Source of the DNA: Saururus chinensis | Taxonomy: Eukaryota > Streptophyta > Magnoliopsida > Piperales > Saururaceae | Assembly: GCA_035235625.1 (NCBI GenBank) | Contig: CP141146.1 | Location: forward strand, 18,532,501-18,596,500 | Length of the DNA: 64,000 bases | Reading direction: 5' to 3' | In this document: in pieces, positions 1-64,000 of the stretch | Position numbering within the stretch: the stretch's first letter is position 1 | How the letters are laid out: every line of letters begins with the position of its first letter | Notes under the pieces: generated by a model | Seen by the model: the letters and a program-made list of their open reading frames with translations, nothing else | Told to the model about the DNA's origin: nothing | The model's database searches: none | Translations under genes and position numbers: made by a program

Positions 1-975
1 ATGCACAAACACTTCAAAGCACATAGAGATCTAGCTACAGCAAAAGCCAATCCATATGATACTATTACCTCAGACAAATGGGAGAAAATTTGTGATAGGT
101 TTGCATCTAAGGAGTTTGAGGTATGGAGTATGATTATGTGCATATTTTTCTTGTTTATTTTGCTAATATGATGTTACATTATTCTTAGCACGAGTTTAAC
201 TTTCAATGTAGGATATTAGTTCTGCAGCTAAGAAGAACCGTCAGGAATTGAAAATCCGACATACTGGAGGTTCAAAACCATTTGTTTGTTACTTGGAGGA
301 GCTGGTAATATTTCCAACGTCTTAGTTTTATTTATGGGCTACACTTACATTTTTTTGTTGTACCTATTTTTTGAATTACCCTTGAATGATACAGCGTAAG
401 CGGAATGAGAATGAGGATAATCAATTTAGTATGATTGATTTTTACAAAGAAACCCACTTCTCAAGAAAAAAAGGTGATTGGATAAGCAATGAGGCTCATG
501 ATTTGCATGTAAGACTTAGTTATTGATTAGTTTGTATGTATTGATATCATAGCTTTAATTGTTTACATTTTTTAGTGACTTCATTAGACATTTATAATTG
601 CAGAATAAAATGATTAAAGCTCGCGATGATCCATCAAGTTCAGACGAGTGGGCACAAGGACTAACTGAAGACCAGATAGCATTTCAGATTATAGGGGAAC
701 GAAAGAATTATGCGCGTGGTCTTGGAAAAGGTGAGGTGGCCCTAGTGTCTTCATCAAGACAAGAGTTGTCTTCGCAGCTTAAAAATTCTACTCAGAGAGC
801 CGAAATGGCAGAAAGGTCAGCTTCTGAAGCGCGTGCGATGATTGAAGAATATAAAGAACGTCTTGAACAACAACAAAGTCAAATTCAGGAACAACAAACT
901 CAAATTCAGGAACAACAAACTCAAATTGACATGCTTATGGAATTCATGAGGGAGCAACGATGCAAGCGTCGCTAA
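1..975 (+). CDS. CACTA transposase-associated protein (Transposase_24 type), 3' exons
   Basis: Four exons with GT-AG borders read in one frame: 1-120, 212-304, 395-508 and 604-975 (stop at 973-975), giving about 232 residues. An upstream start outside the window is possible, so the gene is marked partial. The order of signatures matches the plant Ptta/En/Spm Transposase_24 family: a segment with DKWEKICDRFASKEFE, then AAKKNRQELKIRHTGGSKPF, then a linker and a glutamine-rich coiled coil. The last exon has three near-identical copies of QQQTQIQE-like heptads at codons for about residues 190-215. Such proteins are thought to act with the CACTA transposase at the subterminal repeats. No stop interrupts the reading frame, so the exons could still be expressed. 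Confidence 0.85.
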
Positions 976-1459
976 TGCTAACGTAATGCTTATTACTAAT
1001 CTCAGCCGTCATTCAAGTTAATATATTTTATAAACTATTCGTTGGACCAGCCTTACATAAAATAATAAATGTTATGCGGATGCATACTAGAACTTTACTT
1101 TGACATTGTTATGCGGAAATTCTAAAATTATTGCAATTTTTATTGCAGATTTAATAGTAGCTGCTGGAAGGTCGTCAAGCTCTAGACAAACTTGTTATCC
1201 GCTTTTTGATACATAGTTTTATAACTGTTTCTCTTGATCTATGTAACTTCTGCAAGCTTTCTAATCCAGGTTTTGGTATGCAGATGCTATTGAAAATTTT
1301 CCAGTGGATTAATGTAATACAGTTTTTCATAACTAAGATATGCATGTGTTGGAAATCTTGTTTTTTTTTTTGGAAATAGAAATATTTAAAAGAACATTGT
1401 TGTTAGTTCATCTTTCTAGACACATGTTTCCTTTTAGTTCTATACTCAATTGCTTGCAG
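976..1459. other. AT-rich spacer inside CACTA 1
   Basis: This stretch follows the Transposase_24 stop codon. It contains no coding similarity that I recognise and no repeat of note. It probably holds the 3' UTR and terminator of the transposase gene, then the junction to captured sequence. The phrase GTTATGCGGA occurs twice about 45 bp apart (near 1071 and 1119). Confidence 0.4.
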
Positions 1460-1550
1460 GAAAACAACCCATTGAGGCAGTCTTTTACAACTCTAAAATG
1501 CACACAGGAAGGACTGACCACTCATGCAGTTCCCCAATCATCCTCTTGTG
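1460..1550 (+). pseudogene. exon-like segment of unknown origin within CACTA 1
   Basis: A 91-bp open segment is bounded by a good acceptor (TGCTTGCAG, ending 1459) and a good donor (GTAGGT at 1551). It reads ENNPLRQSFTTLKCTQEG and continues to a cysteine before the donor. I do not recognise the family. Its position just before the captured nucleotidylyltransferase exons, with proper splice borders, suggests one more captured exon, either of the same source gene or of another gene. It could also be a chance open stretch of this length. Confidence 0.35.
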
Positions 1551-2004
1551 GTAGGTTCTGTATTGAGTCCTCCCATGGGGTGCTTCTTAAGCTGCAACAA
1601 TATTTGAAGATTTATATTTTATATTTAATTAGATTGCAGATTGCATAAAACTTAATTATATGATTCTTAATATGTATAGAGTCTTTTAAAGTCGATGTGT
1701 ATTCAACTCAAAACAGAGATGAAGCCTGTTATTTGCTTCTTACATTACCTAATTGGTACTTCTGCATGAAGATGGTGCAAAAGAGTGGCAAATGGCTCTG
1801 TAATATACTTATCAGTGGGAAAATTTGAGATATAGTGATATGGATGTTGATAGTCTCCATAAATAGGTCAATATGTATGGTTTAGTAGTACTTGAACTGA
1901 TCATATAATATTTTTATCAAACGTATATTCTAGTTTTGCATGGCATTGTGTTGTTCTGGGACAATATATCAGCAAGGAAACTTGACAGCATTATGATATT
2001 GTAG

Positions 2005-2698
2005 GTATTAGGTTTCCATTGTGATAAAAATCAAGGAGAGTGCCGCTCTAAATTTGCTTGCCATATGGATTGCTTTGCTGAGGAACAGCAATTGCAGCAA
2101 GTTATAGATGGGCAAATTTGCATGAAGATTTACCCATTCTCAGGCGGTATGATGTTGATCTAGATCTTATTGGGAAAAAGAAAAAAAGTTCTCTTCAGGC
2201 ATCAACTATGTTAAACTGGACTTGCAGGAGCAGTTCCGGAAAGAAAGATTATATTATCCGGTTCCTTTAACCCTTTGCATGATGGTCACCTCAAGCTCAT
2301 GGAAGTTGCATCAAGGTATAGTACGTATGAGCTAATACCTATTTTATCAGAATGTTCATGCTTTAGCCTGGCTATGACCATCTACCAATGCGCATCAAGG
2401 TATAGTACGTATGAGCTAATTTACATCAGTGATTGATTTTGAATGTCTTGGAGCTCATATACTTGGTCTAAAAGAAAATGCATAATAGTTAAGGAAGTTC
2501 CCATGTTTTCTCCACATGTTTTGTAACATTGTTTCAATGTCATTCACTTTACCTAGTCTATTTTCTGTTAATGTGTTTTGTAATGCAGTATGTATGATGA
2601 TGGCTTTCTGTGCTTCGAGATATCTGCAGTGAATGCAGACAAACCTCCTTTGACAATAACTCAGATCAAAGATAGAGTCAAACAGTTTGAGGAAGTTG
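2005..2698 (+). pseudogene. captured exons of a plant nucleotidylyltransferase / CinA-like gene
   Basis: Three exons (2005-2146, 2228-2315, 2589-2698) have GT-AG borders and join in phase without a stop. The translation includes QVIDGQICMKIYPFSG, then ILSGSFNPLHDGHLKLMEVA, then CFEISAVNADKPPLTITQIK and DRVKQFEEVG. The second exon carries the SGSFNPLHDGH signature of the HxGH nucleotidylyltransferase superfamily. The flanking text resembles the plant protein that couples a CinA-like domain to a cytidylyl/nicotinate-nucleotide-transferase-like domain. Only a central fragment is present, so no catalytic protein can come from it. The exons lie inside CACTA 1, downstream of its transposase gene and upstream of exons of an unrelated hydrolase, which points to transduplication. 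The preserved frame and splice sites suggest a recent capture. Confidence 0.8.
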
Positions 2699-2819
2699 GT
2701 AAGATGCTTGTTACTTTGTTGTTTGTGTATGATTGTGATTTAAGATGCTACTGCTATTAGTAAAAGTCACCATTAGTATTCTAATAGCGTCGTATGATTG
2801 ATGATTGTGATTTAAGATG

Positions 2820-3029
2820 CATGTAGACATAGATACACCAATTGGTACAGTGGCCTCCCGGGCAGGCCCCATAATGGCTGGCTGTGGCTTCTTTGAATCC
2901 GTAATTAGGGGCAAGGGTGGCCATGCAGCTATCCCGCAGCACAGCATTGATCCAATTTTGGCAGCATCAAATGTCATTGTCAGTTTGCAGCATCTTGTTT
3001 CACGTGAAGCTGATCCATTAGACTCACAG
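2820..3029 (+). pseudogene. captured exon of an IAA-amino-acid hydrolase (ILR1/ILL-like, M20 family)
   Basis: One open exon-like block ends at a donor (CAG|GTAATA at 3030). It reads [20 protein letters not shown], then [20 protein letters not shown] and [12 protein letters not shown]. These are hallmarks of plant IAA-amino-acid hydrolases (ILR1/ILL, peptidase M20D), from the end of the catalytic domain into the dimerisation domain: the xSRPGPxLAG segment and the GKGGHAAxPH loop, where the usual histidine after the proline is Q here. The family normally has over 400 residues, so this is about one sixth of a gene. The intact family frees auxin from amino-acid conjugates, but this fragment lacks most metal ligands. 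No clean acceptor is seen on the left. A short direct repeat, TGATTGTGATTTAAGATGC, lies at about 2730 and 2800, just at the junction with the preceding captured gene. Confidence 0.85.
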
Positions 3030-3133
3030 GTAATACTTTGTTGTTTGTGTATTTTTACAAGAAAGCGGAACTTTTTCCTGGGAGTGTGTTTGTCATTGGC
3101 GCTGACACTACTGCTGCTTATTCTTGACTCAAG

Positions 3134-4232
3134 TGATGGAAGAACAAGTCATCATGAAGTTGCCTCTAAGATTGCAACAAAAATGGCTGAGAGCTCGGTG
3201 CAAGATGAAAATCCAGTTTCTCTTTATGTCTATGGGGTACAATTTATTCCTCCCTCCATCATAATGAGAAGTGTATTTAAAAAAAAATTATTTAATGCTA
3301 GATGATGTCCCTAAACAAAGAGAAGAAGATTACAGAACCAAACTGGTAGCATTGGTTCATACTCAACTGCCACTTCAGTCCTTATGTTCTTGCAAAATCT
3401 GGATATTGGGGACCAGTTTCAAGGCATTACCATCAATGAGCCTGTTGATGGTAAAATTCGAGATTTTTTTTTGGGTATTTGTCTCTTACTGTAGATTTAA
3501 TACTCTTGTATAAATCTCAGTGCCTACTCACGCTCTCTCTCTCTCTCTCATTTTTTCTGTGCACTTGTCTTGGATGCTTTAAACATTTTGTTTTCTTCTT
3601 TTGTTGTTTTGGTACAAATGTGATTGCGAGTGGGACACCCTTTGGCTAATTGTCTGGGTAATTGATTGATTTGTCATATGCTGATTTTCATAGGTGATAA
3701 GATCATAAGAGTGCTGGCATGAAGGGAACATGTCTTTGCCTTTTAATTGTTGGCCTAGAAAACAATTGAAACTTTATTGTTGTTGGGATCAGTCTTGTAG
3801 TATAACCTTATCTGTGAATTTGTGAATTAGAAAATATGTTTGTCTTTAGCTTCCAACTTTAATGCAACTAATGAAGTGAACGAATCTTTAGATTGGAACT
3901 TATAGGTGAGCAGTTATTTTAGATATTGGAGGCCAGTGTGAAGCAAGTGATGATGCAGCTTTGGATCAATGATTAGATAAGATTGACTGATAATATCAGT
4001 GAAGCAGATGGGTTACTTGCCTTACAATCGAAGCTGAAGAAAAATTCAGGCATTCAAGCTGTGGCCAAGTCACGTGACATACCTATATTTGTGACAAAGG
4101 TAATTGATTACTATATGTCTAGGCACCATGCTGTAGTCATTTAAAAATTCTGAAATGCCTTGTATATATACATGCAGACTAGCTCTTTGTTGCAAATCCG
4201 CAAAGCTAACTCACACAGAGCCTTCAGGAAAT
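3134..4232 (+). pseudogene. captured exons resembling SPD1 / Ycf45-like ATPase C-terminal region
   Basis: Three open segments with splice-like borders look like one source gene. They are 3134-3236 ([14 protein letters not shown] before a GT donor), about 3977-4099 (LTDNISEADGLLALQSKLKK, then AVAKSRDIPIFVTK before GTAATT), and 4178-4230 (after CATGCAG; TSSLLQIRKAN). The order LY-YG, then a DxxEADxLLxLxSxxKK segment, then IPIxVxKxxSxxQ, is what I recall of the C-terminal part of the plant SPD1 / algal Ycf45 ATPase family, which acts in plastid development. The assignment is from memory of the family and is tentative. Between the first two segments, 3361-3455 has another open run (YSTATSVLMFLQNLDIGDQF) that I cannot place. 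Stops lie between segments, so this is a fragment, not a working gene. Confidence 0.5.
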
Positions 4233-4257
4233 ATTCTTGTAGTTTATATCAGTCCAG

Positions 4258-4882
4258 GTTCGCTGCCAAAGGGTCTTCACACCCTTGACCTGTCCAGAAA
4301 CAAGAATGCAACCATTTTGGGCCTCAGGGAATTGACAAGATTGCGAATTCTGGACCTGAGCTACAATCGTATCTCTAGAATTGGCCAGGGTAAGCTGCCA
4401 ACCTGGCCATTTCCGAATTATGTTTAACAGATTGCAGACAAACATTTGCGTAAATTATATTGATTTTTTATGCACTTTAACATCTCTTTTAATTGAACTA
4501 GCTATAATAGTTGTGGAATAAAATATTTGGTATGTCCAGAGGGAGATGAAAAAACTTTGAGTGACACTTCCGCTATGTCACACAGGCTTATCAAATTGTA
4601 CTCTCATCAAAGAGCTCTACCTTGCTGGAAACAAGATCAGTGATGTTGAGGGCCTGCACAGGCTGCTGAAGTTGTCGGTTCTTTGAGTTTCAACAAGATA
4701 ACAACAGCCAAAGCCCTTGGACAACTTGTGGCGAATTACAACTCCCTCCTGGCTCTTAATGTACTGGGAAATCCAATACAGGCTAACATTGGTGATGACC
4801 AGCTGAGAAAAACTCTTTCCAAGGAGGAAGAGTTGGGAAGTCTGTCTTCACAAAAGATCTACTCCTCAATAGACCTAGAATG
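4258..4882 (+). pseudogene. captured exons of an SDS22-type leucine-rich-repeat protein
   Basis: Exon 4258-4389 (acceptor ends CCAG, donor GTAAG) and exon 4586 to about 4882 (acceptor CACACAG) encode consecutive LRRs of the SDS22 / dynein-light-chain-1-like plant family. Examples are GLHTLDLSRNKNATILGLRE, RILDLSYNRISRIGQG, LIKELYLAGNKISDVEGLHR and SLLALNVLGNPIQANIGDDQ. The second exon is broken near 4682: where the family has VLDLSFNKI, four bases appear to be missing and the frame shifts into a stop, with the right frame resuming as SFNKITTAKALGQLVANYNS. The piece lies between the other captured exons and the CACTA subterminal array, in the same orientation. The intact family serves as a protein-interaction scaffold. 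This copy cannot encode it without interruption. Confidence 0.8.
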
Positions 4883-5164
4883 AACTCCGGGAAGCTCAAG
4901 CTTAAGACTTATGTGAGTGTCATGAAACTGATCATATACATGTTCATGCTCCCAGCTCAGATGACTCTGATTTGCAGGAAGAAAATTCCTTCAAGGATCC
5001 TAACTTAGTTTTGAATTAAATATGCCATTAATAGGAAAGAACTCAACTTGTATTGCAAGCAGAGATTTTTAATTGTATTCGAGATATGATTGTATGGATA
5101 TAATTAGAAATGAAAAAAGAAATCTTTATTTCTATTTCACATTTTATTATTTTTTTTTTAATTT

Positions 5165-5809
5165 TTTGTTCATTAGCGACGCTTAATAGCGTCGCTATAA
5201 ACTATATTAGCGACGTTCAATGACCGTCGCTATTGGTCCATGCTGATTTTATTCTAATAGTGACGCTCCAAAACTGTCGCTAATACGTCTATTCACGACG
5301 CTTTTCGAGCGTCCCTATTGTCCTATTATTCAATAGCGACTCTTCTAAAATGTCGCTAAAACTTATATTAGCGACGCCTATAGAGCGTCGCTATTGTTCT
5401 ATTTTTTTCATTTTATTCAATCGCGACTCTTATACACTGTCGCTAAAACTTCTATTAGCGACACTCGTCAGAGCGTCGCTACTGTAAATATTTAAAAAAA
5501 AATTAAATGAGCGTCGCTAATACGAATATTATTCGCGACACTAATTCATACCGTCGCTAATAATGTACTTACTAGCGACGCTTTCAGAACCGTCGCTAAT
5601 AAGCAAATGTTAGCGACGGTATTACAAAGCGTCGCTAAAGGTACTATTAGCGACGTTTCTTTTTTTCTGTCGTTAGTAAGTAGTAGCGACTGGTTTATTT
5701 GCGACGCTAATAGCGACGGTAAATAAGCGTCGCAAATAACCTTTAGCGACGTTTTTTCTATCATTAGCGACGCTTGTGAGAGTCGCTAATACCCCTTTTT
5801 CTTGTAGTG
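5165..5809. repeat. CACTA 1 subterminal array of TTAGCGACGCT motifs and right terminus
   Basis: About 640 bp are packed with the 11-mer TTAGCGACGCT and variants, alternating with its inverse AGCGTCGCTAA. Neighbouring opposite copies form inverted pairs separated by short loops, for example around 5205-5235 and 5365-5395. The array ends in AATACCCCTTTTTCTTGTAGTG at the transposon terminus. In En/Spm elements such subterminal motifs are the binding sites of the TNPA-like protein, so they are the likely target of the protein encoded at 1-975. Confidence 0.85.
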
Positions 5810-6389
5810 TTGTTCACTTAAAGCTGGGATCATGTTTTTTTTAGCTTCGCTATGTTAGTTTCTTCCTAGCTATTTTGAGTACTTTAAAGCATAGTTAACA
5901 TATTTCTCTCTTTTCTTGATTAAATAGGAGGCTTAGAAACCAAGATGTATTTTACTTGAAGCCTAATTTTTTATCTCGTGTTTTCTACTGTCCTTATGTT
6001 TTTTTTAGTTCTACAACACTGTAAATTTTGGGGGCATGTCAATCAATTTTTCTAAACCTCAAGGCTTACTCGGTTTTGTTTTTTATTTGTTATATCTTAA
6101 GATGACAAGAATAACACCTGTTCCACCATAATACTAAATAATTTAGAGAGCAATGACTTAAAACGTTATGCATCTATCTGGTTGTGGCATTGGGTCGGTG
6201 ATGTTAATATGTTCATACTGCTACCATGATTCCTCTGCACATGCTCTGCCACTATGCTCCTTATGAGACCTCTCCAATTTCTTCATTCCCACAACCTCTT
6301 CACTTTTCTTTCTTGTCTCCTTACAATATTTTCCTTCCCTGATCAAAGAGAGAAGATGCTATAATTGGACTATATTTTGTGGACTTGTA
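5810..6389. other. AT-rich sequence without recognisable features
   Basis: I see no coding similarity, terminal repeats or tandem structure here. The stretch is the right flank of CACTA 1. Confidence 0.5.
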
Positions 6390-6715
6390 TTAGTATTTTT
6401 AGTTATCTAACTATGTGTTATAGTTTATGTTTATCTATGTACTAAAAATTAAATTTCTATTTTTATTATTATATTGTGAACTGATAATTTATTTTTACTT
6501 ATCTAGGTAAGATTTTAGAGATTAATATGTTATATCCTGTGTTTTGAGGAAAATTGAATTTTGTCATGTATTCTACCTTGCATGCTAAAAATTAGGATTC
6601 TGGGATGCAATCTAAAAGTCTGAAATGCATGATTATGGTATGCAATTTAAAATCAAACATTTGAAATGCACTAATCTAAAATACAGAACGACTATCGCCT
6701 TGTACGGGCATTGTC
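6390..6715 (+). repeat. diverged dispersed repeat, copy 1 (partner at 33410-33795)
   Basis: This stretch aligns by eye with 33410-33795 on the same strand. Shared landmarks are TATCTATGTACTA...TTTTTATTATTATATTGTGAAC, TTATTTxTACTTATxxA, GTCxTGTATTCT, TAxGATTCTGG, repeated CTGAAATGC phrases, and ATAGAACGAC/ATAGAATGGC. The 33-kb copy contains a (TA)33 microsatellite absent here. The class of element is unknown, and I found no protein signature. Confidence 0.55.
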
Positions 6716-7552
6716 AACACCCTATTGAAATGTGTTGCCTCATGTCGAAGCCTACTAATACCACTACTGATGTGTCTGACCTTATGTTAGAGACTATAGA
6801 TACCCTACTTACAATGTCCAAGATCATGTCCACAATGGATGAGGTCATTTTCTTCTTCACGGCCCAAATGATCCCAAAGATTTTCTCACCCTTGTTGGGG
6901 TTTCCATGGTCTCAGGTAAACAATCCATGAGAATTTACTCCAAGAAGAAGCCCGCACTAAGCTACTAGAAGCTTCATCAAGGGTCTTTATGTACATCCAC
7001 TAAAGGTCTTTTGATTTATATTGTTGACACATCGGCCAACAAGTAGAGCTCATGTTGACCCCTTCACTATCTCCATCCCAACATGTCCAAGACATATCGA
7101 TGGATGGATTGGGAATTACCATTTTATGTAGTGTTGATATACCTTTGGGTTTCTAAGCCAACCATAATCTTTCTCGAATTTCCCATTGTCTCCAAAAACA
7201 TTCTTCACTCTGTTCTTACCAATATCACGATGTATTTTTCATCATCGATCCAAACATCTCAAGCACAACACAACCAAAGCACAATCACTACTGATTTATT
7301 ATGGGAGTTCAACTAAAAATGCATAAAACACTTTGTTCTAATAATAGATAGTGATCCTACCTTCAAAATTTTCAAATCATTGAGCTTGCACATCACCTCC
7401 TACACTACAGACCTCTAGGTTTGCTTCTCAGCCCACATGAGCTTTTCTTCCTCCAAATCCTCCTTTTTGGATGTGTAGGAATAGGGTTTCCTATCACCAT
7501 ACATTAATTTATACCCATAAAATTCAATAGAAAGTGTAAGGGAAAAATAATG
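6716..7552. other. sequence without recognisable features
   Basis: Short open frames occur (for example 7083-7316) but they show no family signature and look accidental. No terminal or tandem repeats are visible. Confidence 0.4.
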
Positions 7553-9870
7553 TGTTGACAAATTTCATGACAAAATTAGTATTAGAATTGTCTTATATCT
7601 TAGATCTTTTAGGGTAGGTTCAAGAAGTTAAGATGAAGTTGAAGACATTTTGAAGCATAAAGATGTTGAAGATTCAAGAATGTTCAACAAAAACAAGCTA
7701 CATGTGAAGATACGTGAAAATCATTTAAAAGTATGTGTGATCCATGACACACTAAGTTCTAAAGGGTAATTTTGACGTATTTAGATCTTACTTTACAAAT
7801 CCAAAAAGTCAAAAAGAGTAAGAACCTTGTTTGGAATGTAACTTAATTCTTCTGCAAGTCGATCGATCCACTTATTCTAATAACATCATGTCAATCGATC
7901 GCCTGATCAATCTCAGTCCAATTGATTGCCCCTCATAAAAAAGATCAATCTTCTTATGAGGCTATTTTATGAAATTAGCCAATTTTGGTACAATCTCACC
8001 TTAAACACCTAGACCAACCTACCCTATGTATAAATAAAGTGTTTCCATGAAAAACTTAAGGTATACTTGTTTTGATAGAAAAAACCAAGTTTAATCTAGA
8101 GGTGATTTTTTTTGCTTTTTCTTATGGTTCCCAAACTCTTCGATTCAAGTGAATCTTTACTTGTTTATCTTTCTTCTTTAAGTCAATCGAATTGCTGAGA
8201 TTGTTCCTATTTATTTAGAGGTTTGATTTGAGAGTTTTCTATAAACCATAGTTACAAAAAAAACTTGCTTTCTTATTCTTGACAATCTCTAATTTTAGGA
8301 AAATGATTAGTATGGTGTAGATCGATCTGGAGATCACATTGTTCTTTAAATATTGAAGACCATTATTGTGGAAAAGTCAATATGAAGGACATGCAACCAA
8401 AGGGAGTTTGGCTTAGAGAAAACTAAGTACATCTTGAGTAAATCGAGAGATTGTACTAAGGTGACTTGTATTAAAATTTCCAACCTAGCAAATTTTAAAA
8501 GGATGGACAAGGACTCGTGGTTTTTCCCATATGAATTTTCCAAACAAAAAATATTGGGTGCCTTGTGTGTTATTATTTATTATTTTCTGCACTCAAGCTA
8601 GTTGTTAATTAGGGTTGTTTTAATCACTGCATATTGCATTAGTAATTTGATCTTTAGGTTAGATTAATTTTGAAAGTTGGTTAATTTAGTTAAATTTGGA
8701 AGGTGACTATTGCACACTTAATGTGATATAGAATGTGCCTCAAACTTTCAATTAGTAGCTGAGGTTTGGTTATTTGAAATTGCTTTTAGTTGCTAATTGA
8801 AGTTTAGGAAATGTTTTTCTTGATTACATTGATCCTAATAGCAATTAGTAGTTTTTCTTGGAAGTTACAAATTGCTTTCAATTGATACTTTTGGTTAAGA
8901 TCTCTCTTGCTTGCTAGTTATTGGTTTGTTGCTATTGTTTGGTGATTTAATTCTTGCTAAATGGAATTTTGATAATTGCCTTGATTTTATGTTCTAAGCA
9001 TGGATAAACAAATTGAAAGTAATTTTATATTTAGACCACCTTTGTTTGATGAGACCAACTTTCCTTATTGGGAAGCTAAGATAGAGCCTTCCTCTTGTCA
9101 ATAGATGACAAAGTTTGGTATTTTATTGTCAATGAATGGTCGTCACCACTCAAAATAGATGAGGAGTACAAAGACCAAAACCTAGGATGGAGTCGCCTTC
9201 AGATGAGAATGAGATGGCTAACATGACCAATAAATGATTAAAGTTATTTTTAATGATGTCACATTGGATCAATTTCAGCATATATTTGATTGTGACACTG
9301 TGAAAAAGGCATGAGATGTGTTAGAAACTACCTTTGAGGGAACAACATTTGTTAAAAACTCGAATTTGTAATTACTAACATTTAAGTTTGACACCATAAA
9401 AATGGGTAAAGAAGATTATTTTTTGAGTTCTATGCTACCCTTAAAGACATTATTAACACCTGCCACATTTAAGGGGAGTCTATATCTAAATCTAAAGTGG
9501 TGAGAAAATTCTTAAGATCTTTACCAATTTGATTCATGCCTAAAGTAACTGCCATAGAGGAAACCAATGACTTTAATGAACTTAAATTGACCAAATTGGT
9601 ACGTTCTCTTAAAACTTTTCAACTGAACTTAGATCAATGAAGGATGATAAAAAACTTAATGATAGAGTGGTTTCTCTTCAAATGTCAAAGGAAGAATTAT
9701 TAAATTTTTGTGATGATTTTGACTTGATTGACTTGCTAGGAAAATCAAGGAACTTCTAAAAAAACCTAGAGAAAATGGTAAAAGTGACAAGAAAGGTAGA
9801 AGATCTAAGCCCCTTAAGTAGAAATTGGAAAATGATTCTCTCATTGTTACACCTAAACTATTGATTTATT
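7553..9870 (+). mobile_element. Ty1/Copia LTR retrotransposon fossil (LTR-leader and gag part)
   Basis: An LTR-like stretch begins about TGTTGACAAATTTCATGAC at 7553. It contains GATCGATC-rich text and a TATA-like element (TATGTATAAATAAAG near 8025). A leader follows, and then a gag-like region from about 9000, recognised by FRPPLFDETNFPYWEAKI, a classic start of Copia gag. The gag similarity fades near 9850, where an unrelated Gypsy-type LTR begins. No pol is seen. The element is broken in several places and looks old. Confidence 0.65.
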
Positions 9871-9874
9871 AATT

Positions 9875-12160
9875 GAATAAAAGTTTAGGGTTATATTACT
9901 TGCAAGTGCACAAGTGGATGTAGTCTTACAAGGTCGAATCTACAAGGATTGCATTTATGTGATTATCACAATCATTACAAATTCGAAGGATTAAAGAAAA
10001 ATTAAGAGGTATAATATTGAGGCAATGAAAGAGTTAAGATGAAATTCAATAATATAAAACACTAAAACATTAAGGGTCATTGTAACATCTAATGATGTTC
10101 TTCATGTGTCATGTTATCTCAGTTAGAATCAAATGAAGATTCTATTTAACCGAAATATATAAACATTAAAAGCAAAAACAAAGATAGAAAATACTTTAGA
10201 TAGATGAATTATTAAAAGAATTGTTTCTTACAGAGTTCTATGTATCAAAACCAAAAAAGATTAAGGAGATCCTTCAAGCATCTTATATATTAATATCACA
10301 AATAAACAAAAAAAAGAATAATATTAAATGAACATCACTTTAAATAACCAATACTTACTTAAAACCAATGATGAAGCATGAATAGAACTCTATTAGATTG
10401 TTAAAAATCATCTTTAACCTTAGCTAGAGGGCTTAGAAGGTCATTACAGCAACACTTAAAAATAAAAACTACAGAAGAAAAGAAAAATGGGAGAAAGAAG
10501 CTCCAAAGATGAGGAAGTGATGCCTCTCCCACATTTACCCCTCTTTTTATATGAGTAGAGGGGGTTACTTCAAAGGGAAAATTCTAATCACATCCCTTTA
10601 TTACTTTTTGATTGATTAATTAATTTGTTAATTGTTGTTACGTCTGAAACAAGACTATGAAGAAGTCAAATTTAGATTTGTTTTACTTGCCAACTGTAAT
10701 AGACAAGGTCGATCCACAGGGAAAACCTTGTGCAACAAAGAAAACTATTACGAAAAAATAGAGAAAAGAAAACTAAGAAAGAAAGAGTAGAAGAGTATTG
10801 AGGTAATATAGAGTTAAGAAATCAAGATGAGAAAACACTAAGGCATTAAGGATCATTGTAACATCTAATAATGTTCTTCATGTATCATGTTATCTCAGTT
10901 AGAATCGAATGAAAATTCTATCTAACCGGAAGATATGAACATTAAAATTGAAATTAAAGATAGAAAATACTTTGGATAGATGAAGGATAAAATAATTGTC
11001 TCTTAAAGATTTCTATGTATCCAAATCACAAAAGATAAAAAAGGAGAGCCTTTAAGCATCTTATGTATCCAAATCACAAAGAAACAAGAAGAAGAACAAT
11101 ATTAAATAAACATCACTTCAAATAAACAATACTTACTTGAAACCATTGATGAAACATGAATTGAACTCCATTAAATTGTTACAAATCACCTCTAGCCTTA
11201 GCTTGAGAGCTTAGAAAACCATTACAATAAAACTAAAACAAAAATACAATATGAGAGAAGAAAATAGGAGAGGAGAGCTCCAAAGAGGAGGGGATCATTC
11301 ATCTATCACGTCCACCCCTCTATTTATAGGAATAGAAGGGGTTGCTTCAAAGAGGAAAGTGAAATCATATCTCTAGATTGCATCCTGATTGATTGCCTGA
11401 TTGGTTGCTTCTTTGGCAATGATTAGATACTAAATCATCAATGATTTATTTAGCAAATAAGTATCTTTGAATCTTCCTTTAGTTAACCAATCAGCCTCCT
11501 TGTCTTTCCTTATGTGTATCAATCATAATCAATGAAAATATTCTTCATGTGCTGACCTCGGGTTAGTTTATTAGCTGTCTCTTTACATGCCGAATTCACC
11601 CCATTAATCTTTGGAATTTGGAATTTCTTCCTGAAATAACACTTATAGCCACGGAAGTCTTCTTTCCAATGCCACTGAAATCATATCAATCCAAATTATA
11701 CAAAAAAAGATATGATCGAAATACTATAGCTCTGTCAATCTGTCCGAATCAGCTTCTTTCCTAATTTAGTCCTCTTCATACAAATCTCAAATCAAACGGG
11801 TCCATAAGGTTATGTTCGACCATTCCATGCATGTTTAGACCATTAGGGCCCATTCTTGACTTTCAAATAGCTTTGGGTAAATGGGCTTTACTTCCTCTTC
11901 CACTTGGATCCTATTAAAGCATGTTTAGACATATAAACTTAATTAAGGTCTAACTAACTTATTCAAAACATAAATAGCCCAAATTAGCAATGAATTAACA
12001 CAAAATAGGATTGCAATTTGAAATATGAGAACATTTAATTAAACATTATTTCAGTGCATCATTAATTCTTTGGCAATGATTAGATTCAAAATCAATCAAA
12101 TAAATTAAAGATCTTCCCATGATATCCAACTTCATGGGTGCACCATATGCCATAATAGGT
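9875..12160 (-). mobile_element. Gypsy-type LTR fossil with a related solo LTR inserted in it
   Basis: Two related LTR copies are present. The outer one spans about 9875-10624 and resumes at 12062. The inner one occupies about 10625-12061. They share an 80-bp core (TCATTGTAACATCTAATGATG... at 10075 and 10851) plus the later CACCCCTCT...TTTATA and TTCTTTGGCAATGATTAGAT phrases, so the outer copy is interrupted exactly where the inner one sits. TTAAT flanks the inner copy at 10620-10624 and 12062-12066, consistent with a 5-bp target duplication. In minus orientation the inner copy starts TGATGCACTGAAATAATG, a form common to plant Ty3/Gypsy (TAT-like) LTRs. No coding region was found. Confidence 0.6.
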
Positions 12161-12186
12161 GGTACCTAGGAGTCATAACTCCAATA

Positions 12187-12285
12187 GCTTTTGGGCTTTA
12201 TACCAAATAGCTACTATTCAAAACCGATCGTAGTTTTTGGGCTTTATACCAAATAACTGTCATTCAAATCTGGTCAAATCATTCG
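12187..12285. repeat. two-copy tandem repeat (about 47 bp)
   Basis: The phrase TTTTGGGCTTTATACCAAAT occurs twice, followed each time by related sequence (AGCTACTATTCAAAA and AACTGTCATTCAAAT). This is a simple tandem duplication in retrotransposon-derived sequence. Confidence 0.6.
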
Positions 12286-12429
12286 TAAATATATTTCAAA
12301 TAATAATATTTTAATAGACATATCACAACAAAATCCTACTAAGAGGCATACATGACGCTATTATTTTAGTGCATGTCCACCCTTAATCATATCCATTTAA
12401 AAAAGATAATTTCTTTAAGAGACAAATAA

Positions 12430-13602
12430 ATTATAAAATATAACGCCTAGTCATAACATAGAATTAGAGCTTAAAGCCACCTACACTTCGAAATCATATG
12501 GTCTAGTCATAGCACAAAATTAGAAGTTAAAGCCACCTACACTCATAAGGCCTTCACTCATAGTCAGCTTAAATAAGGTGGACGACACGTCCTCTTGCGC
12601 AGATATAATCTCCTCATCTGGCTCGGTTGAAGGGGGCAGAACCTCCCCTAGCGCTAGGATAGTTTCCTCGTCCAGCTCGAGTGAGGCTGGCAGAACCTCC
12701 CCTAGCATGAGGATAGTCTTCTCGTTCAGCTCGAGTGAAGCGGGCAGAACCTCCCCACTGTTGGGGTGGACTTCTCTTTCGGCCTGAGAGTGGCGGGCAT
12801 GGCCTCCTCTTACCATGGGTTGTTCCCACTTTTTAGAGAGGCAAACTCAAAAAATGGGCCCTCTCACGACGTTGGGCACCCTTGAATTAGGTAGGAACGG
12901 TTTTCAAATAGAGGAAATCGGATAAGAAACGACTTAGAAACAGGCAGAGGTTAGAAGGGAGGAGAAGAAGAAAATTGTGAAATGAAATGTTACATGTTAC
13001 ACCCCCGCCCCCCCCCCCTATAAACAGGATGTGTCGTGCATCCAACGGCTGTAGGAGCATGGCAGCCCATGCTCCTGCAGCATGGGCTAGCTGTAGACTA
13101 GCCTGCGGCTGGCCTATGCCTAGCACAGGGCTGTTGTGGCAGGTTTTTGTGTCAGCAAGAGCTAACACCAAAGTTGCATCAGCCTACCGACGCAAACAAA
13201 AAATTATTTTTTAAAATTTTTATTTCTTTAAATTTTGTTTTTATATTTAAACGAAAGCTAACACTTCAAATGCCTACAACTCCTTACCCCGAACTCGGAA
13301 TTGTGTGTTCTTAGTACCATTGGACTTGTATCGACAAGCCCTATGAAACAAGACCACACAAGGGTATGTTTTCTTGCTAAATAAAAGTAGGTCTCACAAA
13401 TGGCACGCTTCCTGATGTCATAGCCTACTTTCCCGGTGTCTATTTGATACATTCTTAGGCTCGATACGTTCGTCTCGCCGAGCCCTATCAAATGTCTTAG
13501 GCTTCTCTAAATGAATCAAGCTCAAGATAGTCTAACTTTTAGAAAAATTGTTAATGGCCCAAACACTCGAATTTCAAAACATTGAAATTCCGAGGCGTTA
13601 CA
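12430..13602 (-). mobile_element. Ty3/Gypsy LTR fossil, minus orientation
   Basis: The minus-strand start at 13602 reads TGTAACGCCTCGGAATTTC, a typical plant Gypsy (Tekay/Del-like) LTR beginning. The sequence to its right (13603 onward) aligns with the interior of a Copia LTR seen elsewhere in the window (about 53240 onward), so this LTR was inserted into that Copia LTR. The left border is not clear, and TTAAG following 13602 was not found again on the left. The interior holds a 54-bp tandem repeat, a C-rich run near 13004 and a GGAGCATGG/CCATGCTCC dyad near 13052-13073. Confidence 0.6.
12610..12757. repeat. 54-bp minisatellite, about 2.7 copies
   Basis: Three units carry GCAGAACCTCCCC at 12636, 12690 and 12744, a period of exactly 54 bp. 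Because 54 is a multiple of three, several frames stay open on both strands and give serine- or glutamate-rich shadow translations. I do not treat those as genes. Confidence 0.85.
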
Positions 13603-16510
13603 TTAAGCTTTTGAAAAATAATTTATTTTTAATTGAACTTTAACTCATAAACTAACTTAATGAATTATATAAGGGCTAGGTAAACACGAAATTGAAGAGA
13701 GAAAAACCTAAATTTGAGATAGAAAAGAGGAGAAATCATTTGTTCATAGTTTTTCACAAGAGATCATCATTGTGCTTAAGAGTTCATGTTCATGGTGATT
13801 GTTTGAGTGACACAACTAAAAAGAGAGTTTTTCACAAATAAAAACTTGATAGAAGAGTCAGCCAAGTTCAATGGAAGATTGAAGAAGGAAGGATAAAGTC
13901 GTAAACAAGATGTTCTTGTTTATAGTGACTAGAAGAAGACAAAGACAAAGTGAAGAGGAGAAAAACTTCAAAACTTGAGGAGGAGAAGACTTGAAGGCCA
14001 ACAACAAGAAAAGGAAGATCTAAACAAAAAGAGTTTATGTTAAGTCTTCATAAGAGGTTTGTGCTTTGCTTGTGTTAATATAAATGTCTTACATCCTAAT
14101 GAATTGATTTAGCTGTTGAGAGGCTGTTGTGGTTTATTTAACCTAGTTTGGGTTTTTTGCATAAAAAATCGTGTGTTTGCTTGTGTAGTTGCATGATTAT
14201 GGTTTGAACGATGATTAGAATTATCATGAGTGTGATTAGTCATTAGGTTTTGTTGTTTTTGCCTCAAAATAAATTTTTGTGCATAGAGGCTAGATCTCTT
14301 AGTTACTCACTTGTAAGAGCAATCTACTGATCCGCTACACCATCTAGAAAAATATTAAACTCATAATTCGTAGATGAGGATTTTGATTAAAAATTTGTTT
14401 TTGAATCATGTTATCCATCATGTTTTTCATGCTAGTGTATATCTATCTTTCTAGTTTTTTATTCCTAGATATATCTTGCTTGTGTTAGGGTTTGCTCTAT
14501 AATCTTTTCTTGATTTACTTATTTTCTATTTAGAATTACTTGTGACACTTGCGAATTTTGTGCCCTAAGTTGTGCTTTTGCTTGCTCTTGAAGTAATCTT
14601 TGCCTTGTGTATTTAAAGTAAGTTGCTTGGGTGTTTTTGATTTGTTTTATTCTTAATGGTTGCTTCAAATAATTCAATGGCTGAGCATGAGCCAATTCCA
14701 TGAATCAATCACCCTTGTTTGATTGTGAAAAATTTTCATATTGAAGAATAAGATGAGAGCCTTTATTTAAGTACTTGGTGACAATACTTAGAAAGTTGTA
14801 ATTAAATGTTGGAGTCCTCTAATGACCAAAGACAAGGATGAAAATTCAATTTTAAAAATGAAAGTGAATGGGATGAGAATAAGACTATTGCTAATCAAAA
14901 TAGAAAAGGCTATAGAGCATTATTCAATGCCGTAGAAAAATCTCAGCATAGGTCAATCTCTAATTGTACATCTGCTAAAGTAGCATGGGAAATTTTGTCA
15001 AATACAATGAAGGGACTAAATTTGTAAAGGTGTCTAGGTTGCAAATGCTCACACTAGAGTTTGAGAACATCATAATGAGTGAAGAAGAAACAATTTCTGA
15101 ATATTATGTTAAAATATCGGACATTGTTAACACATGTGACCAACTAGGAGAGCCAATACCAGATTACCTTGTGGTTAGAAAGATCTTAAGGTCTTTGTCC
15201 TCTAAATTCAAAAGTAAGGTGGTTGCAATTAATGAATCTAAGAAAATTGACACCTTAGACATTGAGGAGATCATAGGAAACTTAAGAACCTTTGAGATGC
15301 AAGAGAGGTCTTATGAGAACAAGAAGAATTGTTTGAGAAATCAAAAGAAAAACAAACTGCCCTAAGAACGACTAAGAAATCTTCCAAGAAGTTTAAAGTG
15401 TTGAACATCTTAGAAGAATCGAAAGAAAGTATGAGTGAAGATGATTAAATGCTCATGTTGACTAAAAACTTTAAAAAATTATTAAAAAATTAGAACTTTA
15501 GGTTTGGGAACAAGGGTCAAATTTCAATGAAGAGATAAGGGGAAAGAAGATATGGGAGACAAAATAAACAAGATATGAGGAACATGAATTTTTTTGAATG
15601 TGGTAAGTTAGGTATTTTTGTTCCTGATTATCCTAACAATACTTCTGGCAATTCTACTGATGAGAAACCTAGGAAATCCAAGGGGTTTGAGAAAAAGAAA
15701 AAAGGCAAAGTGCTTCAAGACACTTACTCTGATGAGAGCTCTTTTGAAGATGAAAATTTGTGCAACTATATTGCCTTCTATGCAAGTGTGAAAGAAGATG
15801 GTTCTGGTGAAGTCTCATGAGTCCACTTCTCTTGATGTGAACTTAAATTCTAGTTTTGAATGAGATTCAAATGAATACAAGGGATTCCTCTAACAATTTC
15901 TAGTTTTGCCTATAAATCGAAGTACCTTAAGAGAGAATTGAAAAAGAAAAATGGTGAATTAGAATTAGCTTCTTAAGAGTCCAATAAGTTGATGAAGATG
16001 AACAATAAGCTTGACTGGGAGGTTAATGTCCTTAAGAGTGACCTTGAACAAGAGACAGAGAAATCTAGTGCTTGAAATAGAAAACTTAAATTAGACGTGT
16101 TCAAGAGTGGGAGAAAACATTGAAGACATTGTTGAGCATAGGTCAAACCAATAAGCTTTGGATTTAAAAATTGCTTGTCCACCCAAGGCAAAAGAGAGTA
16201 ACCAACAACCTATGCCAATGCCCAACCCACCTCTATGTCAAAAGGAAAGGAGCTGAAATTGAATTCTAGGATTGTGGGAGTTTGTGACATGTGCCATAAA
16301 GATACTCATATTAGAAAGAAGTATCCAAATAACCATTCTTCCAAACTTAGTTCAAAAAAGGAGAAGAAGATCCCTACCCATACAACCCCTAGACTACCCC
16401 ACCAAGTGTATGAGCATAAGATAAAGAAAATATGGGTGAGGAAGATTGATCTTCAAACATTGAAGGATCAACAAGGATATATGAGCAAGAACACATCAAA
16501 TTGCTAAAGG
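13603..16510 (+). mobile_element. Ty1/Copia fossil, family A (LTR part and gag)
   Basis: The LTR part at 13603 to about 14400 has a TATA-like ATATAAGGGCTAGG and repeats sequence found at 53240-54070 and, inverted, at 36120-37380. From about 14870 to 15370 a Copia gag (UBN2-type) is recognisable by SRLQMLTLEFENIIMSEEET, SEYYVKISDIVNTCDQLGEP and VRKILRSLSSKFKSKV. A weak zinc-knuckle-like remnant follows near 15590-15640. The LTR start is absent because a Gypsy LTR adjoins at 13602. No pol is visible. The element is broken in several places. Confidence 0.75.
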
Positions 16511-16589
16511 ATACGTTGGCTACGTAAGGCTGAGGAACTAGTCATCTATAAGTAAATAGAATGAGTTGATTTGTACATAATTGAATGTT

Positions 16590-17300
16590 TTCTATCTTCT
16601 GGGGCACACATGTTTTAGTTTTTACTTCATTTTTTACCTTTTTTTTGTGTTGGTTGTATTCATAGGTTTGATTGAAAAAATAACAAATAAAAAAATAAAA
16701 AATAGTGTAGCTTTTTGTGTAGTTTGCAATGTGTTGTTTTGTTTTGTTTAATATATGTTTCAGTTCTTGAGATTAAAATGAATTAACTTTCTTTCAAACT
16801 TAAAAGCAACATGATTTCTAGTCTATATACCTTAACAGAGAGAAATATACACTAAGGAGAGTAAATATTAATTTGATTTTCTTTTGCTTGACGTCATAAT
16901 TCTTTATTTTTAAAATATGAACACATTACGTTTAGACTAAAGTTTATTTTATGAGTGAAGATCAAAACAATTCTTTGACATGAGTTGACTTAAGAGTTTG
17001 GATGCTAGTAGAGTCATGACACTCAAATTAGATGAACTAAAGCTAGACTTTTATTTAGGATTTAATGGAAGAAAATTCCTTGTAATATGTTTAAATGTTT
17101 GTAAGTTTTATTTACTTCAAAATTTTATTAAAATGAATTGTTCTAAGAAAGGTGATGGGGAAAGGCTACTTACTTAGGTCGTTCTAGGCTAGTGTGAAGT
17201 TCTCATCTACTTGGCATTAAGAAAAAATGAAACAAAAAGAAAAAAGGATGAACAAAAATGATCCTAGTTGAGAGAATTCAAAAACATTCAAGCCCTAAAA
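16590..17300 (+). repeat. tract shared, inverted, with 35400-36110 (Copia family A associated)
   Basis: The complement of 35400-36110 aligns with this stretch. Matching text includes CACTAAGGAGAGT...ATTAATTTGATTTTCTTTTGCTT, TTGAGATTxAAATxAATTAACTTT, and GGTGATGGGGAAAGGCTACTTACTTA...CTAGGCTAGTGTGAAGTTCTCAT. In both places it lies downstream of family-A LTR sequence, so it probably belongs to the 3' non-coding part of that retrotransposon. Confidence 0.65.
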
Positions 17301-17824
17301 AAATAAATTGAGAAAAAATATCATAACTCAGAAAAAGACACAAGCATATTCTTTATTGAGCTTTTAATTTTTTTCTATCTTTTTAGAGGAAAATATAAAT
17401 AGAATCTAGGTAAAGCGAGTCAAAAAATAAGAACTATTTCTTTATTAGGGTCTTAACAAATTTGTCTTAATTGAATAAGAATGATCTTGCGATATTTACG
17501 ATTAAAAGAGGCTCGAGTTAAAATATTGGTGGTTTTATCTAAAATAAATAAAAGAGAATTAAAATTTTAAAATAAAGAAATAATAAATAAAAATTACAAA
17601 CCAATGGGGTTGACTAATCTAAGGCAAGGTGTGCATGAACATAATTTGTGGATGCACTTAGATTAAAATAGAATTAACGAAAATTCGTAAAAAAGATCTC
17701 AACATTACTTGTCTTGATGTTTTTATTTGTATTTTGAGTATTGATAATAAAAAAATATTATTTCAACTACAAAAGTATTGGTTTGATTTATGGAATTTAA
17801 TAAAAAAATATTTTTTTTTAATTT
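17301..17824. other. AT-rich spacer without recognisable features
   Basis: I see no coding or repeat signal apart from A/T runs. It lies between the Copia family A remnant and a fragment of the Gypsy-kin element. Confidence 0.4.
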
Positions 17825-20000
17825 TTGATATTAGAGTATAACAAATGGTTCCACCGTCATGAGAAGGTAGATTATTACTTAGCCCGCCTCTTGTATGCTC
17901 TGGGTCGTGCAGAGCGGATTCACATCGATTTCCCCTCATTTGTCATTGCACGGATGGCAGATATAGTATCTGGACCAATGGACCCTCGATTAGCTTATCC
18001 TTTCATCTTGGAGCAGATTTTTTATCACTTTTGATTGGATTTTCCTTCACATGCACCCATGAGCCAAGGTTTAGGGGTCATTTCACAGGTGACCCTAAAT
18101 CGGATTGTCACACATTACTCGCCTTGACCAGCATTGGACAAGGAGGACGTAGAGGAGCTGACTGCAGAGGGCGTAGCAGAGGTCATAATTGAGCAGTGCA
18201 TTCCACCACATTCTTTTGCTGATGACTCTTTCCTTCAGATGGAGTATCGCCTTTGAGCACATATCAATTCTTCTCAAGCACAACTTCAAAAGAGGATGAC
18301 TGCACATATAGACGCTTGTATGGACGCTCATATGATTGAGATGAGTGGACTTGTATAGGGTCTAGTTTATTTGATTCGTCACCAGTCAGCTGCAGTGGAT
18401 GCGGATGATAACGACAAGAGTTCTACTGATGCAAATGATTCTAATGATGCTGATACTTCGGTGTGCAGGGGCTACTTTTCTATTTTCATATTATTTATGT
18501 TCTTTGATTTCATGTTGTTATCTCTTTTCTGGGCCTATGGTACTTTAGGTTTGGGGGAATGCTCATCACTTTTATTTATTTATTTTTCTCAATCCTATGT
18601 ACTTCACTTTCATATTAGTGGATTAGTTTTGCATTCAGGTGATATCTTTCTTTCCCTCTCTTATTTATTCTTGTCATTATAGTATATATTTTCTTTATCA
18701 TTGTGGACAATGTTCGGTTTAGGTTTGGGGGTGTAAAAAGATATTTTTCTTTCTTACTTTTCTTTTAGGATGTTTTAGAGTATTTTTTGTTATTTCTTTC
18801 ATTTTTTTTCTTTTCTTTTATGTGGCTTTTATTACTTATTTTCTTTTAAAAGCATATGTCTATTTTTAAAGAGATTAATTTCACGAAGAAAGTTCAAGTA
18901 ATTAATTAAGTAATAGAAGCGATTGAGTGAGTAATTCCTGTTTTGTTTTCTTTATCTTGGATAATTGTGCTTATATTTTTAAATCACATTTCACACACTT
19001 GAAACTTGTAGGAATATAATTTTATGATTTATTATTTGCAATCTTAGTGAGATATCTTTAACTTAGCATATTTTTTAAAACATAGCAATTGAGTAATTTT
19101 TAATGTTTTATGACAAATCTTTATGCTTGCCTATTACTTGAAAAAAAAAGTGATAAGTGCGTAATGAAAAAATATAATGACAAAAAAGAGTTGAAAAAAA
19201 AGATAGATTTATTGAAATAAAAATGATGATGAAAAAAAAGAAAAAAACTAAAGGTTTGTTTCTCTTTTCACTGAGTAACCAGGCCTTGTGCCTAGGCAAG
19301 CATAGGGGATTGTGTGAAATGTTGAGATAAATTCTTTTATGACTTGCTTTCTTCAGTAGCCTTTATAGTTCGAGTTATTAAGCTTGACGGGTGTTTTAAC
19401 ACCTAATGGCTTGAGCCAACTGGATTAGGGACACTGGCCTAACGCTTGTTACATGGACTATTTAGAAAGCTTAATAGAACTAAGTATTGCACGAGTCATA
19501 TTTTTAGGTATATTATGTTCTTATTCCCTGAATTTAATTGAAATTTGAAGGCCATTATATGAGGTTTTATTATGAGATGTTAAGGATGAAATATTGTCAT
19601 TGTTATATTTTATAATTAGTGAACTTTAATGATCTTGGTTAATGGGTCACATAAGATATGCTTGTTAATAAAGAATGAAATTGTATGACTACAAGTTTCT
19701 ACACTTCATGTTTTTGAAATGTATATATGTAGTTGCACAATTATTTCCAAGATGAGGTCATAGAATGGGTGATTCCTTACTTGAAAGTGATCAGATCAAA
19801 ATTATTTACTTGTGTCAAGTATTTGTGGTTGGTTCTTTTAAGAAATAGTTATGTGTTTTTAAGAGGAGATTGTTTTCAGAATTTTTGTTTTCTTGTTTTG
19901 CTTTATTTATTTTCTTAGGTTTAGATGTTTGTGAGTATCATTGCTATAAACCCTCATGAGACACAACTCTTCCAACTAGGGACACCTAGGGGTTTAATCA
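17825..20000 (+). mobile_element. fragment of the non-autonomous Gypsy-kin element (partner of 23262-27908)
   Basis: This + strand copy aligns with the complement of about 24560-26720. Its start matches the middle of the partner's ORF (EKVDYYLARLLYALGRAERI; DPRLAYPF), and its later part matches the serine/aspartate codon run, the TTTGGGGGTGT tract near 18723, and the text CATGAGACACAACTCTTCCAACTAGGGACACCTAGG near 19957. The copy is incomplete at both ends and stops where MULE sequence begins. It looks older than the partner. Confidence 0.7.
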
Positions 20001-20002
20001 TA

Positions 20003-20815
20003 TGTTTAACAATCAATGGGAGGGTTAGTGCATCTTTTACTATAATGCGCAGAATGTTTGCACCTCCCACATTTATAATCTGCTCTACCATCTCTCTCCA
20101 TGATCACACGATCTATTGTTTTTCTAATGCTGATAGAGCATGGGTGACCAGATTGTCTTGTTGTTATTGGGGGGTAATAACATATAAGGAATATCTCATT
20201 CCCAAAACTCCTGATCACGAGGAGAGTAAACTTGCTCGGGGTACACATTTTTATAAGCAGTAGATGTATAACATATTCCTACCTACATAGGTTGTCACCA
20301 CTTTTCCCACACTACAAGAAGATGAGAGAAAGGATAATAGTAGACTTGAGGGTGATCACTTCCTTTCATGCATATGCCACAAACTTCCTTTCATGCATGG
20401 TCATCACTTCGCAATCGATGCAATTGATTCTTATTATTGTATACTCCCTGATTTTATTTGATTGTTCCCTTATGATCCCTTATACTCTAAGAGTGTATGG
20501 GATAACCATGGCCTTTGAAGCACAAGATCATTTAGCAAAGAATTTTATCACCCGGTAAAAAATGGTTGCCACTAAGGCATGCATGGGTAATCCCTATGCC
20601 CCATTCAAGACACTATTTATACTTCCACCATATTTGTAGTTGTCATTCCAAATCTTCTAAATCCATCATGTGCAAGAGACCACTCTTTAAGGTCTAATCC
20701 TTCTCATGTGAGGAGTTATTTTGCCCTTTGAATTTCCTTACTAATCAAGTCCATTTTAGCTTCAAATTATTTAAATGTCAGCACACATGCAATTTCCCCA
20801 AACAAATCCATCAAG
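20003..20815 (-). pseudogene. MULE (Mutator-like) transposase, C-terminal part
   Basis: On the minus strand the text GRADYKCGRCKHSAHYSKRC (about 20060 back to 20010) is the C2HC zinc knuckle near the end of plant MULE transposases, with CTNPPIDC and a stop at the very end. Farther upstream, about 20705-20600 reads SLAHDGFRRFGMTTTNMVE, the conserved segment downstream of the MULE catalytic domain, and about 20765-20735 reads EAKMDLISKEIQRA. The reading frame changes several times and contains stops, so the gene is dead. This part is the continuation of 28856-30100; CACTA 2 splits the two halves. A SWIM zinc finger expected between these motifs is not clearly readable. Confidence 0.8.
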
Positions 20816-20818
20816 TGT

Positions 20819-21400
20819 CACTATAACAAAACGTAGTATTAGCGATGCAAAGCTAAGCATTGCTGAAAATAACTATTTGCGACGAATGAAAAAGTGTTGC
20901 TAAAAAAAATAAACTATTAGTGATGCATTTTCGTATGTGTCGCTAATAGTCATATATTAGCAACACTTAGCTTAGAGCGTCGCGACGCTTTACTCTAACC
21001 GTCACTACTAGTTTCTCTATTTACGATGCTTTATACAACTGTCGCTAAAAGATATATATTTTAAATAAAAAAGGAAAAAAATATAACTATTAGCGACACT
21101 TTTATTAAGCGTCGCTAATAGCTTTTGCAATAGCGACTCTTATTCAAAAGTGTTGCTAATAGTGCTGGTTTTTTTCTTTAGTTAGGGCTGGTGAGGATCT
21201 TGATCGAGAATCCAAAATTGATTTGCGAATTCAAGATACTATTAGCGACACTTACAAAAGCGTCACTAATAGTTGTGAATAAAAAATAAAAAAATAAAAA
21301 TTTTGAATTATTAGCGACGCTTTTAACTAAGCGTTGCAAATACCATTTCTAATAGCGACGCTTGTAGACAAGCGATAGATTTATTAATTAATTTTATTTA
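20819..21400. repeat. CACTA 2 left terminus and subterminal array
   Basis: The CACTATAACAAAA terminus is followed by about a dozen copies of TTAGCGACGCT-like motifs in both orientations, often paired as inverted repeats around 5-10 bp loops. Many copies have C-to-T or G-to-A changes (TTAGTGATGC, TTAGCAACAC), the pattern left by deamination of methylated CpG. Confidence 0.85.
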
Positions 21401-21602
21401 ATAAATAAATATTAAAAAATTATAATAAACTTCCTAAATATAATATTGTTTATTTAATATTTACTATTTATATATACAATAAATAAATATTAAAATTTCA
21501 ATAAAAACTAGTGTTAGTAATAGATAAAACTTTTACTATTTATATATAATATATTTTATTTCTTAAATTTTATTATTAATTTTAAAATATAATTTATAAT
21601 AA

Positions 21603-22330
21603 AAGAGAGAGTGAAGAGAGTGCATGGAGAGAGAAAGTGAGAGTGAGGAGAGAGAGAAGTTGAGGAGAAAGAGGGATCGAAGAGATAGAGAGAGAGAGGA
21701 GAGAGAGGGGGAGGTGAGAGAGTGGGGTGAGTGAGAGAGAGGGAGGAGAGAGAGACGGAGGAGAGAGATAATTTTAATTTAATTTAATTGTTTTATATTT
21801 TTTATTTAAAAATTAATTAAAAAAATATATTAGCGACGCATAGGCATATACGCCGCTAATACCTTTGACTATTAGCAACGTATAGCTCTATACGTCACTA
21901 ATACATTTTTATTTATTTATTTTTAATTATATTTTAAATAAAAAATATAAAATAGAGAGGGGGAGAGAGGGAGGAGAAAGAGAAGGTGAGGAGAAAGAGG
22001 GATCAAAGAGAGAGAGGGGGAGGTGAGAGAGTGAGGTGAGTGAGAGAGAGGGTGGAGAGAGAGAGAGGAGAGAGAAATTTTATTTGTTTTACATTTTTTA
22101 TTTAAAATTAATTTAAAACAAAAAAATATAAAATAGAAAGGGAGAGAGAGGGAGGAGAGAGAGAGGAGAGAGAGAGAGAGAGAGAGATAGGGAGATAGGG
22201 TAGAGAGAGAGAAGAGGGTGGAGAGAGGGAGGAGAGAGGATAGAGAGAGAGGAGGAGAGAGGGTAGAGAGAGGGGGGAGGGAGAGAGAGGGGAAGAGAAA
22301 GAGAGAGAGGGGAGGAGAGAGAGAGGGATT
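21603..22330. repeat. purine (GA-rich) tracts in CACTA 2
   Basis: Three tracts are nearly pure purine on the + strand (about 21603-21768, 21953-22076 and 22137-22327). They are separated by AT-rich spacers, and the first spacer carries GCGACGCATAGGCATATACGCCGCTAAT-type motifs. Sequence units such as GAGAGAGGGAGGAGAGA repeat imperfectly. CACTA 3 has the same tracts as CT on the + strand because it lies in the opposite orientation. Open frames read through these tracts are low-complexity artefacts. Confidence 0.8.
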
Positions 22331-22344
22331 TTATTTTTAAATAA

Positions 22345-22545
22345 ATAGTTTTTGTGATGCTTTTGAGTAAGCGTCGCAAATACAAGCATTATTTGTGACA
22401 GGCGAGAAAAAAATGTTGCAAATATAAGTTATTTGCGAGGCATAGAAATAAGCGTCGCAAATACGTTAACTGTTGCGACGTTTCTTTATAAACGTCGCAA
22501 TATGGCTTATTTTAGCAACGCTTAATTTGCGTTGCTAAAATTCAC
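22345..22545. repeat. CACTA 2 internal cluster of GCGACGC motifs
   Basis: Inverted copies of TTTGCGACGC / GCGTCGCAAAT recur about every 40 bp. The motif variant here has TTTGCG rather than TTAGCG, as also seen in the matching part of CACTA 1 near 5700. Confidence 0.75.
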
Positions 22546-22559
22546 AGGGCTTTTTTTCG

Positions 22560-23261
22560 TTTTCCCGCACAGGCGAAAATTTGCATGCGCAAGAGAAGTA
22601 AAATACCATGTGGGCAAAATTTTGCCCGCACACTATTTATGCCGGTCCCCCCTGTCTCTCTTTGTTATCCCCTACTTGCGGGCAACTCTGGCTCTACCCG
22701 GCCGCCTCGTCCTCCGGTTCCACCCCGCCACCGCAGTCCGTGCTCAACCATAGCCTCCCTCACGTGTTGGTTCCTCCTCCTCTCCCCCTCTCCCCGGTCC
22801 CCTCTTTACCCTGAAATCCCCACCCCCCCAGAGCCGCCTCCGCCCAGAGGCATTCGGCTCCGCCCCGCCGTCTTGGCTCAGAGCCCCCGGCCCACTCCGT
22901 CTCCGCTTCCACCCTCCTCCCTCCCCCTCCCCTGTTCTCTTGAACCCCCTCTAGCAGCCTAGATCTGCCCCGCAGCCTCCTCCTCGGTTTCTGCCTCACT
23001 GCCTCCTCCTCGGTCTCCTCCCCACCGCCATCATCCCAGATCCGCTACAGCCAGAGCCGCCCCCTACCCCGGCTCCGCCTCCCCCCCATCTCCCCACTAT
23101 TCCCCTCTTCTCTGGAATCCCTAAGCCGCGGCCCCAGAGCCGCCATCGACTCCACCCCGCTGCCGCTGTCCCGGATTAGCCACCACCAGAGCCCCCCCTT
23201 CCCTCCCCCTCCCCGGTCCCCCCTTTTCTAGGGAATCCCCTTGCCGCCGTCGAGAGCCGCT
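22560..23261 (+). other. GC-rich promoter-like block of CACTA 2 (left half)
   Basis: A sharp rise in GC follows GGGCAAAATTTTGCCCGC (a perfect dyad near 22611-22632) and a TATA-like CACTATTTATGCC. The block consists of C-rich sequence with loosely repeated phrases CCCTCCCCGGTCCCC and AGAGCCGCC. Several frames are open only because the composition is skewed; I see no protein family. It resumes at 27909 beyond the inserted Gypsy-kin element. It may be the remnant 5' region of a former transposon gene or captured host promoter/exon DNA. Confidence 0.5.
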
Positions 23262-24435
23262 TGATTGTTTATAATTAAACCCTTTTGCAAGTGTACAAGG
23301 CAATTGTACTAGGATGAGTATTTAACGGTTGTTGAACTTCAGGGATAGATGAATTATTACTAAATCTAAAGAGGAATTTGCTGATTAAAAACTAGAAAGA
23401 ACTTAAACTTAAATTAAGCAAAAGAAATGAAACAACTGGTTTAAAAACAAGAGATTAATATGATAGAATTTACTTTGGAAATCGAATCCACTATAGAACC
23501 ATAACAATTCATTCACTTTTAATCCAAATCTAGTGCGAATATGAACAAGTATTCTCAGCTACAAGCTAGAATTACTTCAGAAAGAATCATTAATTAAATT
23601 CTATGGCATGAACTATCTTCGACAATAGCACGAATCATCTACACTAAATAGCTATAGGCATGACTGGTCTAATCTTAGTATAACTCATCCAAGTCATTAA
23701 TTATCTAAATATTAAAACTATTGTATGACCATCTCATCTAAATCACAGAAATTAGAATTGATGCAAATATCAAAACCATATTAATCTATCATCTAGAAGA
23801 CAATAAATCAACATAGCTTTGAATACACATGAAAAGCTCTTCCATTAAAAGGGAAATCCTTATCATACAAGTGTCATAATTCACAACTGAGATCTAAATT
23901 AAAAAAAAAAAGAAACTGAAACTTATCTATAGCTTCATCAACTCCTAAGTAAAAGAAAAGTCTAGCCTTCCATGGTAGAAGAAAGCACTTGAATGTCCAT
24001 TGAAAGCTTTGAGTTCTTCTCCATCTTCTTCTTCCTTCTTCTCTTCAGAAAATCTACTTGCTAACCTTCAATTTCGAGCCAAATATGTCTTTATATAGGC
24101 ATAAGAACCGTAGGAAGGAGTCCAATATGAAAAGGACTCAAAATTGGTTGAAACAAGGAAACTGTGCGTTATCCCATTCGAACGCCCTGCATGCTCGTTC
24201 GAACGCTTGAACTATATTTTCTTCAAAATCACATTATCCCGATTGAACGGTAAGTGAGGCCATCCAAACGCCAATGAAGAATATGCAAAATAAACCAATT
24301 TAATTCAAAACACCATAGAAGCTTTTTTTAACCTAATTAAATTTAATTTCTAATTATTTAACCTATATTAATTCTTAAATGAGACTAAAAAATAGAATAA
24401 TTAAGGGTAAAATAACGTATAAATTATACTTATCA
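23262..24435 (-). repeat. LTR of the Gypsy-kin element (full copy)
   Basis: This is bounded by TG...CA ends and followed on the internal side by the polypurine-like tract. Its outer part (about 23262-23420) is also found at 57861-58015, showing that this LTR family is dispersed. The piece contains CGTTCGAACG palindromes near 24176-24212. Confidence 0.8.
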
Positions 24436-26154
24436 AATACCCCCAAACCTATATTTTGCTAGTCCTCGAGCAAAAAAAACAAAAAAACAAAACAACTAAT
24501 CTAAAAAAGAAATAAATGACACTTTCGTAGGGAATCACGATTGCATTTAGCGTATGCAACAAGCCTTTAAACCCCTAGGTGTCCCTAGTTGGACGAGTTG
24601 TGTCTCGTGAGGGTTTGCAGCAATGACACCCACAAACATCTAAACCTAAGAAAAGAAATAAAACAAAACAAAAAAACAAAAATTCTAAAAATAATTTTCT
24701 CTTAAAAATACACAACTATTTCTAAAAAGAACCAACCACAAATACTTGACACAAGTAAATAATTTCAATCTGATCACTTTCAAGTAAGGAATCATCCATT
24801 CTATAATCTCATCTTAGAAATAATTGTGCACTACATATATACATTTCAGAAACATAAAATGTAGAAACTTTCTAGTCATACAATTTCACTCTCTATTAAC
24901 AAACATATCTAATGTGACCCATTAACCAAGCTCATTAAAGTTCACTAACTTAAAAATATAACAATAACAATCTTTCATCTTTAACATCTCATAATAAAAC
25001 CTCATGTAATAGCCATCCAATCTAAATTAAATTTAGGGAATAAGAGCATAATATACCTCAAAATATGACTTGTGCAATACTTAGTTCTATTAAGCTTTCT
25101 AAATAGTCCATGTAATAAGCATTAGGCCAGTGTCCCCAATCCATTTGGCTCAAGGCACTAGGTGTTGAAACACCCTTCAGGTTTAATAACTTGAACTATA
25201 AAGGCTATAGAACCAAGTAAGTCATAAAAGAATTTATCTCAACTTTTTACCTTTTAATGTGATCCCTTATACTTGCCTAGGCATAAGGCCCAATTACTCA
25301 GTGAAAAGAGAAACAAACCTTTACTTTTTTTTTTCATCATCATTTTTTTCAATCAATCTATATTTTTTTTCAACTCTTTTTTTTTCATTCTATTTTTTTT
25401 TTCAACACACACTTATCCCATTTTTTCAAATAATAGCCAAGCATAAAGATCTATCATAAAATATTAAAAATTACTCAATTGTCAAGTTTTAAAAAATATG
25501 CTTAGTTAAAGATATCTCACTAAGATTACAAGAAATAAATCATAAAATTATATTCCTACAAGTTTCAAGTGTGTGAAATGTGATTTAAAAATATAAGCAT
25601 AATTATCTAAGATAAAGAAAATAAAATAGAAATTACTCACTCAATCGCTTTCATCACTTAATTAATTACTTGAACTTTCTTCATGAAATTGATCTATTTA
25701 AAAACAGACATATGCTTTTAAAAGAAAATAAACGATAAAAACCACATAAAACAAAACTAAAGAAATAACAAAAAAAAAACTCTAAAACATCCTAAAAGAA
25801 AAATAAGAAAGAAAAATATCTTTCTACACCCCCAAACCTAAACTGAACATTGTCCTCGATGTTAAAGAAAGTATATACTACAATGACAAGAATAAGTAAG
25901 AGAGGGAAAAAAAAGATATCACCTGAATGCATAACTAATCCACTAATCTGAAAATGAAGTACATAGGATTGAGAAAACAAGAGAAACATACATATAAAGA
26001 GCAATTTCCCAAACCTAAAATACCAAGCTCCCAAAAAAGAGATAACAAAACAAAAATAAAAATAAAAAAACAAAGAAAAGAAAAGATAAGATAAGAAAAG
26101 AGAAAAGTAGCCCCTGCATAGCTAAATATGAGAATCATTTGCATCAGTAGAACA

Positions 26155-27237
26155 CTAGTCACTATCATCCGCATCTGCCGAAGCTGATTGGCTACGAATC
26201 AAATCAGTCAGTCCCTGTATAAGTCCCCTCATCTCAGTCATCTGAGCATCTATATGTGCAGTAAACCTCGTCTGAAGTTGTGCCTGAGAAGAATCAATGT
26301 GTGCTCTAAGACGATGCTCCATCTCAAGGAAAGAGTCATTAGCACGTGTTGGAATGTGCTGCTCAGCTGCAACCTCTGGTACACCCTCTGTGGCTGGCTC
26401 CTCCTCGTTCTCCTCGTCTAATGCTGGTGGAGGAGGACAATGTGTGATCATACGGTTTAGGGTTGCCTGAGAAATGGCCCCTAAACCGCGTCTCGTGGGT
26501 GCGTATGAAGGAAAATCCAACTGAAAGTGAAAAAAAATCCGCTCCAAAAGGAAAGGAAAAGCTAATCTAGCATCCACTAGTCCAGAGACTATATTTGCCA
26601 TCCGTGCGAAGACAAAGGAGGGAAAATCAATGTGAATCCGCTCTGCACAGCCCAGAACATAAAGAAGGCGAGCTAAGGTGTAGTCAACCTTCTCATGACG
26701 GCGGAACCATATGTCATACTCCAATATCAGATGGGCAAAACGATAGTCCCGAGTCATGAGAGAAGCTGACAATCTATATGTGAGGGATGGGCCTTGCTCC
26801 TGCCCTATAATAGTTCCCATGATAGTATACTCATCGGGAAAAGCAAAGTCATCAAAAGATGGATAGGTGAAGTTGGAGCGCGTGAGACCCATCACTGTAG
26901 CTATGAGATCTGGTGTGATAGTGATCATAATATCTCCAATGGTGCTGACAATATATCCCCTCTCATTAAGAAAAGCGGTTGCATAGAAAAATCGGACCTG
27001 TTCATGATGTACATGAGTGTCAGGGGCTGCAATCTCTGAGAAAAAGGAGCACCAATCATCTTGCTCCATAAGCCATGACTAGGCAGCAGTAATGGTGGGG
27101 ACAAACTCCACCTGTCGCTCATAAACAATAGCACGACGAGGTCGATCAGCAGTAGCGGTAGTAGAAGATGAAGCATGCGAAGTAGAGGGGGCGCCCTTCC
27201 TCTTCTTCGGAGCTTTAGAACGAGAACCATGTGCCAT
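26155..27237 (-). CDS. Gypsy-kin element ORF, putative plant transposon protein (Transposase_32-like)
   Basis: The long open part (27069 back to 26155, 304 codons) resembles the putative plant transposon protein domain found as an extra ORF in TAT-like Gypsy elements and their non-autonomous kin. Landmarks in order are LNERGYIVSTIGDIMITITP, RFAHLILEYDIWFRRHEKVD, ARLLYVLGCAERIHIDFPSF and, toward the C terminus, a glutamate-rich linker, then MEHRLRAHIDSSQAQLQTRF, a likely short coiled coil. A basic, serine-rich coding stretch (KAPKKRKGAP) lies just upstream, up to 27237. The biochemical role of this protein is not established. The related copy at 17825 shares the central part. This belongs to a fossil element and should not be read as a host gene. 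Confidence 0.7.
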
Positions 27238-27913
27238 AGGTTTGCAAAAAGCTCAAAAAGAAGTGCTAACAGTGATGGTGAAGTGACTGAAAAGCAAGAA
27301 AAAATTTTTTTGTACAGCCCAATAATGTCAAATTACGAAAATACCCATGTAAAAAAATGATTAGAAATGTCCCAAATTAAAGTATGATATGTACAAGTAA
27401 AAATTGAGCATCTTTCGTAAAGCAAGTACAAAAAAAAGGGTTCATTAAAGCCTCAAAAATTTAAATTTTTGATAAAAATAGTGCAGACTGTAAAATCCGA
27501 AATCCACCATAAATAATGCAGTAATCAGTCAATGAAATGGAACCAAATCATCAATATAAGATATACAAGATGTGTCTAACAAATTTCCACAAAAAATTGC
27601 ATCGGATTTGGTCAAGAATTGAAAGAAATTTTCAAAAATCGAATTTGGGACTTACCGGGTAAACAGAGGAACAACGTGAAATAGAGGGCGTTTCAGCTCA
27701 AATGGACTCCGGAAATGGATTCTACATGAAAAATCGGAGAGGAGGGATGAAGAATATACAAAATAAGCCAATTTAATTCAAAACACCATAGAAGCTTTTT
27801 CTAACATAATTAAATTTAATTTCTAATTATTTAACCTATATTAACTCTTAAATGAGACTAGAAAATAGACTAATTAAGGGTAAAATAACGTATAAATTAT
27901 ACTTATCACCGCT

Positions 27914-28345
27914 ACCGCCTCCAGCTCGCTGCCTCTATCTCCCCCCTCCTCCCTCCCCCTCCCCCTCCCCGGTCCCCTCACCACCGCCTTTGGCTCCACC
28001 CCTCCAGCTCCGCCCCGCTACCACCGTCCCAGCCCCCCTCTACCCGGTGCTCCCCCACCCTACACCAGTTCCCCCCTCTCCCCGGCTCCCCCTCTGAAAA
28101 ACAGAGGGGAAGGAGGGGACCCCGAGAGACGTTGCCTCTCTCCCCTCCCCCCTTTGGGTTACGGCGGGAGCCCCACCCCTTCCTTCCCGCTCCACCCTCT
28201 CTCTCATGTCCCGAGAGAGAGGGCACCAGGTTCCGACTCCCCACAGGAACCCAGTGCTCCCCCCTGGCCCTAGGAGGGATAGATAGGATTGTTCGGATTC
28301 CAATGAGGAGCCAGAATCCGGCCCCTCTCCCCTCCTAGGGCTCAC
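27914..28345. other. GC-rich block of CACTA 2 (right half)
   Basis: This continues the block at 22560-23261 across the inserted element, joined by the CCGCT duplication. C-rich phrases such as CCCTCCCCGGTCCCCTC recur. A self-complementary pair TCTCTCGGG / CCCGAGAGA lies near 28113-28124 and 28209-28218. No protein family is recognised. Confidence 0.5.
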
Positions 28346-28379
28346 CATCGGAACAATTTTTTTTAAAATTTTTAAGGTT

Positions 28380-28852
28380 TTTAGTGATGCATTTAAAAGC
28401 GTCGTTAAAGCCTTTTAATTTTTTATTTTATTTTTCTTATTAGCAACGCTTGGTAAAGCGTCACTAATACATGTATTTTAATTTTTCTTATATTAGCAAC
28501 TCTTAAAAAGCATCGCTAATAAGATCTTTTTTATTTTTTTAAATAGTTTTTTGCTTTAGCAACGTATATATAACATCGCTAATAATTATTATTAGCGACA
28601 CAATAATGAAGCGTCGCTAGTAATTTTATTATTAAGGACGTAATTGTTTTATTAGTGACGTATCAATATACATTGCTAATAGTGCCTACTAGCGAAGCTT
28701 TTTTTTTATGAGTCGCTAATAGGCAATAATGATGACACTTTTTGCGACGCTTATAGCGACATTATTTATGCATCGCTAATAGTCATTAGCGACACTTATA
28801 GGACTATTAGTGATGCATAAATGTGTCGCTAAAAGTCCTTTTTGTTGTAGTG
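28380..28852. repeat. CACTA 2 right subterminal array and terminus
   Basis: Alternating TTAGCGACGCT and AGCGTCGCTAATA motifs, many with deamination-type changes, lead to the terminal CCTTTTTGTTGTAGTG. The last pair (TTAGTGATGCATAAATGTGTCGCTAA) is only about 20 bp from the end. Confidence 0.85.
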
Positions 28853-28855
28853 TGT

Positions 28856-30100
28856 ATCATTTTTAAACTCTTTAAAATTTGCCTTTATGTGCAAATGTGA
28901 TATCAATGGTAGAAGAATGGAGGGAAAAAATTTTAGGCACAACCTTTTGAAGCCCCTTATGTCGATATGAGATATTGTGACATGTATCATATTCATAAGT
29001 ACCTTCTCCCTTAATTGACTTAAGAATCATTCCAATTAGGGTAATTCTCTTTTGTTACTATCCCCAAAGCTAGAGGAAATAACCCCTTGTTCACGTCTGT
29101 AGTTATTGTTGCCATAAGAGATTTAGGATAGTTGTCATACAAATGACTCGTATCAACACCAATCACCGAGATGCAATGCCCAAACCCCAATATAGATGGC
29201 CCAAATGCCCAAAACATACGCTTAAATCTCCGATGCGGGCTACCTTCCACTTCATCATATTCCAACTCATATATGGTACCAAGATTCACATCTTATATTG
29301 ACTTGAGGTACATTAGCAACAATTTGTCTGATTTAACCCAATCCCCATAAAATAGCTTTTATGGCCATATTCCTTTATGCCCATGCCTTTTTATAAGAAA
29401 TGTCCATGTGGAATCTCTCTTTTATTCTTTGAATAATATCACATGGTGTGATATTTAATTAGATTGGATGGCAGACATTATGACCTTGCAAACAAACGAT
29501 GTACTACACTACTTGTATCAGTGTTAAGATGGTCATTCCTACAAGTGTGGTCCCCACTGTATGTCTTCAATTTAAAGCAACCTACATCCCTTTTCATTTA
29601 TCCAAACTCTCAATGGGCAAGCACTATCCATGCATTTAAATGTATATTATGACGTATTTGGACCTAGAACCTTGTATTGGACATGATTCGTAATTGAAAA
29701 CCCTGTCAAAGTCGTGATGAATGCCTCTCTATCCTCAAATATTCATCCAACATATAATTCTTCTTCATTTTGTTGCTCCATATCCATACTTTAATTAACT
29801 GCCTCATCTATTTGCTTATATGTGATATGTGCATTGATTGGCTTCTCCTCATCATAGTATGGCAGCTCATCCTCTTCAACATTCATGTCATTGGTGACAA
29901 TTGCATTGTCTACCACATCCTCTCTACTAACACCTTCTTCCTTCATACCATACTCCTCATCACTAGTTTCACCAATATTATCTTCTCCTTCATTGCCCTC
30001 ATTCATATCAATGTCAACATCATGGACATGGGCTCCCCTACACATAAATAGCACACATGTATTGAATTTTGTGTTACATAAAAACTTGTTCAATAACTAA
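28856..30100 (-). pseudogene. MULE (Mutator-like) transposase, N-terminal and catalytic part
   Basis: Reading leftwards on the minus strand: an acidic stretch (about 30093-29791), then a MuDR-type DNA-binding region around 29775-29590 (REAFITTLTGFSI, then CMDSACPLRVW), then DISYKKAW near 29405, then the MULE transposase domain in an open run at 29289-29020 (RRFKRMFWAFGPSILGFGHC, VIGVDTSHLY, LFPLALGIVTKENYPNW). The aspartate of the VIGVDTSHLY motif corresponds to the first catalytic Asp. The gene is split by CACTA 2 after 28856 and continues at 20815. Several stops and frame changes show it is a pseudogene. I did not find terminal inverted repeats for this MULE. Confidence 0.85.
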
Positions 30101-31500
30101 AATTGCTATAATTATTTATAAATATATAATTCACCTTGGATTAGATTTATAGGAGTAATGAAAGCCCATCAAGGTTTGTGTGTCAAACTATGCACCACCT
30201 TGTGACATTCCAAGGCTAATTGTTTCATGTGCTTGAGTTGTATACCTTACGTATTATAGAAAAATCCAAAACTTTAATCTCATTATTTTTATCAACAATT
30301 AAAATATTCACATAGAGAAATCTTAAGAAACCTTACCTCCAACTAGGTCCACTTCCATTGTCGATAGGTGCAGACAACTTATGGTGTTTGTTCAACACTA
30401 CTGAAACAAACAAATTATCATTTGCATTGTCATCCATTGGCATTTGCATGCACCTTCCACTACGAGCATTTCTTTGAGAGTTCCTTTGGGAGCTCCTACT
30501 TACACCCCACCCTTCACTTTCAAAACTTCTTTTTTGAGAAATAGCTCGAACAATACTTGAGACGAATGATGAAACTTTTGTCTAAATGAAGTCTCATCCT
30601 CTAAATGTAGTAGAGTCAATCTCGATCTAAATATCAATAGGTGACACTTTATTTTAATTTTCCATCTCTTTTGATCTCACTACACTTTGCTAGCCACTTG
30701 TATCTCAAGTTCATCATAATTAGAAGGCTTGATGATGAATAATCCCTTTGATACCCCTTCATGGTGAAGTATAAAACTAATCATTTCTCCCACTATGTCC
30801 ATGCACTAGATCACAATCTTCCATCAAGAAGTATTGACTTAATTCATAACCATTTCTTCTTTTTGATGAGAATTCCCACACTTTTAATACCCAATACATG
30901 TAAAAATGGATTCTATGAATGCCCATAAAATTTAATAATTCAGTATGTTTCATCTTATGAGAGTCACAGAAATTTTAACAAAAAATTATAATGTTCATGT
31001 GTGTTATGTTATAAGCTTGAATGTAGGATATAAAAAAATTATAATATAAGCAAAAAAATTATAATATAAGCATCGTCCTCGACATGACAAAATACAAGTT
31101 GGTGACCATAAATGGACCATAAATTTTTAAATGTATCAATAGCTTGCTTCAAGACAACCTTTTTGAGATAGTAGAATATAATGCCAAACTACATTTATGC
31201 AAAAATGAAGAAATCAGTTGCATTTGTAGTTAGGGATTCAGACCAAAAATGAAGAAATCAATAGCAGTAAATGGACCATAAATTTTTAACTGTATCAAGT
31301 GCTTGCTTCAAGACAACCTTTTTGAGATAGTAGAATATAATACCAAACTACATTTAGGCAAAAATGAAGAAATCAAAAAACGTTAATAAAAATTTATGTG
31401 TAATTATAAAAAAAGTGAACACTTTGTATGGAAAATTATCCAAACCATTTCTAATCATCCCCTCACATTTCTATTTTATATGAAAAATCATCCAAACTAT
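30101..31500. other. AT-rich flank of the MULE, with a two-copy repeat
   Basis: There is no clear coding sequence. It may hold the 5' non-coding part of the MULE. A 110-bp stretch at 31107-31216 (GGACCATAAATTTTTAA...GCAAAAATGAAGAAATCA) is repeated at 31269-31374 with a few changes, giving a tandem duplication with a period of about 160 bp. A smaller duplication, AAAAAATTATAATATAAGC, occurs at about 31033 and 31052. Confidence 0.5.
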
Positions 31501-31819
31501 GGAACATACCATCAAGGCGCCAGTCTTTTTGTATTTAAGATTACAATCATCAATTTTAAAATGTAGCGTTAGTCATTTAGGATTTGAAGTGCACATTTTA
31601 GAGTGTAGTGTTAATTGTTCAGGATTTTACGCACACATTTTAAATTACCCCGTAGTCAATACACCAACAATTTTGAAACTCATGCATCCCAAAACCCACC
31701 CTCCACAGCAAAAGAGCCTTCACCTGTGCATTTTCAATTTCAACCCCAACCCATCCGATTTGAAAATGCACACATCAGGCTAATTAATTATTTGGACACT
31801 CTCACCTACACTCTTCTTC

Positions 31820-32200
31820 AATGGCCATCCCAGGAAATAGGACAAGCCCCACTCCCTCCTACTCTCATTCCCTCTCCTCCTCTTCCTTATCTTATTCTAA
31901 GCCCCTTCCCCTCTTCTACCCCCTGCCCGTTATCCTCGCTTATCTCTCTCATCTTCCCATCCTTCCTCAACTGCCCCTTATATTGCCTCGCTGCCCCCGT
32001 CATCTCCTGCCTCGTTGAGGGCATGCGCCACCCCTTCTTCTACTTCCTCCCCAATAAGCCCCACAAGAACATCGAGAATTTGAGTAAATTTGCAATAACA
32101 TCTTCCTCATCCGGGCCGCCCACCTGGTCACCGTCTTCGATGTCGGTGGATCCAATTGATCTCGGAACATCATTCAACATGGTGAATGGATTTTTTTGAA
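31820..32200 (+). other. possible exon or gene fragment of unknown function
   Basis: A CT-rich then GC-richer block opens with ATGGCCATCCCAGGAAATAG at 31820. Two frames are open over parts of it, and one reads GMRHPFFYFLPNKPHKNIEN near 32019-32080. Composition shifts back to AT-rich at 32195, next to GTGAATGG, a possible donor. I do not recognise the protein. It could be a first exon of a host gene, a captured fragment or chance. The following 1.2 kb (32200-33400) shows no coding signal. Confidence 0.25.
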
Positions 32201-33409
32201 AATAAGTCTTCTTTATAGTCGATTTGGTCTTAGGGTTTTGTGTGCTTGCTTGATCTGATTATAGGGAAACAAATTTAATGCTTATGTTGGATGAGTCATG
32301 TAAGGAATTGGGCATGAACTTTTTTCTCTTGTCAATGATTTCTTAGTTTGATTTAAGTGCTTTCTTTTCTTGAAATAAATTTAATTTATGTATGGACATT
32401 GTATATGTAAGAAATGTGTAACCACATGGTGCATTCATATCACTGCACACTGGAGATCATGAACTAATTGATGTGGATATATCAATTTTTTTGCTCTTTG
32501 AACTTGGTCAATTGAAGCATAATTTTGGAGTAGATGATAAATTTGAATCAGCTGGTTTTTAGACTTTGATAATCTTAATTTTTAGTTTCGGGTCTTATTT
32601 AGCATGCAAGGGCAGGGTACTTTTTTAGCAAAATCAATTACCAAAATTTTGTTTTTTTGAAACGTGGATTCACTAGAAAGGAGACCACAAATCATACAAC
32701 AACATGCATATTTAGGGCTTGAAGTAAATACCATTAGTGATGTGTTGTGGATAAGTATTGTACTTTTTGCGTAAAGTTGAGCTTATAAGAGTTCTTATGG
32801 ATTACATGTCCTGTACAAATTTGCAAAATACAGGATAGAGGTTTGGTTTTGCAGTTTATTATTGAATGAACTCACAAATTGTATAATTATGTCATTCAAG
32901 AGTGTGAGGTTTCGACCAAAATCATATAGGAAGGTGAAAAAATAGCTGGAACAAGATTATGGAGAACTGTGACTGCATAGATGCCCCTTTTGATAGTGAA
33001 ATTTGAAATTTATAAGCTTCTTCTTGTCGATCTTTTCAAACAGAGAGTACTTTCCATCTTACATCCTTGAATTGATATTTCATATTTATGCAGCGAGGAA
33101 TAAGAGTGACATTGTATAGTGAGTGGTTGAAGAAATGTTAGTTGAAGAGTTGGAACTTCAGTGCATTGTGATATGGAATAAAATCTATGCTAATTTAATC
33201 AATGATTGAAGAAATGCTCGTATATAGACCACCTTAATTATTTTTGTAACTTTTATGTGTATGTTATGAATTGTATGCTCACATTGAATTATCAATGAGG
33301 TGTCTTGTTTCAATCTACTTCCATGTGATTCACATTAAAGCCCAATTCTATGTTAGATGTCATCCTGTATATTTAATAATTTATTATCTAGCTTTTGAGA
33401 CAGAAGAGG
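32200..33409. other. AT-rich sequence without recognisable features
   Basis: No terminal repeats, tandem repeats or protein signatures are seen. Composition is like an intron or 3' flank. Confidence 0.4.
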
Positions 33410-33542
33410 GTTGATGTTTTGTATGTGTTATAGATTAGCCTTTTTATATCTATCTATGTACTATATATTAACCTTTTATTTTTATTATCTTATTGTGAAC
33501 GAATCATTTATTTGTACTTATTCAACAAAGATATGTCGATTA

Positions 33543-33614
<72 letters not shown>

Positions 33615-33795
33615 TATTGTTTTTGGTAAAAGTTTGATTATGTCGTGTATTCTGAAAACTCAAGATTCTGGTCTATATTATGAAACCGAGCATCTAAAAT
33701 GTAGCATTTTGATCTGCATTCTGAAATTAAGAATATGAAATGCAACAGTCAAAAATATAGAATGGCTAACACCTTGCATTAACATTGCCATTCAG
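33410..33795 (+). repeat. diverged dispersed repeat, copy 2, with a (TA)33 microsatellite
   Basis: This is the partner of 6390-6715. It carries 33 uninterrupted TA units at 33547-33612, located where copy 1 has ordinary AT-rich text. Downstream landmarks GTCGTGTATTCTGAAAACTCAAGATTCTGG and AAAATATAGAATGGC match copy 1. Confidence 0.6.
33547..33612. repeat. (TA)33 microsatellite
   Basis: Sixty-six bases of perfect TA alternation. It is likely polymorphic in length and able to extrude as a cruciform. Confidence 0.95.
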
Positions 33796-35090
33796 CTAAC
33801 TGGCCAAAAACTAAAAAACCCAAGAATTGAACATAATAATGAGTGAATGTATATAATGCCATCTTTAACTTCTATGAGGAATCCAAAAATTAAAACAAAC
33901 TCACTTGACAAATGAATTGTCTCAGCTACATGACTTTTGAAATGAAATAACTTAGTATAGAAGATACACAATGGACTGATACAAACTTCAGTTAACCCAA
34001 AACTCTTCAGACAAGTTAAAAGGTATAAATAAGTCAAAGCTCCAACTCAAGAGGATCAATACAACTATGTCTCTAAATCACGGACCTAAATATTATTAAG
34101 CAACTAAAACTAATGCTTTGTGCTCAGTAGGTGGTCAATCTAACAACAAAACAAAAAACTCTCGAGCAATGAGTGAATGACATAGAGAAGTCAAATGCAT
34201 CAAAGACATTTTCCATGTCGAATTTATGCTTAATTTAGTGAAACATAGTGGAATCTTCGAGAACCCCCAACTTGTGGTGCCCCATAATTAATCACAAAGT
34301 TGGCATATTTTTTGTTCCAACTGGAGACAATGCTTCTTAAGCAAATCAAGCACTCTTCACATCCGTACCCTAGTTACACGGAGTCAAAATATAATCCAAT
34401 TCGCAAATGGAAGAGCAAAAATTAATTACATAGTCAAGTTACAAACCTGAAGATACACAAATTGATCAATACAAAAAATGGAGGGGCTTCGATACGGTGT
34501 GACCGCATATTTTGTAGCCACTTGTGTATCAGTGGAATTGGGGTCTGTTCAAGCTACGCGAGACAAAGCTACCCTAATTTGGTGTTTACAGAATTCAAAA
34601 ATAAGCAGAAGCTACAGAAATCATATTGGTAAACGAAGCAACTTTTTGATTAGTTAAAGGTGGAGTGTGAGATTGGGTTTAGGATTGAAGAGGAGACAGA
34701 GAGAGATGGGGCGAGGTGGGTTAAAATTAAAGGGCATTTAATTCGTTTTTCTAAATGATTAAAGTTAATTTCATCCTTTAGAAGGATGAAATCACAATTA
34801 AAAAAATTTGATTTAGTAAGGTGATTTTGAACTTATAAAGAATGGTGATTTCGTTCTTTAACTAATAAATTAGAAAAAAAAGCCACACAGGAGCTAGGAC
34901 TTGCATGATGAAAAGGAACATCATATTGGTAAATATTTTTCTCTCTCTCATGGCAAAAAGCTACACCATATTAGTAAATATATTTTTTCATTATTTTGGT
35001 AATTATTTTTTAGAATTATTTATATAATTTTCCCTTCCTAAAAATATCTCAAGACACATCCCATCCAAAGAAAAAAAAATGATAACTAGA
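33796..35090. other. sequence without recognisable features
   Basis: There is no coding or transposon signature. A short perfect hairpin, TTTCATCCTT-TAG-AAGGATGAAA, lies near 34768-34791. ATCATATTGGTAAA occurs twice (34620 and 34921). Confidence 0.4.
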
Positions 35091-35099
35091 ACTCAAATT

Positions 35100-37378
35100 A
35101 AAAATCAAATAGTGAAATAAGCATAGTTGAGCTCCTTTTAATCTAAATGCATCACAGATTATGTTCACTAATACATTGCCTTAGTTTAGTCAACTTCATT
35201 TCTACGTGATTGTCAATTTTATTTTCTTCTTTTTGACACATTAATCCTCTTTTATTAATTTTTGAAGAAGCCACCAATGTTTTTAACTTTTATCTCTTTT
35301 AATCTTAAATCTCACAAGATCACTCTTAACCACATTGAGACAAATATGTTCATACCCTAGTAAAGACTAAGTTCACATTTTTTAACTCACTTTAGCTATA
35401 ATTTATTAACATGATTTGCCTAAAAAGATAAAACAGAAAAAAGCTCATAATATTATGCGCATGCCTTTTTCCTAGTTATGATATTTTTCCTTAAATTATT
35501 TTTCTAGGGCATGACTTTTTTTGAATCCTCTTAACTTGTATCATTCATTTTTTTCTTTTAATTCATTTTTCTTGATATCAAGCAAATGAGAACTTCGCAC
35601 TAGCCTAGGCCGTTTTAAGTAGGTAGCCCTTCCCCATCATCTTTTTTAAGTTAATTCTATTACCTAAAGATATTAAAGTACATAAGACTCATAATCATTG
35701 AAGTACATTACATAAACTTTATTTTCTTTTGAATTCTAAATAGAAATCTAGTAAAATATCTACTAATTTGATTTCTAAGATTCCAGTAGAATCTCAACAC
35801 CTAAGTTAACTTTTGTTTAAGAGTTTTCTTTTAATGTTCATACATAAAAGTGACTTGAGTCTAATTAACATGATGTGTACAAGTTTTAAGAATAGAGAAT
35901 TTTAACACTAAGCAAAAGAAAATTAAATTAATCTTCACTCTCCTTAGTGTATCCTTATCTTCATTAAGGTATGTTTGACCACTAATCATATTACTTTTCA
36001 GTTTAAAAAAAAGTTAATTTCAATGTCTCAAGAGCTGAACTAGTATAAAACCAAAACAAAGTTAATTGCAAAGCAAGCGAAAGCTATACTAATTTTTTTG
36101 GTATTTTTTATTATTACCGGATCACCACATTACCCCTAGTACAATTATCTATTGAAGATAAACACTACGAGACATAGCTTCTTTGCACAAAATTTTCTTA
36201 TACAGAGAAAACAATTAAAACTAATCTTTATGGGCACTCACGATTAATTAATCTATCAAACCATAAAGCATAAAACATTCAAACCACATGTAAACATACA
36301 ACAATTTAACATAAGAAACTCAAACTCAGGTAAAAAACTACGACAGTCCCACAAATAACCAAATCAATGCACTACTAGCAAGCAACACAATTACATAGAC
36401 ACAAGCAAATTTTTAACCTTTTTTTTAGATGTCCACAAGTTCTTGCCTTTTCTGGTTGTCAAGCCTTCTCCCTCAATAACTTAAAACTTTAATCTCTCAT
36501 TTCTTTGTCTTTGTCTTCTATTGGCCTTCAAAAAGCTCCTATTATTGTATTGACTTTGGCCTTTGGGTTCTTCATTCTCTCATCTCATTGAAGAATTTCT
36601 GCAACTCCTCTTTCAAACATCTATGTGAAATCGCTTATTTAGTTGTGAATCAGCTTAATGAATTCACCATTAATCTTCTCTTCAGACTTTTTGTGAATTC
36701 TGAAGAAAAATAATAAGTAAAGGTATCTCCCTTCTTCTCCAAAGTTTTTTCTAGGTTTTCCAATCTCCAATTTTCTCATTTTTTATCCTTTGTAAAGGTC
36801 ACCAAAACGATTTGCCTCTTTGAACTCAACAAGGAAAGAAATCAAATTCGGAATAGCTTATTTAGGGCAACTAAAACTGTTAGTGATCGATCCTTCCAAA
36901 TAGTAATCGATTACTGTTTTATGAACACACGACTTCCTGAGCAATCAATTGGTTTATAAAACGATCAATCAATAAACTCTCAGATTGTTAAACAAAGGGT
37001 TAATTAAAGTGTCGATTAATAGTTTCACTCTTTGTTGTCCAATGATTGACCGATGGTATTATTCATTGATAGTTTTGCCCATTTTACCCTAAATTCTTAT
37101 AAAACATCTGAAATCACTTCTAAAACTTCTCTATGTGAATTTAGTATGCAAAAGTAATTTGAATAAGTTTTAAAACCCATCAACATCCTTTAGTCTTTTG
37201 TCTTGAGCCATAAGAATATCTCTTCTCTTATTTTTCAAGTTCATCAATTCCAAACTTCACTAAACCGCAAGTACGTCTAATCAAATTTTTAAGACTTATT
37301 ACATATTCAAGGTTTATGATATAATTTTGTTAAAGAAATTAGCCAATTAACCTAATATAAGACACATATGTTCTAACA
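35100..37378 (-). mobile_element. Ty1/Copia fossil, family A, minus orientation
   Basis: The minus-strand start at 37378 reads TGTTAGAACATATGTGTC, matching the LTR start at 57304. The following 1.2 kb matches the family-A LTR at 13603-14400 and 52739-54070, including the GAAGACAAAGACAAAG and GCTTGACAACxAxAAAAGG landmarks. Beyond it (36110 back to 35400) is the tract also found at 16590-17300. No gag is seen between them. The element is incomplete and old. Confidence 0.7.
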
Positions 37379-38930
37379 AAAACATCTTGGGAGTTTGGGG
37401 TAAATTGGAAATCTCCGTTGTGGTTCACCATGACATTATTAAAGGTCTATAGCTTATGAGACTTTGGAGGCACAATATGTATAGCTGTAAATGTTGATGC
37501 ATATAGGTGGCCTAGGAATACGACTCATTGGAAAAAGTGTTTGGATAAAGTGGAAGATTTGATTAAGTAAAAATTGATGGGTAGGTTATCAAATCTCACT
37601 AGGAAAGTGGGAATATTTCCCAATTTAACAATTTGGGGTTTTTAATTGAATTGGGTAAATTTCAAGGTACTTAATTGTGCATATGAATTCTACATGGGTT
37701 ATGCAGAATAACAAGATGAAACCTTGGTAATATCATATGATGATCTTGTGTTGTAATTGGTAGAATTTGATTGACAAATTGAAGCATGTTTAGGGATCAC
37801 ATCACATATTATATTACATGTTAATCTAATTAAGAAAAGAAAATAAAACTACATTTCAAGCTATGGTATGATGCGTATAGTTGTATATGATCATGTTCTT
37901 AGGGTTCATGTAGTTATGCATGTTCATTGTAGTTCATTGTAGTTTAGCGTAGATTTGGCTCATGGGTGGTTATTCCACCATGCATATTTTTTACTCACAT
38001 GTATAGGGTGTTACATTAAAAGTTAGTTGTGCAGACCCCATTGGAAACTTAGGGATCTTATAGCTAAAGTTTACTAACATAGCTTCTCAGGACAATTATT
38101 TGTTTATTTATTTTCATATCATCCAGGGAGTTGGGTTATGACATACAAAGTAGTTCAAATTTCTAGTTATTTAAAGAGGTCATCTCGTAGTCCTTGATTA
38201 ATTTTTTGTGACTAAACTCTAGTTTTATATAATTTATTGTGTGTAGTTTGAAAATGCTATGTTGGGAATGATTTTTTAGTGCCCTAGATTACTTTAATTA
38301 CATTAGATGGAGGGTGAGGGTAGATTAACTTGGGTTGTAAAGTCCCAATTCCTTCTCAATTGTAAAATTCTGTCTTATCCCAATAATTTGACAATGCCAC
38401 GTGATTGCATTGTAAATAAAAGGATTTGCTACGAGTTTAATGGGGCATTCAGTGGAAATAAATCGATATTGTGGAATAGCTTGGATGGAAATGTGATTAT
38501 TTATATACAATGAAGATATATAGATTTACTTGTGGCATGAATTTAATATGTCGAAAACTCAAAGTTTATTAGTAATGAATAAATTATTTATTGTAACTAA
38601 CTAAAATAGTTTGTTATTCATATTGTACTTCCCTTAACGGGCCTTGCAGCTCACCCTTGGAACACATTCCAACGCAGCTGAAGATTGTTTGTTTTGAGCA
38701 TGACACATCCTTAAGGCAAGTGACTAGATATAAGAAATTTGATATATCATTGTCACGCCTTAAAGTTATATTACTCATATAATTTTTGGATATGACAATA
38801 AGGATGATGGCTGAATTTTTTTGGTTATTTTAAAAAGTGTGGGATTGTTATTTTTAATAATAAAAAATAAATTTTTATTTATTGGTCATGATGGGTTGCA
38901 AGACCAGAAACATGTGTACATGAGTATGAC
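37379..38930. other. degenerate sequence, possibly Gypsy LTR debris
   Basis: Phrases such as GGGTGTTACATTAAAAGTTAG (38007) and GGGCCTTGCAGCTCACCCTTGGAAC (38639) recall plant Gypsy LTRs, but no borders or repeats support an element call. Short open frames (38307-38513) have no family signature. Confidence 0.3.
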
Positions 38931-39644
38931 TCGACAATTAAACAATGTTTATACCTAGGAATATGTCTACCAATTATTTGTGGTACTTAAAAAGTAAAAA
39001 TCAACAACCCAAATAGAAGGTTGTACATGGGTAATCAAATAAATATTATTAAAAAATAATAATTATAAAAATAACTAAAAGAGAAACTTATTTTCCATTA
39101 CTTTTTAATTTTGTTTCTTCTTAAATTTCGTTTTTTCAAAGGACAAAACTCATTTCTATAGGTTCCGAAAGAGCGAAATCAATTTATGTGAGATTACTAC
39201 TTAGGCTTTTGTTCTTCAAGTTTATTGCTTGCAGATTCCTCCATAGGCTTTGTTGCAATCTATAAAATGTTTTTCAGTGCATCTCATCAGGAATTCAATT
39301 GAATAGGGACAAATAACTCCTTCCAGATAGCGATTTCCTGCACTCAAAATCTTAAAATTACGATTTTCATTTCTTTAACTCTAGTGCAGATTCCAGCACC
39401 TCATCACCAACGCTGCGCATTCAACTATCATGACCTATGATCGTGTGGAAAATGCCCCACGGTTTTGAACTTTGTAGTTGAGTAAAAAAAAAGTAACAAC
39501 CTTTATGTGTGTGTATGAAAAGAGAGGAAGTAAATCCATTTTTGGAAAAAGACTTCATACGCGACTTCAATGTTAACACTCACGATCTTTATTCTTAATA
39601 TCTTTATTCATCTATATATCTTGGACACAGTAGATAGCCCAAAA

Positions 39645-40128
39645 TTAGTTTCTACCGCAGTTGTAGTTACAGACACAATGATACTTAAAATTGCTGTCAG
39701 CAACGCAGACGCCATTCCCATTCTTCTGTTGCAAGCACTGCTGCCTGCACTGCGCAAGCACACATGAATTAGGGTCAAGTACCACAGAACACCTCTTTTG
39801 CGCAGCTCCATGTTCCATGATGCCTGTTCAAAAGAAAGGTAGAAAACAGAACACATTCATTAAATAATATAAAAAAGATCATTAAAATTTATAGAAAAAA
39901 AAAGTTAGATCCACTTTACTAGAGCCGTGATCGATGGTGCAAGCACTAGTGTACGTTAGCATAAATAGAAGATTTTTTTACTTGTATTAGTGTGCGCTAA
40001 TGTGTGCGCCATTGATCTTTATAAGTAACTACAAAAAAGTACTCTGAAGCTCGTGATGGTGAGGATAGCAAACCTGTGATCACAAGGAGGGCAAGGAGGA
40101 AAAAGCATGTCTGAGAAATCTTGGCCAT
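39645..40128 (-). CDS. defensin-like (DEFL) secreted cysteine-rich peptide, two exons
   Basis: Exon 1 is 40128-40074 (ATG at 40128-40126) and exon 2 is 39823-39645 (TAA at 39647-39645). The intron 40073-39824 has GT and AG borders (ACAG|GTTTGC and TTGAACAG|GC) in phase 1. The product is 77 residues: a hydrophobic signal peptide (MAKISQTCFFLLALLVITG, residues 1-19, cleavage probably near 24-27), then a mature part with eight cysteines at 30, 39, 44, 48, 58, 68, 70 and 74. The CxxxC and CxC pairs and the ending HCVCNYNCGRN fit plant defensin-like/LCR peptides with the cysteine-stabilised alpha-beta fold, and the single intron after the signal region is typical of them. Such peptides serve in antimicrobial defence or in reproductive signalling; which applies here cannot be told. 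No defect is visible. It is isolated among transposons. Confidence 0.88.
39928..40017. repeat. foldback MITE relic in the DEFL intron
   Basis: GATCGATGGTGCA...GTACGTTAGC at 39929-39960 is roughly inverted by GCGCTAATGTGTGCGCCATTGATC at about 39993-40017. Both arms resemble the inner arms of the MULE-type MITE at 40689-40911 (ATCGATGGCGCACAC...ATTAGC). The relic lacks the outer arms of that MITE. It sits wholly inside the intron of the defensin-like gene. Confidence 0.6.
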
Positions 40129-40229
40129 TCTCCCCGTAGCAAGAAAAACGTAGTAAAAACTCTGATGGTCTCTTAAGTGCGGAGAAAAAACGAGCAAAAG
40201 TGGTGGAAACAACAGTGCAGCCGTACTGT

Positions 40230-40237
40230 TCTTATAG
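40230..40237 (-). promoter_or_regulatory. candidate TATA box of the DEFL gene
   Basis: On the minus strand CTATAAGA lies about 105 bp upstream of the DEFL start codon, a usual distance for a plant promoter with a 60-80 bp leader. No other TATA-like element is closer. Confidence 0.5.
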
Positions 40238-40688
40238 AAGCTGTGGCGTTTCAAATATTAAAATTGAAAAACTCGTCGGTACACCAGCAATTACTGTTTC
40301 TACCGCTCGAAGATACACACCTCCCGGTCTATAATTTGGTAACTTTCTATGCCGGGTGCATCTGATTTTCACGATTTCGTAGGGTCAATAATCAAGGTAG
40401 AAATTATTGCCTCATAAAAGAAAAAATATCAATGAGGTAGAGATGATTACATTATTCAAGACAGTAATGCTAAAACTACGTTCTTTCATCCATGAAATGG
40501 CTCATATCCATTAAGATTTACGATTTTAACTTATGGACATGATCAGCTAGATTTAATAGCTCATGAGTTGTCAAGAGAAAAATAGCAAGTATCTCTCTCT
40601 ATATATATACGATTAATGCAGACAGATGTCTGATAGCTCATGAGATTTCACAGCTCATGAGATGTGATTAATGGGGACATATGTTTGA

Positions 40689-40911
40689 GGAAGTGTTTTT
40701 AATGCTCTGCGACGAGCATGAGCCGAACGTAAGGAACGTTTGCGAGGCACTGATTTTTAAAATCGATGGCGCACACGGTGGCACATATTAGCTCAAGTAA
40801 TGTTTACACTAATGTGTGCCATTACGTGCACTGTCGATCTTGAAAATCAATGCTTCGCAGGCGTTCCTTACGCTCGGCTCACAATGAGCACGGAAAATTA
40901 AAAACACTTCC
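40689..40911. mobile_element. Mutator-type MITE with long inverted repeats, TSD TATGTTTGA
   Basis: A 223-bp element has arms of about 105 bp (GGAAGTGTTTTTAATGCTC... and its complement ...ATTAAAAACACTTCC) around a roughly 10-bp centre. It is flanked by a perfect 9-bp duplication, TATGTTTGA, at 40680-40688 and 40912-40920. A 9-bp duplication with long terminal inverted repeats is the mark of Mutator-superfamily elements. The arms contain CGTAAGGAACG and ATCGATGGCGCACAC. It has no coding capacity. Confidence 0.88.
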
Positions 40912-41399
40912 TATGTTTGATGGTTTGCCTGAAGCTACCAGACCTCTATGTGGAGCGAGCAATTTACCAAACTTTGGGTCATTATGCAAGGAATTCTGGT
41001 TTTTCAATGTTACTATAGAATTGCCATTTCTCAGTTTTGCAGCCTTATTTGACATTTTTGCACTCACCACCAAATGGCCCCATCTATTGAACACACTATT
41101 TAAATCTGGTAAGAGCATGACAGATGTTGGACGGATACATTACCTTCAATAAAGTTGTCAATCCCATCACTATACTGCCCTCATCCATCCCACACATGAG
41201 TGTTATTTTGCGTCGCATCTTCACACATCACCTCTTGATGTACTCCGGCCACCAAGCATCGCCTCTTCCTATCATCCTGGCGTCCAACATCTTTTACTCT
41301 GGCTTCATCACCATGTCCTTGGCATTCTTCTTCCCCTGCTTATTCACCTTTTCTATGCCAAACAGGATGGTGGGAGAATTGACATTGTTGGCTGTGAGT

Positions 41400-41800
41400 T
41401 TTACCATAGTTGTTAAACCGTTTTGACATTTGGATCAAAACATTTTCACATAGTTGTTAAAATGTTTTGAGAAAGGGTCAGAACAATTCTATAAGTACAT
41501 GTAAAGAAATTGCAACATAGTCATGAAAACATTTTGACACAATAATCAATATGTTTTGACAACTGGATTAACATGTTTTGACATATGGGTCAAAACGTTT
41601 TAACAAATATGTTTAAACATTTTGAAAAAGGGCCAAAACAATTCTATGATTAAGTATATGCCAACATGATGCAACACAAGTGAAATTTTTTTATAGCAAT
41701 TTCAAAACATTTTGACAATTGTGTTAAAATGTTTTGACAACTGTGTCAAAATATTTTGACACTGGTGTTAAAATGTTTTAAAAGTGCATATTTAAACATA
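41400..41800. repeat. degenerate array of AAAACATTTTGACA / TGTTTTGACA motifs
   Basis: At least a dozen copies of TGTTTTGACA or its partial inverse (CAAAACATTTT) occur in about 400 bp, for example near 41419, 41530, 41555, 41575, 41703, 41730 and 41751. The clearest tandem units, of about 25-28 bp, read ACAATTGTGTTAAAATGTTTTG and variants near 41700-41780. Each unit is partly self-complementary (AAAAC/GTTTT). Confidence 0.6.
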
Positions 41801-41822
41801 TTAAGATGAATCTTATGCAGAG

Positions 41823-42480
41823 TTGAACAAGAAAATACGAGACAAGAAAAGACCAAAGATGATAGTAATACCATGCATGCCACACAGGCTAGACAACATG
41901 AGGCCGATAATAACTAGCGACAAACTTATAACCGAGAAGATGGAGGCTGAACTATTCTACAAGTTCTATGCGGTGACAGGGTTAACATGCTGCAAGCAGT
42001 TACAGGAGCACTTGGTTTTGAGTTGGTGTGAGTAGTCTAGCTCTCTTAAGCTTAAGGGGAAGCTAGTGTACTTTACGGTGGAGGACGTTGCATTGATCAC
42101 AAGCCTATGGTTGGCGGAGAAATCACTTTGAGAGATATTTCTCCAGGAGGAATGAGAAGCCAGAGATGAAGAGGATGGATGCCCTATTAGAGAACCTAAC
42201 AAAGGAAGACAAGGACAACCATGTAAACTAAATTCCAACAACCCAACCTCCATTATGTTCTACACCATACTATTTTCCAAGAGTAACAACTCAATGGGGA
42301 GGGGTTTGTGTTGCTATCTCGATGACTTCTCCTTTCTCAATAATTACAACTGGGTAGAAGTTATTTATGATTTCCTTTCGGAGTCCATTAAGACTACCAT
42401 GTCACCCTGAATAAGAGGATGGATGGAAGAGGAACATCTTGCAGCTCCCGCATTGGCACCACAATTGTGCTCCAGGCAGT
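41823..42480 (+). pseudogene. possible transposon-associated protein remnant (plant mobile domain or DUF1985-like)
   Basis: Consecutive short frames read KLVYFTVEDVALITSLWLAE near 42060-42120 and YLDDFSFLNNYNWVEVIYDF near 42315-42375. This spacing of a VEDV-type strand and a later YNW-containing helix recalls proteins of the plant mobile domain or DUF1985 kind that accompany MULE-type elements. It is interrupted by stops. The assignment is by general resemblance only. Confidence 0.3.
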
Positions 42481-43519
42481 TACTCTTTTGTTTTGTATGC
42501 AAATATTGATATGCTCAACTCTTTAGGTGTTCTCTAGTTAGTTACTCATTTGTTTTAAAATGGTTTGTGCCAGGTATGGTTGTTAGAGCATGAGTCTGCT
42601 TTTGTACTTGTTGTCCCCTTTGTGTTGCTGAGGTTAAGCCCTTTAATAGACAAAGCACTATCAAAATCAAACAATTCAGAGACACGTTAAGTTCCTACCC
42701 CATCTACTTGTGTTGAACTACCATCTCTGGTGCAAAATTAAAGTGTATACTCTCAAGCGCAAGAATCAAATGTAGAAAAATGGCTAAACGAGGTTGATTC
42801 CATAAGGATTGTTTCAATTCAACTACATCTAAAATATTACTTAACTAATTCAAGTAAATAAAAGGACTTTAATTAACTAAAACACCTAAAAGCGTAATGA
42901 AAAATCAATGTAAAAGAATATCAAGCCATCGAATCCACCCTAAACAAATTAATTTTATATCTACTTGAATTTATAAGTCTCAAATTGATGTAGTTCTCAC
43001 TACAACAAAATTGACTATTAGCAATACTTAAACGCATCGATAATAGTACTGTAAGCATCACTAATAGTTATTAGCGACGCATATAAAACGTTGCTACATG
43101 AGTCGATAAAAGTATGGTATTAGCAATATTTATAAAGTGTCGCTATTAGTATGGTATTAGCAACTCTTTTAATTAAGCGTCGCTAATAATATAGTATTAT
43201 CGACATTTATCAAGTGTCGCTAATAAAAATATTTTTTTTAAAAAAAAATATTTTTTTAAAATAAATTAAATAAATAATTAGTAACAACGCTTATTATTAA
43301 ATGTCGCAAATAAGATAGTATTAGTAATGTTTATATGAGCGTCGCTAATGTATATAATTATTTAAAAAATATTAAAAAAATTATTTATAAATTAAAAAAT
43401 AATTTAACACTATTAGTGACGCTTGATAACTGCGTCGCTAATAGTATAAAAATAAAAAATAAAAAATGAAACTATTAGTGACACTCTATAGGAGCTTTGC
43501 CAAAAAAAAAATTAAATAA

Positions 43520-44245
43520 TAAAAAAAAGCGAGTGCTGACCCTCATCGCAGGTTAGTGCACTAGCACCGAAGGGAAAAGACGCTGGCCATCTCCGACAGG
43601 CGGCGCTACATAAGAGGAGGGGAAAGACAACGATGTGGCCACACTAGCACCGGAGGACACGACGTAGCCAGGCCGGAGTCTGAGGAGGACGCGACGGGCT
43701 TTTTCTCGCAGGATGGGACATCTCAAAAGCATGGATGGAAGTCTGACGGGGCCGGGGTGGTGGGCAGAGGAGAAGGAGGCGAGGCCGGGTATTTGCGCTG
43801 CTTGCATGCAGGCTCAAGGCAGGGGACAATGGGAGAGAGAGCAGCCGGTCCTGAGTCACTTTTCTCGCTGGGTAGGAAACCTCGGAAGCAGGATTGGAAG
43901 TCAGACACAGTTGGGTCAGTGGGCGGAGGTAGGCGCAGCGGCGGCGTAGAAAGAGTTTCTCTTCTTGCATGTGGGTTCACAGTGGGGGAGGACAGGGGAA
44001 AGCAAAGCCTGAGCCGACGAGTGCCCCAAAGTGCCACATTTTCGGTATGGAGGACGAAGCAAGGCAGGGACGGAGCAAGGCCAAGCCAGTGGAAACGGAG
44101 GAGAAGAGGAGAGAAGAAGCTCATGGCAGGGACGAAGAGAGGCGAAGCCGGTGGAAATGGAGGAGGAGAGGAGAGAAGAAGCACAGACGGAGGTTTAGCA
44201 TATAAAGGCTCGGGCGGAAATTCACCCGGGTGGATTTCTGCCTGC
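43520..44245 (-). other. GC-rich promoter-like block of CACTA 3
   Basis: On the minus strand a GTGAATTTCCGCCCGAGCC..TTTATATGC sequence leads into about 650 bp of GC-rich sequence, matching the position of the 22560 block in CACTA 2. There is an internal duplication: AAGCCGGTGGAAATGGAGGAGGAG (about 44138) and AAGCCAGTGGAAACGGAGGAGAAG (about 44083). Long overlapping open frames on both strands reflect composition; no domain is recognised. Confidence 0.5.
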
Positions 44246-44551
44246 GTGAAATGTTTAGCGACGCTCATCAAAGCGTCGCAAAATGTTACCATTTATGACG
44301 CTCGCATCACAAACATAAATACATTAGCGATGGCGGAAACTTAGCGTTGAGAATATAAGTGATCCTAGTGACACTCTTTCTAAACCGTCGCTAATGTCTT
44401 CATTTTAAAAAAAGTACTATTGGAGATGCTCAGTGATGAGTGTCGCTAATATTATTACTAAATGGCGCAACACTTTCAGCTAAGCGTCGCCAGTTATTAT
44501 TAATTCTATTAGCGATGCTCATTTTATTGCGTCACTAATATTTTTTTTACT

Positions 44552-46165
44552 TTTTCCCCTCTCTACACTCACTACCCTCTCTCTCCTACTTTCTATCTCA
44601 TCTCTCTCTCCTCAACTTCTCTCTTGACACTCTCTACCCTCTCTCTCCTCACCTTCTCTCTCTACCCTTTCTCTCTCTCCTCTTTCTACCCTCTCTCTCT
44701 CCTCTTCTCTCTCTCTCTCCGTTCTCTCTCTACCCTCTCTTCTCTCTCTCCATCTCCTCTCTCTCTCCTCTCTTCTCTCTCTCACTCTCTCTTTCCTCTC
44801 TCTCCCCTCTCTCTCTCCTCTCTCCCTCTCCTCTCTCCTCTCTCTCCCTCTCCTCCCTCTCCTCTCTCTCTCCCTCTCCTCTCTCCTCTATCTCCTCTCT
44901 CTCCTTTAATTTCAAGTTTTTTATAATTTTTTATTTTTAAAAAAGAATTTTAAAAATAAATAAATAAATAAAATACTATTGGTGACGTATATGTCTATAC
45001 GTCGCTAATACCTTTCCTATTAGCGACGTATAAGGCTATATGTCGCTAATACCTTTCCTCTCTCTCCTTTTCCTCTCTTTCCCTCTCCTCTCTCTCCTTT
45101 TCCTCTCTTTCCCTCTCTCTCCTCTCTCGCCTCTCTCTATCTCTCTCCTCTTGCTCTCTCCGTCTTATTCCTCTCTCTCTCTCTCTTCCCTCTTCTCCTC
45201 TCTCTCTCTCCCTTCTCTCTCTCCTCTCTCCCCCTCTCTCCCCTTTCTCTCTTCCCTACCCACTCTCTTTCTCTTCCCTCTCCTCTCTCCCTACACACTA
45301 TCTCTCTAATTTTAATTTTTTAAGATTTTTTTTTAAAATTAATTTGAAAAAATAAAAAAAGAATTAAAAGAAATTATATTAGCGACGTATCAAATTATAC
45401 ATCGCTAATACGTGACGTATTAGCAACATATACTTTTATATGTTCCTAATACATGTACTAATAGTGACGTATAAAAATATACGTCGCTATTAGTATTTTA
45501 ATTTTATTATTTTATTTTAAAAATAAAAAAATTTAAAAAATCAAAATAAAATTCCTCTCTCTTCCCTCCCCTCTCTCTATCTCTCCCTCTCCTCTCTCTA
45601 TCTCTCTCCTCTTCCTCTCTCTGTCTTATTCCTCTCTCTCTTCCCTCCCCTATCTCTCTTCCCTCTCCTCTCTCTCTCTCTTCCCTCTTCTCTCTCTCTC
45701 TCTCCTCTCTCTCTTCCCTCTCTTCTCTCCCTACACACTATCTCTCCTCTAATTTCAATTTTTTAAGATTTTTTATTCTTTAAAATTAATTTTAAAAAAT
45801 AAAAAAAGAATTAAAAGAAATCATATTAGCAACGTATAAAATTATACGTTGCTAATATGTCACGTATTAGCGACGTATACTTTTATATGTCGCTAATACA
45901 TGTCCAAATAGCGACGTAGAAAAGTATACATCGCTATTAGTATTTATTTTTATTTTATTATTTTATTTTAAAAATATAAAAAAATCAAAATAAAATTCAT
46001 CTATCTCTTCCCTCCCCTCTCTCTTTATCCCTCTCCTCTCTCTATCTCTCTCCTCTTCCTCTCTTCGTCTTATTCCTCTCTCTCTCATCCCTCTCTCTCT
46101 CTCCTCCCTCTCTCTCTCCCTCCTCACCTTCTCTCTCTCTCCATGCACTCTCTTCACTCTCTCTT
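44552..46165. repeat. CT-rich tracts alternating with GCGACGTAT motif clusters, about 450-bp modules
   Basis: Four pyrimidine tracts (about 44552-44905, 45050-45305, 45553-45745 and 45998-46165) alternate with clusters of GCGACGTATA...TATACGTCGC. The phrase GTCTTATTCCTCTCTCTC occurs at 45162, 45623 and 46067, giving a repeat period of about 450-460 bp. CTACACACTATCTCTC and TTTTAAGATTTTTT also recur once per module. The inner part of the transposon therefore grew by tandem duplication. Confidence 0.8.
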
Positions 46166-47128
46166 TTATTATAAATTATATTTTAAAATTAATAATAATA
46201 CTTAACAAAATAAAATATATTATATATAAATAGTGAAAGTTTAATCTATTATTAACACTAGTTTTTATTGAAAAATTAATATTTATTTATTGTATATACA
46301 AATAGTAAATATTGAATAAAATATATTATATTTAGGAAATTTATTATAAATTTTTTAATATTTATTTATTAAATAAAATTAATTAATAAAGCTATTAGCG
46401 ACGCTTATCAACAAACATCGCAATTATAAATGGTATTTGCGACACTTATTTACAAGCGTAGCTAATAATTTAAATTTTTTTTATTTTTAATTCATAACTA
46501 TTAGGGACACTTTTGTAAGCATCGCTACTGCGATAGCTATTAGCGACACTTAAGAAAAGCATCTCTAATAGTTAAAAAAATTTTATTTAAAATATATATC
46601 TTTTAGCGATGGTTGTATAAAGCATCGCTAATATGGTTAGTATTAGCGATGCTTTAAACTAAGTGTCACTAATATATGACTATTAGCAACGCATACGAAA
46701 ATGCGTCGCTAATAGTTCAATTTTTTACGACGCTTTTTTATACGTCGCTAATAGTTGTTTTTAGCAACGCTTAGCTAAGCGTCGCTAATAAATGCATTGC
46801 TAATACTACATTTTGTTGTAGTGTCTCTCATGTTCCTCTCAAACACATACGTCAAAAATTGCACATACTCCTCTCATACGAACACATCTAAACAGTTTAA
46901 ACAAACTAAAAAAACTATCATCCTGTGCATAGATTTCAAATAAAAATAAAACTTCATTTAAAAAGCACCTCAGAGTGAACCCGTTACTCATGGATACGAG
47001 AGTTCGGTTCGATTTCATCTACTAAACAACTCTACCCTCTCTCGAGTGCATATAATTGTACATAATGGAACTTCTATGAAACACATGGAATAAATTCATA
47101 TATCAATTAAAAACTTTAATAAAAAAAG

Positions 47129-50100
47129 TGTAATATCCTGAATTTTCATAGGTTTCAAAAATTAAATACGTGGAAAATAGGGTGTTTGACCCATTGACAT
47201 TATTAGTAGAATAACTTCCTCCCTAGATAGAATTTGTGGCTGAAACGTATGTAGTTATAAAGTAGACAGATAGAGCTTCGAAATACCACCAAGAATGCAC
47301 GAATCGAAGTTTGGATGAGGGAGATACGGCTGTTCAAAGTTTATCGTATAGGGGTTGTTTACCAGATTTAAACGTGTATTTTGGTTGTTTAAGTTGTTTT
47401 GCGGGCTCGATTAATTAGAATTCCAAAATTAATTTTTAGAGGCCTAATTAAGTTGCATAAGTTAGGAGGATTAACCCAAATTTTAGAGGGATTAAGAACC
47501 CTAATCCCTATGTTATAAAAAGACATCTTAGGGCATGATTAGGGGTGGGAGCTTTTGGGGGCCGGAAAAGGGGAGAAGGTGGTGTGGATGGCAAGGCTCC
47601 GGCAGTGATGGATCGATGACAAATCGGCCATTACGGTAGTACTTCGAGTCGAGATTAGTAGATGTTTCGTTACATAAATTTTAATGTACATTACTTCTAA
47701 AATCTACTATTTTATAATTTACATCTCTGCAATCCCTCTTTCGTAATTAAGAAGAATAGTGGTTTATGCACTATTTATATTTTTAATCTGCGCTGAACCT
47801 TCATGGGAGAGGGGCCGCCTAGCCCTAGCCGCGGCGGTCCTGGCTGCAATGGCCAAGGCTACTGCAGCCATGGCGGGGGATTCAGCCGCAAAAAAAAAAA
47901 AGAGAACAAGCAACGACGAAAGCCTGGCCTAAGGCGGGATCGAGGTTCCCGGGATCACCTAATGAAGGCGATCTCGGTCGAGCCCGGCCCACCACCCGGC
48001 CATGTCGGTCTGCCACCACGACATCTTTGGTTTGACTGTAAAAAAAAGAAGAAGAGGAAAGTGGCTCTTTTGGCCACCGTTCGGCCACCAGATGACGGCG
48101 GGACCGACGCTGTTGGTTCCACCATGCACCGGCGGTCTAGAAACCCATGGGCCACCCACCCCTTTGCCGCGATAGGGGGCAAAAATTCCAAAGTCCGTAA
48201 AATGATTAATTTACCCTTATGATTAGAATCGTAGAACAATGCTAATGACTAGACTTAAGGGCTCTGGTTCATGGGGCAATGAGTTGATTTAAAATTTTAG
48301 AAAAATCTCAGTGAGATTTTAATGTGTACCCTAAATTTGGAGCAATCCATAAGCTGGGGGAAAATCCCAGTAATTAAATAATTAACTATTGTACCCCTAG
48401 GGTTAAGGTAAGACCGTTAATTGAACCGCGGTCGGTTCAAGGGGTTTACAACCCCATTAAATGGCAAGAAAGTTACCTCGGGTTCATAACATCAAGATGT
48501 AACCCTGAGATTAGTTTTGGACCCATTGAGGTTCATGGAAGCCCTGAATAAAAAGATAGAAATACCCTTATGAGCGTATTGGCCCGCATTCGCTTGGATG
48601 AAATTAAGGGGCCAATGTGATACTGAAACTTTTTGAGAGGTTAAAGATTGTTGTGAGTGCAAAGAAGGTCATGTCCTAGGTAAAATAATTACCTTAATGT
48701 CCTCAGGTGCATTATGATCAATATTTAAAGAGATTTATTAAGTTAACCCAAGGAGGGTTAGGGCATGAGAGCTCGAATAATCTTATATCATTATTCAATT
48801 TAGTTATTGATATTATGATCTTCTTGGACTTGTGTGGTTCTGATTGTTTATGTTGTTTATTGTTTCGATATTTGTTATTGATGTTTTGATAGTAACTTAT
48901 CACCATTTTAAGATTATTGAAAGATTAATTGATGGGGTGGATAGCTTTGGATTTGGTGATAATACATAATCAAGATAAAGACTAAAATACCTCAGAGGGG
49001 TCTGGAACTAGTTCATAGAGTGAACAAAGCCTTTAACCTGATGATTTACCTTGGTTAATGAACCAATGGCAGTTTCGAGTTTAAAACCTTAGTCTAGAAG
49101 GGACTAATAGGGTTTGGGATAGTCATTCAAAATCCTGGCTTATTGATGAGCAAGATAGGGTTTAGAATGGTTTCCTGAGTTTTAGCTCTATTAAGGAGCT
49201 GCTGATTGACCGTGCAGTTGCACCTCCCCATTGGAGGGAGCTTTGCGTGAGCCGGGTTCACCACAGATCTATTGAGGATCTTTTAGTGTACACGCATTTG
49301 GATTAGCTCACATCCTGCTTGGTTGGCTTTTCCCGTCACTTCTGTTTAGGTGCAGTTGTGGGCCATGCCTTTCCACTCCAGTCAGGTCCTTCGTGGGCTA
49401 GGAGGGGTGATGGTACTTCCTGGTGGATTCTAGGGTGTTTCGTCATGGATTTACCTTTGAGGGTGGTCTATGATGAGATTATCATTTGACACTTAGGTTG
49501 ACATCTGATGAGTCTGTCTGTCATTGGGATTAGACATGGATTAATTATCTAACAATGGTTCGAGAGATAATTAATAACATTGTTTGATTTTGCTTGTTTA
49601 ATTAGAATAAGTAGAACGATTAAATGACTTGCATAAAATATAGGTTGCTTGAAAATACTTAAGCATTGCATGTGTGATGTTATGCTTCTTAGTATAGTGT
49701 ACTTTTAAGCAGAACTACGTCTGGATCCGATCTTGTTGGAAACATTGGAGATGTTGTCTAATAAGTGCGTAGGCAACTAACATCGGGTGATGTTGGCCTG
49801 ATCCGAAAAATAATAAATTTTACTTTTGTTCTTCTGAAACACTCTTCAAAGGGGAGGAGATGTTTAATTTTTGTTTGGTCTTGTTTGCTTGCAGGTTCTT
49901 TAGATAGGGTTTTTGCTAGATCAGGACGTTGGCGGGTGTTTGAGGACGACATTGCACTAGTGGGATCTAGCCTCTTGCTTATGCAATCATGTAAGTAATT
50001 GTAGTTACTAGCGTGAGAGCCAACTTTACTTGGTTGTTTATTTTTAGACAGATGACAGACTTGTACTTAGAGGGTTAACCTGCTATTTATCGAATTTTGA

Positions 50101-50258
50101 CACGTGTAATAATATCATGTTTTGATATTCATATTTGTGAACCCCAGTTATTACGACTTAATCAGATGATTTGTTTTGTGTTTAAGAAAGAAAAAAATTG
50201 TAGTGATTTATCACATATAATTTATTTAAAAGGGGTTTTTAAAATCTGGATCGTGACA
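47129..50258 (+). mobile_element. Ty3/Gypsy (Tekay/Del-like) solo LTR, TSD AAAAG
   Basis: The LTR begins TGTAATATCCTGAATTTTC and ends TCTGGATCGTGACA, with AAAAG on both sides (47124-47128 and 50259-50263). At 3130 bp it fits the long LTRs of chromoviral Gypsy elements. The interior includes CCCTAATCCCTATGTTATAAAAAGAC (TATA region near 47515) and a GC-rich patch at 47800-48180. Only one LTR is present between the duplicated bases, so the rest was probably lost by LTR-LTR recombination. Open frames within it are not genes. Confidence 0.88.
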
Positions 50259-50593
50259 AAAAGAGTGGAATCAAATCTATTTAGGGCTTCATCTAAGCCT
50301 TGGCTATTAATTTAACTAGCCATGAATGTTGAAGAAGAAATCTGATTCGGAGAAGTCATTGGCTGCGCGTGTGTTGTTGACGACAAAACAAATCGGCTTC
50401 TACTCCTCTTCTTCTTCCTTCTCTCTTTCTCTTCCCTGGTTTGTTGGCTACTGTTCTTCCTTTCTCAAGCTGCTCACGTCCCTTCCAATTTGGTGCTTTT
50501 TCCAAAATATCTTCTGGCTTAGCCATCTTCTCCCCTTCTTCTATTTTCTTTGTTGCAAACAGGTCTTGTTCCCATTCTAATTGATGCTTCTCA

Positions 50594-52600
50594 TGTCACA
50601 CCCTAGCACACGCCACCCCCGAGCTGAACCCAGTCTAAGGAAGAAGTGGCACGCGACACAACATGGTAGAGTTAAATTGAAAAGACTTAACCCATCCTTA
50701 GGTAGGACACACTACGGAGTTGCACATGTATACTTTGTACAAAAACAAAATGATCAAAGATAAGACTACTAATTAAAATATTAGTCCACTCATACCCACA
50801 TCAAATAGCCTTAAATATAAACAAGCCTACAATGGCTTACATAAGTCTAAGCCATCCATGGCTAACAAGAGTGTGAAGTAGAGTCCAATGTATATATCTC
50901 AACATGACATAAACCCAACATCTCTATGAATCCCCTCTCAATGTTCGGTATCATCCACATGCTCAACATAGAGCCCATCCAAATAACCCGCATGGCATGA
51001 CATGCAGCCCCAAAACAAAACACAAAACAAAGGAGGGTGAGCTAAAGCTCAGCAAGGGTTTTAATACATAAAGTAAATTCATAATGATAACACATGCATA
51101 ATCAATATAACATTTATCACATAATCAGTCACTATGCCCATTCCTCATGGAATAGTCACATAAACATGTGCCACATGTGCATTGTGTCATAATTTACATT
51201 CTATAAGCATCTACTCATGCCACCTGTATGTCATGTTATCTATAACATATCTCATCAACACATAATCATGCCATATTCATATCATGCTATATATAATATA
51301 TTTTATTAACACATACACATACACATGTCACTTACATATCATGCTATAGCCCACATTCCATAAGCATATTTCATGTTTGTGTACCATGGGTTCAAATATA
51401 ACTCATAACACACATACACCTCATATGTAAACATATGAAACTCATTATCATAATCATACCCTGCATGAATCATTCTCAATATAAACACATGTATAATCAT
51501 TTCTCAATAAAGCATTCACCTTGCAACATCAAGTGCATCAACTACACATCATCCTGCATATCCATGCAAATCATACTATAATCACATGTGTAAAATAAGA
51601 TTCATTCTTCCTACTCAACCTATTTAAATGAGCATTATCTTCTATACACATGCAACAACCAATGGTGAATGTCTCACAATTGAGAAAAACAATCAACATG
51701 CTCGAGAAGGACAATCCCTTGCGGGGAAGGTCTGAATTCCACAAAGGAGAACTAAAGCATTTTGGGTAGGCTCTCGTATTGGGAAGGTACCTCTTCTGCT
51801 CACTAAGGATAATCGGTCTGAATCCCACAAAGGAAAACTATAGCAGCCTGCTCGTTAAGGACAAACCTTGCGGGGAGAGTCCGAATTCCACAAAAGAAAA
51901 TTAGAGCAATGTGATCGCTAAGGACAATATTTTGTGGGAAGAGTCCGAATTCCACCAAGGAAAACTAGAGCACATGGTAAGCCGGTGCACATGGATATAC
52001 CATCCTGGATTCTCAGGTTCCAGATAAGTTAACAAATTAACTCACATCGCAATCAGCTCATCTCAACCCGGGAGGCACCATGTTCTCAAAGGAACACAAA
52101 ATGAAACCATGTCCTTTCGGACCCAAAACCAATTTGATAAGCCTTTGAATGATTTAATCTGACATCCAATGTCATCCAATCAATCAATCACGGATAATCA
52201 CAATTAATCTTTGTTTATTAATCATTTTCAAGATGCATGCCACATGATACATACGTGAGCAAGTGCTAAACAAGTCCAAGTAAAAGTAAACATGCTCAAA
52301 TTAGTCCACATGTGCATGAAACATGGTCCATTTATGTCCAATAAATCATAAACATCTACGCAAGAGTGTACATAAGGATAGTGTGCAAACCTAAGTTAAG
52401 ACATATGAAACATGAACAAACTATAATCAATGTCATATATGTGTGCACCCATAATTTTATCATAGTCCTTCCCTATTGGAATCTTGGAGTAGATGTGATG
52501 AAAATATCAAAATACGAGTTCAAGACAAGCATAACATCATGCTAGACTTAGACAAGTATAAACATAGCTATACTTAAGCTAGAACATGGGAAACATGGTT
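50594..52600. mobile_element. Gypsy-type LTR fossil beginning TGTCACACCC
   Basis: The sequence changes at 50594 to TGTCACACCCTAGCACACGC, a common plant Gypsy LTR start. The next 2 kb is CA/AT-rich (repeated ACACATA and ATCATGC phrases) and contains a 60-bp-class tandem repeat. The right border is not resolved. There is no coding sequence. Confidence 0.55.
51700..51970. repeat. tandem repeat of about 50-65 bp, four copies
   Basis: Units share CTCGxxAAGGACAAxCxTTGCGGGGAxxGTCxGAATTCCACAAAGGAxAACTAxAGCA. They start near 51702, 51798, 51850 and 51909. The first unit is longer because of an extra segment. Confidence 0.75.
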
Positions 52601-52622
52601 CACCTAAAATTAATATAAATTA

Positions 52623-52626
<4 letters not shown>

Positions 52627-52669
<43 letters not shown>
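52627..52669. repeat. (TA)n microsatellite, about 21 units
   Basis: Forty-three bases of uninterrupted TA alternation. Confidence 0.95.
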
Positions 52670-52671
<2 letters not shown>

Positions 52672-52738
52672 TCTTGGTTAAACCCACTAATATCATCAAG
52701 TAATCATGAAGAGGTTATCAAACATGGAGCTAGAACGA

Positions 52739-54140
52739 GTAGAAATAACATATGAGGCATATTTATTATGAATTGGTTAATTTCAATGATCAAAATAATG
52801 TCTAAACCTCATGTATATTTTAGTCAAAGAAATCTAACTTGATGTAGTTGTGGTCAAGTTGGATTTGGAATTGGTTAACTTGAAAAATAGAAGCAAACAT
52901 GTTCCTAAAGATCAAAGTTGAAGACTAAATTTAGTGTCAAAGGTAAATGGTTTATTTCCACACACTCACCTACACAAATCACTCATTTTAATTTAGGAAT
53001 ATTCAATTAGATGATTATGGAACTTTAAGGTAAAATTAGGGTTAAATATAAAAAATTATTGTGCATCGATCGATCTCTTTAAAATAAACTAGATCCATCG
53101 ATCGATCGGCCCTTGAATAAGACTGTGTAAAATTTGGTTGAGAATATATCGATCGATCACCATAAGTGAGTGATAGATTGCTAGAAGAGTTTTACCTTAA
53201 TTAAAACAGTGACTAATTGATCTTTGTTAGCCCCGATCAATCATTATCTCTGTAACTTACCTAGTTTAAGCATTCTAAGAAAGAGTTCATTCCTAATTCA
53301 AGTCTAACTCGTAAAATGACTTAAAAGACTATATAAGAGCTATGTAAACACAAAATTGAAGAGTGAAAAACCTTGAATTTGAGAGAGAAAATAGGAGAAG
53401 TCCTTTTGCCATAGGTTTTTCCAAGAGATCATTATTGTGCTTTAAAGCTTAGTATTAATGGTGATTGTTTGAGTGACACACAACTAAAAGAGAGTCTTTC
53501 ACACAGAAAAACATAAGGAGAGAGTCAAACAAGTTTAATGAGAGATTGAAGACTCAAGGCTAAACTCATAAACAAGATGAGCTTGTTTGTAGAGGGTAGA
53601 AAAAGATGAAGACAAAGTAAGGAGAGAGAAAGCTTCAAGACTAATTGAGGAGAGAAGACTTGAAGGCTAACAACAAAATAAGAGGGATATCTAAACAAAG
53701 GAGGAGATTGTGTTAGTCTTCACAAGAGGTTGGTGGTTTGCTTATGTCATGTAAAAGTCTTGCTCGCTAGTACATTGATTTTGGGCATAGAGTGGTTGTC
53801 GTGAATTTTTACCCTAGTTCGGGTTATCGACATAAAAAATCATGTGTTTGCTTGTGTGCTTACATGATTTGTGGTTTGATTGATAGTTAGAATACTCATG
53901 AATGTACTTGGAAATTAGGATTTTGTTGTTTCAGCTTCAAAACAAATTTATGTACAAAAGAGGCTAGAACTCTTAATTTTGTACTCATCGAAGTATTAGG
54001 AAAATTAGGAGCAATCTAGTGATCTGCTAGGTCAATTAAGCGAATATTAAACTCTCATAAATGTTTTGGATAGGGCATCTCCTGGATAGATCGATTAAAT
54101 GAATATTAAACTCTCACAAGTGTTTTGGTAGGGGTTGGGC
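52739..54140 (+). mobile_element. Ty1/Copia LTR fossil, family A
   Basis: The start region AACATATGAGGCATATTTATTATGAATTGG resembles the LTR start at 57304. From 53240 it aligns closely with 13603-14400 (TATATAAGAGCTATGTAAACACAAAATTGAAGAG, GATCATTATTGTGC, GTGATTGTTTGAGTGACAC). GATCGATCGAT runs are present. At the end, GAATATTAAACTCTCATAA/CAA is repeated about 63 bp apart (54036 and 54099). No gag follows, so this may be a solo LTR. Confidence 0.65.
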
Positions 54141-54847
54141 ATTTTTTTGTGGGGAGGGTTGAGTTCTGCCAAAAAAAATTATGACTCCAAGTTTGGTGAT
54201 CATATTTTATCTATCCTATTTTTTCACAATTTTTGCAAGAAATTGTACATAGATTGATTAACAACAACAACTGATTGACAAACTATATTAAACATTTATT
54301 GTCCTAAATTTTAAAAATTATGTTGTTAGTTCTTGTTTGTTTCTAACTCATAGCCGTTTATCTAAAATAAAGTTCATTTGAAAATACATCTTAGCCTTTG
54401 AAGTTTATCTTTGTGGACACCTAATATTTCTCTTCGGTTGTATTTTTCTTGGAGTCTCTTTGATGTGTTCCTATACTTGCAAGAGAAGCTACATCACCAA
54501 ATGCCTAAGTATATTTGCATATACTCATTAGGATCAAAGACTATCAATAAAATGGTAGTTCCTTAAGCAAGATTTTTACCTTCTCAGAGTTTATTATGCC
54601 ACATCCTTAATTGTCCTCTCTTTTAGTATTGGATTATTTGTATAATTCTTTTACCCTTAGGTTACCTTCTTTGTTCATTATGTCTGGTCATAGAAGATAA
54701 AATCCCTTTTAGCGTCTCCCTTACATAAGTATTTCATTAGTCAAACCTTAACATCACTCATAGACAACGTATCCCAGATTGTACTTATAATGATACCTAT
54801 GTGTCGCCACTAGTACCCACGTTCTTACCATGGTAAGTGTCAGGGGT
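54141..54847. other. sequence without recognisable features
   Basis: No coding signature or repeat border is seen. It separates a Copia LTR from a GC-rich segment with direct terminal repeats. Confidence 0.35.
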
Positions 54848-56696
54848 GCGAAGCTTTGCCTAGCGTTCGCACTCATGATGGCCTGACTACACCGTGCAGC
54901 CAGCAGCCTATCTCATCCCTTCCCACTCATATGTGTAAGGGAAAACACATGCGAACAACAACAAACAACCACAAAGTTGTCCTAGTGCAAGGGTCTCCGG
55001 CTAAGCTATATTTCAGTCCGTCGAAATACAATGGCAGGGAGAGGGCAAGGCTGATCCACAAGGCTGAAAGCTCCCTCTTAGCTCCCTAGTTCGCTCTACA
55101 TGAACAAAAACTATCCTCTATCAGCCATGGCCGCCCTTGCTCTCTCCCTTATATAGACTTCAGCCCAAAGGCCAGTCCTTATGCTACTATGAGGTACATA
55201 ACCCACCCATATATGAGTTCTCACCCTGACCAACTCTCAGTCCAATAAGCAGTCTGCCAGAACCCAAATTAGGAAACCTGTAGGGAGTCCGTCTTCGACT
55301 AGGAATCCAGTGCCCTGCTGCCTCTAAGAGTCCGATCCGTCCAGGGAACTCGCTGCCTCGAGTCCTACTTGAGCAAGGAGTGCAGCTATCCTACATAAGT
55401 GAATCATGTCAGCCTTAGGAGTCCGTCCCTAAGTCCAAGTAGCGCCCAGCTTCGCTAATAGAGTCCTACCCACATAAGGACTCCTAATTAGCCTGCTCCG
55501 CAAGGCGAGTAGTCTGTCTGGAACACCTCCCATGTTGCTCCAGCATCCGTCCGTGCCCAAAGGGCTGCCTAGGTTGTATGTTGCCCAAGCATACTTGGCA
55601 ATCCTCTGCCAAGCAAGGGGGTAGCCGCCCCCTTTTCCCATCCACCAAGTTAAGGGGCTAACAAGCCTCCTCCACTTGATTCTTCGATGACCTCGTTGAA
55701 GCCCCTGACTTCCCAAGTGCACCAATTGAAGCTCTTAAGCCTTCTACCTCGCTAAACCCGTCAAGCAAGTAGCCAACACTTCCCATCACACCATAACCAA
55801 GTCATTTTCCACCGAGCCTAAGTCATCCTTCAACCAAGTTTGGGCAACACCCGCTACCCCCAAATCCTTCGAACCTCTCCATTAGTCTGCCCCTTAGCTG
55901 CTTCTATCAGCCAAGGCTTGGGGACTCTGCTCCCCTCCTTCCTTCAAATCCTCAATCACCGGAAGTTGCCCCCATGGATGGGGACTCTAGCAACAGAACA
56001 CATCTCATTCACTGCAAAGGACTCATCCATGTTAGCTCCTCATGATTGGATTCACCCTTAACCTCCAAAGCGAAGAACACATTTAGCCCTTCCTGTTTCA
56101 AATAGCCTTTTGCACGGTGTAGCCCTTGGCGTATAAAATAGCCACCACCTCTATTCGGTCGGCCAGATTGCTCGCCCTTGTCCTTACCACTGTTGCCACC
56201 TTTGTTGTCCTCCATGTGATGTTGGTGACACCAGCCACCAGAACACCCACGACTGTACCTACAGCCCGTCCCTTGGTTGCCTCCCTCGACCAAGTACGTG
56301 GGGAGACCGCTCCCCCCAAGTACAAGCCCGCCCAAAGACCTGCACACCGCCATGTTGCTGATCCTAGAATTTGCTTCAGTAAGGTGAACACCATCTCCCA
56401 AAGCTTCCACACCTAGCTGCCCAACAAATCTGCCAACGATCTTTGTAGTAGACTGTCAAGAGCCCTCTACTCCTTCAGGGATTACAGTGCCTCAGCAAGG
56501 ATAGATCTCCAATCTATTCAGCAACAACCCATCAAGGACTTCACCTCTTCCAGGTATCCCAGCGATTCAGCAACCTTCAGCCAACTCCTTCGCAAGGTCC
56601 ATACAGAGCTTTCACCTCCTTCGAGTATCCCGGCAATGGAACCAACTATCACGGGCGCGAAGCTTTGCCTAGCGTTCGCACTCATGATGGCCTGAC
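54848..56696. repeat. GC-rich segment between two copies of a perfect 40-bp direct repeat
   Basis: GCGAAGCTTTGCCTAGCGTT followed by CGCACTCATGATGGCCTGAC occurs at 54848-54887 and 56657-56696 without a difference. The unit itself has dyad symmetry (GCGAAxGC...GCGTTCGC; in the left copy also GTCAGG...CCTGAC). The 1.77 kb between is much richer in GC than its flanks and has long open frames on both strands (for example 56410 back to 56009, glycine-rich) with no family that I know. It may be a short-LTR-type or unclassified element. No flanking target duplication was found. Confidence 0.6.
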
Positions 56697-57303
56697 AAGA
56701 ACTACAATATTATTCCCTCCTTACTGCAAAAGTCAAAGATACATTTCTAAACAAAGAGCCAAAATTCCTATGTGTATAGAAAATATGCAGAATCAAATAC
56801 ACAACGACAAAAGAGAATTTTTACATGGAAAGCCCTTCTTGGAAAAAACCATGGGACACTTTATCTAGACTAACGAATGCATTATTGCAAACAGAATACA
56901 TAGTTATTTATGACAACAAAAGTGTCTTTCATTTCTTTTTCGGTTGGTCTTCAAACCAATCTACTCTTTTATCACTACCTTAGTAGTTTACTTGTATTCA
57001 ATTGATCTCCACTCGGAGTTTGCTTCAAACGATCTCGACCTTCCACATAGGTCGATTGTGTTAAATTCCTCTTTGATCTTCTTATTAGCTCTTCAAAGAT
57101 GAGACTGGACAGAAAGTTTCAATCTCGCTCCTTTCTTCAAACACTTAGTCCTTCACATGCTTGTGCAACACATCCTCACAAAAAATTCATGAAGCTAAAA
57201 ACATAGACATGAATTCTCAAAGATTCATATAAATATTTTAAATTTTCTCTCAAAATCCAATAGTCATGGAAATTCTCTTCCTTCTCAATTCAATAGAGAA
57301 TGT
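56697..57303. other. sequence without recognisable features
   Basis: AT-rich text with CTTCAAA/TCTTC phrases. It may be the 3' non-coding part of the Copia element whose LTR starts at 57304, but no coding sequence shows this. Confidence 0.3.
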
Positions 57304-57860
57304 TAGACCATATGTGGCATATGTGTTGTAATTGGTTATATTTCATTCAAAACTATGTCTATTTTATATGTGAAATTTGTAAGTCTTAAGAATCTGACTA
57401 GATTAGTACAGTGTCAAGTCTGATTTGGAATTGATTGACCTGAAAAATAAAAACAAACATCTTTAAAAATTTTAAAGTTCAAGATTTTATTTAAGAGATA
57501 GTGTTGAAAACAAAAAGGTAAAAAACATGCGCACACATACACAAACACTTAGGATTTTCATACAAAATGTCTTAAAGAAGTGTTGGAATAGGAATGAAAC
57601 AAAAAAGACAAAATGCTTAATATTGTTCAAAAGTGATCAATTGTCATTAAACTAACATCGATCGGCTTAAATATAACTTGAGATTTTTTCCCCAAAATAT
57701 TGTAAGATTGAACATCCAAGTGGTTAGATCGATCGAGTCAAATTCATCAGGTCCAAATAAGTGAAAATCAGATTGCACTATTGAAAAGATCGATCGGGAC
57801 ACATTAGTGCTAGTGAACAAAATAGGGAACGATTGATCACCCTATGCATAATTCAATTGA
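57304..57860 (+). mobile_element. Ty1/Copia LTR fossil, family A, left part
   Basis: It starts TGTTAGACCATATGTGGC and matches the minus-strand LTR start at 37378 and the copy at 52739. It contains ATCGATCGAGTC and GATCGATCGGGAC phrases. It is interrupted at 57861 by Gypsy-kin LTR sequence. Confidence 0.65.
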
Positions 57861-58015
57861 TGATCATTTAAAATTAAACCATTTGCAAGTACACAAGGCA
57901 ACTTTACTAGGACAAGTATTAAGGGTTATTGAACCTCAGGGATGGAATAAATTATTACCAAACTTGAAGAAATCTTATTTTTAATTAAAAACTAAAAAAA
58001 ACACAAACATAAATT
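57861..58015. repeat. end fragment of the Gypsy-kin LTR (as at 23262)
   Basis: TGATCATTTAAAATTAAACCATTTGCAAG and the next 130 bp align with 23262-23420. It is cut off at 58016 by a CACTA terminus. Confidence 0.7.
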
Positions 58016-59057
58016 CACCACAACAAAATAGGCTATTAGAAATGCTCATAAGTGTCGCTAATAGTCACACAAGTATTTGAAATGCTCAGAAAGTGTCACC
58101 CAAAGCATCACAAATACTTAGGTAGAAAATACTAATTTGAGACAAAAAAAATTACGTCACTAAAGAAATCCTTGTAGCAATGTTTTTCTACACATCGCTA
58201 AAGATTATTAGCAATACATTATAATATGCCGTAAGAAGATATTAAGGACACTTTATTTGACGTTGTTAATAATTATTTCTATCAATGACATTTTTTAACG
58301 TCACAAAAAATATAGTTTTTAGTGATGTTTTACTTTAAACGTCACTAATAATAAAGTTTTGTGCAAATGTTGATAAGCTATTAGCAACATTTTAATACAA
58401 ACATCGCTAAAGTGATGTTTTTAATACAAACATCGCAACATAATTAAATAAACATCTTATTAGTGATGTTTTTCATAAAGCGGCACTAATAAGAACTAAT
58501 AATGACATTCTAAAGTGTGTTGCTAATAAATATATTATGTAAAAAAATAAAATGTGAAAAAAGCATGCATGGCAGGATGGTCTATGCCAAATCTTGTTGG
58601 CACTATCCAGCAACGTCTGGCCATGCGGGATCCTATTCTCTCCTCCTCCCTACTATGTGGTCAGCCACTGTTAGCGGGGGCTCCTTGGTTGGGCCGTTGA
58701 CCTAGACCATACGTTGGCCTATTGCCAACGATGTTGCTGGCCTATTGTCAACATTGGTTTTGGCCTAGCGTTAGAGCTATCATTGGCCTACTGGCCTTTA
58801 GAAGCCGGCATCGACTCTAGCCTAGCCAAGCGAGATTGGCCATGGCCGATCAGGACCAGGCTACCTAGGCAAGGGATAGCCAAGCGCTCGCCTCAAGTTG
58901 GCCAGGCCAGGTCAGGCACCGACCTCGCTATAGAGGCCAGGTTTGGGCTCTCTAGGCCAACTCAACCCCTTGCTAGCCTTGCACCTGGCCTCACTAGGCT
59001 AGGCTATCACCTAGCTAGCCTGGCACTAACTAGGCCCGAAGGCCAGCCAGGGCCATC
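58016..59057. mobile_element. CACTA transposon 4, left part only
   Basis: CACCACAACAAAATAGGCTATTAG is a changed CACTACAACAAAA terminus. A subterminal array (TTAGCAACAT, ACGTCACTAATA and so on, strongly deaminated) runs to about 58540, followed by a GC-rich block (58560-59055) with repeated TGGCCTA phrases. No right terminus is found, so the element is truncated or rearranged. It is the most diverged CACTA of the window. Confidence 0.7.
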
Positions 59058-59440
59058 ATGTTTTGACTCAAAATTAGGGCTTTCTTTATATAACATATTT
59101 TAGTTTAGGTAGAATTTCATTAATGTTAGGTCTTATTAAAGGTAGAATTCTTATAATTTATTTTCCTAGTTTAGAATATTCTTAATAGTACTTTAATTCC
59201 AAGTTTAGGTTTCCTTCTTGTTAGAAAAAGACTTGAAGTCTATAAATTAATTATGGCACTACTACTAAAGGTTAAGCAATAAAATTTAGAACTAGTTTAG
59301 TTTATTACTCCCTCTTCTTCGCTTTCTTTATGAATATATGATATGCCATATTTCCCTTGTGAACCGGTTCACAACATTTGTATTAGAGCCTCAAAGCAGG
59401 CACCACTTCCACATCAGCCACCACTCCCTAATCCTCTGCC
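59058..59440 (+). mobile_element. short Copia-type LTR end with primer-binding-like site
   Basis: A stretch with TATA-like TCTATAAATTAATTATGG (59238) ends AACCGGTTCACAACA. Right after it comes TTTGTATTAGAGCCTCAAAG, close to the TGGTATCAGAGC primer-binding site (initiator tRNA-Met) of plant Copia elements. The LTR would be about 320 bp. The following leader is interrupted by a hAT MITE. Confidence 0.5.
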
Positions 59441-59868
59441 TAGGGCTACATCTCGGGGTAGGGTGGGGTCGGGTACTACAATACCTGACCCTACCCAAGA
59501 TTGCTAAACCCGACTCTACCAGAGAAAAAACCCGGGTTAAATTAATTTTCTACTAAACCTAACAATTCAAATAACAAATTTACTATCACAAATCACCATT
59601 AAACCTTTTTACTTATAAAAAAAATAAGAATTACTACTTATAATAAATTATTGTTCCAATCCAAAGCAATTAGAGTAATGAGATTAGGGTTAATATAGTG
59701 ATGTATAATGTCAGGTCGGGTTGGGTCGGGTTCTCAGGTTTTTTGTTAAACCCAACCCAAAAAGGATGCGGGTTTTTTTTCAAACCCTACACGTCCCGAG
59801 ATAGTACCTGAACCCGGTCAATTTTGGATCATTTCCACTCGGGTCAGGTCGGTTTTTGTGCAGCCCTA
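59441..59868. mobile_element. hAT-type MITE, 428 bp, TSD CCTYTGCC
   Basis: The left end TAGGGCTACATCTCGGGG and right end CGGTTTTTGTGCAGCCCTA are imperfect inverted repeats. The flanks CCTCTGCC (59433-59440) and CCTTTGCC (59869-59876) are an 8-bp duplication with one change. Subterminal parts are rich in GGGTCGGGT / ACCCGACCC. No coding sequence. 8-bp duplication and TAG-starting ends fit the hAT superfamily. Confidence 0.82.
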
Positions 59869-60034
59869 CCTTTGCCGCCTTGCCAACATGGCCACGTCAA
59901 CTGACTATCTCTCCTTCGGGCCGCAACATCTAGTCGTTGGCTAACCGGTTGGGGACAATCGACGGCCTTTCAGCGCAAAAGCACCCCTGAATGCACATGT
60001 TCCCGTCCTTCCCTTGCGTGGAAACCTTCATAGG

Positions 60035-61235
60035 TAGGGCTGGGAAAATCCAACCCAACCCGTTTACCCGATCCGACTACAAGTAGGGTCAGGGTTAGAG
60101 TTTAGGCTCTCGACCTGTTTTGAATTTAGGGTCAGGTTGTGCCCGACACACGCAACCCACCCAACCCAACTTTGACCCGACTACAAATAATAAAGAACCT
60201 TATTATTATAGTGTTGGTCTATTAAACTTATTTATACTATTATTATAGTGTTTGTTTAGTGCATACTATGTTGAACTAGAGGTGCTTAAACATAAATTTA
60301 GGTATGAATAAGATGTTTGGAGCATAGGTGTGATCACATATATTTTGCTTTTGTAGTAGACATCCATTTTTGGGATAACAGAGGACGGTATCTTCAAAAT
60401 GTGGTTAATTTATATATAGTTTAATTTTTTTTCTGTTATTCTTTTAGGTGTCATGAATGGAATGGAAATATGTCATATTTTGTTGTATTCATTACTCATC
60501 CTCTCTCCTTCAGAAGGACACATCACACACTAAATTTAGCTCTCTATTAAAGGCCTGATAATCATAATAGGGAGCAGGTTAGGAACATGTAACCAGATAG
60601 GCGGATAATAAAACTCAATGAGGGACAGTTTTCGGAGGAGGAAAATTGTAATCAAGTGTCACTGGTTGCAAAGGAGGGTAGGGTTATGAGCAGCCATATA
60701 GAAGTAACTATAGTTACTGGAATTTTGAAATTAAGACATGTTGAAACGCATGATCCTCTCTAGCCATCAAAGAAATAATGTTTAATATGTTTTGCGTTGG
60801 TATGTGAGTTATTGAAAGCCAAGTAGGCTGATCATGGGTAAACAAATGTTGAAGGTCTGTTTTGTTATCATTCTCTTAGAATGGAGGAAATGCAACATTA
60901 GACCTCTAAGGTCTTTGTTGATGACTACTACAAAAAAGGTATCCGCCACAAATTAGACAAAGAACCAAACACTACAAATTTATGTTGTAATGTATTTAAT
61001 TTCATTTGTGTTTGCCATTTGCAAAGAGAGCTATATAATACAAGTCTAACAAAAAAATTGAGGAAAAAAAGTAGGGTTACCCGCATACCCGACCCGACCC
61101 GACTCAAGTAGGGTTAGGGTTTGGATTTTCGACCCGATTTAAAAATAGGGTCGGGTCATGACCCGACCCGATTTCAATGAGGGTCAAGGCCAACCCGACC
61201 CGATTTGACCCGACCTGACCCGATTCCCAGCACTA
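60035..61235. mobile_element. non-autonomous hAT element, 1201 bp, TSD TYCATAGG
   Basis: The ends TAGGGCTGGGAAAATCCAAC and CCTGACCCGATTCCCAGCACTA are inverted. TTCATAGG (60027-60034) and TCCATAGG (61236-61243) form an 8-bp duplication with one change. The outer 150-200 bp on each side are dense in CCCGACCC / GGGTCGGG. The middle is AT-rich and has no transposase. Confidence 0.85.
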
Positions 61236-61840
61236 TCCATAGGTACGAGCTTTTCCTATCCACACCAGAAATTTTCTCTTTCAGCATCCTCACCCTGCCA
61301 AAAACCTTGGATAGAACACTTCCATCGCGACCATTCCCATGACCTGCATCCCAAACAGTGACTTTTCTAGCCTCTTCATCCACCAAAACCACTGGCCAGA
61401 GAAGAGGACCCTGTTGATTCCATAGAGCACCACTTTGCAGTGGGGTGCATAGCCCTCTGGGCCATCCAATCTGGCAGACTCCGCAATGAGCCATGGTTAA
61501 ACACTGGACCAGTTAGCACATGAACCCTCATGGTTCCCATCAGCTCTCCCCAACATCCGACAGCGAGGAGGGGCCTCTATTTGCAGTGATCAACCAGCAT
61601 GCTAGCATCACGGCCACACTGCTTCAGGGGCAAGGCATGGAGCACCTGCACAGTAATGGTGCCTTCTGGTGGTTCTCGGGATCCGAGGTGTCGACGGGGT
61701 TCCGGCTCTGGCATGGCGGTGAGAATGAGGCCATCACCTCCCAGACCTTCTGTTGTGCCACCTGCACCTTGTACCTTTTCCCTGTGGACAAGCCAAGGAA
61801 GACTTGTTGGGCTTTGTTTTGTATTAAAACATAAAGTGAC
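61236..61840. other. unidentified GC-balanced segment with open frames on both strands
   Basis: Open frames run on the minus strand (61494 back to 61240; 61860 back to 61624) and on the + strand (61520-61834). One minus frame reads VVLVDEEARKVTVWDAGHGN, which looks protein-like, but I recognise no family. The hAT element at 60035 splits this segment from 59869-60034. It could be a host gene fragment or part of a retroelement leader. Confidence 0.3.
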
Positions 61841-61899
61841 CCAACTGTCTTAATTGACACTGTTTTTGGCTTTTATAAAACTACCTGGGTAATGAGCTT

Positions 61900-63120
61900 G
61901 AGTCAGAATACCCATTAAGCTGTGATTTTAAGTGGCGAATCTGACCCATTGGATGACCTATGGATGGACGGTCAAGATTCTAGGGTTCTTAACAGTGGTG
62001 TCCTGGTTTAGTTATAAATACACCATTAGCCATCCTAATTCGGTGTCTTAAGCGAGATTACTCAGCCAAATTCTAAACCAGAAATACTATTGTAATTATA
62101 AAGAGGATTAGCTAAAGATCTAGCTTTGTTCAAGAGGTTCTAATGGCAATGGATATAGGTATGCCTAATCTCCTGTATTAAGTCTATAAATTGGTATCGA
62201 TCTGGTTTTATTAATTGCAAGTTGAGTAGCCAGATAGAAATTTTATTCTTTATGTTTACTGTATGTTTACAACAGTAATATTTTTTTTCTATCTATTACT
62301 GTTGCAATCGGGCGGCTGACAGACAACCGCCAAACTGTATGCTGGAGAAGACACGCTAGCCAGAACCACCGCCGTTAGGCATTGGGCTCTGGCCGACACC
62401 ACCGCTACACCGGTCATTCATTTTCAATCGCACAGTCCGGCAGCGGCTCAAAATTTTTGATTTTTTCTGTGAGTGCGCCGGTTTCAATTTTTTCGGCAGT
62501 CGTCGGCCTCCGGCCATCGCCCTGCTTCTGATCCTGCATGGTGCTAGCCACCGCCGCCTCCTCACCGTGTCTGGGCTCTAGCTGGCTCCGCCGCTGTGTT
62601 TTGAACTTTTTTCTGATCTTTTTTTACTGTCTCGAATTAGATTCGCCACCGCCGGCCGTTGGCGTCTGACTTAGGGGCCAGATCTGGAACCTCTGCAATC
62701 GGGCAAAACTTTTTCTAGTCCCCTAAGCCGCTGTCGAGAGTCGCGTACAGTCACCTGGATGTTTGTTCTCACTTTGCATTTTTTCGATCTACACCTTATA
62801 GGCCGCTGCTCTCCGTTTCATGGCCAAATCTGGAATTGCCATCGTCAGACAGAAGTGTTCCTGGTCTTCGGGCTTGACGGCAGGCTACGACGGTCGACGG
62901 CGGGAGGAGTTTTTCCCGGCCGGGTCTGAGACCTCTGGCCATGGCAAGAGATTAAAGATGACCACGCAGGTGGATCGTCTTTAGACCCACCCGTCGCAGG
63001 TCAGCCAAGACCCGCTCAGTGGATCAATAGTTGACCCGAGCCGTGGGTCACTGCTGACCTGCGTGGTGCAAACCAGGTCTGTTGACCCGGTTTGACCCAA
63101 TTCGGGTAAAAAAAATCACT
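61900..63120 (+). mobile_element. Copia-type LTR end and GC-rich leader, fossil
   Basis: The LTR-like stretch has TAGTTATAAATACACCATTAGCC (about 62010), then GTTCTAATGGCAATGGATATAGG, and ATTGGTATCGATCTGG near 62190 in the place of a primer-binding site. A long GC-rich leader full of CCGCCG and GACCCG phrases follows (62310-63110), as in several plant Copia lineages. There is no clear gag in the window. Confidence 0.45.
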
Positions 63121-64000
63121 TTTTTTTTTCTTTCCTTGCTTCAAATTTTTTATTTTATATACACTATTGATTGCATGTATGTTATGGATGTGTCATTTAA
63201 TTATCAAGTTTAAGGCTTTATTAATGTTAAGGGCCAGCCAGGGGATTATATTGCAATTATATGTTTTATCAATTTTATTTTTAAAATTGATGAGCGCACC
63301 ACTTATGTAATTTTAAGAGAGAGAGAGAGTGTGTGTACATTATACCTATTGTAAGTGACACCAGAATTCAAGGACCACATCTGGAGGCAGATGCAGTCAT
63401 GGAGTATTAATGTATATTTTTTCTATTTCAGGGGCTTATAGCTTCCAACTTGTACATTTTTTTAAAAAAAGGAACTGTATAGGGACTTTGGACTCTATTT
63501 TTAATTGTGGTGTGTGGTGATGGAACCCCTGGCCGAGTCCCAAAAGCCTGATAACAAAATTGACATTAATGCCCTTGTCAATTTTGTATATATATATTCT
63601 TATGATTGTTTGTTAATTAATTGCATTCACTTTATTATTTGAAAAGGTGATTAGCACAAATTCAATTCCCACATCCGTTGAGATGATTTAGGAGTGGCCA
63701 AAGCATCCTAAGTTATTTGTCAACGTGTGAATCATATAGAATGTTACCATGGGGTGCATAGATTCACATACATAAAAATATTGTGTTGTCATCAAATTTT
63801 GATTATGTGACAAAGTTGACAGCCGGCCCCAAAGGGAGGTGGTAGTCAGTGACACATAATTAGGATAGGGTGGAGGGTTATACATTTTAACATTGGTGAA
63901 TCCCTATGCCCAAAAGTATGGGATTTTTCCTATAATGTTTTATGTATAACCCACTAGCCTTATCTTGAGACAAAATAAATATTTCTTTCTATATGGCTTA
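63121..64000. other. AT-rich sequence to window end, no gene seen
   Basis: It probably continues the preceding Copia leader or its flank. A GAGAGAGA/GTGTGT microsatellite lies at about 63313-63337. Nothing else is supported. Confidence 0.35.

Follow-up and report, generated by a model that had tools for sequence, protein, structure and literature searches.

The first 5.8 kb of the window (the whole stretch of 64,000 nucleotides that was analysed) are the right part of a CACTA (En/Spm-type) transposon of 15,665 bp, located at C7:18522645-18538309. Fragments from at least five unrelated host genes lie downstream of its transposase genes: a DNA polymerase epsilon, a nucleotidylyltransferase (CinA-like), an ILR1-type amidohydrolase, an SPD1/Ycf45-like gene and an SDS22-like LRR gene, all of them in sense (+ strand) and with introns. 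The best reading of this cargo, and in our judgement a likely one, is that breaks inside the element were patched stepwise with DNA copied from host genes, and that the element then transposed. Gene sources, element copies, element ends, target-site duplications, an empty site for the LRR piece, nested pieces, re-copied stretches and an excess of microhomology are the observations that support it.

Ends, genes and copies of the element

Searches covered a genome of 516 Mb in 11 contigs (numbered C1-C11). About 9.9 kb of the element lie to the left of the window. CACTA terminal inverted repeats (5' end CACTACAACAAATA; reverse complement of the 3' end CACTACAAGAAAAA) are present, a TTG target-site duplication flanks the element on both sides, and subterminal repeat arrays were found at both ends. 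Within the window, the 3' array and the terminal inverted repeat ending in TTCTTGTAGTG occupy positions 5164-5809 (+ strand) and are followed by TTG at 5810-5812, the partner of which is directly left of C7:18522645. Such 3-bp duplications were identical in 5/5 elements for which both ends are in hand.

A Pfam profile search of the ORFs upstream of the cargo gave clear matches to Transposase_21, DUF4218 and DUF4216; the matches to PF02992 (E 3.5e-102) and PF13963 (E 2e-21), together with the two DUF families, identify a Tnp2-type transposase. The frame of the predicted enzyme shifts between the first two transposase ORFs, near L009:6078. The last exons of a TnpA-like CACTA accessory-protein gene, which runs on left of the window, lie at 1-972 (+ strand). 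This is the gene that the first-pass annotation had called Transposase_24: transposase genes are clear upstream, but the name itself stands on a weak match to PF03004 (Transposase_24, TnpA-type accessory protein), found in one exon at 9.4 bits against a cut-off of 28.7. Ends, 3-bp duplication, subterminal arrays and Tnp2-type transposase are all features of the CACTA (En/Spm) superfamily, and the cargo lies between these ends.

Two further full copies (99.8 and 99.2% identity over window positions 2000-4883) have target-site duplications of their own, GAG and TAT. Copies L010/L011 and L012/L013 are without ~6.7 and 7.3 kb, transposase ORFs included; we infer that these two were moved by transposase supplied in trans.

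Host gene pieces and their sources

The first-pass annotation had proposed that a CACTA element gathered exons of four or more unrelated host genes, all placed on the + strand between a Transposase_24 gene and the 3' subterminal array. The orientation, the position, the retained introns and many of the splice sites are confirmed, and the number of genes rises to five: the gene missed in that list is the DNA polymerase epsilon at 1753-2078. The nucleotidylyltransferase, which had been taken to begin at 1460, begins at 2074. The sequence of 1395-2073 is repeated in CACTA siblings and its last part belongs to the polymerase, so that 1460-2073 was rejected as nucleotidylyltransferase exons.

Segments can be followed from left to right, all on the + strand. 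By sibling comparison, 1395-1752 is CACTA-family sequence common to many siblings; parts of it (1457-1603 and 1610-1665) also match loci on C8 and C11 at ~82-87%, and the C8 relative had no Pfam match. The polymerase piece (1753-2078) aligns in blocks of 93.9, 92.3 and 97.7% identity to a source on C10 at ~31.05 Mb; the fetched source is cut at its 5' side and begins at window position 1773, and the genome search extends the match to 1753. This locus (L043) had been considered a sibling element, which was rejected: it yielded no element end and has DNA_pol_B_exo1 matches just upstream, so it was treated as the source gene.

A first nucleotidylyltransferase block (2074-2395, 97.2% identity to C4:11.29 Mb) is fused in frame to the polymerase exon. 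It is followed by a re-copied patch of 29 bp (2392-2420, first copy at 2308-2336) and a second block (2417-2750, 98.8%). After a short filler (2751-2800), 16 bp of which weakly resemble the element's own subterminal repeat, comes another re-copied patch of 20 bp (2801-2820, first copy at 2729-2748). The ILR1 piece, corresponding to the M20 dimerisation part, occupies 2820-3046 (96.9% to C4:9.14 Mb) and begins within its exon, hence without a splice acceptor. The segment at 3034-3114 returns to the nucleotidylyltransferase: a 19-bp re-copied patch (first copy at 2712-2730) is followed by 65 bp from a later exon (98.5%). The nucleotidylyltransferase piece, taken up again at 3050-3114, thus encloses the ILR1 piece.

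Next to it lies the SPD1/Ycf45-like piece with its introns (3119-4208, 93.4 and 96.1% to C6:20.87 Mb). The LRR insertion point is preceded by older CACTA-family sequence (4209-4233); then come the LRR piece, also with introns (4234-4821, 95.1% to C1:18.80 Mb), and, on its right, more of the older CACTA-family sequence, common to siblings (4822-5145). A 4-bp deletion breaks the LRR frame. At C1:18.80 Mb the last LRR exon is uninterrupted and the exons preceding it are consistent; a candidate at C10:2.70 Mb (L031) was rejected as the source, being itself a rearranged chimera.

The genome search thus found source loci for 5/5 named pieces (C10, C4, C4, C6 and C1, in the order polymerase, nucleotidylyltransferase, ILR1, SPD1-like, LRR). 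Aligned blocks of 39-791 bp match these host loci at 92-99% identity, which excludes chance. The sources are five separate loci, and runs of several pieces were found only in apparent element copies among the scored candidate matches (40 of 69). With the TnpA-like exons and the 3' array as query, no match was found in any of the five fetched source loci.

Introns of the nucleotidylyltransferase, SPD1-like and LRR pieces are ~93-99% identical to their sources. This bears on the proposal that spliced transcripts were reverse-transcribed into the element, to which the sense orientation of all five pieces, shared by the Pfam-detectable pieces of siblings, would lend some support. Retention of introns excludes a spliced mRNA as template, no poly(A) tract was seen at aligned borders, and we regard RNA-templated capture as very improbable, although unspliced nascent RNA may have served as template.

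The polymerase-nucleotidylyltransferase frame has 113 codons and is open across three exons with AG and GT borders, so that splicing into a chimeric transcript could in principle occur. One could then suspect that the element persists through a benefit, to itself or to the host, from a spliced fusion protein or from small RNAs made by the cargo. Besides the open frame, the Pfam-detectable cargo is all sense in eight elements, and CACTA cargo can be spliced into chimeric mRNAs, as described for Tgm-Express1 (PMC1947982). Against such a selected chimeric gene, the LRR frame is without 4 bp in 6/9 element copies checked, the ILR1 piece has no splice acceptor, and recent copies would look alike even without selection. 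We find this explanation improbable. The cargo is most likely a passenger, since the LRR frame is broken.

Junctions and the order of capture

Stepwise patching would proceed as follows. Over several steps, breaks within the element, downstream of the transposase genes, would have been filled with copies of DNA from host genes that are unrelated to each other: older CACTA sequence would have received the LRR piece, and an older polymerase epsilon piece the nucleotidylyltransferase piece; the SPD1-like piece would have been added beside the LRR piece, and the ILR1 piece placed inside the nucleotidylyltransferase piece. Each patch would be a copy that leaves its source in place and retains the introns. 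The donor strand would have paired through a few matching bases and sometimes slipped back, copying the same bases twice, and the loaded element would later have transposed as a unit. The breaks themselves presumably arose from failed excision or abortive gap repair.

For the LRR step, sibling L020 keeps the empty site in 3/3 tandem copies of the motif, and the insertion shares TTC on its left and TTCCA on its right. For the nucleotidylyltransferase, sister L015 has polymerase sequence, then nucleotidylyltransferase, then 47 bp of polymerase again, from which we conclude that it was inserted into the polymerase piece. For the SPD1-like and ILR1 steps, no empty site was found. The proposed sequence of events draws on a small number of siblings and takes no account of exchange between elements.

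Across 11 scored junctions the strict overlap totals 19 nt, compared to a mean of 7.9 for random joins, and was reached in 61 of 20,000 simulations, into which overlaps were entered with negatives set to zero. Microhomology of at least 2 nt under strict counting occurs at only 5 of these 11 junctions, a number that random joins reach in 534 of 20,000. Strict counting gives zero at three borders that have 3-4 shared bases beside a mismatch, bases which therefore remain uncounted. At least six junctions were unscored: both filler ends, the 4208/4209 border, the L015 nucleotidylyltransferase-polymerase border (indel), and both borders of the L015 stretch common to L024/L025. Two junctions contain filler or mutated bases, 9 bp at one and 16 bp at the other.

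These junctions can be set against the fusion model that has been proposed for Pack-CACTA and the remaining Pack-TYPE elements (PMC8903248, PMC13317346), namely that two related CACTA elements land nearby, lose their facing ends and move as one with the chromosomal DNA between them. Siblings in this family are shuffled versions of one another, and fusion or exchange between elements may thus also occur here. As the origin of the cargo, however, fusion appears unlikely: the pieces derive from five loci on four contigs and several separate fusions would be needed, and the ILR1 piece is nested in the nucleotidylyltransferase piece with its re-copied patches of 29, 20 and 19 bp. For the LRR step fusion is hard to hold, as the sequence into which this piece is set runs on without a break in L020, and no element end could be seen on either side of the piece. 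Patching has its own difficulties: the break itself is unseen, and break repair alone does not predict a cargo that is all in sense.

Orientation of the cargo and known systems

Initial genome-wide searches for members of the family gave 280 and 109 candidates. Sibling elements carry other cargo. In eight elements, L043 not among them, 144 sense frames matched 21 Pfam families, while 112 antisense frames matched none. If family-wide, all-sense cargo suggests that either a filter or a transcription-linked mechanism is at work. We tentatively raise the possibility, which we hold to be rather doubtful, that host pieces are taken up repeatedly by this family, solely in the sense of its own transcription unit and on the downstream side of the transposase genes, with capture tied to transcription or splicing; transposase-bearing elements, and not just their defective offspring, would then gather genes steadily, closing internal breaks through microhomology in the way suggested for animal Pack-TIRs. 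Were sense-only capture true, copying would either be linked to transcription, or cargo would survive only where it can be spliced from the element transcript.

Multi-gene capture by CACTA elements is already known (Tgm-Express1, Tpn1, wheat); less usual here are the all-sense cargo and a capture history that can be read in a plant. Tgm-Express1, a soybean CACTA element of 5.7 kb, likewise holds exons and introns of five unrelated host genes, and its chimeric transcripts have been shown (PMC1947982). It sits within a flower-colour gene, in one of its introns, and the part of that account drawn on here names no transposase, whereas the window copy bears transposase ORFs. Members of the Tpn1 family of Japanese morning glory have conserved ends and subterminal repeats, and between them genic regions captured from the host (PMC5105172); capture is described there, as far as that account goes, in non-autonomous members, and here the cargo is also on a copy with Transposase_21 ORFs. 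Both are likened to the window element by behaviour only.

With Pack-CACTA and Pack-TYPE elements (PMC8903248) the element shares host gene fragments between CACTA ends, with sources elsewhere in the genome (5/5 named pieces), spread by transposition. These elements are defined as non-autonomous, and their proposed origin, in the part of that source relevant here, is tandem insertion and fusion; the window copy bears Transposase_21 ORFs and shows patch-like insertion with an empty site. Gene-fragment capture by CACTA elements has also been described in Chenopodium (PMC8978399), grape (PMC2528002) and wheat 3B (PMC4290129). In Chenopodium the fragments occur in elements with coding sequence (PMC8978399), and gene pieces on transposase-bearing CACTA elements are therefore not new; these fragments are 5' of ORF 1, as described, and in the window element the fragments follow the transposase genes on the 3' side and stem from five genes or more.

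For animal Pack-TIRs, which are elements of other kinds, gap filling with microhomology-guided template switching has been proposed; the microhomology there had a median of 2 bp and was present at one or more breakpoints in 67.6%, and the passage in question leaves open whether it holds for plant Pack-MULEs (PMC8277862). The maize Ds2-22 element (hAT) contains sequence of an ILR1-like gene, exons and an intron included, that was copied from a different chromosome, and errors in break repair were suggested for it (PMC3260210); it differs in superfamily and, from what is described, in having a single source gene.

CACTA gene acquisition is at present argued mainly from the fusion of neighbouring elements, and a clear record of capture helps to ask how it happens. 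In this one plant family the sources, the nested and the re-copied patches and an empty site can be seen side by side, so that break-repair copying becomes testable junction by junction. Pipelines that file all transposase-bearing elements as autonomous, as in PMC8903248, would miss such gene carriers.

The CACTA element and its captured gene pieces

The first 5.8 kb of the window (C7:18532501-18596500, in a genome of 516,460,831 bases and 11 contigs) form the right-hand portion of a CACTA element. It spans 15,665 bp end to end, from CACTACAACAAATA at C7:18522645 to TTCTTGTAGTG at window position 5809 (C7:18538309), and TTG directly flanks it outside both ends. Left of the window it bears a Transposase_21 ORF (Pfam, E 3.5e-102, with Transpos_assoc) and ORFs matching DUF4218 and DUF4216 (Pfam). 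The first two of these ORFs differ in frame, with the change near position 6078 of L009, the extracted left part of the element, so the transposase may not be intact. The first-pass annotation had placed a Transposase_24 gene here: a TnpA-like exon is present, but it scores under the Pfam cut-off for that family, and the clear match, to Transposase_21, lies further left. The family is large: a first look gave 280 candidates in the genome for the 5' end and 109 genome-wide for the Transposase_21 stretch, with 40 scored in each case.

Captured pieces were identified by BLAST of the window against loci taken from the same genome. All are in sense: DNA polymerase epsilon at 1753-2078 (blocks 93.9, 92.3, and 97.7% identical to the source), nucleotidylyltransferase in two blocks at 2074-2395 (97.2%) and 2417-2750 (98.8%), ILR1 at 2820-3046 (96.9%), nucleotidylyltransferase resumed at 3050-3114 (98.5%), an SPD1-like piece at 3119-4208 (93.4 and 96.1%), and LRR at 4234-4821 (95.1%). 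At least four host genes on the + strand of a CACTA element had been proposed from sequence; the four named are indeed sense, and polymerase epsilon is a fifth. The labels SPD1/Ycf45, ILR1-type and SDS22-type are carried over from that reading. Pfam supports three names, nucleotidylyltransferase (PF01467), ILR1 (M20) and LRR. The polymerase name comes from exonuclease-domain matches at the source locus and in sibling CACTA loci, together with likeness to the known protein sequence; the SPD1/Ycf45 piece has no Pfam match, and its identity is putative. Window 1457-1665, a CACTA-family stretch, matches two loci each on C8 (34.28 and 34.29 Mb) and C11 (1.59 and 1.78 Mb) at 82-87%, and is perhaps an older captured gene piece.

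The genome search for source genes that the first-pass annotation had proposed located a source for each of the five named pieces. Exon-like frames flank the captured part on both sides at the nucleotidylyltransferase source (C4:11.29 Mb; translations read). At the ILR1 source (C4:9.14 Mb), M20 matches cover the captured exon and also lie on either side of it, between C4:9142253 and C4:9136242 in descending order, the last two containing stops in six-frame read-through, as expected from introns. The last exon of the LRR source (C1:18.80 Mb) is uninterrupted and carries LRR matches, the polymerase source on C10 extends upstream of the captured part, and the SPD1-like source (C6) seems to run on past its own captured part at either end. 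None of the five source loci was matched when TnpA-like exons plus the 3' array served as query. A second chimera (C10:2702501-2705500) holds a piece of the same LRR gene, rearranged and partly duplicated, beside stretches that we take to resemble a Ulp1-type protease and a 2-oxoglutarate dehydrogenase exon. Part of the window's LRR piece, about 127 bp long (4485-4611), recurs at 95-96% in eight places (C1, C2, C4, C5, C7, C8, and twice on C11), none longer among the matches listed; this gene may thus have been captured by a second repeat family as well.

Within the cargo, the exons at 2005-2146, 2228-2315 and 2589-2698 keep intact AG and GT borders, and when joined give 113 stop-free codons running from polymerase into nucleotidylyltransferase, a putative fusion frame. 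A deletion of 4 bp affects the LRR piece. No sign of retention for its protein was seen in the cargo sequence.

Further copies and probable order of captures

The proposed search for other CACTA copies with the same set also succeeded: the entire capture recurs at C7:15530704 and C11:18213027, with respective identities to the window of 99.8 and 99.2% over 2000-4883, and bounded by target-site duplications GAG and TAT. About 6.7 and 7.3 kb, transposase core included, are missing from these two copies. The 3-bp duplications match in all five elements for which both ends are available (TTG, GAG, TAT, GAG, and AGA). An assembly artefact could have created such a mosaic, yet this is very unlikely because there are three separate copies with different flanks.

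The captures can be partly ordered from sibling loci. In L020 the LRR insertion site is empty in 3/3 occurrences within the locus, the older element sequence being continuous across the point between AGGAAATATTC and CAAGGAGG; LRR sequence begins at that point in the window, L015, L017, L024 and L025. The site motif is present in five of the 15 sibling loci examined (L015, L017, L020, L024, and L025) and was not seen in the other ten. The insert measures 588 bp and has TTC on its left and TTCCA on its right in common with the site. In L024 and L025 the LRR piece is present but nothing matches the SPD1-like source, and L017, a 1,977-bp element, holds a small SPD1 bit and LRR. The 4-bp LRR deletion is common to the window, the cargo parts of its two further copies (L011 and L013), L015, L017 and L026, and absent from L024, L025 and L027; from this distribution, the SPD1-bearing copies and L026 fit a single clade.

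The sister L015 begins with polymerase and nucleotidylyltransferase, returns to polymerase for 47 bp, and continues with a stretch common with L024/L025, SPD1-like, and LRR; ILR1 was not found in it. Polymerase on both sides indicates that nucleotidylyltransferase entered the polymerase piece, and the arrangement without ILR1 that material was lost, and ILR1 acquired, in the lineage of the window. Most simply, polymerase and LRR came early, nucleotidylyltransferase and SPD1-like followed, and ILR1 came last, with no order implied within either pair.

Junctions between pieces

Within the nucleotidylyltransferase piece a run of 29 bp occurs twice, and short bits re-copied from that piece border ILR1 (20 bp on one side, 19 bp on the other). 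We scored 11 junctions, nine in the window and two in L015, leaving out at least six. Strict overlaps were 0, 0, 4, 1, 2, 3, 0, 3, 5, 1 and 0 nt, two negative values (-9 and -16) being counted as 0. They sum to 19 nt; when these sequences are joined at random the sum averages 7.9, and it reached at least 19 in 61/20,000 runs. Overlaps of at least 2 nt occur at five of the scored junctions and of at least 3 nt at four, values equalled by random joins in 534/20,000 and 48/20,000 runs. This excess moderately favours joining of the pieces by pairing via short matches, at least six junctions being unscored. For animal Pack-TIRs, gap filling with microhomology-guided template switching has been proposed as the origin (PMC8277862). 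Our literature search, with most subscription journals outside its coverage, recognised no CACTA report of template switching or filler.

Orientation of the cargo and known captures

Orientation was assessed in eight elements (the window and siblings L020, L021, L022, L024, L025, L027 and L028, the last with no 3' end found). All frames of 45 codons or more in hand-picked cargo regions were scanned as one set per strand (Pfam, E 1e-3 or better). The sense strand gave 144 frames matching 21 families; the 112 antisense frames from the same elements gave no match. Fragments lacking Pfam domains are invisible to this test (5/10 singly tested frames had no match), and the count covers this CACTA family alone. 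Once families that may belong to a single gene are merged, by our judgement, about eleven host genes remain, all sense: LRR, receptor kinase, dienelactone hydrolase, prolyl oligopeptidase, polymerase epsilon, DUF7880, tyrosine phosphatase, SHPRH, nucleotidylyltransferase, PUF protein and ILR1. The SPD1-like gene (BLAST) brings the total to twelve, again all sense, for which a hand calculation gives a two-sided chance of ~0.0005, assuming equal odds and independence, yet the elements are related. L021, L022, L036 and L038-L040 have most cargo in common. The same literature search, with the same coverage, recognised no report of a CACTA cargo orientation bias.

The first-pass annotation had called multi-gene transduplication much rarer for CACTA elements than for Pack-MULEs and Helitrons. 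In earlier papers, five genes in one soybean element (PMC1947982), the Tpn1 family (PMC5105172), 140 capture events on wheat 3B (PMC4290129) and gene pieces within coding elements of Chenopodium (PMC8978399) make both multi-gene capture and gene pieces on CACTA with coding sequence already established. Related captures are treated in PMC2528002, PMC8903248, PMC13317346, and PMC3260210. The kind is thus ordinary, and the value of this case lies in its readable capture history and sense-only cargo.

A 246-codon open frame at L021:5751-6488 and L022:5158-5895, long for a captured piece, has S-locus glycoprotein and PAN domains (positioned in L021; two members matched within the frame set). Elsewhere in the window, long tandem arrays of low complexity and rich in CT lie at 44577-46162, among them about 2.3 copies of a 447-bp unit. 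The - strand carries a 307-codon open frame at 26155-27078; within 6000-64000 four frames have 170 codons or more, and this one is the longest.
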